64,000 bases of DNA from positions 15,996,001-16,060,000 of the forward strand of contig OX485806.1 in NCBI GenBank assembly GCA_950295325.1, written 5' to 3'. The notes under the pieces were generated by a model. It was not told the origin of the DNA. It ran no database searches and saw only the letters and a program-made list of their open reading frames with translations. The position numbers and the translations under genes were made by a program. Positions 1 to 64,000 of this stretch are shown here, piece by piece (the stretch's first letter is position 1; every line of letters begins with the position of its first letter). The stretch is from Polytrichum commune (taxonomy: Eukaryota; Streptophyta; Polytrichopsida; Polytrichales; Polytrichaceae).

Positions 1-341
1 TTCGAGCGCTCTCGTTGGTGGAGTTGAGGTTGAACGTGTTCCATTGGCTCCAACGTAAGGGGCAACGTACTTCACGCTCGAGCTTGAGGGCCCGTGACCA
101 TCACGCTTTGAGCGCTCTCGTTGGTGGAGTTGAGCTTGAACTTCTTCCATTGGCTCGAACGTAAGGGGCAACGTACTTCACGCTAGAGCTTGAGGGCCCG
201 TGACCGTCACGCTTCAAGCGCTCTCGTTGGTGGAGTCGAGGTTGAACGTGTTCCATTGGCTCGAACGTAAGGGGCAACGTACTTCACGCTAGAGCTTGAG
301 GGCCCTTGACAATTACGCATCGAGCGCTCTCGTTGGTGGAA
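1..341. repeat. 106-bp tandem array derived from an H1 element end
   Basis: The motif GAGCGCTCTCGTTGGTGGA recurs at 4, 110, 216 (first base changed) and 322, an exact 106-bp period with a few substitutions per unit. About 63 bp of each unit (TACTTCACGCTAGAGCTTGA through the TTGGTGGA block) resembles the left end of the H1 transposon seen at 4166 and 12375. The remaining 43 bp is unique to the array. The array starts before the window. Confidence 0.9.
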
Positions 342-775
342 AAGGAGGGGCCGGTCCAAGTTCGCTTCACACTACGCTTGAGGGACCAACGGGTATGTGA
401 ATGGCAAGATGGATGTAAAGTCTACATGGATTCCTACGTGGCATCGAATGGATCGTGTTTCATGATCACTTGGCCTACTTTCAAAACCCACCTCTTGGAG
501 GTAGGCCTAACACAAAAATTGGGAGATTGAGGCACTCTGAACGCTCACAACTGTTGGTTTATTCGATCTTCTCATGTGTGAGGACCCACGTGAATGGAAA
601 TTCTTTGGAATAGCAATTGGTTGAGGGCCTGGTTACGTATGATTTCACACTACATTTGAGGGTCCGTGACCGTACTACGTGATTTTGGAGGTGTGTTGGG
701 ACGGCTTTAGGACACTTTCTTTTGGGCTCTCACAATTTCATGGTCACGGCTCTTGGCTCGCGTGTGAAGTGGTCC
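322..775 (+). mobile_element. H1 TIR element, copy with multiplied left end
   Basis: H1 is the commonest repeat here, about 500 bp when complete, with 20-bp ends AGGGCCACTTCACACACGAG and the reverse complement. Landmarks in order are an AAGGCGGAGCCGGTCC-type block, CTACATGGATTCCTACATGG, GGAGGTAGGCCTAACAC, and CACGGCTCTTGGCTCGTGTG. This copy merges at its left with the 106-bp array and ends in a degraded right terminus near 775. No transposase is encoded, so it is a non-autonomous element. The short frames across it (for example 306-530) recur in other copies and are not genes. Confidence 0.8.
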
Positions 776-778
776 TTG

Positions 779-826
779 AAAGGTAACGTACTTCGCGCTA
801 GAGCTTGAGGGCCCACGACCATTGAA
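779..826 (+). repeat. Stray 106-bp-array unit fragment right of H1
   Basis: AGGTAACGTACTTCGCGCTA and the following bases match the array unit of 1-341. Array-type sequence therefore lies on both sides of this H1 copy, which suggests that the element and the array were amplified together. Confidence 0.7.
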
Positions 827-840
827 ATCTAAAACATGTC

Positions 841-1228
841 AAGGCCGGTTCACATGGGGTCCCAAGTCCAACTCATGTCAACATGTCCCAACATGGAGGC
901 AAAGTCCCAACTTTTGAGCCTCGAGAAACCATTAAAACATGGTCAATTGTCATTAAGGTTGGATCTTCACTATTGTATGCAAATTCGGGGGACTTGTGTT
1001 GAGAGTTGGTTCCAGCTTTATGCTTGACCCAACTCTCAACATGTATCCCAAGCCTCACCTCTAAAAAATGTTGCCATGTAGGCATTCATGTCATACTTGG
1101 GACTTAGGGCTTGGGATCCTATGTGAAGTGGTAAATCCCAACTTCCATGCTCTCAACGGTTAAGATTGCACAAATTGAACTTAAGTGACTTGGGATTTAG
1201 GACTTGGGACCCTAATGTGAATTGGCCC
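841..1228 (+). mobile_element. H2 TIR element
   Basis: The left end GGCCGGTTCACATGGGGTCC mirrors the right end at about 1205-1228 (GGGACCCTAATGTGAATTGG then CCC), followed by TTA. Inside is a repeated TCCCAAGTCC-type motif. Related copies lie at 17273-17634 and 35102-36875. It is about 390 bp and non-coding. Confidence 0.8.
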
Positions 1229-1417
1229 TTATTGGTTCAAAAGGTCGAGACCTTACCACTTTATTGGTTCTACCTTGAGCATAGTTATTGGTTTTTTTTT
1301 TTTTTTTTTCGCCCATAAGTGTGTCATGAATGAATGTATGCATAGGAATTTGAAAACTAGACTTCAATGTGGATGAAACTAAGTTAACTAGAGAAAAATA
1401 GAATTTCATGTAAGAAA

Positions 1418-1840
1418 CTACATTAATTATTGCATTTTAACGAGGGTGGGTAATGGTGATGTTAAATTTCTTTATGCTATGAATTTAGTGTCACCATAAG
1501 ATGTAGGGTTTCAGGAGCCCAAAGTGCCAAAAAATTTCAATGTAAGCTCCACTCTTCAATTTCTTAGTGTTTGGAGATGCCTCATGAGTGAGTGATATCG
1601 ACTTGCAAAAAAAAAGGAAAAGAAAAAGCCTTTTCGAGCTCATCAAAATAAATTGTGCACTCTACAAACACCTTAGAGAACGCACTAATTTTCTTGGAAA
1701 AATTGTATGGTACATGAGCACGTATATCATCATTTTAGTATCACTCATTAGAAATTCAACCCTCACTACTTTTGAGATTTGGAAAAATAGTGTGTGTTTC
1801 AAGAACTAGCACCACACTCACTAAATGGGAGAATCAATGC
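1418..1840. mobile_element. MITE of the CTACACTAAT family, degraded
   Basis: It shares the block TTAAATTTCTTTATGCTATG, a TTTGGAAAAATAGTGTGTGT-type stretch and a CACCACACTCACTAA end with the better copy at 37608-38196. The termini are eroded. No coding capacity is evident. Confidence 0.6.
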
Positions 1841-2609
1841 AGGTAGAGTTATCTAAAACCTAATAAGTTTACTCCCACTCTTAAGATAAGGCATGGGGGA
1901 GCTTACTGGACAAAGGTTACAACGATCACATGGACAAAAGCATCATTTTGCATGCACAAAATGGTATTTAAATCTTCCTTTGTTGTAGACTTAGGCACGA
2001 ATTAGTGGTTGTGGACCAATGCTTTGTCCACATGATCCTTGTAGTGAAATCACAAGCTATATTTATTACTTGTAAACTACCAAGCTACAATGTACATTTT
2101 CATGCTCCTCAACATACCAGAATGTAACAACCTTCAACCAATCATCAATTCATCCAATGAGCAAAGCCTTGCATGTGTAGCATCTTGTTTTACACTAAGA
2201 TAGATAGGTCTTAAATGATTACTTGCTCGACTAACCCACCTCTCCTAGGATACGAAACATGTGAACAATACAAGACAACTAGCATATCCGCATCAAGGCC
2301 ACAATTGCTATCCTTGTACTTTGGGGAGCTCTTATCAATATCTTATTCACCATCAAAGTGAATGCTTGTGTGTTGATCCAACGATCATCTCTCTCTCACT
2401 CTCTTCGATATGGTGACTATAAAGCCTAGAATGGTTATATATTTGGAGCACATAGTCCAATCCCTTTTTAACATGCGACCTTTTGGTATCAATTCTAAAA
2501 GGCACATCGAACCACATACCACTCAAATATAAGTATCCTAATAAGAAATGTAATCGAATAAGGGTTGTGTTCCTTAGATCTCGAGGGACCTAAGCGACCC
2601 GAGAAAGTT
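1841..2609. other. Non-coding; contains a fragment of a dispersed repeat
   Basis: No gene is recognisable. About 2440-2560 (CACATAGTCCAATCCC through CACATACCACTCAAATATAA) is a diverged relative of the repeats at 10141-10320 and 15929-16115. Confidence 0.5.
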
Positions 2610-2905
2610 TGAACAAATGAACGAACTTACATGGACTCCAACATGGCATGCAATGGGTTAGATATCTATTCATGCTCTATCAAATTTTGCGTTAAATCTA
2701 ATCCACCTCAAAGGGGTGCGTCTACAAAATTGGGAGACCATGACACTTTAAATTCTCACAACCTTTGATAAATGATATCCTATTGTGAACATGGTCCACA
2801 TGACTAGGATGATAATGAAGTAGCATTCAAATGTGACCATGGTTGTTGCATATGTTTTTAAACTACAAATTCATGATCATGGCCCTTGGTCATATTGGAA
2901 AGCAA
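2610..2905 (+). mobile_element. Badly degraded H1 copy
   Basis: ACATGGACTCCAACATGGCA, GGGAGACCATGACACTT and CATGATCATGGCCCTTGGTC align in order with the H1 landmarks, but both TIRs are lost. This is the oldest-looking H1 copy in the window. Confidence 0.55.
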
Positions 2906-3398
2906 CCCCAAGGTAAGTGTGCCTTAGAGCACCTCCACCCGGTAATACCCACATGGTACTATAAGTGCCAAGGTGGAGGGTTCCTTGCAAGACAAATGAG
3001 GAGCATGGCACAAAGATGACCACTACAACCATGCTATTCAAAAGTGCATAATTTTTCAAATATAATATAAAATATGCTTAAAGTAAAACTATATGTCATA
3101 GAGTTGACCCTAGTTCATCATGACAAGCTCATAAACAACACATGATAAAGGATAAATAATCTTTTATGAAGATTTTGCGTGAGTGTCAAAGGCTTCCATC
3201 AATAGAGGAACTTGTTGTCCTCCTATTCAATTACATGACATTGGTTTCTATGGCTTTTTCCCTCCAAATTAAGTGTGAAAGGCTTGCAACGGTGCTTTAG
3301 AATTTAGTTTTGACTAAACATTTTGGAGTTAATGTCCTCAGTGGTGAGTCAGGATGGAGAAACTCTTATTGTGATATGGTGAGGACATCCTCTTGGAA

Positions 3399-3469
3399 GT
3401 ATATATCTATATAGATATATGTGTGTGTGTGTATGTACATAAACATATATCAAACATATATATATATAC
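3399..3469. repeat. TA/TG microsatellite
   Basis: Imperfect alternating TATA, TGTG and CATATA tracts. The short frame across it has no biological meaning. Confidence 0.85.
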
Positions 3470-3593
3470 CTCCGTATTGTGTGACATTGTGAGCATATTT
3501 TTACGATACAAATGTTTTTTCATACTTATGTATCTTTGTTTTGTATACAAAATACCATTCCACATTGAAATAGACTACTTTCTTGAAAAATCT

Positions 3594-3632
3594 CGGTAGT
3601 ATGACATTTAAAGCCAAAGTATCATACTACCG
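3594..3632. repeat. Small perfect hairpin
   Basis: CGGTAGTATGA is followed 17 bp later by its reverse complement TCATACTACCG. It may be a terminal remnant of a MITE. Confidence 0.6.
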
Positions 3633-3639
3633 AAAATAT

Positions 3640-4165
3640 GACACTTCCTTACGCAACCAGATATGTCTTGATCGATGAAGAGGGAGAAGAACAGTAACCC
3701 TAAAACCCAACAAATAAAGAAATAAAATAGGAAAGATGATTACGTATCGTACATGATCTCTTGCCGGCTATATTAGGAATGTCTCAAATCATGATCTTGA
3801 ATGTAGAAATTGGCAACGTTCGATAATATCTCGGTTGTTCCGAGCTCAAAGAAGGCAAGGTTGGTGTGGTGTGTAGGAGTGTCATCATCGGTGTCTCTTA
3901 TCTACAAACTTATTAGAAGCTAGAAGATATGTGCTTATTGAACAAGAATGTAGGAAAATATCTCGATATCCACCAACTCAAGCTCAAATTCCCCCGTATA
4001 TACTTCCACACATACACACACACGTCATATGGTCTAAGCACGGTAACCAAAACATTCAAACTTCATGTTTCCAAAGGATCAAACATTATTCCATATTATC
4101 ATTTGCCACTCACATATTCCCCACTCCCCCCTTTCAATTTTTTCACAAATCTTTCCCCGATCGAG
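3640..4165. other. No gene or named repeat seen
   Basis: AT-rich spacer. Overlapping frames at 3929-4284 run into the H1 element at their 3' ends and have no recognisable protein family. Confidence 0.5.
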
Positions 4166-4678
4166 AGCCCCTTCACATACACACGAGACTGAGAGCCCGT
4201 GACCATTACACTTCATTCAAGCACTCTCATTGGTGGAAAGGCGGAGCCAGTTGGTCCAAGTTCACTACTTCACACTACGCTTGAGGGACCAATAGAGTAT
4301 GTGAATGTAGCAAGATGGATGTAAAGTCCACATGGATTCCTACATGGCATCAAATGGATCATGTTTCATGGTCACTTGGACTATTCTCAAAAACCACCAC
4401 TTGGCGGTAGGCCTAACACGAAACCGGGAGACCATGCACTTTGAACGCTCACAACCGTTGGTTTATTCTATTTTATCGTGTGTGAAGACCCGCGTGAATA
4501 GAAATTCATTGAAATAGCATTGGGTTGAGGGCCCGGTCACATATGACTTCACACTACGGTTAGGGTCCGTGACCGCATTAGATGATGTTGAAGGTGTGGT
4601 GAAACGGCCTTTGGACACTTTCTCTTGGGCTCTCACAATTTCATGGTCACGGCTCGTGGCTCGTGTGTGAAGTGGCCC
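4166..4678 (+). mobile_element. H1 TIR element
   Basis: Near full-length copy. The left end is imperfect (CCCCTTCACATACACACGAG) and the right end CTCGTGTGTGAAGTGGCCC is followed by TAA. All internal H1 landmarks are present in order. Non-autonomous. Confidence 0.85.
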
Positions 4679-4681
4679 TAA

Positions 4682-4960
4682 GAACAGGCAGAAAAGCAAC
4701 TGCTAGTCACAGATGAACCGGTTGAAGTTTAAGGCTTCAGAACGGTTACCCATCATTTTGCGAGTTATTTATAGAATATACCTTGAATTAATAAAAATAA
4801 GTAACCGAAAAGACCACAACATGTAAGCAGTTGGACTGGGAGCTTGGGAAACACACACGCGGATCTTGACCGATTATGCCCAAAAATCTCCCCAGACAGT
4901 GTCAGAGAGTGAGACCGGGCCCCCAGTATTTTTATAACAGGCACTCCCTAGTACTAATAA
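4682..4960. repeat. Dispersed repeat shared with 60035-60215
   Basis: The shared blocks are TTTATAGA plus ATACCTTGAATT-like sequence, AACATGTA(A/G)CNGTNGGACT, and GGATCTTGACCGATTATGCC followed by CAAAAATCTC. Its class is unknown. Confidence 0.6.
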
Positions 4961-5145
4961 CTTGAAAGGAATCCAATATGATACCCAATCTTTTAGAGAT
5001 TAGATTGCCCTGCAGAGACTTGCAAGGCTCCAAGTGACTGCAGATGTTCAATGATGAATTGGCCATTAAGTGAAAGTGAACAAATATATAAACATATAAA
5101 AATATGTATCATTTAGTTGGGACCATCGTCTTCAAGAGAGTTAAG

Positions 5146-5302
5146 CATCATTTTTCATATCCATAACAATGTTACGTGGGACTGACTATATTCTATGGAA
5201 TATTCCCGGATGTTTTCCACATCTAGACCTGATGTGAAGAATATTCCGTGGAATATTGACAGTCCCATGTAGCACTATTATGGATCTGAATAATGTTATG
5301 AG
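5146..5302. mobile_element. About 155-bp MITE, near-palindromic
   Basis: The left arm (TTTCATATCCATAACAATGT, then GGGACTG and ATTCTATGGAATATTC) pairs with the right arm (GAATATTCCGTGGAATATT, CAGTCCCAT, ATTATGGATCTGAATAATGT). The arms are about 70 bp with a very short loop. A second copy at 5946-6186 carries a Stowaway insertion. Confidence 0.7.
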
Positions 5303-5356
5303 TTCCAACTGACGTAGGGTTAGTAATAGTATGTGCACTTTTCTAAGTTTGAACAA

Positions 5357-5854
5357 GGGCCACTTCACACACGAGCCAAGAGCCGTGACCATGAAATTGT
5401 GAGAGCCCAAGAGAAAGTGTCCAAAGGCTGTCCCAACCCACCTCCAAGATCATGTAGTGTGGTCACGGACCCTCAAGTGTAGTGTGAAGTCATATGTGAC
5501 CCGACCCTCATCGAAATGCTATTCCAATGAATCTCTAGTCACGCGGGCCCTCACACATGATAAAATAGAATAAACCAACAGTTGTGAGTGTTCGGAGTGT
5601 CGTGGTCTCATGGTTTCGTGTTATGCCTGCCTTCAAGAGGTGGTTTTTGAAAGTAGTCCAAGTCACCATGACACGTGATCCATACAATGCCATGTAGGAA
5701 TCCATGTAGACTTTACATCCATCTTTCGTTCACATACTCCGTTGGTCCCTCAAGCGTAGTGTGGATCGTACTTGGACCGGCTCCGCCTTTTCCACTAATG
5801 AGAGTGCTTGAAGTGAAATGGTCACGGGCACTCAGTCTCATGTGTGAAGTGGCC
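5357..5854 (-). mobile_element. H1 TIR element, reverse orientation
   Basis: Starts GGGCCACTTCACACACGAG and ends with an eroded TCATGTGTGAAGTGGCC. Length is 498 bp. The flanks are CAA and TGA, so the 3-bp duplication is no longer intact. Confidence 0.85.
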
Positions 5855-5945
5855 TGAAGTTCCTTTGGTAAGGTAGTGTTGATTGTGCATAGTTAAGTGG
5901 AAGCTCGGCCTTCCCAAGTATTGACTAGTAATCCACTTGCTCTGG

Positions 5946-6186
5946 ATGCATAACATTATTCATATCCATCACAATGTTGTACTCCCTCCGTCCCAAAGTT
6001 ATTGTCCTACTCCCCGGAGTTTAATATCCCAAAATGTTTGTCAGACAAAATATTTTAGGATATTAAACTTCAAGGAGTAGGACAGTAATTTTGGGACGGA
6101 GGGAGTATAGGACTAACACTATTCTACATAATATTTCCCACATTCTATAGAATATCGTGATGGATATGAGTAATGTTGTGTGTGCT
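5946..6186. mobile_element. Second copy of the 5146-5302 MITE, interrupted
   Basis: The left arm ATTATTCATATCCATCACAA and the right arm TTGTGATGG-type sequence (CGTGATGGATATGAGTAATG at the end) match 5146-5302. The Stowaway at 5982-6105 splits the left arm. Confidence 0.65.
5982..6105. mobile_element. Stowaway MITE (Tc1/mariner superfamily)
   Basis: The ends are CTCCCTCCGTCCCAAA and TTTGGGACGGAGGGAG, the classic Stowaway terminus, flanked on both sides by the target dinucleotide TA. It is 124 bp, internally almost self-complementary, and nested in another MITE. Confidence 0.93.
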
Positions 6187-6189
6187 TGG

Positions 6190-8681
6190 TGGGAGGTTTT
6201 ATTGCTTTCTAAAGATTGAGTTTCATAGGCTTCCTTATTGTGCCATGCCGCCTTCCAATTAGGGAGTCCCAAATTTCCCAATTAACGACAAGGTGGTATT
6301 TATGGCTAATCAATGTGGCAACACATTATATTGGCGCTATGTAACCCACCACCACATGGCCTATTGCACCGAGAGGATTTATTAGCAAATTTTCAAGAAA
6401 GCCGACATGGTGACAATCATTGGAGTATTGAAGCCACATATGGATGATATCACATAATTCATCTAAAAATGGACATATCCATTCATGATATCACGTCCAA
6501 ATATTTTATTTTTACTTTTAAATTTTTCATTTGGCCTTTTGGGGTCAAAGAAATAGGGTTGCGTATTAGTTTACTTTTTAATGTTTGGGGTATAGATTGA
6601 ACACAACATTGTTAAGTTTCATGATCTCTCGCCCTTTCTAATGAAAAAGATATGTCATGTTCCGTGGGGATCTTGCCACCAACACTATGAATTAGGTTGT
6701 CAATTTTGAGAATCACAATGTCTTTGTTTCTAGCCTTTGGCCGTATTATTCTCTTGCCTAGTGCGAGGGAGCACGAGGCTTAGGAACGTTATGAAAGGAC
6801 TTCAACTGCAAAAGCTTAACCACATGACACGATCCCAAGGTAACAACAAATGAAGCCCACGGGAATTGCAATAACTGTACTCATAACCAACCTAGATTTC
6901 TAGGCTTGCCTCCACATATTTCTCCTATACAAATTCAAGTTCCTAACACCGCACCTCTCACACATTCAACATAAAAACCCAACCCCCCTAAGGTATGTAT
7001 ACCCAAAACCAACACCCTATATGTCTTTTAATATAGGTACATGCTGATTATGTGGATGTACACCACTCGAACATTTGAAATAGGTGTTTGTTTTAGGTCA
7101 CCCACATATGAAACTATAAACCCTTACAACTTTTGCATGTAATATCCAAATGGTAGGTTTTTCAGTATGTTGGAATCCTCTTGATATTTCGAAAATGAAA
7201 ATCACATAGATCTTATCAATCTAATAGAAGAAAATGCTCAATGCTTATTATGTTGGGTTTAGATGTGTCTACCTTATATATTTGTGGTTGTTTTGTCTCA
7301 AAGGACTTGTTATAGAGTAATTTGAAGATACTATGGAGTGTCAAATGAAGTTTGCAAAATTACATACATGTTGCATATTATCTCAAGGTTTTATGTTGAA
7401 TGATAGGGATTTACGATTGCACGCAACTCTGACTTCTCACCATCTAAGGGCTCGGCCGCACATAGTGGCTCCAAGCTAGAAACTGTCAAGTAATTTGCAT
7501 CGTGGATCTCGGCTTGGGCTAGTAGCGCCGGTCACGGGATGGCAAGCAATGGCAGGCTACATGTTGCACCTGCATGGTCTCGGAACGGAGGCATCAACAA
7601 TTCTCATCCACAACCTCCCTTTATTTTGTATGCACCCAACCAAACTCTCATCCAACAGTGCCAACATGGCAGTCCGCCTTGACCTTTCAACAACTTTGTT
7701 ATTCAAGTGTTATTTTATGACCCCTTCATCCATGATGAATGAGTTTACAAACATAGACACCACAAACCCCGAGCCCTCCAACCCGGAGGCCGGTGGCCCT
7801 AAAAACTACGAAACAATCCGTGTATATATATTCCTCCCCCGTTCCTTTGACATCCCGGGGTTATATCATCCCTCGTTTCGAGTGTCGGATTCCATGAAAC
7901 AACAATCAACGCACAATAAGAGGTTGGGGGGGGGGTCATTGACAAGGTTGAATTTGTAGTGGTAAGTAGAGGAGTCACACTAATTTCGAGTACATGAATT
8001 GGGTGGGTTGGTCGGGGGGTCTTTACGGGGGAAGAGAGAAGGGAGAAAGGCAAGGAATCATGGGCCTTTGTTTCATGCCCATAATAAGAGCCCTTTGACA
8101 AGTGAAATGTTCTCGGTTGGAGTTAACGGGTGAGTATAAACCCATCACTTTTATATGTGCTGAGTGTATATGCTATTATTAGATGAATAGACAATTTTGT
8201 TTGTTTGTTTGTTTATTCATTAGCGATTGGAAGGGGATTCCAAAGCACCAAAGCATGCATTGTTTCAAAGTTGTATGAAACAAGTGTAAATGCATCCATA
8301 AATTAACTGGTAGAAGATTCAAAACCAACAACATGGAAGCCTCATGTAAAAAGTAGCGGATGCTCTCAAAATTGGTATGTGCTTAGGCCTTTTCACACAC
8401 ATGACGAAGGGTCGTGAGAATTTGTGATTTTAGATTTCTCAAGGTCATGGTTGATGGTCTAAAGACCATGGCTAAGATCAATCTACATCATTTTCAAAAA
8501 GCCTTGGTTACGGGACATGGTGTAAAGTGGAGTTAGATCGGGACGTAGTGTTGTCTTTATTATTTAAAAAACGATCATAGTTTTAAACATAAGAAATGTC
8601 ACGCTTAGATGGATTCGATAACATAAATTACTTAAGTAGATTGTGTTCTTCTAACACGGTCACCTTGCTTTTCATTGAATC
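6190..8681. other. Gene-poor stretch, no supported gene
   Basis: The longest frame (7495-7959, 154 codons) has no recognisable domain and ends beside a 10-base G run. CCCCTTCATCCATGATGAAT near 7723 recurs near 32968 and, diverged, near 61183, so part of this region is dispersed repeat. The rest shows no structure I can name. Confidence 0.5.
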
Positions 8682-8807
8682 CAGGGCCGTTGCCAACATT
8701 GATTTTAGGGTAGGCGTTCTTGGGAAATCAAATTTTATCCATTGCATATTTTTTCAGAAAAAAATGTCATTTTCTGTATATGGCCTAGGCTTTTAGGCAC
8801 GACCCTG
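8682..8807. mobile_element. Short hAT-like MITE
   Basis: The ends CAGGGCCGTTGCC and GGCACGACCCTG resemble the CAGGGNCG termini of hAT elements. The flanking octamers ATTGAATC and TTTGATAC match at 5 of 8 positions, as an eroded 8-bp duplication might. It is 126 bp and non-coding. Confidence 0.55.
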
Positions 8808-10604
8808 TTTGATACAACATACTAAGATTCTCTTGTTGCAAAATATGGGTGACCACCAATAATATCCATTTATGAACATTTAGGATTCCATGTCACTTTC
8901 TCATCCATTTTCTAACATGCTCACCCATGATCGCTTCTAATATAGATGGCTTTGTGTAATACACAATGGAGGTTGGCACTCAATTCTCAAGCAACGAGGC
9001 ATTTTGATACATGGTGGTCATTGTCATGGATCACTGCACTAGGTATTGGTTTTAACGTCACATGGTATGTTCTATCAATGTGGCAACTTTTCTAGTGCCA
9101 TTACTTATGAATAAGCTTACCATTATTGTCATGGATATTGAAATCCATGCCATTTATTGAACTAGGGTTTATTTATTTATAAATACAAATTTCTCTACAT
9201 CCGAAAAACTACGTAATGAAATATTGTCACGAATGAATGAAATGAAAATTGGATGAGAAATCACGTAGTAATGACAATAATTGCAACATCGTAGATCTAC
9301 GATGCTCCTTTTTAACTCCTTTTTAAATGAAGAATGGTAAATGAACGCTACGTTTACATTTAGTGTTGGTAGCACTACACATGCATTTTACAATATGTAT
9401 TCAACAAGACACGACGTAGAGTTGGTGACATCAAATACAATATTTAGTGTAGCCTATAAAATCCCTTGTATTCAAGACTTTTGGTGTTGATGCATGTTGG
9501 CACCATCCATGGCCTTGTAGACCGGGAGGGAAGAAAGGAAGGAAGGAAAGAAGGAGGGAGGGAATCGGGGCCTTTTTTTTTTTTGTTTTCATGGCCCCCG
9601 TATTCATAAATCTCTAGGCCATTTGACGAGTCAAAATGTGCGTGAGCCGGAACAAGTCCGGCCGCACGACGACATGGCAAGATGGGCCTATATATAGAAT
9701 AAGTGAGGGTTTCGACAACTTGTTGCACACAAACCTAGACCAAGTTCAATGGCAAGCCTTGGAAGTTATGTGGCAACTTGGCAAGGCCCCGGTGGGAAGT
9801 TGCCATGTGGAGGCTAGGAGAGAAGAGAGGATAACTCAAGTCAAACAAATTCTTCGGCCACTTTCTTTGTAATTCCCCCCGGTGGCTTGTTTCCGAGCAC
9901 ACGTTGCGTTGAAACCCACCATCACGTAAGGTATTGTATGTGTGGGTGTTATACATGGGGTTCGTTTTCATGTTCTCCAACTTTCTACCGGTTACATTTA
10001 CACAACAAAACTCGTGTTGCATTAGTTAATCTACGACGAGACGTTTATAAAAAAACCGGATCAGAAATTGGACCTTGTCCAATTCGGTTATGGTTATTGG
10101 AAGTGCATGCTTTATCGATATATGAACATGATACATAAGCCCTCCCAGTTGTGTTCACCGTCAAGTGTAGAGTAGTTATCGAATTTTGAATTCATAGTCC
10201 AGTCCTTTTTAAACATGTGTCTTCATGATGCTTGCTCTTTGGTCCTCACCGTACCACATACCAATCAAATATAGGGGTTTGAGTAAGAAAATGAGCCACT
10301 TATGACCCATCTACCTTAAAATGACATCCACTGAGCTTTCAAAGACCATGCTTTGGAAATTTACTTTGGAGAGAAACTAAAATAAGAATAAGAATGCTTT
10401 GAAACTTAATAATGTCTACATCATCATTTTCCAAATATAACACGTATACACACTAATCACCAATATCAAACCCATTAAATTAAGCGGAAATCAAAATATC
10501 ATAATATGTGAATTTGTTAGACAAATGTTTTGTTCACAAGGTTATGGAATATACTTAAAGACCAATAGTGAGTGGTTTTTCATATTGGTTATCAAACTCA
10601 AATT

Positions 10605-10635
<31 letters not shown>

Positions 10636-11137
10636 AGTATTCAATAATTTGAGTCAATGAATTGATTTTTTTACAATAGAATATTCAATTCAATTCAATG
10701 ATATCATATTAAACATTGTTACACTCTTAGTATTGGAGGTGTGTACTAGTGATGGTTTGCACCTCAACAATAGCAACACCTTGCTTAAATATTGCTATAT
10801 AGAAGTATCAATAAGGGTCCACTATTATTGGAATATTGGTGAAGGGGTGCGAATGGAGGTGTGAAAGGTAGACCACAACATGTGAAGTACCATTGAGATA
10901 TCAAGCCCAAAAGCAAGACTGAAAGTGGTCAAGGAAGGATTGCTCGATCCACAGCTAGCCCACAATCCCCAAGAGCTTGAAACCTTGAACTTCGTAATCG
11001 GCTTCCCCTATATATATATGACGCATTGCATAAGAATTCTAGATTTGGGACGGCATTGAAAGGCTTTATGCCCAAAAGTCAAACGTTGATATTTAAACAA
11101 GCAATAGGTGACGAAAGTGATATACGCATGGAACTAA
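8808..11137. other. Repeat-derived spacer with a (GTT)n microsatellite
   Basis: No gene is supported. 9335-9450 has ATTTAGTGTTGGTAGCACTA and ATATTTAGTGTAG, relics of the CACTA-ended MITE family. 10141-10320 is a dispersed repeat related to 15929-16115. A perfect TTG/GTT run lies at 10606-10635. Several frames of 70-95 codons overlap at 9444-10138 without a recognisable product. Confidence 0.5.
10141..10320 (+). repeat. Dispersed repeat, copy 1
   Basis: It aligns along its length with 15929-16115: both have CATACCAATCAAATATAGGG, GTAAGAAAATGAGCCA-type and ATCTACCTTA-type blocks. 2440-2560 is a more distant copy. Its class is unknown. Confidence 0.7.
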
Positions 11138-11470
11138 GGGCCACTTCACACACACGAGACGGAGGGCCGGTTTACACTATGGACCATGAAGTCGGACTAG
11201 GGCACTGTAGTAAGAGCGTTGATTGGCTGTTGAACTTGTCTCGGGACCACTTCAGTTTACACTAAAGAAAAAATGGCAGAGGGAACATGGAGGTCGAGGT
11301 TCCCGAAATATAATTTTCAAGGCCTAATAAATGCATTGGCATGGTCCACTGGGTTCTGCGGTGACAGAGGCAAAAAAGGTGGGTTGGTAGGAAAAAGGAA
11401 GGGGCCCAGGGCATAGAAGTGACATTCTAATACTTTTTTAATGAAAAATTTTGGGGCCTTTATTATATAC
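11138..11470 (+). mobile_element. H1 terminus abutting a partial H3 element
   Basis: TAA then GGGCCACTTCACACACACGA is an H1 left end that stops after about 26 bp. From 11164, GGGCCGGTTTACACTATGG and ACCATGAAGTCGG begin an H3 element that aligns with 52963-53540 up to about 11470, after which the match is lost. This looks like an H3 insertion into, or recombination with, an H1 end. Confidence 0.65.
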
Positions 11471-11812
11471 AACTTTTCCCACTAGGTAAGGCTCACAAGA
11501 CACACTTTTCAGCATCTATATGATGAAATGAATCTTGAGAAGCGAGTCCACCCTCTATGTGCCTAGATCATATCACAACCCATAAAATATACCATTTCTC
11601 CCAAGCCCTACCCCTTAAACTTGCTCCCACGTGTTTCATCAAACAATGTGGGACATCTCGAACTCAAGAATTTGAGTGCAGATTTGGTTTTTTTGGTCTA
11701 CCAACTGAAGTTTTTGGAATTTGGGGGCTTGTACTATGCCGTTGGAAAGGTCTTGAAAATACCTTTCCCACGGTATATAACACACCCAACACTTTTAGTG
11801 ATTTCAGTTGCA

Positions 11813-11916
11813 AAATGTAAAAGAAAAATCTCTAGTCGTTTAGCAACTGTAGATCAGGTTGGTCAAAAGAACCGCAATGAGAAAACGATTGCGGTTCTTT
11901 TTTCGTATAGTTTGCT
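11813..11916 (-). mobile_element. CACTA-type terminal fragment
   Basis: Reverse-complemented, it matches the CACTA end at 58460: AGTCGTTTAGCAACTGTAGA, GGTTGNTCAAAAGAA and a CG-rich palindrome (CCGCAATGAGAAAACGATTGCGG). It ends at TTTGCTACTA, directly against the MITE at 11917. Confidence 0.55.
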
Positions 11917-12225
11917 ACTACACTAAATATGATATTTAGTGTTTGATACACTAAATACAAATGCATATACCAAATATAAAAATTTCTATGAAAGCAAGTA
12001 ACATTACATATAAACTCAAACAGTAAATACCAACTATGATAATATGTGGAAGTTACATGTTTTAATTTAGTGTTAGTAAGCATATGAAAGAAAAATAACA
12101 ATGATAAAAGGAGAATTCCAACATATATTCTAGCAAATATTCTAACATTAATTATCAAAGAATTTAAAATTAATGTTGAGCAAGGTACGGTGGTAACAAC
12201 ATTAAATATCCTATTTAGTGTAGTG
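11917..12225 (+). mobile_element. CACTA-ended MITE (about 300 bp)
   Basis: The left end ACTACACTAAATATGATATT and the right end TATTTAGTGTAGTG are inverted. The left end itself folds (CACTAAATATGATATTTAGTG). It aligns with 31965-32254 (reverse orientation) and 59603-60014. The terminal CACTA/TAGTG suggests a non-autonomous CACTA element. A clean 3-bp duplication is not visible. Confidence 0.7.
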
Positions 12226-12320
12226 ACAACACAAGGTACATCTTACATGTAAATTACATTGAACATGTACAAATTAAATCGCTCATCTTTTTTGTAAGAA
12301 TTGTTGTGAGAAGATTTCAA

Positions 12321-12360
12321 ACCTTGGTCACGGGTCTTGCCTCGTGTGTGAAGTGGCCCT
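12321..12360 (+). mobile_element. H1 right-end fragment
   Basis: CTTGGTCACGGGTCTTGCCT, then CGTGTGTGAAGTGGCCCT, is only the last 40 bp of an H1 element, 14 bp upstream of a complete H1 copy. Confidence 0.7.
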
Positions 12361-12374
12361 AAGAGAGGAACTAA

Positions 12375-12870
12375 GGGCCACTTCACACACGAGATTGAGA
12401 GCCCATGACCATTGCACTTCGAGCACTCTTGGTGGTGGAAAAGGCGGAGCTAGTCCAAGTTTGCTTCACACTATGCTTGAGGGACCAACGGAGTATGTGA
12501 ATGCAAGATGGATGTAAAGTCTACATGGATTCCTACATGGCATCCAATGGATCATGTTCCATGGTCACATGGATTATTTTCAAAAACCACCACTTGAAGG
12601 TAGGTCTAACACAAAACCGGGAGACCATGGCACTCAGAACGCTCAGAACCATTGATTTGTTATTTGATTCTATTTTATCACGTGCGAGGATCCGCATGAA
12701 TAGAAATTCATTGAATTGGCATTTGGTTGAGGGCCCGGTCACATGTGGCTTCACACTACACTCGAGGATCCGTGTCCACACTATATAATTATGGAGGTGT
12801 CTTGGGACACTTACATTTGGGCTCTCACCATCTCCTGGTCACGGCTCTTGGCTCGTGTGTGAGGTGGCCC
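12375..12870 (+). mobile_element. H1 TIR element, best-preserved copy with TAA duplication
   Basis: GGGCCACTTCACACACGAG at the left and CTCGTGTGTGAGGTGGCCC at the right are flanked by TAA on both sides (12372-12374, 12871-12873). A 3-bp TWA duplication is the signature of PIF/Harbinger (Tourist-like) elements. It is 496 bp and non-coding. Confidence 0.9.
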
Positions 12871-13292
12871 TAAGGTCTCAATATGTGCTCTTTGCAAATT
12901 GATAAACTAACATTTGAAAACCAACACAAGGTAATACGTATCACAATTGTACAACACTCGGGTTTCAAATGTATGATAATGGTACATAGTGTTGGTTTTG
13001 GTCATGCTAGCTACCTTAACTCTGACCTTTCGTATTTGATTGTACATTGCACATAAACCATCCAGCTCACTTGTTAATTATATGTTATCGTAGGGTGCGG
13101 TGTCTAGTTTGACAACTTAATAATTATTTCTCAGAGGAAAAAATAAAACCAACACATGTCAATCCAACATGAAAAATAGGTTTTGACATTCAAAGTGTGG
13201 AACTTGGAAGCACCCTATCATATATTGTTTCCTTCATGAGTTGGTCACCAAATTATCCTTACCGGACAATGATGTATTATAACAATACAAAT

Positions 13293-13310
13293 TATATGTA
13301 TGTGTATGTG

Positions 13311-13375
<65 letters not shown>

Positions 13376-13376
13376 C
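13293..13376. repeat. Compound (TA)n-(TG)n-(TA)n microsatellite
   Basis: Alternating TATG, then TATA, about 12 TG repeats, then about 12 TA repeats. The frames across it are artefacts. Confidence 0.95.
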
Positions 13377-13520
13377 ATTCTTAAAGGTATTTTTCTTAAT
13401 TTTCACGTATAAAAAGGTTGTGAGGCACCCCACGAGGCACTATCAATAGATCGCATTTGCAAAAATTTGGGATTTTTTTTAAAATAAAAAAGCTTGATGT
13501 GATTGGCTAAAATGGTGAGC

Positions 13521-13892
13521 ATTGCACATAGGCCCTTGGCTAGATCACATCTTCATTCAGCTGGGCCTCGCCCCTCCCATGCCTCCTTCACTGTGCGGTC
13601 TTCTTACTTGCACTTGTGTGGGAATTCTTCCTTGTTGGGAACCAATGTGACTATACCTAATCACTCAAGCCATTAAGCTCCTTTGGCATGTGAAGGAACT
13701 CCATCATTGAACTTGGGAATAATGAAAGTGATGTCAATTTGAATATTTATAATTTTGACTGGGTATTGTCACATTGGTGTCCAACGAAGAGGAGTTGCAT
13801 GCAGGTGCGGGTAAGAAGACCGGATAGTGAAGGAGGCATGGGAGGGGCATGTCCCAACCTAATGAAGATGTGATATAGCCCAATGTTGCATA
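13521..13892. mobile_element. Fold-back element with about 135-bp arms
   Basis: The left arm 13521-13658 (ATCACATCTTCATTCAGCTG, CCCCTCCCATGCCTCCTTCA, GGTCTTCTTAC) is the inverted counterpart of 13760-13892 (GTAAGAAGACC, GAAGGAGGCATGGGAGGGGC, AATGAAGATGTGATATAGCC). The loop is about 100 bp and the arms roughly 80 percent complementary by eye. Confidence 0.8.
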
Positions 13893-14029
13893 TAGGGGGC
13901 TTGAAGTTGGAAAAAAAACAAAAGAAAAAAGAAAAAGAAAGTATTGAGATGTAAATAACTCCCCCATATTCAAAATCCTTGCAATGTTTTGTTTGTGACG
14001 AGGCTTTTAAGGTCATAAGCAATTTTTAG

Positions 14030-14270
14030 TACACCAATTATGTATCCCAATGAGTGCATGTTGTTATTTGGAGTTGCGCAGTGCTATAGCTATTTATTGA
14101 GAATGTAATATTTCACCAAGCAAAGTCATTTTTGTTCTATGTTGTCCAAACAACCGATGAAACTTTTGTTAGTAAAATTTGGATTTAAGACATCATTGCA
14201 TTGCATAGCATAGCTCTGTATAGGAACGCACACTGATTGGGATAATGAGTGTAGGTATCCTTGATAAGCA
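14030..14270 (+). mobile_element. About 230-bp MITE with terminal CACTAATT/AATTAGTG-type ends
   Basis: Shares ATCCCAATGAGTGCATGTTG, a GTGCTATAGCTATTTA block, TTCTATGTTGTCCAAACAAC, and GGGATAATGAGTGTA with 39957-40172 and 54335-54485. No coding capacity. Confidence 0.7.
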
Positions 14271-14743
14271 AGTAGCTAAAAGACTGCCTTGTCTTGAGAG
14301 AAGTAGATCTATTTGGATTCATGATATTTTTTGGGGATGAGAAAGTTTACATTCTCAAGGGTTAAATTGGTTATCAAATTTATGAAAGAAAATCTCATGC
14401 GGATAATGTCTTGTTGAAAGCCTATAAATGTTTTTGGTGTTATTGTTATTACTACTAAATGGGATAGTTATGTTGATAGGTTGTAAAAATACACCCAAGG
14501 CTCATTTAAAAGGACAAGCCAAACACCCAAGCCAAGCACATGGGTGAAGCCTTGGAAAAATGACTCGCATACAAGTACAAACAAAATTGAGCACGTTGTA
14601 CACAAACTCAACTTCAACTCCCATTGTTAGCCAATTCAAATCAGAAAACAAAGTGATGAAGTGATCAAAGCAAAAGTCCAAGTAATCAGTTGTACAAATG
14701 TAGGTAAGTTAGGCATATGTAAAGCTAGAGAGACCAATAAGGA

Positions 14744-15022
14744 ACTACACTAAATAAGGTATTTGGTGTCACCAATTATAATTGTCTTGCTGAATACTAA
14801 TTGTAAACCACGGTGCAATGCCACCAACACTAAATGTTAACCCAACATTATTTGTCACTCCTTGTAATTTTTTTTTTGGGGGGGGGGGGATTTTAGATTT
14901 AAAGTGTTGCAATTACCATCACTTACCAGGTGATTCTTCATCCATGACAATAATTGTTTATGTATTCGTATGAGGTGTCATCTAAAAAGTTGCCATAGGA
15001 CACCAAATATGATATTTAGTGT
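14744..15022 (+). mobile_element. CACTA-ended MITE, second subfamily
   Basis: Begins ACTACACTAAATAAGGTATT and ends ATGATATTTAGTGTCA. It aligns with 40928-41283 through TAATTGTAAACCACGGTGCA and CACCAACACTAAATGTTAAC. A T9-G12 run lies at about 14869-14889. Confidence 0.65.
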
Positions 15023-15214
15023 CACTATTTATTTATAATTACACAATGCTATATATTTTAACTATTGATGTTTTTTTTACCATGTACAGTTCTTCTATAA
15101 TGTCCAAACATCCAACTTGGCATTTATTGGCAAAATTTGAGATATACAGTAAATAGATATGGCATTGCACAATTCCCAATAGCAAGTGACACTAATTACA
15201 ATACTCATTGTAGC
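15023..15214 (+). mobile_element. Diverged copy of the 14030-14270 MITE
   Basis: ACACAATGCTATATATTTTA, CTTCTATAATGTCCAAACAT and GCAAGTGACACTAATTACAA follow the order of the family. It sits end to end with the CACTA-ended MITE on its left. Confidence 0.5.
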
Positions 15215-15215
15215 A

Positions 15216-15545
15216 AGCTCAACCAAGGATACGCCAAAAGACTATGCATAAAGCTTGTGACATTAGAGTTATTCATAGCATCCCTCAAAGAGGGATGAAA
15301 CCGTGGGTTCGATCCTTCTTTGATAATTTTTTCTCTTAAGAGCTTGCTAGCTCGTCGTGTATCAAATCCTATTTCAAAAGTTGGGTGAAACTTCTGAGTC
15401 TCTTCTTTCCACCTCTCAAATTTGGAGAGAATTTTAGGTATGCGTGTGGGCTCCACTTTCCTCAATCCCGGATCAGCCTATGCAAGGCCCACTTGGCCCA
15501 CCCATCCTAGTAGGACAAGCTAGAAAAATAGGTCTTAACAACCCG
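15216..15545 (+). repeat. Dispersed repeat shared with 60385-60640
   Basis: Shared blocks are GGTGAAACTT/AGTGAAACTT, CACCTC-AAATTT-GAGAGAATTTTAG and CCTATGCAAGGCCCACTTGG. GTGGGTTCGATCC near 15304 resembles a Pol III B box, so it may be SINE-related, but I see no tail or target duplication. Confidence 0.5.
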
Positions 15546-15928
15546 ACATCACTCTTTGTGTATGATAATTGAAGCATTAAAAAAACTTGGGTGGCTTTGT
15601 ATTAATTCTCGTATAAGTCGTGGTTTTAAGACTAAAGCTATGGTTTCATTTGCTTCACTTTAAAAATAATTGTATTGTTTCTTTTAAACCTACAATTGAC
15701 AAGTTTTTTTTCTAAAATAATTTTAAATGCAATAGGTTATTTGATGTTACTTGGTTTTTTTTAATGTCCTCCAACTCCTAGCAATTAGATTTACACCACA
15801 GTACTCATGTTCCATTAGCAAATCTACGATGAAACATATGCAAAAATGTTTTTGGAAATTATAACTCCCCTTATTTAGTCATGATCATCAGAAAGACATA
15901 TTTAGTGATTTCTTGACCAAATACATTA

Positions 15929-16115
15929 GTCCTCCCCGTTGTATTCATTGTTACGTGTAAAGTAATTATTAATATTTGAAGATATAATCCAATCTCTTTT
16001 GAATAGGTGTCTTTATGATGATTTGTTCTTTGATCCTCACCAAACCACATACCAATCAAATATAGGGATTCGGTTAAGAAAATGAGCCATTCAAAACGCG
16101 TCTACCTTATTGCCC
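15929..16115 (+). repeat. Dispersed repeat, copy 2 of the 10141 family
   Basis: TCCTCCCCGTTGTATTCATT and CACATACCAATCAAATATAG align with 10141-10320. Copies are roughly 75 percent alike by eye. Confidence 0.65.
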
Positions 16116-16439
16116 ACTCGAGCCCTCAAATGATATGACCAAGACCATCTAGTAACAAGGCGACAAGTGTTTTGGAGACATAATATATGAACGGAATGCT
16201 TGAAAAACAAACAAGGCTCATAAAATGAGAGCTCTAGCCAACTATCGACACCCCCGGTAACTTCGCTTATAATTCTAACCTCTAGATTTGGAGGAATGTG
16301 CGGCGACTTATTTGGATCCACCGAGGCATCAACAAAGCCCCGTGCGTGTCCTTGATTTCCGTGTGGTTTGAGATGCCTTCATGGAAATGAAGATTTAGAA
16401 TAGTTCATTCCACAAGCTCTCATCGGAACTAGGTGTTAT

Positions 16440-16800
16440 GCAATAAGGTACGTGGGCCTTATACGATCATTCTCGAGCTTCTTGATTGAACACCTTTATT
16501 TTGAGTGGTATACGGTATGGGTTTTGTTTAAGACCGGATACCGAAAAGACATATGTTGCAATAAGATTAGACTACGTGTTTAGAACATGTTAGGTTTAAC
16601 AATTAGCACAATTAGAACGGTATACATTTGAAAATAATTGAGAATTCTTGCTTTTGACCTCTATAACGTTTGCACGTGAATCAAATTTTGAAGCTTGAAC
16701 TAACAATCTATGTGACTCGCAACTTTTGATTGTATGAGACGGTTTCCAAGCCAATCCAACAACCCAAATTGTGTAAAGAGTTGGAAGTGCCCATAATAGG
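16440..16800 (+). repeat. Dispersed repeat shared with 56225-56600
   Basis: Common blocks are ACGTGGGCCT, TTGAGTGGTATACGGTATGG, AAGACCGG, ATTGGACTA-type, and GTTGGAAGTGC near the end. The class is unknown. It has no intact frame. Confidence 0.6.
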
Positions 16801-16898
16801 GCCAACGTACCTTAAAGGTACCACACTTTGTCAATAAGAAATCTTCATTATGAAATTTTGAATGTCCGTATATGTTAGATTTGTGTTGAGCTTACTTA

Positions 16899-17754
16899 GG
16901 GCCACTTTACACTAGAGCTTGAGGACCCTTGACCCATGATATACATGTTATGTGATTGGTCGAGAAGTCGGAGACAGTTGAAGTCCACTTTACACTAGAC
17001 CTGGAGAGCACGAGGGACCACAAATATTCAAATGGATGAAACATCTACATAACATCCTGCATGGCACTGAGCGGGGTATGTTCCATGGTCTGCCGGAGAT
17101 TGCATTAGGCCCATGAAACAAAGATGGGTCTAACGCAAAAGTAGGGGTTGTGGCAAGCAAATAAATTGCCATTGGCTCTTGGATTTAAGGTTTTGAACTA
17201 CCTACTCCTTTGAATTGTCCACGAACTATGTTGCGGTCCCTCAACATGGTCTACTTTCACTCTACACTCAGTGCCGATTCACGTGAGGTCCCAAGTCCCA
17301 AGTCCCAAGTCCCAAGTCCCACTTCTATTAGCATGTCCCAATGGAGGCAAAGTCCCCACTTTTGAGCCTCAAGACACCATCAAAATAGGAATAATTATCA
17401 CCAAAGCTGGATCTTCATTATTTCATGCATAGAAATTGCACAGCTTGTGTGGAGAGTTGGGTCTAGATTTCTTGCCCTCTGTCTCCAAAAATTGTTGCCT
17501 TGTAACATCCCTGTCATACTTCAGACCCCTTTGAAGTGGTAAGTCCCAACGCCCATGCTCTCCATGGACGAGGTTGCATGGATTGACCTCAAGTGACTTG
17601 GGACTTAGGGCTGGGGACCCGTGTGAACCGGCCCTAAGCTTGGGGGCCCATCGATTACAAAATTGGGTTTCTATTTTCTACGGTACGACCTTTGGATGGT
17701 TTTCAAGGGCCCTTAGGACGGCTCACGGCTCTTGGTCCACGTGTAAAGCGGCCC
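16899..17754 (+). mobile_element. TWA-flanked TIR element, host of a nested H2
   Basis: The left end GGGCCACTTTACACTAGAGC and the right end CACGTGTAAAGCGGCCC are flanked by TTA (16896-16898 and 17755-17757). With the nested H2 at 17273-17634 removed it is about 490 bp, close to H1 size. PIF/Harbinger-like by TIR and duplication. Confidence 0.8.
17273..17634 (+). mobile_element. H2 element nested in the 16899 element
   Basis: Starts GCCGATTCACGTGAGGTCCC with four tandem AAGTCCC units and ends GGGGACCCGTGTGAACCGGC, then CC and TAA. The internal order matches 841-1228 (GGAGGCAAAGTCC, TTTTGAGCCTC). Confidence 0.8.
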
Positions 17755-18068
17755 TTACCTAGCTACAATGAACGAGAGATCATATCATAGGACAATAGCG
17801 ACCCTAATCCCAAGTTGCTGTATACATTAATGGCAACCTTTATGAACAAGGGCTACCGATCCACAAGCCCCGGGGTGAGTGTGTGGCCCATGCTTCTTGT
17901 GGCTTACGGAAACTAAACCTTAAGTGGGCCCCCACTTTGTGGTTGGAAAGCCAGCCAATGCAGACTATGACCATATGGACGGCGGGATGGATGAATAGAT
18001 GGGCAAACACGGGGATGAACCATGGATGAGTATCATCCGAGTGGATGAATGATCCACTAGGGATTCGC

Positions 18069-18234
18069 ATATACAAGCGTACCTCTCATCCTTCCTGTGG
18101 CCAATTCATCTCAAATGACTTGGATTAGGCTAAAGCTATTTTCAGTGTCATATTCACCAGAAATAGCAACTTTCAAGTTGTGTAATGTTCTAGGGTTTTT
18201 ATGTTGGATGAATGAGAGGTACGCTTGTGTGTAT
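18069..18234. mobile_element. 166-bp MITE, ATATACAAGCGTACCTC ends
   Basis: The left end ATATACAAGCGTACCTCTCA is matched by GAATGAGAGGTACGCTTGTG then TGTAT at the right. Longer relatives lie at 52334-52548 and 62177-62399. Confidence 0.75.
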
Positions 18235-20480
18235 TGATGACTTTCCTTTCATTATTATGATGAGTGGGTTTTCACTACACTGCTTATGATATTTAGTATC
18301 ATATGCACCATTTGCAAACGGTCCATTTAGTAGGATGTTGGAGATCTAAAAGTGTCACTCTGGTTGATTGTCAACATATATATATATAAGAATGAATGTT
18401 TAGTTACATTTTGGTATTTATTGTGGTTAGGGTGGTATATTGGAGTGTTGATAGTTTTATAGTTTGATTTGCATGACAAAACTATTATGGAGCACATTAA
18501 GGTCAAGTGTCATGTGTTTATAATTCAATTAGCGAGTGAAAAATAATATTGAGCATACTAATGGCAAATATCATGTGTTTACGATTATGATCAACTTATT
18601 GAGCATTGTGTAACCCAAGAATAAAACTCGTGATAACATCTAGCTTACTAATACCAGTACATTAGTAAAATGCACTAACATTAAGTGTCTCAAGGTTATA
18701 CCAACTTTCAAGTTGTCGATCATTCGTGTAACCTGCACATACCCTCATAATTGGGCAAGTGACACAATGAGATCAGTGACACCAAATACCATGATCCTTA
18801 GGTCCAAATTTCTAATGACAACTAATAATAAGATTGTTCGATTCATAAAATCCTCAGTTTTGGACATCTGAACCCTAATGTAAACCCACGTTTAATTACG
18901 TTGAATCGGGAGTTTGCAACTACAAACCAACACTATAAAGAAGCGCCGAACCCACAAATTGCTACCGACAATAGTCCTACTACTAGGGACCACAATAACT
19001 TTCTAGATCCCACACTAATTCTTACAACGATAATCTATTTGAACCTCGTTTGTTTTCAACCCACTGACATAAATCTAGCATGGACCACAATAATTGTGTT
19101 CTTTCATAAAAATCAGTGTGGATGATTATTTGTTTTATGCTACTTTTGATGCAATGCGACTATTTCATTGTACACAAAGTGGTGATTGACAATCGTCACG
19201 AACTCTTCGTGAAAGACCCGGGGTCTTGGACCCACACGAATGTCACCTCGACTAGAAGATTAGTGTGGTCCACATTACTTGTTTTTCCCACACTAAGAGG
19301 GCTATTTAGTGTTCCTCATTAACACGTCCAACCAAGCATAGTACGTAGCGGTGTTGTAATGGGCGGGGCTGTACATGGAACCCTTAATTACGTTACAACG
19401 ATAGGTCCACGAGCAAGTAGTAGGTAAAGTCTAATAAAAACATCCGCACCCAAGTCAAATAATAATAATAAAGGGACTCGGGAGTCCGTGTCTATCACTA
19501 TGTGTGTGTACTGAGTTGTCAGAATTCGTAATAATAATAACAATAATAATACCTCCAATTTTTTTTCCTTCTTCATGTGGAGTAAATGGTGACTCACACG
19601 GGAAAGAATGAGACATGATGAGGACAAACATCGTCCCGAAGCCATAGCCAAGCCATGTTGCCATGAGGAGCTTGGCCCACGAAGAAGAGGGAAGAAGAGG
19701 GAAACACCAATGGGGTTTGTGGGTCTTTTGAACACACGTTTTGACAATCTAGTCAAACTTGGACAATGTCAATGTTACCGGGGGGGGGGGGGGTCAGGGT
19801 CGTAAAATGGTCAAAATATTGTCATCGTGGGCGTGTGTTGTTTCTTCTCGTTGGCACTGTTCAGCACTGGTATTTCAAATAGGTGTTCCGACCTCATGTG
19901 CGACTGTCAAATCGTCTTGTTCTGAGTATCAGTAAATGTAACTGATTAACTCGTTCCTATATTTCCGGGTCTACCTAGTGGTTGGAAGCTCCATGTTTCG
20001 GTAATTCAAGCATATAGACCATCTTAAAAGCTTGATGTTCACCTGGTCCCACCTACTATCAAAGTCTAGCACTTTGCTCAATTAATGTGGTTTGATGTAT
20101 ACGATGTTAATTTATATGCTTTCATCTCTGTTGAATATCTATTGTCATGCATTTATGCTACCATGTTATGTCTAGTCATTTTGTGCATATCATCGTAACT
20201 TGGTTTAGGATATATCCTCGTTGTTGTATATTATTGCATATTTGTCCAATATTTTTGTAGTATTGTACATACAAATGTACACACGTGTGCTGAATTTACC
20301 AATCATAATTGGTTCACTTGCCCAATGCCCACTCATTGCATAATGTAGATTATTTTCAGTCTCATATTGATTTTCAAACAATATGAACACATTGCATGGG
20401 TTTAGGGTCACATTTGCATGCTCCTGTGTAAAATTGCAAGCCTATTTGCTACATGAGAAGCTCCCATCCTTGAAGCATGA

Positions 20481-20514
<34 letters not shown>

Positions 20515-21882
20515 GCGTTGCCTCATTGCAAAACTACAAGAGCAAAGTTTTCTCAATGGGATATGTTCTTTTGGTGGAGGGGTGGGAGTGCAACTAACCC
20601 CTATGCAACGGTCTTTATTGGCCATGTTGGGTGGAGCGCACATATTGGCGTACTCACAACTAGAACTTATGCAACAATTTTGACATGCCACTTCATGTCA
20701 ACTTTAGTGCAAGAGTCCAACAATAAACATCAAACTTCTTGTGAGAGATTGGAATTTATGGTCTAATTGTGCTAACATGCAATGGATAAGAAACATTGCA
20801 CATCTAATAACATGCACCAATCACTGAACTTGTGTTCAAAAGAGATGGCACTACATGCTCAAATTTGGTTAACTACGTTATGCTTTGTAGTGACCATTTG
20901 ATCATTTATACCAATTCTTGGTTGACTTTAAACCTTAATGAGATTAACCTTGGCTTCTTTGAGTGTATTTGAGGATCCACATACATTTCAACCTCACGGA
21001 GTTGTGAATGGTAAGACAACAAATAGCAAAATGCAACCCAATATTACCCATCTACCTTACTTACCCAAGAATGATACCGAGGTTTTAATACTAGTTCCTT
21101 TGGCAACCCTTTTGTTGTGCCACATCCTCTACCTCTCCCTACCTTTGCAACTACCTTTCCTCCTTTCTCGTGTGCACCTTTGCCAACGTCCTATCCTAGC
21201 CCTCATCAAGGGTTGCCAAATTATTGACAACTGGAGGGAGAGTCAAATCAATGAAGTTGTGTGTGGCGCGAGGCAGGGGAGCCAAGGTGGCCTCCCAACC
21301 CCTTGAGCCACTTTCTTTGCTTGTGAGGTTTGTCGATTGCTATTGCCAATCCATCCATACGCCTTGCCCACTATAGTTGCTCTGTTGCAATATCCCATGT
21401 CCATCGTGACTTTTGCAAAATATATCCAAATCGCCATTTATGGTGCAATGGTCACCTGGTCTGACGGCCTGGTCAAGTCTAATCATGTGAACTCCACTTC
21501 AAGATCATGATTGTTGGCACAGTAAGTACCAATCACATGTATTAATAAGTGAACATTGTCAAAATGACATGACCCTTGGGCATTGTTTTGACAAACATGC
21601 AAGGATTATCAAAAACCATTGTGAATAATACCTCCATATGTACCAACGAGAAGTAAAAGCTTCAAGAAACTCTTAATTGGAGGGGACAAATCATAAGCGC
21701 CATCAAATGGACGAATTTCATGAGAACTTTGTCAGAATCGAGAGTGGTATACGTATATCATCTCATGAGTTCGTTCATAAGTGTGAGCCATTTATCGGAC
21801 TTGGGAAAGAGGAATAGGTAATGAGTTCTAATTAATAAGAAGGAGGCTTATTGATTGGGAACTTCAATTGAACGTTTAGAGA
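18235..21882. other. Spacer without a supported gene; (CT)n at 20483-20511
   Basis: Contains a CT microsatellite at 20483-20511 and a 14-base G run at 19780-19793. Frames of 65-127 codons at 19388-19805, 20383-20766 and 20938-21437 overlap each other on both strands and show no family motifs. I see no TIR or LTR structure. Confidence 0.5.
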
Positions 21883-21989
21883 GCGTGGGCACTCTCAATG
21901 GGAGCGCGAGGGGAGCATTCCGCATGAGGGGCCGCGGCGCCTGGTGCTAACGGATTTGTTTCATCAGCCCACCACGCGCCTGCCCGTCA

Positions 21990-24578
21990 CTGCTGCCCGA
22001 GGCAAACATTTCTTTTGCGCCTGCGGGCCCGGCTGGGTATCCGTACGGAGACCGCCTTCTCTGACAGCAGACAGCCAATGGGAGGCTGCCCGAGGGAGTG
22101 CCCGCAAGATATTTTGAGCTGCCCACTTTGGTTTCAGGAGGTTCCTAGGCGCGAGGATATGAGGGTAGCCCTCTCCATTCTTCTTTTTCCGTGTCCACGC
22201 TCGAGTTTCTCACACCGTCACGGCCGATCAGCGCGTCGATTCCCCGTGCATCCGCGATTTGCACAGCGGCATCTTGTCCGGTATGTCCTGCTCTCTCTCC
22301 AGACCCCTCTCTCGCTTCATTCCGTCAGGAACCGCGTACCCTAGAGCTGTTGCGGCGGGAAAGGAAAGGAAGGAAGGAAGGGAAGCAGGGGTGGGAGGAA
22401 GGAGTGAATGAATCTGTGTTTGTGTTTGGATCTCTGCTCACTCTGTTGGAGTTCAAGTGTTCCGAGGTGCTCGTCGCCTGAATCTCTGCCGCAGGTCGAG
22501 AATCTGACATTTGATTCGCTCTACAGCCTCCTTATTATGGGAGTGATTATTCACCAGGGTTATTGTGTGGTTCGCGAGGATGTTAGTTATGGTTTCCTAG
22601 TTGTAACGGAGTCTTAGGCCTGTCTGTAACCTTGAATCAGAGTTCTGGTGCTTCCGTGGTTCCCAAGGATTGGTGCAGAGATGTGTAGCCCGTTGTACGC
22701 TGGTGTTTGCGGTGCCGTTTTAGGCATATGAACGAAAAGGGCGCATACGAGGGCATTTTCAGTTTGTGAAACTCTCGTCCTCTCATTGTTGGGCTCAGCT
22801 GGCCGCGATAGTGCAGCAGAGCGTCTTAGGGTGGCATTTGTGGCTGTATGTACAGACATGTACGGGAAGGTTATCTTCTTGGTGCGTATACTTCTTTGTG
22901 GGGCCCCTACCTATCTTTGGTTCGGTTCGAGAACGCATTTCACATAAGTGTTCCCGGTGCCGCAGATCATTGAGGATGATCATGTTAGAGAGATAGATAT
23001 CTGACAGAGCTATTTTACTCCAGACGCAAGGAGGATGGCTGTCTTCTGCCAGACTTCTGTGTCTCCCACAACTCAGAAAAGACTCCGAAAGCTGAACTTA
23101 CTTTAAAGTAAGTTCTGCAGTTGTTGATTGGCCCTGATGTTGACCATAGCATAGCATGCGCTGGTCTTAAAGACCTCAAGGAAAGATGTCGTGGAAGTAT
23201 GTTTTGTTTCGATGATTCGTTTGCATGTGCGTTTGGACGGGCAAATCTTATGTTCTGTTGCTGAAGGCCTTGTAAGGATCCGTAGGTTTTTGAGTATGGT
23301 CTGTAAAGGTGCTCTTATTGTTGTTAGAGGAAGCCGTTTAGGCCAAGGGCGGACTTGCAGTTTATGGTCTTCTTTATGCGGCTAGATTTGAAATATAAAG
23401 TAGCGTAACACGTTCATGAAGTCCCTGGTATATGGGTGTTCCTATTCTCCGGATATTTTCTGCACTGCGATGTGAGTGGAGTAACCGATGAGCGATTTCA
23501 GATGTTCTCAAGTATTACCCCATGAAACGCTTTCTGAACATACTGATATACTATTTTTCTCATTACTCGCCAACCGTCGCACATGGTGGCAGGCTTTGTT
23601 CACGCTGACCGTGCTTTCAGAGTGCCACCGTCGGCAGTGAAAAATTAAAATTATCCATTGTGGCTCATTGTAGTGTGTTATTTAACCCAATTCCATCACG
23701 GCTAGTAACTGGATCATAACGCTCTTATATCCTTTTTCGTGGCCGCCGGGCCGTCAAATATATTATTCATCCAGTCAGCCTTTGAGCAATCATGAAAATC
23801 TGTTGGTGGACTTAACATCCCATGTAGTTTTCATGTATTTATCTTCTAGAAGTCGTATGCACATTGTGCTCGCATGCTTTATAGGCCTTGGGTTGATGAT
23901 TCTATAAATCACTACTCTACATCTTAAAATAACGCAATAATTTTGATCATAACATCAGCTATGCCCTCTGACGAACAGAAGGAAGTACTTGGTTAGTGCT
24001 CCTGCTTTCCCTGGAGTTGACCGCTTTAGCTCTCAGGTTTGCGGAAATGGATGTTCTTAACTTTCGAACTTTCGAGGTTATGGTACATCGCAGGCATGGA
24101 TGTCCTCCACCAGCACGTCTAGGGTTTTTCTCAGTGCGTGTGATGCATCAGTTTCACAGTTTTGCTGGATCTGTTCTTTGGTGGCCAACCGGTCTCTTCA
24201 TATTGCACCCACTCGACCTGACAGTTGTGAGATTAGCTTCCGCTGCTTTCAGTTGATACTAACTTGATGTCTATGGATGTGTTGCAGGTCATTCCAGACC
24301 GCATCCTGTATATATATATGAGGCTGCTGTATATGAAGAGATTTTTTATTTACACCTACTTGCCAAAGCGTTACTGATCGACTTCAAAATATCTCTGGAA
24401 GAGTAACTTGAAGTGTACATATATCCTGCAGACAGTTTAGCTTTGAGAGGCTTTCAAAACGGAAGATCTTAACGGTCATTGTGGGGTGAGGAAGGGAGGC
24501 AAGCTGGATATTGCAAGAAATCTTAGTGGTGTCCAGCAGCTTGCTGGAGCTTGGGCTTCATTGGAAAGCCGAGCAGAC
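21990..24578 (+). other. 5' leader of gene A with a 2-kb leader intron
   Basis: A probable non-coding first exon ends at GGCATCTTGTCCG (22280) before GTATGTCC. The intron ends at GTGTTGCAG (24287), preceded by TACTAAC, a near-perfect branch point. Donor, acceptor and a CTAAC branch site are kept in arm B although the intron body is almost unalignable, which is what selection on splicing predicts. The second leader exon has an upstream ATG at about 24318 opening a 19-codon uORF. Just after the donor there is a GGAAGGAAGG-type purine tract. The transcription start is not identifiable. Confidence 0.6.
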
Positions 24579-25324
24579 ATGAATGAGAGGAGGCGGCCTC
24601 GGACAGGGTTCCGTGTGGAAGGGAGTGAGGAGGAAGTGATCTGTCCAAAGCCTCGGCGGCCGACCAATATAATATGTCCTGTGAACGAATTCATGAAACC
24701 TTCACGGAGGCGAAGGAGGTAGGTTGCAAAGTAGCAATGGCTTGTACTGTTTAATGTGGTAGGAAGTTGTGGTGGGGAGTGCATTGCTGTTCTCGTCCAG
24801 GTGTGCAGAAGTGCATAGTGAGGGTATTGTGAATTTTGTGGGGAGCAGGGAACTGATGCGTGCATGTTTTGTTGTTTGTGCAGCCAAAACACTGTCCGAC
24901 CTGAAGGGGAAGCTGGTTTTGAAATATTGGACATTTTTCTGAGCAAGGTAAGAAGAGTTCCAAGCCATGTGGTGTGTTTGCGATGGTTGAGAAGTTTGAT
25001 AAGCAAACGATATGGTGGTTGGGTGTATGGGGTTGTTGGTGAAGGTGTGGACTGATGGTGAAGGTGGCCTTGTTACAGGGCGGATACGGAGAAATATCAA
25101 ATTTTGGGTGTTCGCCCCCATACTTCTGTGGTTCTCCTCCGAACCGGTCAGGAAACCCGCTGATTCATGACGTGCAGTTTTTGCATCAGAGAGCACAGTC
25201 AGTGCTGTCACAGCAGATCGCATCATGCGGACCGTCTTCTTACGGAGCAAGCCCGGCGGTGAGGGTGGAAGGGTTTGCGTCGGCGGGGCCTGACTCTCGG
25301 TCTCAAGTATCTGCACTGGCATGA
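24579..25324 (+). CDS. Plant-specific unnamed protein, gene A (3 coding exons, 149 aa)
   Basis: Coding exons are 24579-24718, 24884-24947 and 25079-25324, with introns GTAGGT..TTTGTGCAG and GTAAGA..TTACAG keeping one frame. The ATG at 24579 is the first in that frame (upstream in-frame codons lack ATG). Conserved blocks are an N-terminal [11 protein letters not shown], then VICPKPRRP (about 20-28), [23 protein letters not shown] (about 57-70), [17 protein letters not shown] with HDVQF, and a C-terminal AVRVEGF ending ALA. From memory this block order fits a widespread land-plant family of short basic, proline-rich proteins without an assigned function (Arabidopsis relatives annotated only as hypothetical). 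No signal peptide or membrane segment is visible; the arginine run could act in nuclear targeting, which is inference. The exons are identical to gene B. The antisense frames of 206 and 176 codons over it are shadows. Confidence 0.85.
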
Positions 25325-26015
25325 CCCTGTGATATGATTTTCCGCACCTGATTGCGTGCGAGAGCTGTAGGTAGAAGAAGAGTGTGTAATTTGGAGGGTG
25401 GCGACGTCACCGTGATGGTGATAGTATTTTTGGTGATAATCTTTTGATATCTGGACAGTGTTTGGAGGAAATTTCAGAAGCAGGCAGTCGAGGTTGTGGG
25501 CGGGGGCTGTGAGAATGCCAGGAGGGAGGAACGCGATAGAGGAGGGGACAGGGATTTTTGAGAGGGTAGAGGTGTCCCGACAGCGCGACTCAAAGGGGGT
25601 TCATGCCAGCATTTCCAGCAGCAGAGGCGGCTGCGAGCTTGTGATCTATGTAAGAGTGTTTAAAATCTCCAACCTTGTACACATGGCGGAGCAGATTTAG
25701 AGAGAATGGTACCACAATGCGGCGGCAAGGCAATTAAGCGACAATGCGACACTACCATTACCTGGTGTTTGCATAGCCAAATCTTTGGGTTTTGCACTTG
25801 AGAGCAGTTGAGAGTTTTTTTTTTTTTTTTTTTTTCTTCTTTTCTTTTCATTTAGTTGTTCATTTTTCTTACGGCCTTTAGTTCTGTACAGATATGTGAC
25901 CCTGTAATCTTATTGTAATCTTCTCCAATTGAAGAACGTCCCATGTAATTTACTGGCGGCTCCGGGAGCCCCAGATTGTACCACAACATTTGTGCAAATA
26001 AAAGATTTTAGTATC
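25325..26015 (+). other. 3' UTR of gene A with polyadenylation signal
   Basis: After the TGA at 25322-25324 comes about 690 bp of non-coding sequence, a 22-base poly-T run at about 25814-25835, TGTAATCTTATTGTAATCTT as a far-upstream-type element, and AATAAAAG at about 25999. It is identical to the arm B counterpart except for the poly-T length. Confidence 0.6.
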
Positions 26016-26420
26016 TGGAGTTGTGTTGCAAGCAGGGAAACTGTTTCCCAGTGTGTGTGTAAAGTTAGCAGGCAAGTGTCGAAAGTTTGTGTGATGTGTG
26101 CAGGGGACATTTTAGTGTCTGGAGTTGTGTGGCAAGCAGAGAAACCGTTTTCCAGTGTGTAAAGTTAGCAGGCCAGTGTTGAAAGTTTGTGTGACGTGTG
26201 CACGGGATGTAATGGGCGGTGGTGTTGCACATGAGTGGTGTGTTTCCTGTGAAGTTGTGTCAGGGTGGGGTGTGATTTTCATCAATGCTGGGTTGGAGGT
26301 GTCCTTGCAAATCACGGGTTACTTGGCACGTTGAAAGGTTGTGGGAACAGCTTGCGGACTGACAAGAATTCCCCTTTGCTCGTGACATCCTCTGAGGAGC
26401 TCTGACATTCATGGAATTGG

Positions 26421-27382
26421 TTTTGTCATTGTGTCTGTCTGTTTAATTGTCGTCATTGATGGTCTATGTCGAACTTACAAAAGTTAAAAACTTGTTGGTA
26501 CCCGACATTGGTAGGGGACATACTTATTACTGGGGACAAATGGGCCAGAAATTGCTCTACTTATTTTGAGTCCTTATTTGCTCTCCGCTCTTACAATTTG
26601 GTGTATCATGGTGAGGTGAGGCTGCCAATTATAATGTGTTTGTTTTCATGAAGAATTTAGTGATATGAAGAGAAGCTGAAACAGATCCAAAGTCAGTATA
26701 GACATGGGTAGGATTTCTTTGGGGACTTGGGGCGCAACCTGACCCAATTGCCAGGGTTGGTGGGGAGAGCACCCATGGCCCAGCATTTGCATTTGCACCT
26801 GCCTTTGCATCAATCTCTCTAGTACAGTGAGCACTGTATTTATATATTTATTTATAAATGCTGATTTAAAAACCTTCATGAGGTCAAACTGAACCTAACA
26901 CATTAAAGTGAATTGAAATATAAAAACTTTAGGACAGAATCTCCAATGAAATGATTCAAAAAGCCAACGAAGCAATGTAGTTGGATGGGTTGGTGCCAAC
27001 TCTGTCAAATGCAATGAAATGTTGTCCCCAATACGTGAGTCACATCCTCGCTTTTGTGCTAACTTCAATTTCAAGGGGAAAGTTGCATACTGTTGTCAAT
27101 TGTAAATTTGGAATAAACAAGCTGAACACTTGGTTCGTGTGCCGAATGCATTCAAGCAACTACAGTAATCTCCCGTTTAAGTATGCACTTTGGACCGGAG
27201 CTGTTGGTGCGCACTTAGTTGGTAGTTGCGTACTTTATTGATATCGCTTTCCAGACCCTCTGATTTGATGAATCGCAATGGGAAACGGATGAAAGAAAGA
27301 AGTAGGAAAAAAGAAAAAAGAAAAAAGAAACGCCCGTATCTAAGTACTAGCATGAATGTGAGCCCGTTGGCCTGCGAAACGG
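26421..27382. other. Spacer right of arm A, no supported gene
   Basis: No repeat family from elsewhere in the window is recognisable. An (AAAAAAG)-like purine run lies at about 27295-27330. Frames of 60-86 codons have no family motifs. Confidence 0.45.
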
Positions 27383-27791
27383 ATGAAACTTGAGGCAGCC
27401 CGCTTGACCGATGCCCAACGATGTGAAATCATTGCAAAGTTGAGCAAGCCGAACGCGTCGAGCAAGCATGCATTGGGGCGGGAGTATGAAGCCAGTGAAG
27501 GCGCCATCCAAAAAGTCTGGGGCAATCGGGAGAACATACTACAACGAAATCCAACTTATCAAGACACCTGTTGGATCTGAAAGTGCTACCGACTTCAAAG
27601 GCTTTGAAGCTCTACACAACACTGTCCTCGACATCGATGACCAATTGCGTTGCTATGATGTTCATATGGGAGCTAGACAAAAGTACGATGAACTGCACCA
27701 ATCGTTTGAGACGTTTCAGGTGTCAAGCATAAACAATTCATGCATTTGCGGCAAACGACTCTGCACGACATGTTCAATCAATAAAGTATGA
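27383..27791 (+). pseudogene. Pogo/CENP-B-like helix-turn-helix fragment, broken
   Basis: The frame from 27383 reads RLTDAQRCEIIAKL, then SKHALGREYEASEGAIQKVW and GNRENILQR. This is the layout of the N-terminal CENP-B/pogo (Psq-like) DNA-binding helix-turn-helix: a basic start, a recognition helix after EYEAS-EGAI, and a terminal basic stretch. The frame stops at 27578. An overlapping +1 frame continues to 27791 (DFKGFEALHNTVLDIDDQLR and onward) without a recognisable DDE catalytic domain. It is most simply the relic of a pogo-type transposase gene, but it could be a host gene exon derived from one. TIRs are not visible. Confidence 0.55.
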
Positions 27792-28257
27792 ACCCTAATT
27801 TTTGTCAAAAAATTTGCGCACTTAACCAGGATGCGTACTTGAGCGGGAGATTAGTGTCGACCAAGGGACCGTGACACTCACAAAGAAACTTCAGCATGGC
27901 ATAAGGACATGGAAGGGTGCACAAAGACTTTGAAATGGGGCAATCACACAATCTGCACAACCAAAGACCTCAAGAAAGAAAATGGAAATGGATGATTCCT
28001 TCAACTCTTCTCAGACTCAATTTTACATGCAACCATTCCTACACTACAATCTCAAAAAGGCCACAAGGCCAGAATGGAGAATGAGGAAAAAGAGGAGTCA
28101 ATAGGATAGCTTCTCCATGGAGAAAGGTGTGACACCCCTTTGTGGCCTGTGGAGAATGGAGAATGGAGAATGGAGAATGGGAATTACCATTGCCGTCCGT
28201 ATGTGGTAAGAATTTGTGCTCTATTCACACGCTCGGATTTGAAGTCCGATCAACTAA
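27792..28257. other. Spacer with four tandem GAGAATGGA units
   Basis: Around 28150-28182, TGGAGAATGGAGAATGGAGA shows a 9-bp period. AGAAAGGTGTGACACCCCTT near 28121 recurs in direct orientation as AGAAAGTGGTGTGACAACCC near 29381, on the other side of the element at 28258-29230. Confidence 0.55.
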
Positions 28258-29230
28258 GGGCGGCTTTATACACGGCATGGGGCTGGCCGGAGCACCGGCC
28301 CGATTAAGCCCTCAATCCGGCCCCACTTTATGAACTTTTTTGGGGCCTAACCTTGTCACTTGTAAAGTGGTGACGTGTTCTTGACAATAAAGTTTCATGA
28401 CACTTAATACTATGGGGGATGACATCTACAGGGTTGTGGTTAGCGAATCAAAATTGGGTCCCACTAGACTAAATTGGGGCCTTTGAATCTGTTTCAGCGT
28501 CAAAATGCTCCTATAAATTTATCTACCATGTTCACTGGATTGACCGATGGGTGTGGTTTAGAAGGCACACCATATTCTTGATTAACGGCTTAAATGTTTC
28601 ATTTTTGTCTTAAGTGCATAATTAGCACCTTACTTGTTGTGTTATTAGCCTAATGCTATCATATTTACACTAATTGTTATCTTATTAGACTAATCCATAG
28701 CCTAAGCTATACCATATGCTTGATTAAATGCTTAAATGTTTCATTTCTATCTTAAGTGTGTGATTAGCATCCCAATTGTTGTGTTTTTAGCCTAATTCTA
28801 TCATATTTGTGCTAATTATTGTGTTAGTGGACTAACCCATTGAATAATGCACGCCAATTTCTTGATTGACAATTTAAAATGTTTCATTTTTATCTTAAGT
28901 GTATGATTAGCGTCGTAATTGTTGTGTTATTATCCTATTGCTAACATACTTATACTAATTGTTGCCTTATTAGACCAACCCATAGCCTAAGCCATACCAT
29001 GTGCTTGATTAAATACTTCAATGTTTCATTTTTATCTTAAGTGTGTGATTAGCACCCTAATGGTTATATTATTAGCCTAATGCTATCATATTTTAGGTAA
29101 TTGATTCGTTATTAGACTAACCTATAGTCTAAGCCATACTACATGCTTGATTAAATGCTTGAATGTTTCACTTTTATCTTAAGTGTGTGATTAATGCCCT
29201 AATTGTTGCCTTATTAGTATAAAGTGGCCC
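28258..29230 (+). mobile_element. TWA-flanked TIR element (CTTTATAC ends) carrying a minisatellite
   Basis: The left end GGGCGGCTTTATAC and the right end GTATAAAGTGGCCC are inverted and flanked by TAA on both sides (28255-28257, 29231-29233). Two-thirds of its 973 bp is a tandem array. A related element with TTA duplications is at 30783-31313. PIF/Harbinger-like, non-autonomous. Confidence 0.85.
28556..29216 (+). repeat. 142-bp tandem array inside the 28258 element
   Basis: The motif TGTTTCATTT recurs at 28595, 28738, 28880, 29022 and 29164, a period of 142-143 bp over five units. Each unit has CTTGATTAAATGCTT, ATCTTAAGTGTGTGATTAGC and a TATTAGCCTAATGCTATCAT block. Confidence 0.92.
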
Positions 29231-29401
29231 TAAAGCCCCGCCGCAACAAAAAGAAGCGACCCCAGGTGAAAAACAGTATAACCTTCGCACAAGAAGTTGT
29301 CTCCATTCTCCAAGAATGGGCCCTCCGCCATTCAAGGAGAGCGTGCGACGACCCCATTCTGCATTCTCCGAGAATGGGAAGAAAGTGGTGTGACAACCCC
29401 T

Positions 29402-29624
29402 AGTGTTTTAATTGTAAATTTCGTCCGAGTTGTTTTGGTACGATAAATGAGATTGTGGTGTTCGAGCACGTGTTTTGAGTTCTAGTCTGGGTGTAGTAGA
29501 GTGAGCTCAAGAATATATAGCGATTTAGTGGAAAGATTGAGTTGATTTTGTTGAGACGATTGACAAGAGAAATCCTTGTTTATGGGTTCTCTATGACGGG
29601 AAAGCAAAGACCAAAGTTATACAA
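29402..29624. other. Short spacer, nothing recognised
   Basis: No frame or repeat with support is seen. Confidence 0.4.
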
Positions 29625-29872
29625 GGGCCACTTCACACACAAGTTTGCTTCACACTACGTTCGAGGGACCAATGGAGTATACATGTGAATGCAAGATGGA
29701 TGTGCAGTCTACATGGATTCCTACATGGCATCAAATGGATCATGTTTCATGGTCACTTGGATTATTTTCAACAACCACCTCTTGGAGGTAGGCCTAACAC
29801 AAAACCAGGAGACCATGGCACTCCGAACTCTCACAGGAGGTCATGGCTCTTGGCTCACGTGCGAAGTGGCCC
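29625..29872 (+). mobile_element. H1 internal-deletion derivative, 248 bp
   Basis: Both TIRs (GGGCCACTTCACACACAAG and CTCACGTGCGAAGTGGCCC) are kept and TAA follows the right one, but about 250 bp of the interior is missing on the two sides of the GGAGACCATGGCACTCCGAA landmark. It lacks the AGCCGGTCC block and the second CGGTCAC block. Confidence 0.85.
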
Positions 29873-29875
29873 TAA

Positions 29876-30779
29876 GCAGGCACAATTTGTGTGATTATCC
29901 AACAATAGAGGATGAACAATAGTTTTGAGCAAATAATCAAGGTGCTATTTTATTTATTGAATGTAATAATTACCAGGACAAGATCTAGCAATTACCTAAT
30001 ACGATCGCCGGGACATAAATGAAGGGACTATTAGAGGAGTTAAGCTACTAGACTTACAACCAGGGAGGTCCGACCACTAGTTACACATGAGCTGGTTGAG
30101 TGTGAAACAAAGAGTTCTCGTTCAAGACTTTAGGTTAGGTGCCAAGAATGTTAAAGGAATCTATGAAGTATATACTAATTTGAAAAAGAAAGATGGAAAG
30201 CTATCAGCGGTTAGGTTGTGGATTCAAAAGAACAAGAATCATAAACCCATGTTTACAATAGATTAGACTATGCATTTAATTATCAATAATTATATTACAC
30301 TCAATAGTGAACACAATTGGGAGGACTTTTATATCCAATTAAGAAATCGTCAAACATGCACTTCTGATAACCATGATTAAATCAAAATAAGTCTATTTAA
30401 AAAAATAAAAAAATAATTAAGTTTTAGATGTTTCATCATAGATTTGATGATGTGACAGAACTTTTGCTGTGTAAATTTAATTGATTGAAGTTGGAGAACA
30501 TGAAAAACAAACCAAATACCACCTACATACCTTAGATACCAAATTAACACTGGTTTACTCTTGATATGGGCATGATTTTGTGTCTCAAAGTATATTTCTA
30601 AATTGTACCTTGACATGAGGCGGCACACTTGACCCCATCCAACATGACGGTGCTCACCCCAACATGTTCTCAAATACGTTACCCCACTCTATGGCTTACA
30701 AAGAAGGCGTGTTGGTGGCCTTCTCCAATGAGGAACCATCCGTATCATTTATCCTAAGTAGATATTCCTACAACCACAC
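29876..30779. other. AT-rich spacer, no supported gene
   Basis: The only longer frame (30377-30673, minus) has no recognisable motif. No named repeat is present. Confidence 0.45.
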
Positions 30780-30782
30780 TTA

Positions 30783-31313
30783 GGCCCACTTTATACTTGG
30801 GGCCGGATTGAGGGCCAACTTGAATTCTAAAAAATTGATCCAATAGGGTTGCTCGGTTTCATCAAATCTAGCCCAAGGGCTGTACACTAGGGCTAAGCAT
30901 GAACACTCACTCATCCCATGTGGTGTTTTAGGTGGCACAATTTGGCACCAAACTTAAAACAATCACGACGAGTTTTCCTCAGCCTGAACTCTCAACATGG
31001 GCCATATTGGGATCATATGTTGGATATGAACATCTTTATCATTGGTTCACGAAAGGCTAATTCTCTTCACTACGCTTTCCCCTCAAGAACATCGGGATCT
31101 AGATTCAAGCATCATCATTTTACATGTGATAAGGCATGTACTGACAGTATCTAAAAATATTATTTGTTTGGTTTTATTTTAAATACCTTAATGGAATAAA
31201 GATTGGAATGAGTGGACCCAAAAAAATTGATGAAGTTGGGTTGGATTGAGGGCTTGATGCACATGAATTGGGCTGGTGCTCAGGCCAACCTCAAGCCATG
31301 AATAAAGTGGGCC
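30783..31313 (+). mobile_element. TWA-flanked TIR element, CTTTATAC family, second copy
   Basis: The left end GGCCCACTTTATACTTGGGG and the right end GAATAAAGTGGGCC are flanked by TTA (30780-30782, 31314-31316). It is 531 bp and has no 142-bp array, unlike 28258-29230. Confidence 0.85.
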
Positions 31314-31316
31314 TTA

Positions 31317-31650
31317 CATTTATGATGTAGATGGAACTTTTCTAAGTGAGATCCTTACAAAATGTGCATAATAAGTTGAGGTAGTGCCACATTAACACAT
31401 GTGAATCCTCACCTAACAAACTATTGTAGACCACTCACTTTTAAATAGACATTTTTCTTATGTAACGCCTTCTTGTGGCAAAATTTGGGCATTGGCAATT
31501 TTAGATACTTGCAAATGTATGTGGAGAACATGAAAACAAACAATGACAACTTTGGTTTTTGTAGGATTAATTTTAGGGTGTTTTTCCAAGGACAATATTT
31601 TCTTGCTCATTAATCTCTAAATGTCCCATACCTTGGACAACTGCCAAAAT
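31317..31650. other. Short spacer, nothing recognised
   Basis: No frame or repeat with support is seen. Confidence 0.4.
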
Positions 31651-31800
31651 AACTATAGTTAACTAGATTTTTTTCCATACATTTTAGGGAACAACTATAG
31701 TTAACTAGAAAAAATTCAAACGAATTTGAAGAACAACTAAAGTTAACTAGAAAAATTTAAGACCAGATTCAAGAACAACTATAGTTAACTAGAAAAACTC
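31651..31800 (+). repeat. 42-bp palindrome array, left part
   Basis: AACTATAGTTAACTAG (one base changed in the third unit) recurs at 31651, 31693, 31735 and 31777, exactly 42 bp apart. The core combines the palindromes AACTATAGTT and AGTTAACT. Confidence 0.93.
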
Positions 31801-31964
31801 CAAGAATTATTATATATTGAAAAAAGTTCGCCTCTTGATTCGCTTCAGTTGAGGGTCTTTAATATGCTTGGGCCATTGAGGATCGTCAAGAAATGGCTTT
31901 ATACAATCACTCTCAGTGTTGGGCTTCGGAACGACCTCCATGTACACCACCAACACATATAACA

Positions 31965-32254
31965 CACTACACTAAATCAGATATTTAGTGTTTGATTATA
32001 TTTAATGTTGTTACCACCCTACCCTGCTCAACAGTAATGTTCAATTTTTTGATAATTAATGTTAGAAGATAATTAGTGTTGGAATTCTTCTTTTATCATT
32101 GTTTTTTTCATATCCTTACTAAATTCAAACATGTAACTTCCACATATTACCATAGTTGATATTTAGTGTTTGAGTTTACATTTAATGTTACTTACTTTCA
32201 TAGGGTTATTGGTATTTAGTGTATCAAACACTAAATATCCTATTTAGTATAGTG
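31965..32254 (-). mobile_element. CACTA-ended MITE, reverse copy
   Basis: Ends CACTACACTAAATCAGATAT and TATTTAGTATAGTG; the interior is the reverse complement of 11917-12225 (for example ACATGTAACTTCCACATATT, TTTTGATAATTAATGTTAGA). The flanks ACA and ACG agree at two of three bases. It sits between the two parts of the 42-bp array. Confidence 0.75.
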
Positions 32255-32297
32255 ACGCTACAACACTACTACATAATTATGTGGACATGTTGTGCTC

Positions 32298-32416
32298 AAC
32301 TTTAGTTAACTAGATATAACTATAGTTAACTAGATTTTCCAGCATACCAAATTTAAACAACTATAGTTAACTACATTTTTTGGCGGGTCAAATCGCAAAC
32401 AACTATAGTCACGAAA
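32298..32416 (+). repeat. 42-bp palindrome array, right part
   Basis: Motif starts are at 32298, 32318, 32359 and 32401 (spacings 20, 41 and 42), the last one broken after AACTATAGT. The same unit as at 31651, separated from it by the MITE. Confidence 0.85.
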
Positions 32417-32419
32417 GGC

Positions 32420-33256
32420 AACTAGTTAAGTAATAGTTGGATTAGTTGGTTAGTTGTCCAAGGTCTAAAATGTTCTTGAAGCCATGGCTTAGGCCTCTCA
32501 AACATATGGTATTTTGAAATCGTACAATGTGAACATAGGTTATGATGTGACTTTTTGGTAGATAATGATATTTGTTGTCTTACAAGGTTATATTTTTGAC
32601 ACATGGGCACACACTAACTTAAAAAGAGCTCAATGAAGATTTCATTTCTAGTATAAAGAGAGAATACACAATTAGTACGAACATGGTAAGAGCAAACCAA
32701 CCATGTAGGTTGCTTGATACCAAACGATTGTGTTGCCTAGATTTGATTCCGTACCCCCCCCCCCACCCAAGCTAGAGGTTCATGGTGTTTATATAAACTC
32801 ATGGACCATTGCGAAGGTGAAAATGCAATGAATTACATTATAACCTCTAAATGAATATTTTTAGAAAACTTGGCTCCACAAATAGAGTTGGAGACTATGA
32901 GTTAGTGCAACAGAGTCAATTTGAAAATAATCGGCCCTCAATCTTGTAGGGGACTTTTCTTTTACTGGAACCCCTTCATCCATGATGAATGAGTTTGCAT
33001 AGACGCCAAAAATCCCGAGCCACTCCCCCATTGAGCCACGTATTTTGCAATATGGGCACCCGCTCATCCTAAATCCATTATCTAGGAAATATTTTGACTA
33101 TCTCCTTAAGCATTGACCTTTAGATCTCAAAACAAGGCCCACGCCTCCTACCCAAACTTATCCTAACCCAAAGTGGTGATGAAGTTAAGCCTCCATCTCT
33201 TTGTGAAAGGTGGCCAAAACGCACCTTTCTACCTTTCTACCTTTCTACCTACACTA
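32420..33256. other. Spacer without a supported gene
   Basis: An 11-base C run is at about 32754-32764. CCCCTTCATCCATGATGAAT near 32968 recurs near 7723. The TTCTACC unit repeats three times just before 33250. Confidence 0.45.
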
Positions 33257-33459
33257 ATATGCACAATTAGGTTGCCCCACACCAATCTATTGTCACTTCA
33301 CACTATTTTAATAACAAGGATATAGTAATGGTTTTGTTAATGTGGTTGCTGTGTGCAGATGAATAGACAAATTTACAAATTTTTGTGATCTTAATACACA
33401 AGATAATGTGCATGGGTGAAGATGCAACCTATTTGTGAAGGCAACCTAATTGCACATAT
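33257..33459. mobile_element. 203-bp MITE with a 20-bp TIR
   Basis: ATATGCACAATTAGGTTGCC at the left and GGCAACCTAATTGCACATAT at the right are inverted with one mismatch. No other copy is seen in the window. Confidence 0.65.
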
Positions 33460-34388
33460 GATTGTACTTATCCCCATCCACAAGCTACCCATGACGCATA
33501 TTGTAGGCGCTTTGCATTCTAATTTCTCTTCACGAAATTGCTAAAATAGATCCTACAAACATTATGCATGACCATTTTTTATTTTTTACCTTGATTGTAT
33601 CACAATACTAAAGAGGCACAAAGAGGGATGTCTGTATAAAGCCTTTAATGGAACCATCTACATTCTATTACCCAACGACTCTACTCATGTGGTGCCAATC
33701 CTTGGCCCTACAAAAATGTCAACTACAAATAATTTGCACAACACCCAAAAGTATGTGATTTCCCAGTCGACAACCGACATAACATCAGTCAATGATAGAG
33801 TTGACTTCCATGCCTAAAATAACCCCAAATCTTTTTACTTCAATGTTGCACTGATGACGATATAAGTTGCGTTGCATTGCATTGAGATCATGCTAACATT
33901 GTTCATTATTCAAACCGAATAATTGTGCATTTAGCTTATATTCTTAGCATCTTGCAAGATTTGTCCATGGCCCACCCGACTCATGAAAGGGGTTTGGGTA
34001 ATGTTATTGCCATGAAAATTGTGACAAAGAAAGCTTAAATTTTTGTTGCATAGGAGTATTTTACAAGTTGTGCCTTGAAGATAAAAGCAAGATAAACCTT
34101 CTCATGGCTCCTCACACTTGCCTAAGATAAAGATAGATAAAGATAGATCAAACCACTTAGACTTCAATCCAAGAAGGGAAATGTTAAAAAAAACTTTAAA
34201 AAATTAAAACTTAGAAAAACTTAGAACCTCTTTACTTGAATGCTCCTACCATTTCTTAGTAGATTTTTTTATTTTTCCTTTTTCTCTTTCTAGTAGAGAT
34301 GAGATAGCTCTCGTTACAAGAATTGTTGTTTAGTTGATACATGCCGGTGATGTCAAACTTATGCCTTTGTACATGTGCTCCATTTGCC
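33460..34388. other. Spacer, no gene or repeat recognised
   Basis: AT-rich, with a short GATAGATAAA repeat near 34135. On the minus strand it lies directly downstream of the PAH-domain ORF and holds no obvious continuation of it. Confidence 0.45.
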
Positions 34389-34670
34389 TCATAATCCCGC
34401 CATGCGATACCTTGGAGGGAGGAAATAATCAAATTCGATAAGTAATTGTGGGTGCTCTTTCAAAAGGGACCTTACTTGAGCAATCACATCCGCATAGCTA
34501 ATTCGCTCCTTTTTAAAGTCCTTCATGATTGCAATGAAATCAAAGTACTTCTCTTCGTCGTCATACATGAACGTTTCTTTCACCATGAGCACGTAGGAAA
34601 GAGCATCCTCTACTTCAAGTTTAAAGTCTCCTCCTCTTAACATGATTTTTTTGGTCATCATTGGAGGCAT
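34389..34670 (-). CDS. SIN3-like single PAH-domain ORF, probably partial
   Basis: From MPPMMTKK the frame encodes DALSYVLMVKETF, then KYFDFIAIMKDFKKERI, DVIAQVRSLLKEHPQLLIEF and DYFLPPRY. This is the order of a paired amphipathic helix (PAH) domain as in SIN3 co-repressor proteins: helix, long KYxxFxxIMKDF helix, VIxxVxxLxKxHPxLxxxF, and the FLP signature. It would bind short helices of transcription factors in the nucleus. SIN3 proteins exceed 1,000 residues and have three or more PAH repeats, while this ORF has one and stops just after RMAGL. The frame is open upstream to 34724, so the real start or a splice acceptor may lie there. Either a captured or duplicated exon or a small PAH-only gene; intact enough that I do not call it dead. 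Confidence 0.65.
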   Translation of the reverse strand: MPPMMTKKIMLRGGDFKLEVEDALSYVLMVKETFMYDDEEKYFDFIAIMKDFKKERISYADVIAQVRSLLKEHPQLLIEFDYFLPPRYRMAGL

Positions 34671-34689
34671 GTTCTTTTTTAAAGATGAT

Positions 34690-35098
34690 GTTCCACCGGG
34701 ACGGTTGACAAAAAAATAGATCACACTTTGATAACAAAATAACCTTGATAAAATAATAATAATAATAATAATAAACTCTGTGAATATGCGAGAAGAACAT
34801 GAAGGTCCTTGAATTGTGGATGTATGTGAGGTTAATTTGGATGTTTATATCAAGTTCAATAATTATGTTCTTGAGTACTCTCAAAATAATCACAAAAACA
34901 TATCATTGAATTTATAACCATGACTTCTGTGTAAAAATAGAAGAAATAGTTTGATGAATGTGTGTCTATTTTTTATGCTAAGGACAAAAAGAGCATATTT
35001 TGTGTCATTAGATTCAACATCTCCTCTTTTAAATAGCATCCCTCTTCTTGTCATCGTAGCATTCGGACTCATTGAATTGTGTGAGAGAAGAGACATAT
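34690..35098. repeat. Left member of a diverged direct duplication
   Basis: The stretch GATCACACTTTGATAACAAA through GAACATGAAGGTCCT, GGTTAATTTGGATG, ATAACCATGACTTCTGTGT and CATATTTTGTGTCATTAGAT aligns in order with 36879-37480. It includes an (ATA)n run at 34754-34775. If the PAH exon belongs to a longer gene, this could be intron sequence. Confidence 0.7.
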
Positions 35099-35101
35099 TT
35101 A

Positions 35102-36875
35102 GGGCCAGTTCACACAGGGTCCCAAGTCCTAAGCCCCAAGTCACTTTAGGTCAATCTATGCAATCTCAGTTATTGATAGCGTGGAAGTTGGGACTTACTA
35201 CTTCATACAGGGTCCCAAGTGCCAAGTCCCAAGTATGACATGGATGCCTATATGGCAACACTTTTGGAGGTGAAGCTTGGGACTTGTGTTGAGAGCTGGG
35301 TGTGAGCCCAAAAGGGTGCCCACATTTAGTCTTAGACCCTTGAAACGTTAGTTGATGCACTTTGAAGTAGCATGTTACTTCACAAAAATATAAAAAGAGT
35401 GAAATGTTAGTCTTAGAAGTACCATGTTGTAAGAGGCTAGGATGTGAGTTGTTATTGTGTTTTTACCTTCGGAAGGATTTGAGTGAATGAGGATAGGTAA
35501 GGAGAACTTGGATTGAGTAGTTAGTGAGTAGGCTAGTACAAATGGATGGAGACAACCAAAGTGACTCAAGAGGCAAGTGCATTCGAATTGGGATGAATGG
35601 AGGATCACATGGAGCGCACAAGTGGACCACCTCATCATGACCACTTAATGGGGAAGGCCCAAGGAAGAATGCAAGGTGGAGGATAAGCAAATTCTCAAAG
35701 CACCAATCAAATCACGAGTTAAGCATCGTGGTTTGAATTAAGTGGTGAGCGACGATTTGGGAAAGTAAGGGGAGAAAGTTATGGCGGCGGAAAGCGAAGG
35801 AGGCTAAGTTTGGGTTGAAGCATCCCAAGTTTGGTAAAGTGTGGTAGGTAGAAAGCCAAGGCTAGTTAAATGTTCGAATTAGGATCCTTGTTGATCATTT
35901 GAGGGAGGAAGGCTTAGAAGATAGGATTGGCGCCTACTAAGTAGGAGGAAATCTCAAGGGCTTATCGTGAGCCTTGAGGGTGCTCACCCCCTCAAGCTTA
36001 CTATATAATCCCTCATTCTTCCCTCACTCATCCTCTCTTTCCTTTGTGCTCCAAGGCACCCCACGAGTTATAAGTGTGGGTGTGGGAAGCCATATTGGAG
36101 CACATGTGTGTGCTTAGTTTTTAGTTTGAGAGCCAAGGCTTGTTAGCCTTGAAGAGGGCTTGACCTCTTGGTAGAATTAGTGTTGACGTGAAGGATTTTA
36201 AAGTTAATTCATGATTCCAATTTGTGGTACTTTAAGTTCATGTTTTGAATACACGTGGTTGCAAGTTCCATGTTTAAGAGTTGAGCACTTGATGTTGTGA
36301 TGAGTGCAAAAATATACTTGTGTGGATTAGTTAGTCTTAGTGAAGTTAGGAAATTCTCTCTCCCCCTCTCCTCTCTAGGATTTTAGGATTTTAGGATTAG
36401 AGAAGAATTGTGTGATTAGAAAGGGGTTGTTAGTAGAATTAGGGAAATTAGGTAGGAAGATTAGTTAAGGGCTTGAATAATTAGTGAGGTAGTTGGGGAT
36501 TACAACTACAAAGTTGTGGGTTTATGAAGGAGCTAGTTAAATCCAAGACCACTTGAAGGGTGAACCTTGCACTATGGACTCATCCAAGTCCAAATCCAAT
36601 ACCGCGGAGGAATGTGAGCCCAAACCCACTACTCGGACTACGGACGCTTAAGGGTGGGGGGTTTGGCCTCACACTGGGTTGAGCAAAAAGCTAGACCCCA
36701 ACTCTCACAAAAGTATCGTGATCTTTTTATTGCATCAAATAATTAGACTCGACTTCATTGAATATAAACCATATTGAATGTTTTTCTTGGGGTTTAAAAG
36801 TTGGGACTTTGCCTTCATGCTAGGACTTGCTAACATGAGTAGGACTTGGGACTTGGGACCCCATGTGAACTAGCC
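35102..36875 (+). mobile_element. H2 element interrupted by a solo LTR
   Basis: The left end GGGCCAGTTCACACAGGGTC and the right end GGGACCCCATGTGAACTAGC, then C, are flanked by TTA (35099-35101, 36876-36878). Without the LTR and one copy of its duplication it is about 396 bp, like 841-1228. Confidence 0.85.
35301..36673 (+). mobile_element. Solo LTR, 1,373 bp, with CTGGG duplication
   Basis: It begins TGTGAGCCC and ends GGCCTCACA, the TG..CA (here TGTGA..TCACA) termini of retrotransposon LTRs, and is flanked by CTGGG at 35296-35300 and 36674-36678. ACTATATAATCC at about 36002 is a good TATA box, followed by a pyrimidine-rich stretch. H2 sequence resumes at once on both sides, so no internal region or second LTR remains. 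The Ty1/copia or Ty3 class cannot be told. Confidence 0.88.
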
Positions 36876-36878
36876 TTA

Positions 36879-37480
36879 GGATTCACAAGGATAGTCAACG
36901 AAAACTAGATTACACTCTGGTAACAAAAAGCTCTAATGAGGAGTTATGAATATGCAAGAAGAATAGTTCCGAGATGACCCTAGACTACCGGGTGATAGTG
37001 GAGAGGTACCCATTTCCGAATGGAGTGGTTGGCGGTTTGATTCCTGTTGTGAAATCTTCTCTCTACTTCATGGGGGAAATCAGCTAGGTAGGTAGGCAGC
37101 CAAGAGCCCACCCACCGCAAGGTAGGCAGTAAGCCCCACCCTGCACGAAGAGGATTCTTGAGCAGGGTGGGGCCAACGGACTCAAATTCATGTCAAATTA
37201 CCCGATGTTGGTTTTTTATTTATGCAAGAAGAACAATGAAGGTCCTCAAAATATGCATAATGTTTAAGGTTAATTTTGGATGATTAATATTTGAACAATA
37301 GTTCTAGTAATAGCCCCTCAAAATATTATAAAATATATAACTGAACTGATAATTATGACTTTTATGTCAAATAAAAAGTAGTTCTCCAACTATATATCTA
37401 CTTCTAAGTTAAGGACAAACATATATGCTTTGTGTCATCGGCTTCCAAACCGTCTCCATCCCATTCATATTTAGAAAAGA
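36879..37480. repeat. Right member of the diverged direct duplication
   Basis: Aligns with 34690-35098 in the same orientation at about 70-75 percent by eye, interrupted by the SINE at 36964-37220. Confidence 0.7.
36964..37220 (+). mobile_element. tRNA-type SINE with 13-bp target duplication
   Basis: TATGCAAGAAGAA occurs at 36951-36963 and again at 37221-37233. The 257 bp between begins TAGTTCCGAGATG, has GGCGGTTTGATTCCTG (a Pol III B-box match to GGTTCGANTCC) at about 37030, and ends GGTTTTTTATTT. The duplicate at 34784-34797 (AATATGCGAGAAGAAC) has the same sequence without the insert and so serves as the empty site. Confidence 0.82.
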
Positions 37481-37607
37481 AAAGGAAAGCAAAACTCTTT
37501 TTTAATTTACCAGCCTCTAAATGAAACTCCATTGATCTCCATTTGAGTGAACCCTTGTGAACATACGTTGAGCATTTTTAAGTTTGAACTAAGTGTTTGT
37601 TTTGGTA

Positions 37608-38196
37608 CTACACTAATAATCCCAATTAGTGAGGGAGGGTTAATAGTGCGTGTGGGAAATAGCGAAGGTGGTACTAAATTTCTTTACACTATGAAATTAG
37701 TGCCACCAAAAGATCCAGGAAGCATTGTTCATCCCAACATTATTCTCTAAAAGCACTATTCGTAGCATCACTATTCATTGAAAGTGCCAACACTACTCCT
37801 CCTAGCACTCTTCACTAAAACTACTATTCATAGCAAAACTATTCACAATATTCATACTACTCATACCGGCTTTAGTTTCTTCTTATTATCTAACTTCGTT
37901 CCATAAAAGTAAGACGGTGGTGGCCCAAGTTATATGCTAATTATAGCAATGAAAATTAACCATAGGGCTAAGTAATGTCATGCTGACAATCCTATGTTTG
38001 CATTTAATATCTTTTATCACCCTACAAACACCTTAGAGCACATGCTAATTTTCTTGAAATTTATGGTAAATGAACATGTATTCATGAATGTAGTCTTACT
38101 CAATAAAAATTCAGCCCTCACTAATTTTGATATTTGGCTACATAGTGAGTGTTTTGGGAATTAGTACCACACGCACTAATTGAGATAATTAGTGTA
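37608..38196. mobile_element. MITE, CTACACTAAT ends, 589 bp
   Basis: The left end CTACACTAATAATCCCAATT (then AGTG) is inverted at the right as CACTAATTGAGATAATTAGT, GTAG. Inside, several CACTATTCAT-type short repeats occur at 37750-37870. Related to 1418-1840. Confidence 0.75.
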
Positions 38197-38791
38197 GCGC
38201 AAAGCCCTCAAGATGAGGATGTGCACATTGATCATCAATCCAACAAGATTTCAACCTACGGTGTGAGACACATTGACGTTAGGGTTAGGTTACCCTTTTG
38301 ATTTCACGCCAATTTTATTTCAGAAGATAGGCACACTACAGGCTCAAAGGTAGACCTTCTTTTCTAGGGTGAACTCTTCATAACACGAGTGTAAGAAGGG
38401 GTATTATTCGAGGCATCAGTAAACATAGTATACACAAGAGAGTGGTATTGTGTTTCCCGAAGTGTGTATATTAAAGAAGGCTACTAAGAATCTTGAAGCA
38501 AAGGTATTTGTGCAAAAAGGGGCCCTAAGGTTAGAGAAATTTAGTCATATAATGTGATAGCTTCATCCAAAGGACATGTGTTGTAGGGACAAATTATATG
38601 AGTTACATCCTATAGATGAAAAGGTGTTCAATGGTTCTGTCATTGGAAAATGAAAGTGGATTGTATATGTAATAAATGCCTTCATATTTCATGACAATTT
38701 TTTTTTGTATGCAATGGAGGCATCTATGACTTTAAATTGGATAGCTTAGTATATAGTATATGCATGAGTCCAATTTCTAGCCTACCTTTAC
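38197..38791. other. Spacer, nothing recognised
   Basis: No frame or repeat with support is seen. Confidence 0.4.
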
Positions 38792-39738
38792 TACCGTACG
38801 TTAAGGGCAGCTTCGACACATGTTAGCCGAATAATTAATTAAAGTTCAAAAAGTAGGTTGGGCACCTAAAAATAGTATATTCATACTTTTGGCAATTTTC
38901 TCTTTTAATTTTTTAAAATTCAGCCTAAATTCATTTTTAATTCTCTATTTATGCTTATATCTTGTACATCTCTCATGCATTGAATGACAAGTAAGATGTG
39001 AGTGAAGAGTTGAGAATGCTCTGTGCTTTATGCAAGTAGAGTGGAGTTGTGTTCAACAATGCATATGGGATATGTAAACTTTGAGGTGAAGCACCGAGTT
39101 AGACTTCATGTTTATAACACGCATAACTTTTGCATAGAGTCTTCAAATGACATGAAATTTCTTGGAGGTGAAAGATTACTTGATTTCTAAACTTTTCTTA
39201 GACCAACAAAATTCCAAAAAAGTTGATCTTCTATGCACAAATGACCTCCGAAAAACTGTTATGAACGCATTTTAATTTTTTGATCTTTACACGGCTGCAA
39301 TGTTTTGTCCATATGTTTTGCATAAAGACTTATTTTGACACAAAACTTGTTGGAGGTGGAAGAAGGATTGATTTCTCAACTTTTGTTAGTTGGACAAAAT
39401 TCTATAAAACTTCATCTTCTATGCTCAATTGGACTCCAAAAATTTGTGTACAACACATTTGAAAAGCCTCACCTAGAGTCTTGCTACTTCTTAACCCATA
39501 TTCTTTGTGGACTAATGTAAGTGAGCTTGATTACAAAAGGAGCACCTTCTCTCTTTCAAAATTCACATATGCTTCCACTGTAAGTAAAACTCTAGTGAGA
39601 AGTAAAAATTTCTTACTTTTCGGCAATTTTGAAAAATAATTAATTATATATTAGGCAAAAAATGCCAATAATTTTTCAAAATTTTCGGCATCTATTTTTA
39701 GAATTATTTTGTGCCGAACCTGCCCTTAACGTACGGTA
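38792..39738 (-). mobile_element. TACCGTACGTTAAGGGCAG element, short copy
   Basis: The left end TACCGTACGTTAAGGGCAGC, then TTCG, is inverted at the right end as CTGCCCTTAACGTACGGTA. It contains about two units of the 188-bp repeat that is expanded in the copy at 48260-50729. Both copies have TA just inside the outermost bases, so a TA duplication (Tc1/mariner-like) is possible but unproven. Confidence 0.8.
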
Positions 39739-39956
39739 TGTATGCTATTGTTTTACTTTTATAAACTTCTTGTATATAGGGGGATTTATTTCATAGTCAC
39801 CCATGCACATCATTCATGTTTCCAATGAAGAGTCCAACCCCTAGTAGTTCAAAACCTCTACCACCACTTGTCCATCATTCCCCTCCCACCCCCCCCCCCC
39901 CCCCAAACAACCTTTAGTAAAAATCTAACCAGTCTATCCTCATGAAAATACATGCA

Positions 39957-40172
39957 TTGATTATCCCAATTAGTACGTGTTACTATTTGGAGTTACACAG
40001 TCTATAAATATTTAAGGAGGATGTAATATTTTACCAAGAAAAATCATTTATGTTCCATAATGTCCGAACAACTTATTGCACTTGTGTTAGTAAAATTTGA
40101 ACCCTTGAGTGAGACATTATTGCGTTGCCCTAATTCCAAATAGCAACATGCACTAAGTGGGATAATGAGTGT
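39957..40172 (+). mobile_element. Copy of the 14030-14270 MITE
   Basis: TGATTATCCCAATTAGTACG at the left and AGTGGGATAATGAGTGTA at the right, with CCATAATGTCCGAACAACTT inside. A 16-base C run precedes it at 39889-39904. Confidence 0.7.
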
Positions 40173-40927
40173 ACCTTAAAGTTTAAATAGTATGTTCCTC
40201 TAAATGTTGAATTATAAATCAAATTGAATTTTCCTAGTAAGAAAGTCATTGCCTTTAAGATTCTATTCACCATAGCATATATGGAAATCCTATGTAAATC
40301 TACAAATTTACTATCACTAAAGAATGCGCCCTACAATACATTGCTAAAGATAGGAACTGGTATTATTAAACCTGAAAATAAGACTAAGAGTTTGGGATTT
40401 GAGAATTTTGTAATTCACATACACATATTATGGATGAGGCCTTGACTAGGTTCCTTATAAAGAAAAGAAGTTGTTTAATCAAATTTAAGTTTCTAGTTTT
40501 CATGTTTTTCTTCACGTTTTAACATTGACAATACAAACCTAACTTTGAGACCAAAAAAGCCATTTTTAATGACTTATAGATCGTTATGAAGTGTTGTAGG
40601 AAGGTTCTAGAGATTAGTATTCCTGTAGCTCATGCATAGAGGTGAGAATATTCCTATAGCAAGTCTTTTTTTCAACCATAGATATAATATTATTAAGAGA
40701 AACATGGGAACATGCTAGAATAGGAATAGCCAATGTTCCTATCTATAGTCACAAGGATATAGGCTTCTTCACGAATATCTCAATTCGTAGATGCTACTTT
40801 CCACCCTCTCGTGGCAAACAAAAGCTACAAATTTACATCAATTGACACTTACACTCTTCTTTTCACCGAGTTTGTATATTATCAATCCTTAGGACAAGTT
40901 TTTCTAGTAGGTGATTTTGATGCTTGA
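40173..40927. other. Spacer, no gene recognised
   Basis: The 73-codon frame at 40224-40445 has no family motif. Confidence 0.4.
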
Positions 40928-41283
40928 ACTACGCTAATTATGATATTTAGTGTCACCAATTCTAAATGTCTTGCTCGGTACTAATTGTAAACCACAGTAT
41001 AATGTCACCAACACTAAATGTTAACCCAACACTATTTTTCATTCCTTGTAAAACATTTGTGGGATTTTAGATTTACAGTGTTGCAGTTACTGTCACTTGC
41101 CAAGCTTTTCCATCCAATATTCAAGCATTCATGACAATTTCACCACAAATTGCCGACGAGAGAAGTTAAGGTTTTGGCCAATGGATGAACTCATCCATCA
41201 CCCATGACAATATTTGTTCACTTATTCATAAGATTTGTCATCCAAAAAGTTACCATATGACACTAAATATCATATTAAGTGTG
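40928..41283 (+). mobile_element. CACTA-ended MITE, second subfamily
   Basis: Begins ACTACGCTAATTATGATATT and ends ACACTAAATATCATATTAAG, TGT. It aligns with 14744-15022 and is longer by an insert around 41110-41200. Confidence 0.65.
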
Positions 41284-42866
41284 ATTTCCCACAAGGAGCA
41301 ACCCCTCCACTTTGATACGAATAGTATTGACCTTGTAGAGGTTCCTAGACCATAATGGATGAGAGTACGAAAGCAATGGCCATTACAATGCTTTTGGTCG
41401 AGTTTTGATAGAACACTTATGTCATGCTCTAGCTATGATAGAGCTTCACATGTTTCTCTAATACGGGTGGGGCTAGTGTAATTGATTATAACGTAGGTGA
41501 TCCCAACTTCCTTTGTAATTTTATATCCAACTTCTCCATAGATAGTAAACAAACCGACACAAACCATTGTCCTCTCTATTATAAAATATGTCAAAGTGTA
41601 GGGTCCCTGCTCCCAATTTGCTCTAGTCAATGTCATCTTCTCTATTCCAACCTTTTGAAGGTAATTCAGTATGTTTTCCATTCTTAAACATGCACTCACT
41701 TCCATACATGGCAAGATGTACACTTCATTAGAGGAACATGCCCCCCAAGATTGGCTACATTTGGTACTACGTGTGGATCAACCAATTTTCTCTTTAAAAA
41801 AAAGGGGGGAGGGGTGGGGGGCAAACAAAAAGGCAAGCCAGTCATCACATGGTTGCATGGGGAATGTCAAGAGGCTTGGAAAATTTATCATGTACAAACT
41901 CTATCATTACGAAAAGGGTGCCACACGATGATCAAATGTAAGAAACATTTTATTTGGAGCACAAACAAAAGGTGCTTCAAATACCTATTGTTATGTGGGA
42001 TTAGAAAAACCATAGCATACCAAGAAATGGGTCAGGTGTGTACCCTAAATCTGGAAGATGTTGTGTAACTAAATACTATCTAAAATCTCAACAATGAAAT
42101 GAATGTAGGAGTATTTTGTTGATATGCATCAACAACTCTAAATACAACAAAATGATGAAAGTGTACTTAATTGCACGGAGTTCATGTGCTATTGCAGAGG
42201 CATGCACCTTGTGAACATTGGTAGTAGTTGTTTTTGGTAAACATTAAGAATAACCTTAAACTGAATATACCATGATTTGAGGGTATGGTGTAGACAATGT
42301 GATTCATGTGAGCTTGTTTGATCATATGCAATGTCGTGGTGTTTATAAACACCAGGCATATACATGCAACATTTGATGAATACTGTCTCACCAAGTTTCA
42401 TTCCCTACTATTTGCAATGCATTCTTCGAAATCATTGATCCTGTTTGTTCTACTGGGATAGGGTTGCAAGAATGTTTGATTTTGGTGTTTCTTTAGGGTG
42501 GGATATGTTTGTTGCTTGCTTGAAATTCTCATAAGATTCAGAAACGTGCATGGGGATTAAGGTGGACGAATCTGATTGAAGGCTATTATGTCATTTATAT
42601 TTCTCTACGTATGTTAATTGTGCGGTTGTTGAATTCCAGTATGTCTGTTTTGATACAACCAAATAAATTTGTCAAACCGCCATTTACAGTTGGCCATTTT
42701 GGCACTTTGGAAGGGTGACTGCATCAGAAGCTCAGAGGATCTCGAACAAGTGCATCAAATTGAAGTTCCCGTTGTCCAGACCAATATAGACATATGGTTT
42801 TACATACTCAGGAAGCACCTAAGCTCACAACATAGAAGGGGCCCATGATGGAAAATGCAGACCCAT
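41284..42866. other. Spacer left of arm B, no supported gene
   Basis: Frames at 41433-42068 and 42182-42401 overlap on both strands without family motifs. A G-rich run (GGGGGGAGGGGTGGGGGG) lies at about 41804-41821. Confidence 0.45.
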
Positions 42867-43868
42867 TCCATAAATGTCAGAGCTCCTCAGGGAATGTCAC
42901 GAGCAAAGGGGAATTCTTGTCAGTCCGCAAGCTGTGTCAGTCCGCAAGCTGTTCCCACAACCTTTCAAAGTTCCAAGTAACCCGTGATTTGCAAGGACAC
43001 CTCCAACCCAGCATTGATGAAAATCACACCCCACCCTGACACAACTTCACAGGAAACACACCACTCATTTGCAACACCACCGCCCATTACATCCCGTAAA
43101 CACATCACACAAACTGTCAACACTTGCCTGCTACCTTTTCACACTGGAAAATAGTTTCCCTGCTTGCAACACAACTCCAGATACTAAAATCTTTTATTTG
43201 CACAAATGTTGTGGTACAATCTGGGGCTCCCGGAGCCGCCAGTAAATTACATGGGACGTTCTTCAATTGGAGAAGATTACAATAAGATTACAGGGTCACA
43301 TATCTGTACAGAACTAAAGGCCGTAAGAAAAATGAACAACTAAATGAAAAGAAAAGAAGAAAAAAAAAAAAAAAAAAACTCTCAACTGCTCTCAAGTGCA
43401 AAACCCAAAGATTTGGCTATGCAAACACCAGGTAATGGTAGTGTCGCATTGTCGCTTAATTGCCTTGCCGCCGCATTGTGGTACCATTCTCTCTAAATCT
43501 GCTCCGCCATGTGTACAAGGTTGGAGATTTTAAACACTCTTACATAGATCACAAGCTCGCAGCCGCCTCTGCTGCTGGAAATGCTGGCATGAACCCCCTT
43601 TGAGTCGCGCTGTCGGGACACCTCTACCCTCTCAAAAATCCCTGTCCCCTCCTCTATCGCGTTCCTCCCTCCTGGCATTCTCACAGCCCCCGCCCACAAC
43701 CTCGACTGCCTGCTTCTGAAATTTCCTCCAAACACTGTCCAGATATCAAAAGATTATCACCAAAAATACTATCACCATCACGGTGACGTCGCCACCCTCC
43801 AAATTACACACTCTTCTTCTACCTACAGCTCTCGCACGCAATCAGGTGCGGAAAATCATATCACAGGG

Positions 43869-44614
43869 TCATGCCAGTGCAGATACTTGAGACCGAGAGT
43901 CAGGCCCCGCCGACGCAAACCCTTCCACCCTCACCGCCGGGCTTGCTCCGTAAGAAGACGGTCCGCATGATGCGATCTGCTGTGACAGCACTGACTGTGC
44001 TCTCTGATGCAAAAACTGCACGTCATGAATCAGCGGGTTTCCTGACCGGTTCGGAGGAGAACCACAGAAGTATGGGGGCGAACACCCAAAATTTGATATT
44101 TCTCCGTATCCGCCCTGTAACAAGGCCACCTTCACCATCAGTCCACACCTTCACCAACAACCCCATACACCCAACCACCATATCGTTTGCTTATCAAACT
44201 TCTCAACCATCGCAAACACACCACATGGCTTGGAACTCTTCTTACCTTGCTCAGAAAAATGTCCAATATTTCAAAACCAGCTTCCCCTTCAGGTCGGACA
44301 GTGTTTTGGCTGCACAAACAACAAAACATGCACGCATCAGTTCCCTGCTCCCCACAAAATTCACAATACCCTCACTATGCACTTCTGCACACCTGGACGA
44401 GAACAGCAATGCACTCCCCACCACAACTTCCTACCACATTAAACAGTACAAGCCATTGCTACTTTGCAACCTACCTCCTTCGCCTCCGTGAAGGTTTCAT
44501 GAATTCGTTCACAGGACATATTATATTGGTCGGCCGCCGAGGCTTTGGACAGATCACTTCCTCCTCACTCCCTTCCACACGGAACCCTGTCCGAGGCCGC
44601 CTCCTCTCATTCAT
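43869..44614 (-). CDS. Plant-specific unnamed protein, gene B (3 coding exons, 149 aa)
   Basis: Coding exons on the minus strand are 44614-44475, 44309-44246 and 44114-43869, encoding the same 149-residue protein as gene A with no differences. Both introns keep GT/AG. The 3' UTR has a 19-base poly-A (plus-strand sense) where arm A has 22 and the same AATAAAAG signal at about 43195. The leader exon starts at about 44905 after GTGTTCCAG, and the first exon ends at about 46817 before GTATGTCC. The upstream ATG is kept but its uORF stops after 8 codons, against 19 in gene A. Promoter and leader divergence means that the two copies could be regulated differently although they make the same protein; that is inference. 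Confidence 0.85.
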
Positions 44615-47000
44615 GTCTGCTCGGCTTTCCAATGAAGCCCAAGCTCCAGCAAGCTGCTGGACACCACTAAGATTTCTTGCAATATCCAGCTTGCCTCCCT
44701 TCCTCACCCCACAATGACTGTTAAGATCTTCCGTTTTGAAAGCCTCTCAAAGCTGAATAACCTTCAAGATGTATGTACACTTCAAGTTGCTCTTCGGAAA
44801 GGACTCTGATGTCGACCAGCAACCACTTGGTAAGTAGGTACAAAAGAATTATCTCTTCATATACAGCAGCCTCATATATATACACAGGGTGCAGTCTGAA
44901 AAGACCTGGAACACATCCAAACACATCCGGTTAGCTTCCTCATAACAAGACGCATCATACTACACAAAGACACTACACTGAAAGAAGCAGAAGCTGATCC
45001 CAAAACTGTTCGTGCAAGTGGTTTCAATCTGAAACGAATGGTTAGCCACGACACAACAGATCCATCAGCAGGTCATGGAGAGCAGCGAAAACACATCACA
45101 TACATGCAATGAATACCGATGCATCATACTATTTGGGAAAACCCTAGTAATTCTGGCTGGAAAACAAGCACGCCTGCCATGTAACAAGACACCCGTGAAC
45201 TTCTAGAATCTCATTCCTATCAGAACTAGGAACAATTTCCTTTCTGTTACCGCAACGCCTGTTAACCATGAAAGCACAATGTGCAAGCAAATAAATCTGT
45301 GCTGACTAGATGGTCTTCGTCAAAATTCGTGATCGCGCAATTATTGTGTAAGAGTAAGCAGTGGCCTTCCGTATGTACGACATGCGAAGGACGGTCGATA
45401 CATTTTTAAGGTTCTGGGGCCATGTAGAAACTATACCCCAGTTACCTTTAATGGTCGACTGGGTTAACCTCATTTAAAAATTTTAACCACAATGGCAACT
45501 ACCCAACTATTGTGATGTAAAATACCATTGACGGCGGTGCTCAAGGTACGGCCAGTGTGAGCAAAAATCCTTCACGATAATAAACATGATCACGAGCAGG
45601 ATTTGGCGTTTCAACAGCACAAAATGTACATGAGCTGGCAAGTTATGATCCCTGCTAGGCAGAAGACTACGTGAGCAGAAATATCCTAACGTTGCTCAGC
45701 AGAGTATAGAAGTACGTAAAATAGAGATTTCATAATATCATACTTTGATTTCCTAGTGATTTCAAATGACTTCATATGCAGTAGACAAACGACCTACATC
45801 CGTCAACGAATCTACAGATCGAAGTGAGATCCTGGGCAACAAAAGATGGGATTTGGCCATCCATGCTCTCATACAACCAAAATGTCACAGCCAAATTCTG
45901 CGACCTCTTTTTTCCCATTTTTCTTTCAGACAGGGCATGCTACCGCCAAACCTCCTACCCACCACCAGGGAGACTAACTTTTGATATAAGGAGTAGATTT
46001 TATGCTCCTTTCGAGCAATCAAAGATGCTGACGGTTTGGCAGGACACAGCCATCTTCCTTGCGACTGGAGTAGATATCTCTGTCAGGTATCTGTCTCTCT
46101 ACCATGATCATCCTCAGTGATCTGCGGCACCGGGAACACTTATGTGAAATGCGTTCTCGAACCAACCCAAAGATAGGTAGGGCCCCCACAAAAGAAGTAT
46201 GTGCACCAAGAAGTATGTGCACCAACCTTCCCGTACGAGTCCTGTACATACAGCCGCAAATGCCACCCTAAGACGCTCTGCTGCACTATCACGGCCAGCT
46301 GAGCCCGATAATGTGAGGACGAGAGTTTCACAAACTGAAAATGCCCTCGTATGCGCCCTTTTCTTTCATATGCCTAAAACGGCACCGCAAACACCAGCGT
46401 ACAACGGGCTACACATCTCTGCACCAATCCTTGGGAACCACGGAAGCACCAGAACTCTGATTCAAGGTCACAGACAGGCCTACGACGACGTTACAACTAA
46501 GAAACCATAACTAACATCCTCGCGAACCACACAATAACCCTGATGAATGATCACTCCCATAATAAGGAGGCTGTAGAGCGAATCAAACGTCAGATTCTCA
46601 ACCTGCGGCAGAGATTCAGACGACGAGCACCTCGGAACACATGAACTCCAACAGAGTGAGCAGAGATCCAAACACAAACACAGATTTATTCACTCCTTCC
46701 TCCCACCCCTGCTTCCCTTCCTTCCTTCCTTTCCTTTCCCGCCGCAACAGCTCTAGGGTACGCGATTCCTGACGGAATGAAGCGAGAGAGGGGTCTGGAG
46801 AGAGAGCAGGACATACCGGACAAGATGCCGCTGTGCAAATCGCGGATGCACGGGGAACCGACGCGCTGATCGGCCGTGACGATGTGAGAAACTCGAGTGT
46901 GGACACGGAAAAAGAAGAATGGAGAGGGCTACCCTCATATCCTCGCGCCTAGGAACCTCCTGAACCAAAGTGGGCAGCCCAAAACATCTTGCGGGCACTC
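44615..47000 (-). other. 5' leader and leader intron of gene B
   Basis: The intron (about 46816-44906) keeps donor, acceptor and a GCTAAC branch-site candidate but shares only islands with gene A's, for example an ACTGGCCGTACCTTGAG-like block matching CTGACCGTGCTTTCAGAG in arm A. The first exon and the proximal intron, including the GGAAGGAAGG tract, are well conserved. Confidence 0.6.
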
Positions 47001-47215
47001 CCTCGGGCAGCCTCCCCATTGGCTGTCTGCTGTCAGGGTAAGCGGTCTCCGTACGGATGCCGAGCCGGGCCGGAGGCGCAGAAGCAAGTCCTGCCCGGGG
47101 CAGGCGTTCCGGGCAGGCGCGTGGTGGGCTGGTGAAAAAAATCCGTTAGGACCAGGCGCCGCGGCCCCTCATGTGGAATGCTCCCCTGGCGCGTTCCCAC
47201 GTTCCCTTTACTTGT

Positions 47216-48259
47216 GCCGCGTTCTCGTTCGTCATGACTTTCCCTTTTGTTAACAATAATATCCTCCTCTACCCTTCCATTTCCATAGCCATACCCTCGA
47301 CACAATTTGTATGGAACTTGCAACATGCACATGTTGAAGGTCCCTAGACTCTCATGTAACTTATTTACACATTCAACCGCACGTCAACCGTAAAAAAATG
47401 TTTGGAGGATTATTATAAGGTGTATACACACACTAAAAATCAATGATGTGGTATTGTAAGGTCTTTATTCAATATCTAATTTGGAGTTGACATTCAAAAA
47501 GGAGTTTGTGAAAGTTGAATTGAATATAGTTGGAATCATGAAAAACATATGACGTTTTTACATACAAATTTTGTCTTCCAAAATTGTATATAATGATATC
47601 ACATCTATGTTTGTTCAAAATTGCTTCAGAGTTCTCATGGTTTAAAGAATTGCACCATTCCTTCGATGTTGTGGAATGGAGCCATGGACCAATTTCAAGG
47701 TGTTGAAAGATGGTTTAATATTGTATATCACCCAACTCGGTCTCCTTGTCTCGTCTGTGGGCTTGTTGGAAGTAGAATTAGATTGTCATTTGCCCATTCC
47801 ATAGTACATGCAATAGTTTATTGGGTAATAGTTGGATCCTTTTCACATGTGCTACCTTCTTGTTCATCGTTTTTTCAACAATACGGAGCTTGGAATGTGC
47901 ATATGAAGGTAGTGGATACATTAATTGTGTAGTCAAATATGCACGTGATATTTTGTTTAGGTAAACACATTGCTTCTAAGCATAATGGGTTGCCCAACGA
48001 ACCAAGGGTGAAGTGTCCCTCATTCCTATCCAACCACTGGTCGGTGTCGTCTCTCTCAATGCCCAACGGATGGGAGATTGGGTGCATCCACTACCTTCAT
48101 CTTCATAATGACTTTACCTTTTTGTAGCATTGTCCTACCCTACGAGTTGCTTTGTACCATACATGAATTATGTATGGAAGTTGCAATATGAACGGTTTGA
48201 TGTATTAGACATCCACAAAAGTATACATTTTTTGTTAGATAGGTCAGCAAATGTGATCA
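47216..48259. other. Repeat-derived spacer left of the 48260 element
   Basis: TTTGTATGGAACTTGCAACA near 47308 recurs near 51458, and a GTTGGATNCCTT-like plus TGCTACCTTCTTCTTCATC block near 47840 recurs near 51510 and 51075. The 48260 element therefore lies within an older dispersed or tandem repeat. The 103-codon frame at 47621 has no family motif. Confidence 0.5.
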
Positions 48260-48480
48260 TACCGTACTTTAAGGGCAGCTTCGGCACAAAATAATTCTAA
48301 AAATAGACGCCGAAAATTTTGGAAAATTATTGGCATTTTTTGCCGAATATAAAATTAATTAATTTTCAAAATTGCCGAAAAGTAAGAAATTTTAACTTCT
48401 CACTAGAATTTTACTTACACTGGAAGCATATATGAATTCTGATGGAGAGAAGGTGCTCCTTTTGTAATCAAGCTCACTTA

Positions 48481-49598
48481 TGCCCCTTCCTCACCTGGCT
48501 CTAGCTAAGACCGGGTCTTAGCGCTAAGACCCGCCTTTAGTTCTACTAGGCTGCACTGTGAGGCCCGGTAAGCCCGGACAGTCCGGACCCTAATACCCGG
48601 ACCGGTCTTAGGGGTTGCTATTACCCTCCTTCTTCACCAGACGCTAAAAGTGAGCCCGTTAATCTGTGTTTTTTGTCGTCGCCTCCTGTAACGGCCATCC
48701 AACTGCCATTCACACGAACGGCAGTATCAACGCCAACGGGCGTCTCAATTGATGCTGCAGGAGGAGGTAAATGCTGAGCACAGAACCGAAATTGGGATCG
48801 CACAACAGGGTTTCGGCAGACTGTGTGTTTTCTGTTGCGTTCGTTGTAGGATCGTTGTCTACTCTGCACAGATCTCCGAAAACCGCTGCTTGCGGGAAGA
48901 GCTGCGAGGTTGTGAGCTCTGTTGAGTGCTTACGGTGATACACCGAACTCTGAACAAACACCGAACTTTGAATGATAGTCCGAACTCTGTAGATACTTGA
49001 ACTCCCACAATATCTCACTGCAGGCTCACCTGCTCTCCCCGCACAACACAAATCCTCTCAAATCCTCCTGCTGCCACAGAAGTTGTCACTGTTCCTCACC
49101 AATCCTTAGAGGTAGCCAGGTGAAGAGTGCCTGCCACTCTCTCCCCAGCGCAATCCGTAGAGGTAGCCAGGTTGCACTCTCTCCCCAGCGCACAAGGAAG
49201 GCACACTGCACCGTCACTCTCTGCAGCCGCGAGGTCAGATTCGGCGAGGTCAGATTCAGGTCCGTTGAAGGCCTCCGCGTAGTTCGGCGAAACGGCGCAG
49301 CTAACATATTCAAGTATTACCGGTACTCTTCAGTCTACAGGCAATATAGCTAAAACCATCCAGGGGCCAATCCGGAGGCGGGTCTGATAGACAAGAAGCT
49401 CCCTAAAATCCCTCCGCGGTGTTAGCTACAGTAGTCAGCCTCGGCAGTAGAAACACTGCAACGGCAGTAACAGTGGACACCGACCCTGTATGCCAGCTCG
49501 GTGTGGGCCCTAAGACCGGCGTAGGTGGAGAAGGAGGGTCTTAAATCCCCACTTTTACCCTAAAACTGCCCACACTAAAGCCAGGTGAGGAAGGGGTA
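48481..49598 (+). mobile_element. Nested 1.1-kb TIR element, CCCCTTCCTCACCTGGCT ends, TTA duplication
   Basis: The left end TGCCCCTTCCTCACCTGGCT and the right end AGCCAGGTGAGGAAGGGGTA are inverted with one mismatch. TTA flanks both sides (48478-48480, 49599-49601). The sister element at 38792-39738 has the uninterrupted site (near 39510-39525, reverse strand: CTCACTTACATTAGTCC). It is markedly more GC-rich than its host. The interior has two copies of a GTAGCCAGGT..CTCTCTCCCCAGCGCA block. The frames of 82-118 codons overlap on both strands and I recognise none. Confidence 0.88.
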
Positions 49599-49612
49599 TT
49601 ACACTAGTCCAC

Positions 49613-50370
49613 AAAGAATATGGGTTAAGAAGTAGCAAGACTCTAAGTGAGGCTTTTCAGATGTGTTGTACACAATTTTTTGGAGTCCAATTGAGCATAG
49701 AAGATGAAGTTTTATAGAATTTTGTCCAACTAACAAAAGTTGAGAAATCAAGTAATCTTCCACCCCCAACAAGTTTTGTGTCAAAATAAATCTTTATGCA
49801 AAAGATATGGACAAAACATTGCAGCTGTGTAAAGATCAAAAAATTAAAATGCGTTCATAACAGTTTTTCGGAGCTCATTTGTGCATAGAAGATCAACTTT
49901 TTTGGAATTTTGTTGCTCTATGAAAAGTTTAGAAATCAAGTAATCTTCCACCTCCAACAAGTTTTGTGTCAAAATAAGTCTTTATGCGAAAGATATGGAC
50001 AAAACATTGCAGCCGTGTAAAAATCAAAAAATTAAAATGCGTTCATAACAGTTTTTCGGAGCTCATTTGTGCATAGAAGATCAACTTTTTTGGAATTTTG
50101 TTGCTCTAAGAAAAGTTTAGAAATCAAGTAATCTTCCACCTCCAACAAGTTTTGTGTCAAAATAAGTCTTTATGCAAAAGATATGGACAAAACATTGCAG
50201 CCGTGTAAAGATCAAAAAATTAAAATGCGTTCATAACAGTTTTTCGGAGCTCATTTGTGCATAGAAGATCAACTTTTTTGGAATTTTGTTGCTCTAAGAA
50301 AAGTTTAGAAATCAAGTAATCTTTCACCTCCAACAAATTTTATGTCATTTGAAGACTCTATGCAAAAGTT
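49613..50370 (+). repeat. 188-bp tandem array, about four units
   Basis: AAAGATATGG-type landmarks fall at 49801, 49989, 50177 and (diverged) 50365, exactly 188 bp apart. The middle units are almost identical to each other, while the outer ones match the two diverged units of 38792-39738. Confidence 0.93.
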
Positions 50371-50729
50371 ATGCGTGTTATAAAAATGAAGTCTAACTAG
50401 GTGCTTCACCTCAAACTTTACATATCCCATATGCATTGTTGAACACAACTCCACTCTACTTGTATAAAGCACAGAGCATTCTCAACTCTTCACAAAACCG
50501 TGAAAGATTTATATCTTTTGTAAAACTCTTCACACAAATTGTGAAATCGTGAATAAACATCCTTGTTTACCGTTAGATAATAACTTCTTGGATGTATGCC
50601 GAAATTGCATTATTAAACTATTTAAAATGCCGAAATTTTTAGTAATTTTTTTTTGCCGCCGAACACTGTTTTTTTACTTTTAATAATTATTCGGCAAAAG
50701 AGCGCCAAAGCTGCCCTTAACGTACGGTA

Positions 50730-52333
50730 GTGTGGTGTTGCACCCAGTGGATAAACGCATCGGGTGTGTACATATGGATCATGTATTGCATAATCAATCA
50801 CTCATCCAAGAGCGTAAGGGTTATCAGAACATGTCGTATTGTTTCATCCACAAAGGCACAATATCGTCCTTAGTTTTCACATTATGTCCACGAGATGGTC
50901 AATTGTGATTGGTAACCAACTCGAGCAAGTGGGTGACTCTCCATTCATGCGGCTCCTCACCATGCTCTCCTCTCATTGGTTATCCGATCCAAAACTCTCT
51001 TACACATTGATATTGTTGCATTTTGTGCATGAGAACACCCCAACACACTTATGCGATTCCTACAAGTGCATATTGGGTGGTTGAATGCCTTCACACGTGC
51101 TAGCCTCTTGGTTATTGCAACGATTCCAAACAACAACCTACATTAATGTCTAATTGAATCTGTCATCACAACCATTTAAATGCATATGTCTATCAACATT
51201 GATTTCACATTATTTCAATCACGTCATATTACTAAATTGAATCAATGTCTACCAAACACAAGGTCGAATTTTGTCCTTTATTTTATAGTTGCAAGACTTA
51301 AAGGTTGAATTACAAAATTGATCAATGTCGAATGAAACGCAAGCGAAATGTTCCGGTTAGCATTGAATAGATATTGAATCTCAAGGGATATGTATTAGCA
51401 TTGTATCGGCGTTGAACTTTGGCCACTTGCATTTTGGGGTGATAGTGTTGATGAACTTTGTATGGAACTTGCAACATGTACTATGATGTTGTGCCCAATG
51501 TAGACAAAGTGGATGGTTGGATGCCTTACTACATGCTACCTTCTTCTTCATCCAACTTTTCCGTTTCTTGACAATATCCCGAGGTACATACAAAATTCAT
51601 GTGTACCATGGTTTGTAGAGGAGATTCATATGGAACTTGGAGTGCGTGTACCAAGGTGTTATATGAATTCTTTCACATTCAAGCATGCACAAAGTCTTCA
51701 AAAATCCACTTAGTGAAACCTTTGCTTAGCATGTGATTTTTGGGGTCAAACCTTCTTTTTTGTGTTGGTGTGGAAAGCAATTTACGGTAGATATGCCTAA
51801 TCCAATTACTTATCTTGATTGGACACCTAAGATTGTCAAGTGGTATGTAGTCATGTGTAGTTCCAAGAACACGTGCGATTGGGCCATGTGTTTAAAATGA
51901 TAACCATCCCATGCTCAACTGTCAGTATAATCGGGATGACATGTATGATCATTCAATGATCAAGATAATCTTCACTTTGATGATAAAATAATATATTCAC
52001 CTGACCTCCAAGAATTATGAACAAAGTAGCTAGTCGTAGGACCTCTATTTGGTTTTGCTAATCATCTCGCATTTATGCACATTTCATATCCTCTATGATG
52101 ACCGTTTTAAGACCCATCTATCCTAGATGAACATCATCCACCTTGACATGTAGATGAATGCCATTCTAAGAATCCCATTTTGAGACATTTAGAGACTTCA
52201 AGGGTTAGAGCTTGTTCATTGACAACTAAGTCCCTTGCCCGTCTCATAAAACGGCATATAAAATCGTCAAAGCGTGTGGGACCAAGGGCCCCATATGCAA
52301 CAAGAGCAAGTATAGGGAGAGAGGGCATTGGTC
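50730..52333. other. Repeat-derived spacer, no supported gene
   Basis: Shares blocks with 47216-48259 (see there). The frames of 64-81 codons have no family motifs. Confidence 0.45.
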
Positions 52334-52548
52334 ACATACTAGCGTACCTCTTATTCATCCAACCTGAGAGACCGGAAATAGTGTACAATTGGGATACTTC
52401 TTAGTTGATTTGACAATGGAGTTAATTTCACCCCCCCCCCCCCCACTACCAATTAGCCTAGTCCACGTCACTTGAGAAAAATCAACCCTACACCTACGTG
52501 GGGTTCAATTTTCATGTTGGATAGATGTTTAGAGGTACGCTCATATGG
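52334..52548. mobile_element. MITE related to 18069-18234
   Basis: ACATACTAGCGTACCTCTTA at the left, AGAGGTACGCTCATATG at the right. It has a 14-base C run at 52431-52444. Confidence 0.65.
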
Positions 52549-52962
52549 GATATTGCCCTTTCTCCCAAGTGTATACATGAACATGAAACTATATCTCATA
52601 TACAAATATATGTGGAATCACTCATCCAACATAGAGCCCTTAAGTAGTGTGCAACCCGGATGTCACTAATCTTGATTGATTTGTTGCGATAATTAGCTTT
52701 TCAAAACCTTGATTTAGTCTATTCCAAGTCGTTTGAAATGAATCAAATGCAAACATATAGTAAGGTAAGTTTCTATGTTGGATAGACATGACTACGTGTA
52801 TGTGATAATGCCCTCCCTCTCAAGTTTGTGTGTATGTGGGGGGGGGGGGGATGAAACTAACCTTGATCTATGTATATGTGTGGAATCGTTCATCCAACAC
52901 AAGAGCATTGAAACAATGTGTAGCTCGGATGGTAAGTTTCTATGTTGGATAGATATGACTAA
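52549..52962. repeat. Degenerate repeat units interrupted by H3
   Basis: Three related blocks (near 52549, 52800 and 53550) share a GCCCTCCC-TCAAG, GTATACATG-ATGAAACTA, ATATGTGTGGAATC order. The third lies beyond the H3 element at 52963-53540, which has split the series. Confidence 0.5.
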
Positions 52963-53540
52963 GGGATTGTTTACACCATTGACCATGAAGTCGTCCCAAG
53001 GCCATGTAAAATATGTGATTGGCTATTGAACTCGTCCCGGGACTACTTCGGTTTACATCAAGGAAAAAATGGTCAAAGTGACCATGGAGTTCGAGGTGCC
53101 CAAAAGACATGTTTTAAGGCCTGCATTGTCCACTGACATGGTTCAACGGGTTTTGCGGTGGGAGAGGCAAAATAGGTGCTCTAGTAGAATAAGGCAAGGG
53201 CCCGTGGCATATAAATACTATTATAATGAATTTTTAAAATTGATTTTTTTTTGGGGGGGGGAAGAGAAGATGAAGACAAAAAGAATATTCAAACTTGAAT
53301 TCCTCTAAAAAATGCCCATTTTGGACATGTATTAAGAAATATCAGCACATACATTTTTGATTGCATGGTGAGTCCTCTTGGTCCACATTCGGTTTACACC
53401 TAGCGAGGAGCCCCAAAACTTTGTAAATGAATTTTTTTTAAAGAAAGTTGACCATGGAAGTTGGACCACGAATTTAGACCATAGCAAAAGGCCATCATCT
53501 TCCATGGTCCGACTTCATGGTCCGTGGTGTAAACCGGCCC
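52963..53540 (+). mobile_element. H3 TIR element, full copy
   Basis: The left end GGGATTGTTTACACCATTGA with CCATGAAGTCG is inverted at the right as CTTCATGGTCCGTGGTGTAA, ACCGGCCC. TAA precedes it; the sequence after the right end is TATAA, so the duplication is imperfect. A partial copy lies at 11164-11470. Confidence 0.8.
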
Positions 53541-53659
53541 TATAAGTGCTACACTCTCATATGTGATAATGGCCGCCCTCCCAAGCATATATTTATACAT
53601 GGCCATGAAACTAGTAACCCTCATCTACGAATATGTGTGGACTACACATAAAGCATCAT

Positions 53660-54334
53660 ATATGCATTTTACATGTCAATTCCACTCAGATATTATCTTT
53701 GTGATGAAGCTCGGTCATGGGTTGGTCCCACCCCCCCCCCCCCAATCCTACTAACATACTCCCTCCTCCTCGATCTTCCCGAATGCCCATATATAGGCGG
53801 AGTTGAAAACAACCAAATCGATCCTTTTTAGGCGTGCCACTAGCCTTTTTAGGCCCGTATGTATTGAGGAGAATGGAAGGTTGACCTTCCATTGGGCCGG
53901 CTTTATTACAACATCGTCGCTTCGCTTTTACATATTGTAATCATGCCCAATTGGGTCCTCTCTTTGCACTTTCTTCTACAACTTTCTAGGTACGTACTTT
54001 ATAGACCGAGGTAGTAGGAAAATAAATGGGTAGTTTCGACTCCATTTGGGCACATTGTTGTCGAATGTGGGCAATGTGGTCTAAACCCTAAACCCAAAGC
54101 CAACACATAATCTAAAAACTCAACACTATGTACCACGATCATACAATTGAAAGTCCACGATCGTATGAGCACGTGATAAAGTGGGTGTAGGTTCTAGGTC
54201 CGACGTTGGTTTTGAAACATGCGTATTTTGAGACCCCTCGAAATGTGATATTTTCGACGAGGGACCCAAGTGACACGTGTCAGATGAGTTGTGTTGGAAA
54301 TATGTCCTTTTCTTTGCCACCAATGACCACCTAC
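53660..54334. other. Spacer with a 13-base C run, no supported gene
   Basis: No family motif or TIR recognised. Confidence 0.4.
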
Positions 54335-54485
54335 ACTGATCGTCCCAATCGATGTGTGTTACTTTTTAAAGTCGTGCAGCGCTATAACTATTTAACGAGG
54401 ATCCAATACCTGACCAAGCAAAATCATTTGTGTTCTATGATGTCCAAACAACCTATTGAACTTTCGTTAGTACATATTAAACTCT
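54335..54485 (+). mobile_element. Truncated copy of the 14030-14270 MITE
   Basis: ACTGATCGTCCCAATCGATG, GCGCTATAACTATTTAACGA and TCTATGATGTCCAAACAACC follow the family order. The right end is missing. Confidence 0.6.
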
Positions 54486-56224
54486 TAGGTTTCCTCAACC
54501 ACTTCATTTTTTTCTTTTCTTTTTTGTTAATTTCCTAGATAAGGTACAACTACCCAAGTTAAAGTGAAGCACTATAAAAGCTTAAATTGTGTTGTGACTT
54601 TCTACCAAAGATGATTGGTTTTTCTTCATTGGGATCGTGATCGTGGTGGTTAGATATATGAAATGTTTGGCCAAAACAATTGGCGATGCGTAGTAAAACC
54701 GTATTATAAGATTAAAAAGTAAGAAAAAAGAAGGCTTTAAATGGACTGTGAGCAATGGATTTGAGATCTAAATGCAGATTTAATAACATGATTTTTGATT
54801 GATCCAACATGAAAATTTCCATAATTTAAATGTTGGGGTACATGTAGTGGGCACACACGCTAGTGTCTAATTTGCAAACACAATCATGTCACTTTCTTGA
54901 AACCTTAAACAATGGACATCAATACAATAAATATACATGGATAACAACATTTAAACTCTTAATTGTTCTAGCATTAAAATTTGAATGGGAGGAATTTCAA
55001 TGCCGGCCTACTTACAATACATCAAAGTGGGCTAAACATATATTCGATGTATCATAATGAGAATTTAAGTCTTAAAATCTTGCCATTTCATTTGCTCTCT
55101 CTCTCTCTAATCTTGGTATATGCCAAGACCTCATTTTGTCATTCTATCAAACATGCATTCAAATATATGAAGATCAAATCTTAACTAGAATACACAAGGA
55201 ATGTTTTTTACATTTTGAAGCAAAAATGTGGAATTTATCAAAATTGAATGAGTGGTTCTAATGACTCGAGTCCAATATGAAACTATGTTAGTGTCTTGTT
55301 TTTGAATGCCAACTTGAATCTTTGGCTACAACTGATAACCCTGACTATCATGTGATTTGGTATAGATATATGAGCCTCAATCCTTTGATAATTTTGAAAC
55401 ATGGACATGAATTGAGTGCATGCCATGAGTGTGCCTCTGTGCTTGCGATTTGGGGCAAATTTCAATCTCTAATATTCAATGTTTGAAAGCAATTCAAGCA
55501 ATTAGGTTGTAGATTATCAATAAAGATGCCATTTTGTATAGACAATGTTACCATAGTTATTATGACCATCTTGAATTGGCAAATGCTTAACATACAATCA
55601 CAACATGCTACTTGAGCTACATATTAGCCCTTTGAGATATTACAAAAATGCATAGTTAAGATCACCCACCCACTCGAATTACCGTGGAGCTATAGAGTGT
55701 AACTTTCTTCTAAAGTTTTCATTTTCTAGGAACCTAAAGTTTGCAAGCTATAGAGAGCACAATGAATGACGCACAATGATTGAAAGCATCTATTAATATC
55801 TCTTGTATCAATTTTGTTCACAAGGACGAATGGTGGTACTTAACTTAACTACACGTCCAACTCAACAACTCACAAATATTGGCACTCATTTACTACCAAC
55901 ACATGAGTCATAGACAATATTGTAGTGAAAGAATTATGCAAATCTATCAGAATGATAAATTTAAGATATTTTTAGTGACACATGACAATTGCTTGAGACT
56001 CATACTAAGTTTTTTTTTTTCTTTCGCACAGGGTTTTGTAGCCAAAATATAAACTCCTATTGCCGACATAGCAAACTCCCATTGGGTTCTAGTTGGCTAA
56101 GTATCCACTTGAACATCGATTCTTTTGTTTCCCTACCTTCTCAATATAGTGTCATACATGAGCAACCACCACATGCATGGTTTTCCAAGGACAAATTATA
56201 CAATCGCGAGACAATTGTTTGGTA
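54486..56224. other. AT-rich spacer, no supported gene
   Basis: The 145-codon frame at 55989-56426 starts in a poly-T run and crosses into the dispersed repeat at 56225; no family motif. Confidence 0.45.
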
Positions 56225-56600
56225 TTGTCAGCTAAGGTACGTGGGCCTAGTGTGGTCACTCTTGTTAATCATATACCTATTTGAGTGGTATATGGTAAGG
56301 CTTGTAGTCAAGACCGGGCACCCAAAAAGTAAGTGTTATAATACGATTGGACTATGTGCTCATAATACAGGCATTGTCTTAGGTTTGACAACTAACACAA
56401 ACAAAACGATCTATTTGATTGTTTAGAGAGGTAGAGGATCTTTACTTGAACCTCTTGTAATGTAGAATTTGCATCTCAATTCCAATAGCGAAACTTGAAA
56501 TGGCAATCAACCTGATCCACAATTGATAACTAAATGAGACAATTCCTTATCCTATCCAACAAACAAAATCATTTGTGGAGTTGAAAGTGCATGTGTTACA
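56225..56600 (+). repeat. Dispersed repeat shared with 16440-16800
   Basis: ACGTGGGCCTAGTGTGGTCA, TTTGAGTGGTATATGGTAAG and GGAGTTGAAAGTGCATGTG align with the first copy. Confidence 0.6.
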
Positions 56601-58459
56601 TATATCGATGATCGCTCTCCGGACACACTAACTTAAGTTAATCAACAAAATTTTGCATCTACCTACCTACCGACCCTACCGTTTGAAATTGGGGGGACTC
56701 CATCCTACTCCAAACCGACTCTCTCGATGAAGTTGCATATTTACACTACGCACATGGCATGGTAAAGGTGCACTTTTGGAATCACGGTTTTTTTATGTTG
56801 TTTTTTGCATGGTAATTTATTACACTTAATTTCTACAATCTCACCGCACACACTTGCTTAAGTTATGCCCACATGACACACCTAGGCTAGTGGCATCACA
56901 TGTTGGGCACAATAAGACCGGTGGTCATGGCATGCTCACAAGTTGACTACAAGTACAAGTTGTAAACTTAGTGTTTTAATCTTATCCAAGTTGGGTGGAA
57001 TCCGTGGCCCGATTTCAAAATGAGCTAATGCCATGCTTGCCAATTTGACTACATAGTATAAAGTATGCAACCCATGTCACTGAGGCGTTGTGAACGAGGG
57101 TGTGTGGTCGTGGTCATATCACATCCGAGCCATCCATTCACATGGCCCCATCCTATGGCCTACGAAACTGCTCGGGGAGCATAAAAAAAAAAACTTCCGA
57201 AGGATCAAATTTCGGCATGTGAAAAATCAATGTTTGCAAGATGAAGGGGTCGGTTGTTCATCCCACCGTATGAGAGTATTTGTGTGGGATTTTGAAGGTT
57301 TCCAAAGGGTTACCTAAGTTCCCAATGGAGTTCCCCTCCGATATATAAGACCCACTCACCTTACGATTTTCAAGATTGCGTAGTATGCCTAATGTAAAGG
57401 GTTTGCAAAGGCTAGCTTACCTATCACCTTCCATGTACTAAAGTGAAACAAAGGAACATGGATGCATGAAAGGAATCGTGCATAACATAATCTAGGTGAG
57501 TATGGAGGGTGGGTGGAGCCGAGAATAAATCATACACTAGTCATGAACTATACAAAGGTTATTTTCTTACCAACATTGTTATATGATATTCAACCCAATA
57601 CACTCGGGTGAAACATTATCACATGATATTATTAGAATGTAACGGTTGATAGTAGTTAATCAAGGTTTTTTTTGTTTTTTTCATTGGCGATGTGTCATCA
57701 TATTTTGACGGGGGTAGGGAGTTTGAAATTATTATTTAAAAGGGGGGGAGAATGGCATGTTAATCACCACAAGGCATGGGCATGGAGGGTACCACACAAT
57801 TTGTTGGTAGGGGCTTTAGATCACCCCACATGGCCACTCCCTTGCTATAAAAGGGGCCAGTTGGCCCTACCTATCACCCCACTTTGTCCCATTGCCACTT
57901 TTCCTTCTCGCCCGCATTGTGTATCCTATGTTCACCATTGTCCACATGTTCATCCTGCGTTTGTAGGGGGGTTTGTGTTAAGACATGTTTAAGCTTTCTA
58001 GTGGGCTGCCATTGGGTTTTCATGTGGATCTTGGCACATTCAATGCTTCATATGGCTAGAAATTTGATCAAGATTGGAGGTATAGGAGTTGGATATTTGT
58101 ACTCGGGGGGGAGCATTTGGTAAATTCACGGAATACCTTGGTGGCGATCATAGAGGTAAGCTTTATTTAACCAACCTTTTTCTTTCCATGTTGCTCAACT
58201 CGTGTTGCTCATTTTGCTCATTTTGCTCATCTTGTGTTGTTCATCTTCCTCGTCTTGGTTGTCTTCCTCATCTTGCTCGTTTTGGTTCCGATGCAAATCC
58301 CATGGTTGCACTCTTCTCCTCTCCTCCTTTGTTTGAGCGATTATGCATTTGGTCAGTTTTTCCTACTATGCCATGTGTGTGTCATGGTAGTCAGCATGTG
58401 GGTTTTTGTCTTTGCCACCCTACTTTCAATGAAATGGCACCTTTGGCCGTCCCTCCAAA
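56601..58459. other. Spacer with a possible promoter at 57846
   Basis: CTATAAAAGGGG at 57845-57856 is a good TATA match followed by a pyrimidine-rich stretch with overlapping frames (57672-58533) that have no family motif. Without a recognisable product I do not call a gene. Near 58205-58230 is a short GCTCATTTT repeat. Confidence 0.35.
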
Positions 58460-58640
58460 CACTAGTAAAAAACTATGCCCAAATAATTGCAGCCGAAATC
58501 GGCTGCATTTCTTTTGAGCAACCAAATCTATAGTCGCTAAACGACTACAAAATTTTCTTTTTCGTTTTGTGATTGCAATTTTAATCACAAGTGGCCAAGT
58601 TTCACCACACGGGATTTCATTGTGTGGCCACTCACTCGCC
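58460..58640 (+). mobile_element. CACTA-element terminus
   Basis: CACTAGTAAAAAACTATGCC is a typical CACTA-superfamily end. It is followed by the perfect hairpin TGCAGCCGAAATCGGCTGCA and by AGTCGCTAAACGACT, the kind of subterminal repeats seen in this superfamily. The opposite end is not found. A related fragment lies at 11813-11916. Confidence 0.65.
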
Positions 58641-59602
58641 ACATTGGTTGCATTAAACAATCCTTAAAGGAAACACGTTGTTGAATAATGTACGATGTGG
58701 AAGAGGGTGCGGTCAAACGTAACTACATTCAAATTCGAGTTCAATGTCAAAGCTTCGAGGACCGTGTACTAATGCATTAACTTATACCACCCTTTTGGTT
58801 GTATGCTCATTGTGAACTTTATTAGTGAGTGGCTATAGTGCTCGATCTTAATTAAGCATGTAATTTGGCACCAAGTGTTAATTCACATCCCCATTCAACA
58901 TTTTAATCGGAGCCATAAGCTCCACGTACGACTGCACTTTTTTGAAGTTATATTTGGAAATTCTTCCCGTATACAGAGAAAAATGTTTTGGGTCAATTGT
59001 CGAGGCTTATTATTATACCCATGAAAAAACCTAGATTAGAAAGTCTCATTGTTTGCGAAAAGTCCACACAAAGACCACACTTAATCATGTGTTCAATGTA
59101 CGGAACTCACATGGATCGTGTACAATGACCATTATATCAAAAAATCAATAAAAATTGTGTGTACTTAACACTAAAAGATTTAGACACCGTAAGCGCATGT
59201 GTTGCATTTAATGCAAAGATAATGTCTAGTTCTAGTAGACACAATCTATACATGATAAGTATATGATAGCATCAAAGACTTGATTAAGTGAAATTTGATT
59301 TAAGCGGAATGCATTAAAAAAAAATGGATGAGAGGGGGGGGGGGTTGGTTACTTATCTTACATTACATGTGATCATGTATAGCAATTTTTTAATATATTT
59401 TATATGTAATCGATATATACTGCAATACAATATTTGCTTCAATACTTGTACACTTTTGACTAAGATTTTATAGCCATTGTTTTAAATAATATCCGGTGGA
59501 AAGTCAATGTGGACCATTATATCTTTATACATGAGAAATTAAAAAAGTCACTAATCTTGCAGGTCGTGCACAAGTTTCCAACAATGATTGGGAAGATCCG
59601 AC
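58641..59602. other. Spacer, perhaps the interior of the CACTA relic
   Basis: No transposase motif is seen. A 12-base G run lies at about 59333-59344. Confidence 0.4.
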
Positions 59603-60014
59603 CACTACGCTAAAAAGGATATTTAGTGTTTGATACACTAAATACGAAGACGTACACTAAATGTCAATAACCCTATGAAAGTAAGTAACAATAAATGTAA
59701 ACTTAGACATTAAAAATCGACTATGGTCTTATGTGGAAGTTACATGTTTGAATTTGGTGTTAGTAAGGACATGGAAAAAATAAAAATAAAACGGTTAAAG
59801 GAGAGAGATCAGCGAGCACGAAGGTGGGCACCGACCTTAAAATCGCAAGTCCAATGAAATCCATGCTTCACAGGAAGGGAGGTATCAGTAGGGAAGGCAG
59901 CGGCACATTTATGTCTAACACACTTTGTCAAGGAATGGAAAAAATAGTGTTGAGCAATGTAGGGTGGTAACAACATTAAATATAATGAACCACTATATAT
60001 CCTTTAAGTGTAGT
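59603..60014 (+). mobile_element. CACTA-ended MITE carrying a foreign segment
   Basis: CACTACGCTAAAAAGGATAT at the left and CCTTTAAGTGTAGTT at the right; it aligns with 11917-12225 except that about 59806-59932 replaces the family interior. That segment is more GC-rich and reads open in one frame (GTDLKIASPMKSMLHRKGG and on), as a captured exon might; I cannot name it. Confidence 0.65.
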
Positions 60015-60034
60015 TACAAATAAATTTTTTGAGT

Positions 60035-60215
60035 TTGAAAAAAGACTGGTTTAAATTCAAGGCTTCGGGAAAATTACCGAAAATTCAATTTTGAGGAATT
60101 TATAGAGTATTCCTCAATTTGACAAAGAAAAAAAAAACTAAGAAATGTCAACATGTAGCCGGTCGGACTTGAAACCACTAGGATCTTGACTGATTACGCC
60201 CAAAAATCTCTCCAA
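60035..60215. repeat. Dispersed repeat shared with 4682-4960
   Basis: AATTTATAGAGTATTCCTCA and AGGATCTTGACTGATTACGC match the first copy's order. Confidence 0.55.
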
Positions 60216-60384
60216 ACACTCATTTCTTCCAAAATCAAGAGTTTTATGCACTTAACCTCTAGTCGCCCAGGAAGTTGCAAACATACGTTAGAAAAAATGT
60301 CGAGGTCACCTTCAACCCTCGCTCCTCTTGCTCTCTTCATTCATCCATCGACCCATATGCATTTGGGCTATCCATAAAGGCCAT

Positions 60385-60640
60385 CACAGAGCGATGAAGC
60401 CATGGATTTAAAATTTCCTTGCAACAAGTTCCTATTAAGACCTCATTAGTTCCTCGTGTGTCGAAGCATGTACCGAAAATTTAGTGAAACTTTTTGGACC
60501 TCCTCTTGCCACCTCAAATTTATTGAGAGAATTTTAGTGTTAAAATGGGGTATGTTAATGGCACTTACTATCCTTAATCTTGGGTTGACCTATGCAAGGC
60601 CAACTTGGCCCATCTATCCTCGTAAGACAAACTAGAAAGC
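60385..60640 (+). repeat. Dispersed repeat shared with 15216-15545
   Basis: GCGATGAAGCCATGGATTTA, CCTCGTGTGTCGAAGC, and CTATGCAAGGCCAACTTGGC align with the first copy. Confidence 0.5.
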
Positions 60641-62176
60641 CAACTTTTGATGAGCCAACTTTTGATGATCCAACACCACTCTTTGATTGTAGTTAATAAA
60701 ACTTGGGTGACTATGCATAAGCTCTCAAACTCACATTTTAGCCAACTCGATGGGAGTTTGATGCCGAGGCTTTACAAACAACTTCATTGCCTTGCAATCA
60801 TCGGGTGCCAACCAAAGAGGGGTCTAAGACAAGTGCCAAAGATTGCTCTAAGATTGCTCCAAGGCTCTCTTTGGTTGCATATGACAAGTCACAAAGACTA
60901 CTCTAATCAATATGGCACGCCAATTTAAAGGCCACAAGAACTTGTATATTTAGTGTAGTGATGATGGTGTGATGATAGTTATAATTGTAATTATGTGTAG
61001 TGTTTTTGGGCATGACGGGATGGCTAGAGCTTGTGGTGTCTAGGTAAACTTGTCCATAAGTAACAAACCATTATATATAGCATAGCTAGTATGTTATTTA
61101 CTTCAAGCTTAATTTGGTTCAGTGGTGTCCAATTGGAATGAACTAGCCTCAACACATATAGGACATGTTCTTTACTAAAACCCTTTCATCCACGACGGAT
61201 GAGGGTACTTGGACGCCATGAAGGTTGTGCCAAGAGGGAATTGTCGGGGCTTTTCATACAAAACCTAAATGATGTGCATGGGTCACTGTGAAATTAAATC
61301 CCCTATATATATGGGAAGTTTATAGAGAAAAAAAAATGTATATGCACTAACAGTGTGCTAGAAAATGGACTCATGTATTTTGTACTAAACTTTTCAATTT
61401 AATGTAACAAATGCCTCCACTACATATACAAAATATAAATCATGAATCAAATTTGCCTTCATTACATGGAAAATCCATGTTCACTTTCTAATGAGAAATC
61501 CATTGAACATTTTTCCATCCCTAGCATGTAACTCAATGATTGCAACCGAATCGAAAGTTGTTGTTTTCAATTAAAAACAACATTGTTAACTAAAATTAGG
61601 ACTTCCATCATTCTTGTTTTGCAATATAATATAGTTTCCATTGAACCAGCATGGTTAGGACAAGTACGTGGAGAGGTTGACCCAAAAACAAAACCGTTGA
61701 ATATAAGGTACTACAATGTTTTAATACGTGATAGTGTACGTTGTGGGCCACACTATAGTGCATCAAAGGGTAAGTCACATTGTAAGTATATGCCCATAGT
61801 ATTTGCCATACAAAATGTAGTTGGGATGGAAATAAGGTGGGTTTATCAAGACCCCAAATAATCCCCTTGCTCTTCTTTGAGGCTTTTGACCAACACCTTA
61901 CATAAATAGATATTCATCTTACATTTTAAAAAACATTTACCCACATCAATTTCCTAAAAAAATGTTTAATGTGATCCGCATTAATCTTGAGCTAGAGATT
62001 TGACATGGGTCAAAGCACTAACACGTTCCAAATTAAATTCTAATTCTAATAATAGTAATAGTAATAATAATTGATAGGAGCTCTTGAAAATTAGTATGGC
62101 TCACACCATCGTGATTGTTTTGTAAAAATGTTGTCAACCTAAACCCCTCTTTGAAGGAGAGAAGGAGTTATCTGTC
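60641..62176. other. Spacer without a supported gene
   Basis: ATATTTAGTGTAGTGATG near 60949 is a lone CACTA-ended MITE terminus. The frames at 60647-60928 and 61583-61861 have no family motifs. A TAATAG run lies near 62045-62070. Confidence 0.45.
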
Positions 62177-62399
62177 GTATACGAGCGTATCTTTCATTTA
62201 TCCAACACAAAAACTTGGCTCCCTATAGTTTTGTTGCCAATTCAACTCAATCGACCTCCAACAGACTAATTTAGGGTCTTTGAAGCTGGTTATGGTGTCA
62301 AATCAACTTAGTAAAAGTAACCTCCACAAATGCACACTCTTTCAAGGTTTTTTTATTATTATTTTTATGTTTGATGAATGAGAGGGTACAATTGTATAT
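62177..62399. mobile_element. MITE related to 18069-18234
   Basis: GTATACGAGCGTATCTTTCA at the left, GATGAATGAGAGGGTACAAT then TGTATATG at the right. Confidence 0.65.
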
Positions 62400-62589
62400 G
62401 ATTCTACATGGATTCCCACATGGCACCACATGAATCACGTTTCATGATCACTTGGATTCTTTTCAAAAACCACCTCTTGGAGGTAGGCCTAACACAAGAC
62501 TAGGAGACCATGGCACTTTGGACGTTGACAACTGTTGATTTAATCTATTTTATTTTATTTATCATGTGTGAAGACCCGCATGAATAGAT
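62400..62589 (+). mobile_element. H1 internal fragment without TIRs
   Basis: TCTACATGGATTCCCACATG through GTGTGAAGACCCGCATGAAT is the middle of H1. It joins the MITE end on the left and a fragment of the 14030-type MITE (TCACACTAATTGCGTAGTTC) on the right. Confidence 0.75.
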
Positions 62590-62892
62590 CACACTAATTG
62601 CGTAGTTCCAAATAGTGACACACTAGTTGGGATACTCAATGTAATACTAACATGCTTAGTACTATTTAGGTTTTTTAATCATCAACGTAGTCGTAATTAA
62701 CATGCTACTAATTGATTCTGTGATATGCTAGTATAGATCACTTTGTTGCAGTCGAGTCAGAGGCAATTGTTTTTAGCTCGATCGATTAATTGACAGGCGG
62801 GGCCAACAGGTGGCACTCAGCCCCACTAAAATATCTTCGGCCTACATTTAACTCTCCCTTTCCTTATTTTGTTCCCACACACATGGGCCTCT

Positions 62893-62894
<2 letters not shown>

Positions 62895-62928
<34 letters not shown>
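62895..62928. repeat. (GA)n microsatellite
   Basis: 17 uninterrupted GA units, directly before the H1 copy at 62933. Confidence 0.95.
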
Positions 62929-62931
<3 letters not shown>

Positions 62932-62932
62932 A

Positions 62933-63440
62933 GGGCCACTTCACACACGAGCCAAATGCCGTGACCATGAAATTGTGAGAGCCCAAAAGAAAGTGTCAAA
63001 GACCGTCCCAACACACCTCCAACATCATTTAGTGTGGTCACGGACCCTCAACTGTAGTAGTGTGAAGCCATATGCGACCGGGCCCTCAACCAAATGCTCT
63101 TTCAACGAAAATCTATTCACGCGGATCCTCACACACGATCAATTAGAATAAACCAACAACTGCGAGCGTTCGAAGTGCCATGGTCTCCCGGTGGTTTCGT
63201 GTTAGGCTGACCTCCAAGTAGTGGTTTTTGAAAATAGTCCAAGCGACCATGAAACATGATCCATTCGGTGTTAGGTAGGAATCCATGTAGACTTTACACC
63301 CACCTTGCATTCACCTACTCACTCTGTTGGTCCCTCAAGCGTAGTGTGAAGCGAACTTGGACCGGCTCCGCGTTCTCCACCAACTAGACTGCTTGAAGTG
63401 CAATGGTCACGGGCTCTCAGTCTCGTGTGTGAAGTGGCCC
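62933..63440 (-). mobile_element. H1 TIR element with TTA duplication
   Basis: Both TIRs are present (GGGCCACTTCACACACGAG, CTCGTGTGTGAAGTGGCCC) and flanked by TTA (62930-62932, 63441-63443). It is 508 bp. The right TTA is shared with the next element. Confidence 0.9.
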
Positions 63441-63443
63441 TTA

Positions 63444-63969
63444 GGGCCACTTCACACATGAGCCAAGAGCCATGACCTTGTAACGGTGAGGACCCTTGAC
63501 TCTCATCCAAAGGCCGTACCATAGATGTTGGGAAAGCCATTTTATGTAGTCTTGGGCCCTCAAGCATACTATGAAGTGAGAATGAACCATGTTGCAAGAC
63601 CATTGCATATTTTGTTGGCGGAAAAAAGAGAGGAGGATTTGGTTTAATATAAAATGTCTAAAAATTTATCAATTTAAGAGAAATACTTGGTGGTGTCCGT
63701 CTAACTTGGAATCCGCCATGCAGTTTGTCATGTTGGAAAAATATATATTAAAAAAAATCCCAGTCTCCCGGAATTTGCGTTAGGCCCACCTCTTGGAGGT
63801 GGGTTTGACGCAAACTCCGGTAGACCATGCACTCTTATCCACAACCAACCATGTAGGACTCCATGTAGACTTTTTATCCATGAGCTTTTCTTTGGACCTT
63901 TAGGCCTTCACCTCTTGGTGTGAAGTGAACTTGGACGGTCTCCACCTTTTCAACGAATGAGAGCTCTTA
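63444..63969 (-). mobile_element. Diverged H1-related element, interrupted at its right
   Basis: Starts GGGCCACTTCACACATGAGC and keeps GGAGGTGGGTTTGACGCAAA and CTCCATGTAGACTTTTTATC, but its interior at 63590-63770 is unlike H1. It breaks off after GAATGAGAGCTC, where TTA and another H1 left end begin. Confidence 0.7.
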
Positions 63970-64000
63970 GGGCCACTTCACACACAAGGTTGAAGGCCCT
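63970..64000. mobile_element. H1 left end, runs out of the window
   Basis: GGGCCACTTCACACACAAGG preceded by TTA; only 31 bp are visible. Confidence 0.7.

Follow-up and report, generated by a model that had tools for sequence, protein, structure and literature searches.

The window analysed here is a stretch of 64,000 nucleotides (C4:15996001–16060000) from C4, which is 59.1 Mb long, within a genome totalling 407.8 Mb in 64 contigs. Using self-BLAST and MAFFT, we identified two inverted copies of one gene, arranged tail-to-tail. Arm A occupies positions 21883–26421 of the forward strand and arm B positions 42861–47202 of the reverse strand. The arms are 4.3–4.5 kb long, contain a single gene each, and form a mosaic with 64–100% identity. 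A spacer of ~16.4 kb separates the two, and genes A and B converge upon it. The inverted pair itself was correctly recognised by the original prediction, made from the sequence alone, but the exact ends given then (21883–26420 and 42867–47215) do not agree with our alignment. Other repeats are present nearby. Arm B is flanked by a second inverted repeat (39002–39740 and 48258–50493) that is 93–94% identical and partly tandem, with ~188-bp spacing. Self-BLAST also detects local tandem repeats in the spacer (28562–29217), with ~142-bp spacing, that are 79–83% alike.

The predicted coding exons of gene A are at 24579–24718, 24884–24947, and 25079–25324 (overall span 24579–25324, forward strand). 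This splice model, drawn by eye, has GT-AG introns and an AATAAA motif at about position 25997. The predicted product is 149 amino acids long and the coding sequences of genes A and B are identical. Note that a 206-codon open frame (24702–25322, reverse strand) partly overlaps this model, covering in antisense the two small introns and the second and third coding exons; the same is found in arm B. The splice sites and poly(A) signal lead us to prefer the spliced sense model, and we take this to be the predicted gene. A Pfam scan of the 149-residue product returned no families at E values up to 5. Its GSPPxRxxNPLxxDxxF-like stretch may resemble small uncharacterised plant proteins. Searches of the whole genome, with either DNA or protein, found only two copies, with core matches starting 18.7 kb apart. 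The protein was not found elsewhere in the genome at E values up to 10. The eight other DNA matches are short (38–48 bases) and fall at a poly-T run.

Strata of identity along the two arms

To obtain a profile of identity, arm A was aligned with the reverse complement of arm B, using MAFFT, and the alignment was then segmented. Four strata with sharp borders resulted, and these are 94.2%, 64.0%, 99.94%, and 94.6% identical. The outer block of arm A (21883–23042) includes the upstream region, the leader exon, and the start of the leader intron. Here, 66 of 1146 sites differ (94.24% identity) from the outer block of arm B (47202–46046), which includes the leader exon and leader-intron start. Next is a diverged stretch (23043–24438) comprising the centre and end of the leader intron, and the first ~150 bp of exon 2, which are 5'UTR. 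The equivalent part of arm B (46045–44755), with its leader intron and the beginning of the exon 2 5'UTR, differs at 398 of 1104 sites (63.95% identity). The third stratum (24439–26042 in arm A, 43153–44754 in arm B) is a homogenised tract. In arm A, the tract contains the remainder of exon 2, both small introns, exons 3 and 4, and the 3'UTR; in arm B it contains gene B, with the same 149-residue product. Only one of 1602 aligned sites differs (99.94% identity). Finally, the 3' flank past the gene (26147–26421, matching 43152–42861 in arm B) differs at 15 of 275 sites (94.55% identity), and homology stops at its end. The step in identity anticipated by the original prediction is therefore present. 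Equally high identity across the leader intron, which would have spoken against a recent conversion, was not seen; the centre of the intron is ~64% identical, compared with 99.94% for the homogenised tract. The leader exons, described earlier as differing at many sites, do so less than was implied. For instance, positions 22150–22449 are 97–99% identical in the MAFFT alignment.

The longest substitution-free run covers 1,566 aligned sites (24475–26042 in arm A, 44718–43153 in arm B). When the 137 substitutions were placed at random over 3,082 aligned sites, no run of this length arose in 2000 placements. As predicted, this core of ~1.57 kb, including all coding exons, both small introns, and the 3'UTR, is identical (0 substitutions at 1,566 sites). 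There are no changes in the coding sequence (140, 64, and 246 sites), in the introns (165 and 131 sites, 296 in total), or in 820 UTR and 3' sites. The latter comprise 104 sites in the 5'UTR part of exon 2 and 716 sites after the stop codon, up to position 26042. Hence, more than 1,100 of the 1,566 sites are intron or UTR, and high identity extends to positions without coding constraint. The sole change in the core is the length of the poly-T run, which is 21 in one copy and 19 in the other, rather than 22 and 19 as first reported. By the rule of three, divergence of the core is less than about 0.2% (95% bound, 0 of 1,566 sites). This is some 30 times below the flanking blocks and more than 150 times below the leader-intron centre.

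The borders of the identical region are sharp, as had been claimed, and its 3' end at 26042 is retained. The 5' border, placed previously at an A/G difference (position 24474), is better set at 24439. Note that the 35 bp preceding the A/G difference (24439–24473) are identical too, and divergence begins at position 24438. Position 24474 therefore lies inside the tract. Immediately upstream, 40 of 180 sites differ (24259–24438), and in the adjoining part of exon 2 (24289–24438) 35 of 150 sites have changed (77% identity). Hence, the tract from 24439 to 26042 contains one substitution, and the two-base difference in the poly-T run. It is a contiguous stretch of high identity, with sharp borders, set between homologous flanks of lower identity.

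Private tandem duplications occur in both 3' flanks, in agreement with the original prediction. In arm A, a diverged duplication with a ~104-bp unit (26005–26212, forward strand) spans the 3' border of the tract; unit 1 starts at 26005 and unit 2 at 26109. Arm B has one such unit, and its own 17-bp tandem duplication at 42936–42952, within the 3' flank (42861–43152, reverse strand). Unit 1 of arm A agrees with arm B inside the core but unit 2 does not. This pattern fits conversion either way, and so gives no direction.

We turned our attention to the leader intron, most of which was said to be scarcely alignable. Indeed, the intron centre is hard to align. Identity from MAFFT was ~64% overall, and 39–64% per 100 columns in another run, compared with ~50%, or 37–60% per 100 columns, for unrelated flanks aligned by the same method; the figure of 64% is thus alignment-dependent. 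Local alignment was more informative. The leader-intron stretch gave a score of 64.0, compared with a maximum of 17.0 from 30 shuffles, and contained collinear blocks of 63–83% identity. In a second local alignment, the score was 54.5 and the maximum from 40 shuffles was 19.5. The strongest local signal sits at the 3' end of the intron. When parts were scored separately, using 100 shuffles, positions 23043–23600 scored 31.5 (shuffle maximum 16.0), positions 23600–24080 scored 23.5 (maximum 17.0), and positions 24080–24288 scored 47.5 (maximum 16.0). Hence, each part tested is shared homologous sequence, as expected if the arms are old. A genome-wide search with each diverged stretch found the other and, besides this, only one weak 28-base self-match. 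We also considered that a diverged stretch could have been swapped in from a third source; no third copy was found in the genome. Since the leader-intron centre is homologous, and no third copy was found, we conclude that the duplication is old and that the core was homogenised recently. The tract is thus bordered by genuinely homologous sequence of greater age.

Origin of the identical core

By far the best explanation, and one that we hold with considerable confidence, is an old inverted duplication partly homogenised by interlocus gene conversion. The strata, the substitution-free core, and the homologous but diverged intron all support a recent conversion tract between the inverted copies, as the original prediction proposed. 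Mechanistically, repair of a break in one copy would have been templated by its inverted sister, located either on the same chromosome or on the sister chromatid. Such repair would have copied ~1.6 kb (24439–26042) recently. The 94% identical blocks on both sides, in the outer leader region and 3' flank, may be the trace of an earlier round of conversion. The leader-intron centre would then be the part that escaped both rounds. Our data suggest that the arms record at least two ages of homogenisation, an older one represented by the 94% blocks and a younger one by the 100% core. While an earlier round is the simplest reading of the 94% blocks, these could partly reflect selection on promoter or leader sequences, or how old the duplication is. 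A likely consequence of conversion is that the two genes continue to encode one and the same protein, even as their leader introns diverge.

That last possibility, that the 94% blocks give the age of the duplication, can be taken further. A young duplication could have an unusually fast intron centre and no earlier conversion round, with the core still converted. Note that this overlaps with the explanation above, from which it differs only in the history before conversion of the core. The outer 5' block and 3' flank are 94.2% and 94.6% identical, as expected for one age, and homology stops abruptly at the ends of the arms; in the 1 and 2 kb on either side, we found no homology above that of shuffled sequences. 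Conversely, every part of the intron centre that was tested is homologous between the arms, and no further match to it was found in the genome. Divergence roughly six- to seven-fold higher, limited to 1.4 kb and with a sharp edge, would be required. Hence, we consider a young duplication unlikely.

Selection or an error of assembly might, in principle, generate an identical core without any conversion. Extreme purifying selection could act on the core since all coding exons of the model are within it, and parts of the UTR may be regulatory. However, no changes are found at 165 and 131 intron sites, or at 716 sites 3' of the coding sequence, while the adjoining 150 bp of the same exon have diverged by 23%. 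Furthermore, the 5' border falls within an exon, at no visible functional boundary. It is therefore extremely improbable that purifying selection accounts for the core. An artefact would arise if the core of one copy had been overwritten with that of the other during assembly or polishing. The identical core is only 1.6 kb long, a size that short-read polishing might conceivably confuse. Real differences normally survive polishing. In this instance, the poly-T runs differ in length (21 and 19), the A/G difference at position 24474 persists in the tract, and diverged sequence lies on both sides. Hence, an artefact is very unlikely. We return to gene conversion between the inverted copies as our preferred explanation.

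Conversion of this kind is an established process. In the moss Physcomitrium (Physcomitrella) patens, nearly identical tandemly arrayed genes are reported (PMC3729371), and concerted evolution through gene conversion has been suggested as the cause of near identity in such arrays (PMC3045890). The A/B locus is similar in that neighbouring plant duplicates are near-identical, with identical coding sequences here. Unlike the P. patens arrays, there are just two copies here, inverted and 16.4 kb apart, and one tract is mapped to the base. Other parallels are palindromes of sex chromosomes. Arm-to-arm gene conversion is described for human Y palindrome P6 (PMC3723533), and for a willow W palindrome, where conversion was tested with a second species and identical stretches occur in older arms (PMC7023750). 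These systems also have inverted copies, on the same chromosome, kept alike by conversion. They differ from the A/B locus, where the arms are 4.3–4.5 kb long, contain one gene, and form a mosaic of 64–100% identity; moreover, C4 is not known to be a sex chromosome. Among the matches listed in a search of open-licence PMC papers (titles and the starts of abstracts), none concerned the A/B gene pair or conversion of inverted pairs across a moss genome. Thus, the process is already known and the A/B locus is a clean new case; a conversion tract resolved to the base, and strata of apparently different age, in a single gene pair. The locus also illustrates that dating such pairs by coding divergence would mislead, since the coding sequence looks newborn while the intron looks old.

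Inverted and direct gene pairs elsewhere in the genome

The conversion signal at the A/B locus is one event. A similar pattern is found at an independent place on the same chromosome (C4:5550001–5570000, hereafter C4:5.55 Mb). This is a nested palindrome of three inverted gene-like pairs, located by means of matches to the chlorophyll a/b-binding family. Both the outer pair and the inner pair match Pfam, although stops interrupt the inner match. The middle pair has no Pfam match and was recognised by its 82–83% likeness to the inner pair. Substitution-free runs in the three pairs are 600, 1178, and 927 bp long, while the arms are otherwise 92.6, 86.3, and 70.1% identical. In the best local alignments, stretches between the pairs are 68.5 and 71.2% identical (scores of 94.5 and 143.5, against 21.5 and 17.5) and the outer flank is 72.8% identical. 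At the centre of the palindrome, the local score (19.0) was only slightly higher than that of shuffles (16.0).

We then compared 15 inverted and 15 direct pairs, in addition to arms A and B. Note that the selection was partly by hand. The chlorophyll-binding pairs were hand-picked and do not include all of the family; those in an array of 14 genes on C5, for example, are absent. Among chalcone synthase, peroxidase, and HSP20 genes, we used neighbours separated by no more than about 35 kb, with the exception of two direct peroxidase pairs within this distance in a palindrome on C2. The peroxidase list scored 150 of 191 candidates. Substitution-free runs of at least 500 bp, in diverged arms, were found in five of the 15 inverted pairs and none of the direct pairs (Fisher p = 0.042). 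Two wholly identical pairs, both peroxidases (inverted on C2, direct on C7), were scored as not diverged. Run lengths also differed by the Mann–Whitney test (p = 0.041, 14 pairs against 14, with the A/B pair and two fresh duplicates dropped). The inverted pairs with runs include those at C7:31.39 Mb (601 bp) and C1:40.9 Mb (67 kb apart, 639 bp). These two runs lie in long open frames and are therefore less informative about noncoding sequence. Moreover, the alignable part at C7:31.39 Mb is only 701 bp, with two substitutions (99.7% identity), and its run was not significant by permutation (129 of 2000). Discounting this pair leaves four of 15 against none of 15 (Fisher p = 0.0996). Similarly, with one value per cluster (12 against 9), the difference in run length was not significant (p = 0.155). 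Many other inverted pairs lacked the pattern, including peroxidase on C4 (74.6% identity), HSP20 at C1:12.2 Mb (82.8%), and chalcone synthase on C2 (98.4%, with changes unclustered). Note that permutation gave 0 of 2000 in eight of 16 inverted pairs, arms A and B included, and in seven of 15 direct pairs. Coding constraint clusters changes as well, and so permutation by itself is not a specific test. We conclude that an effect of inverted orientation on homogenisation is not established.

It is conceivable, though we regard it as doubtful, that in this genome, probably that of a moss, recurrent conversion confined to genes maintains the identity of inverted neighbouring genes as a class, and that the spacers and leader introns of the same palindromes decay. 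Such pairs would be an autosomal counterpart, in haploid plants, of sex-chromosome palindromes, with inverted orientation retained for repair from a local template. If homogenisation of inverted pairs does exceed that of direct pairs genome-wide, the use of inverted duplicates as local repair templates by haploid-dominant plants would become testable.

Some further arrangements were apparent among the gene families surveyed. Four peroxidase genes at C2:23163375–23245798 are mirrored about position ~23204586 with identical spacing, which suggests a palindrome with arms of ~41 kb or more. Over the 4.9 kb compared, identity is 100%. This palindrome either formed very recently, has been homogenised throughout, or is an artefact of assembly. 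The direct peroxidase pair on C7 (30509710 and 30541903, 32,193 bp apart) is 100% identical over the 4.1 kb aligned. Finally, the fourteen chlorophyll a/b-binding genes at C5:1751760–1846160 occur in both orientations and have equal scores against the Pfam model.
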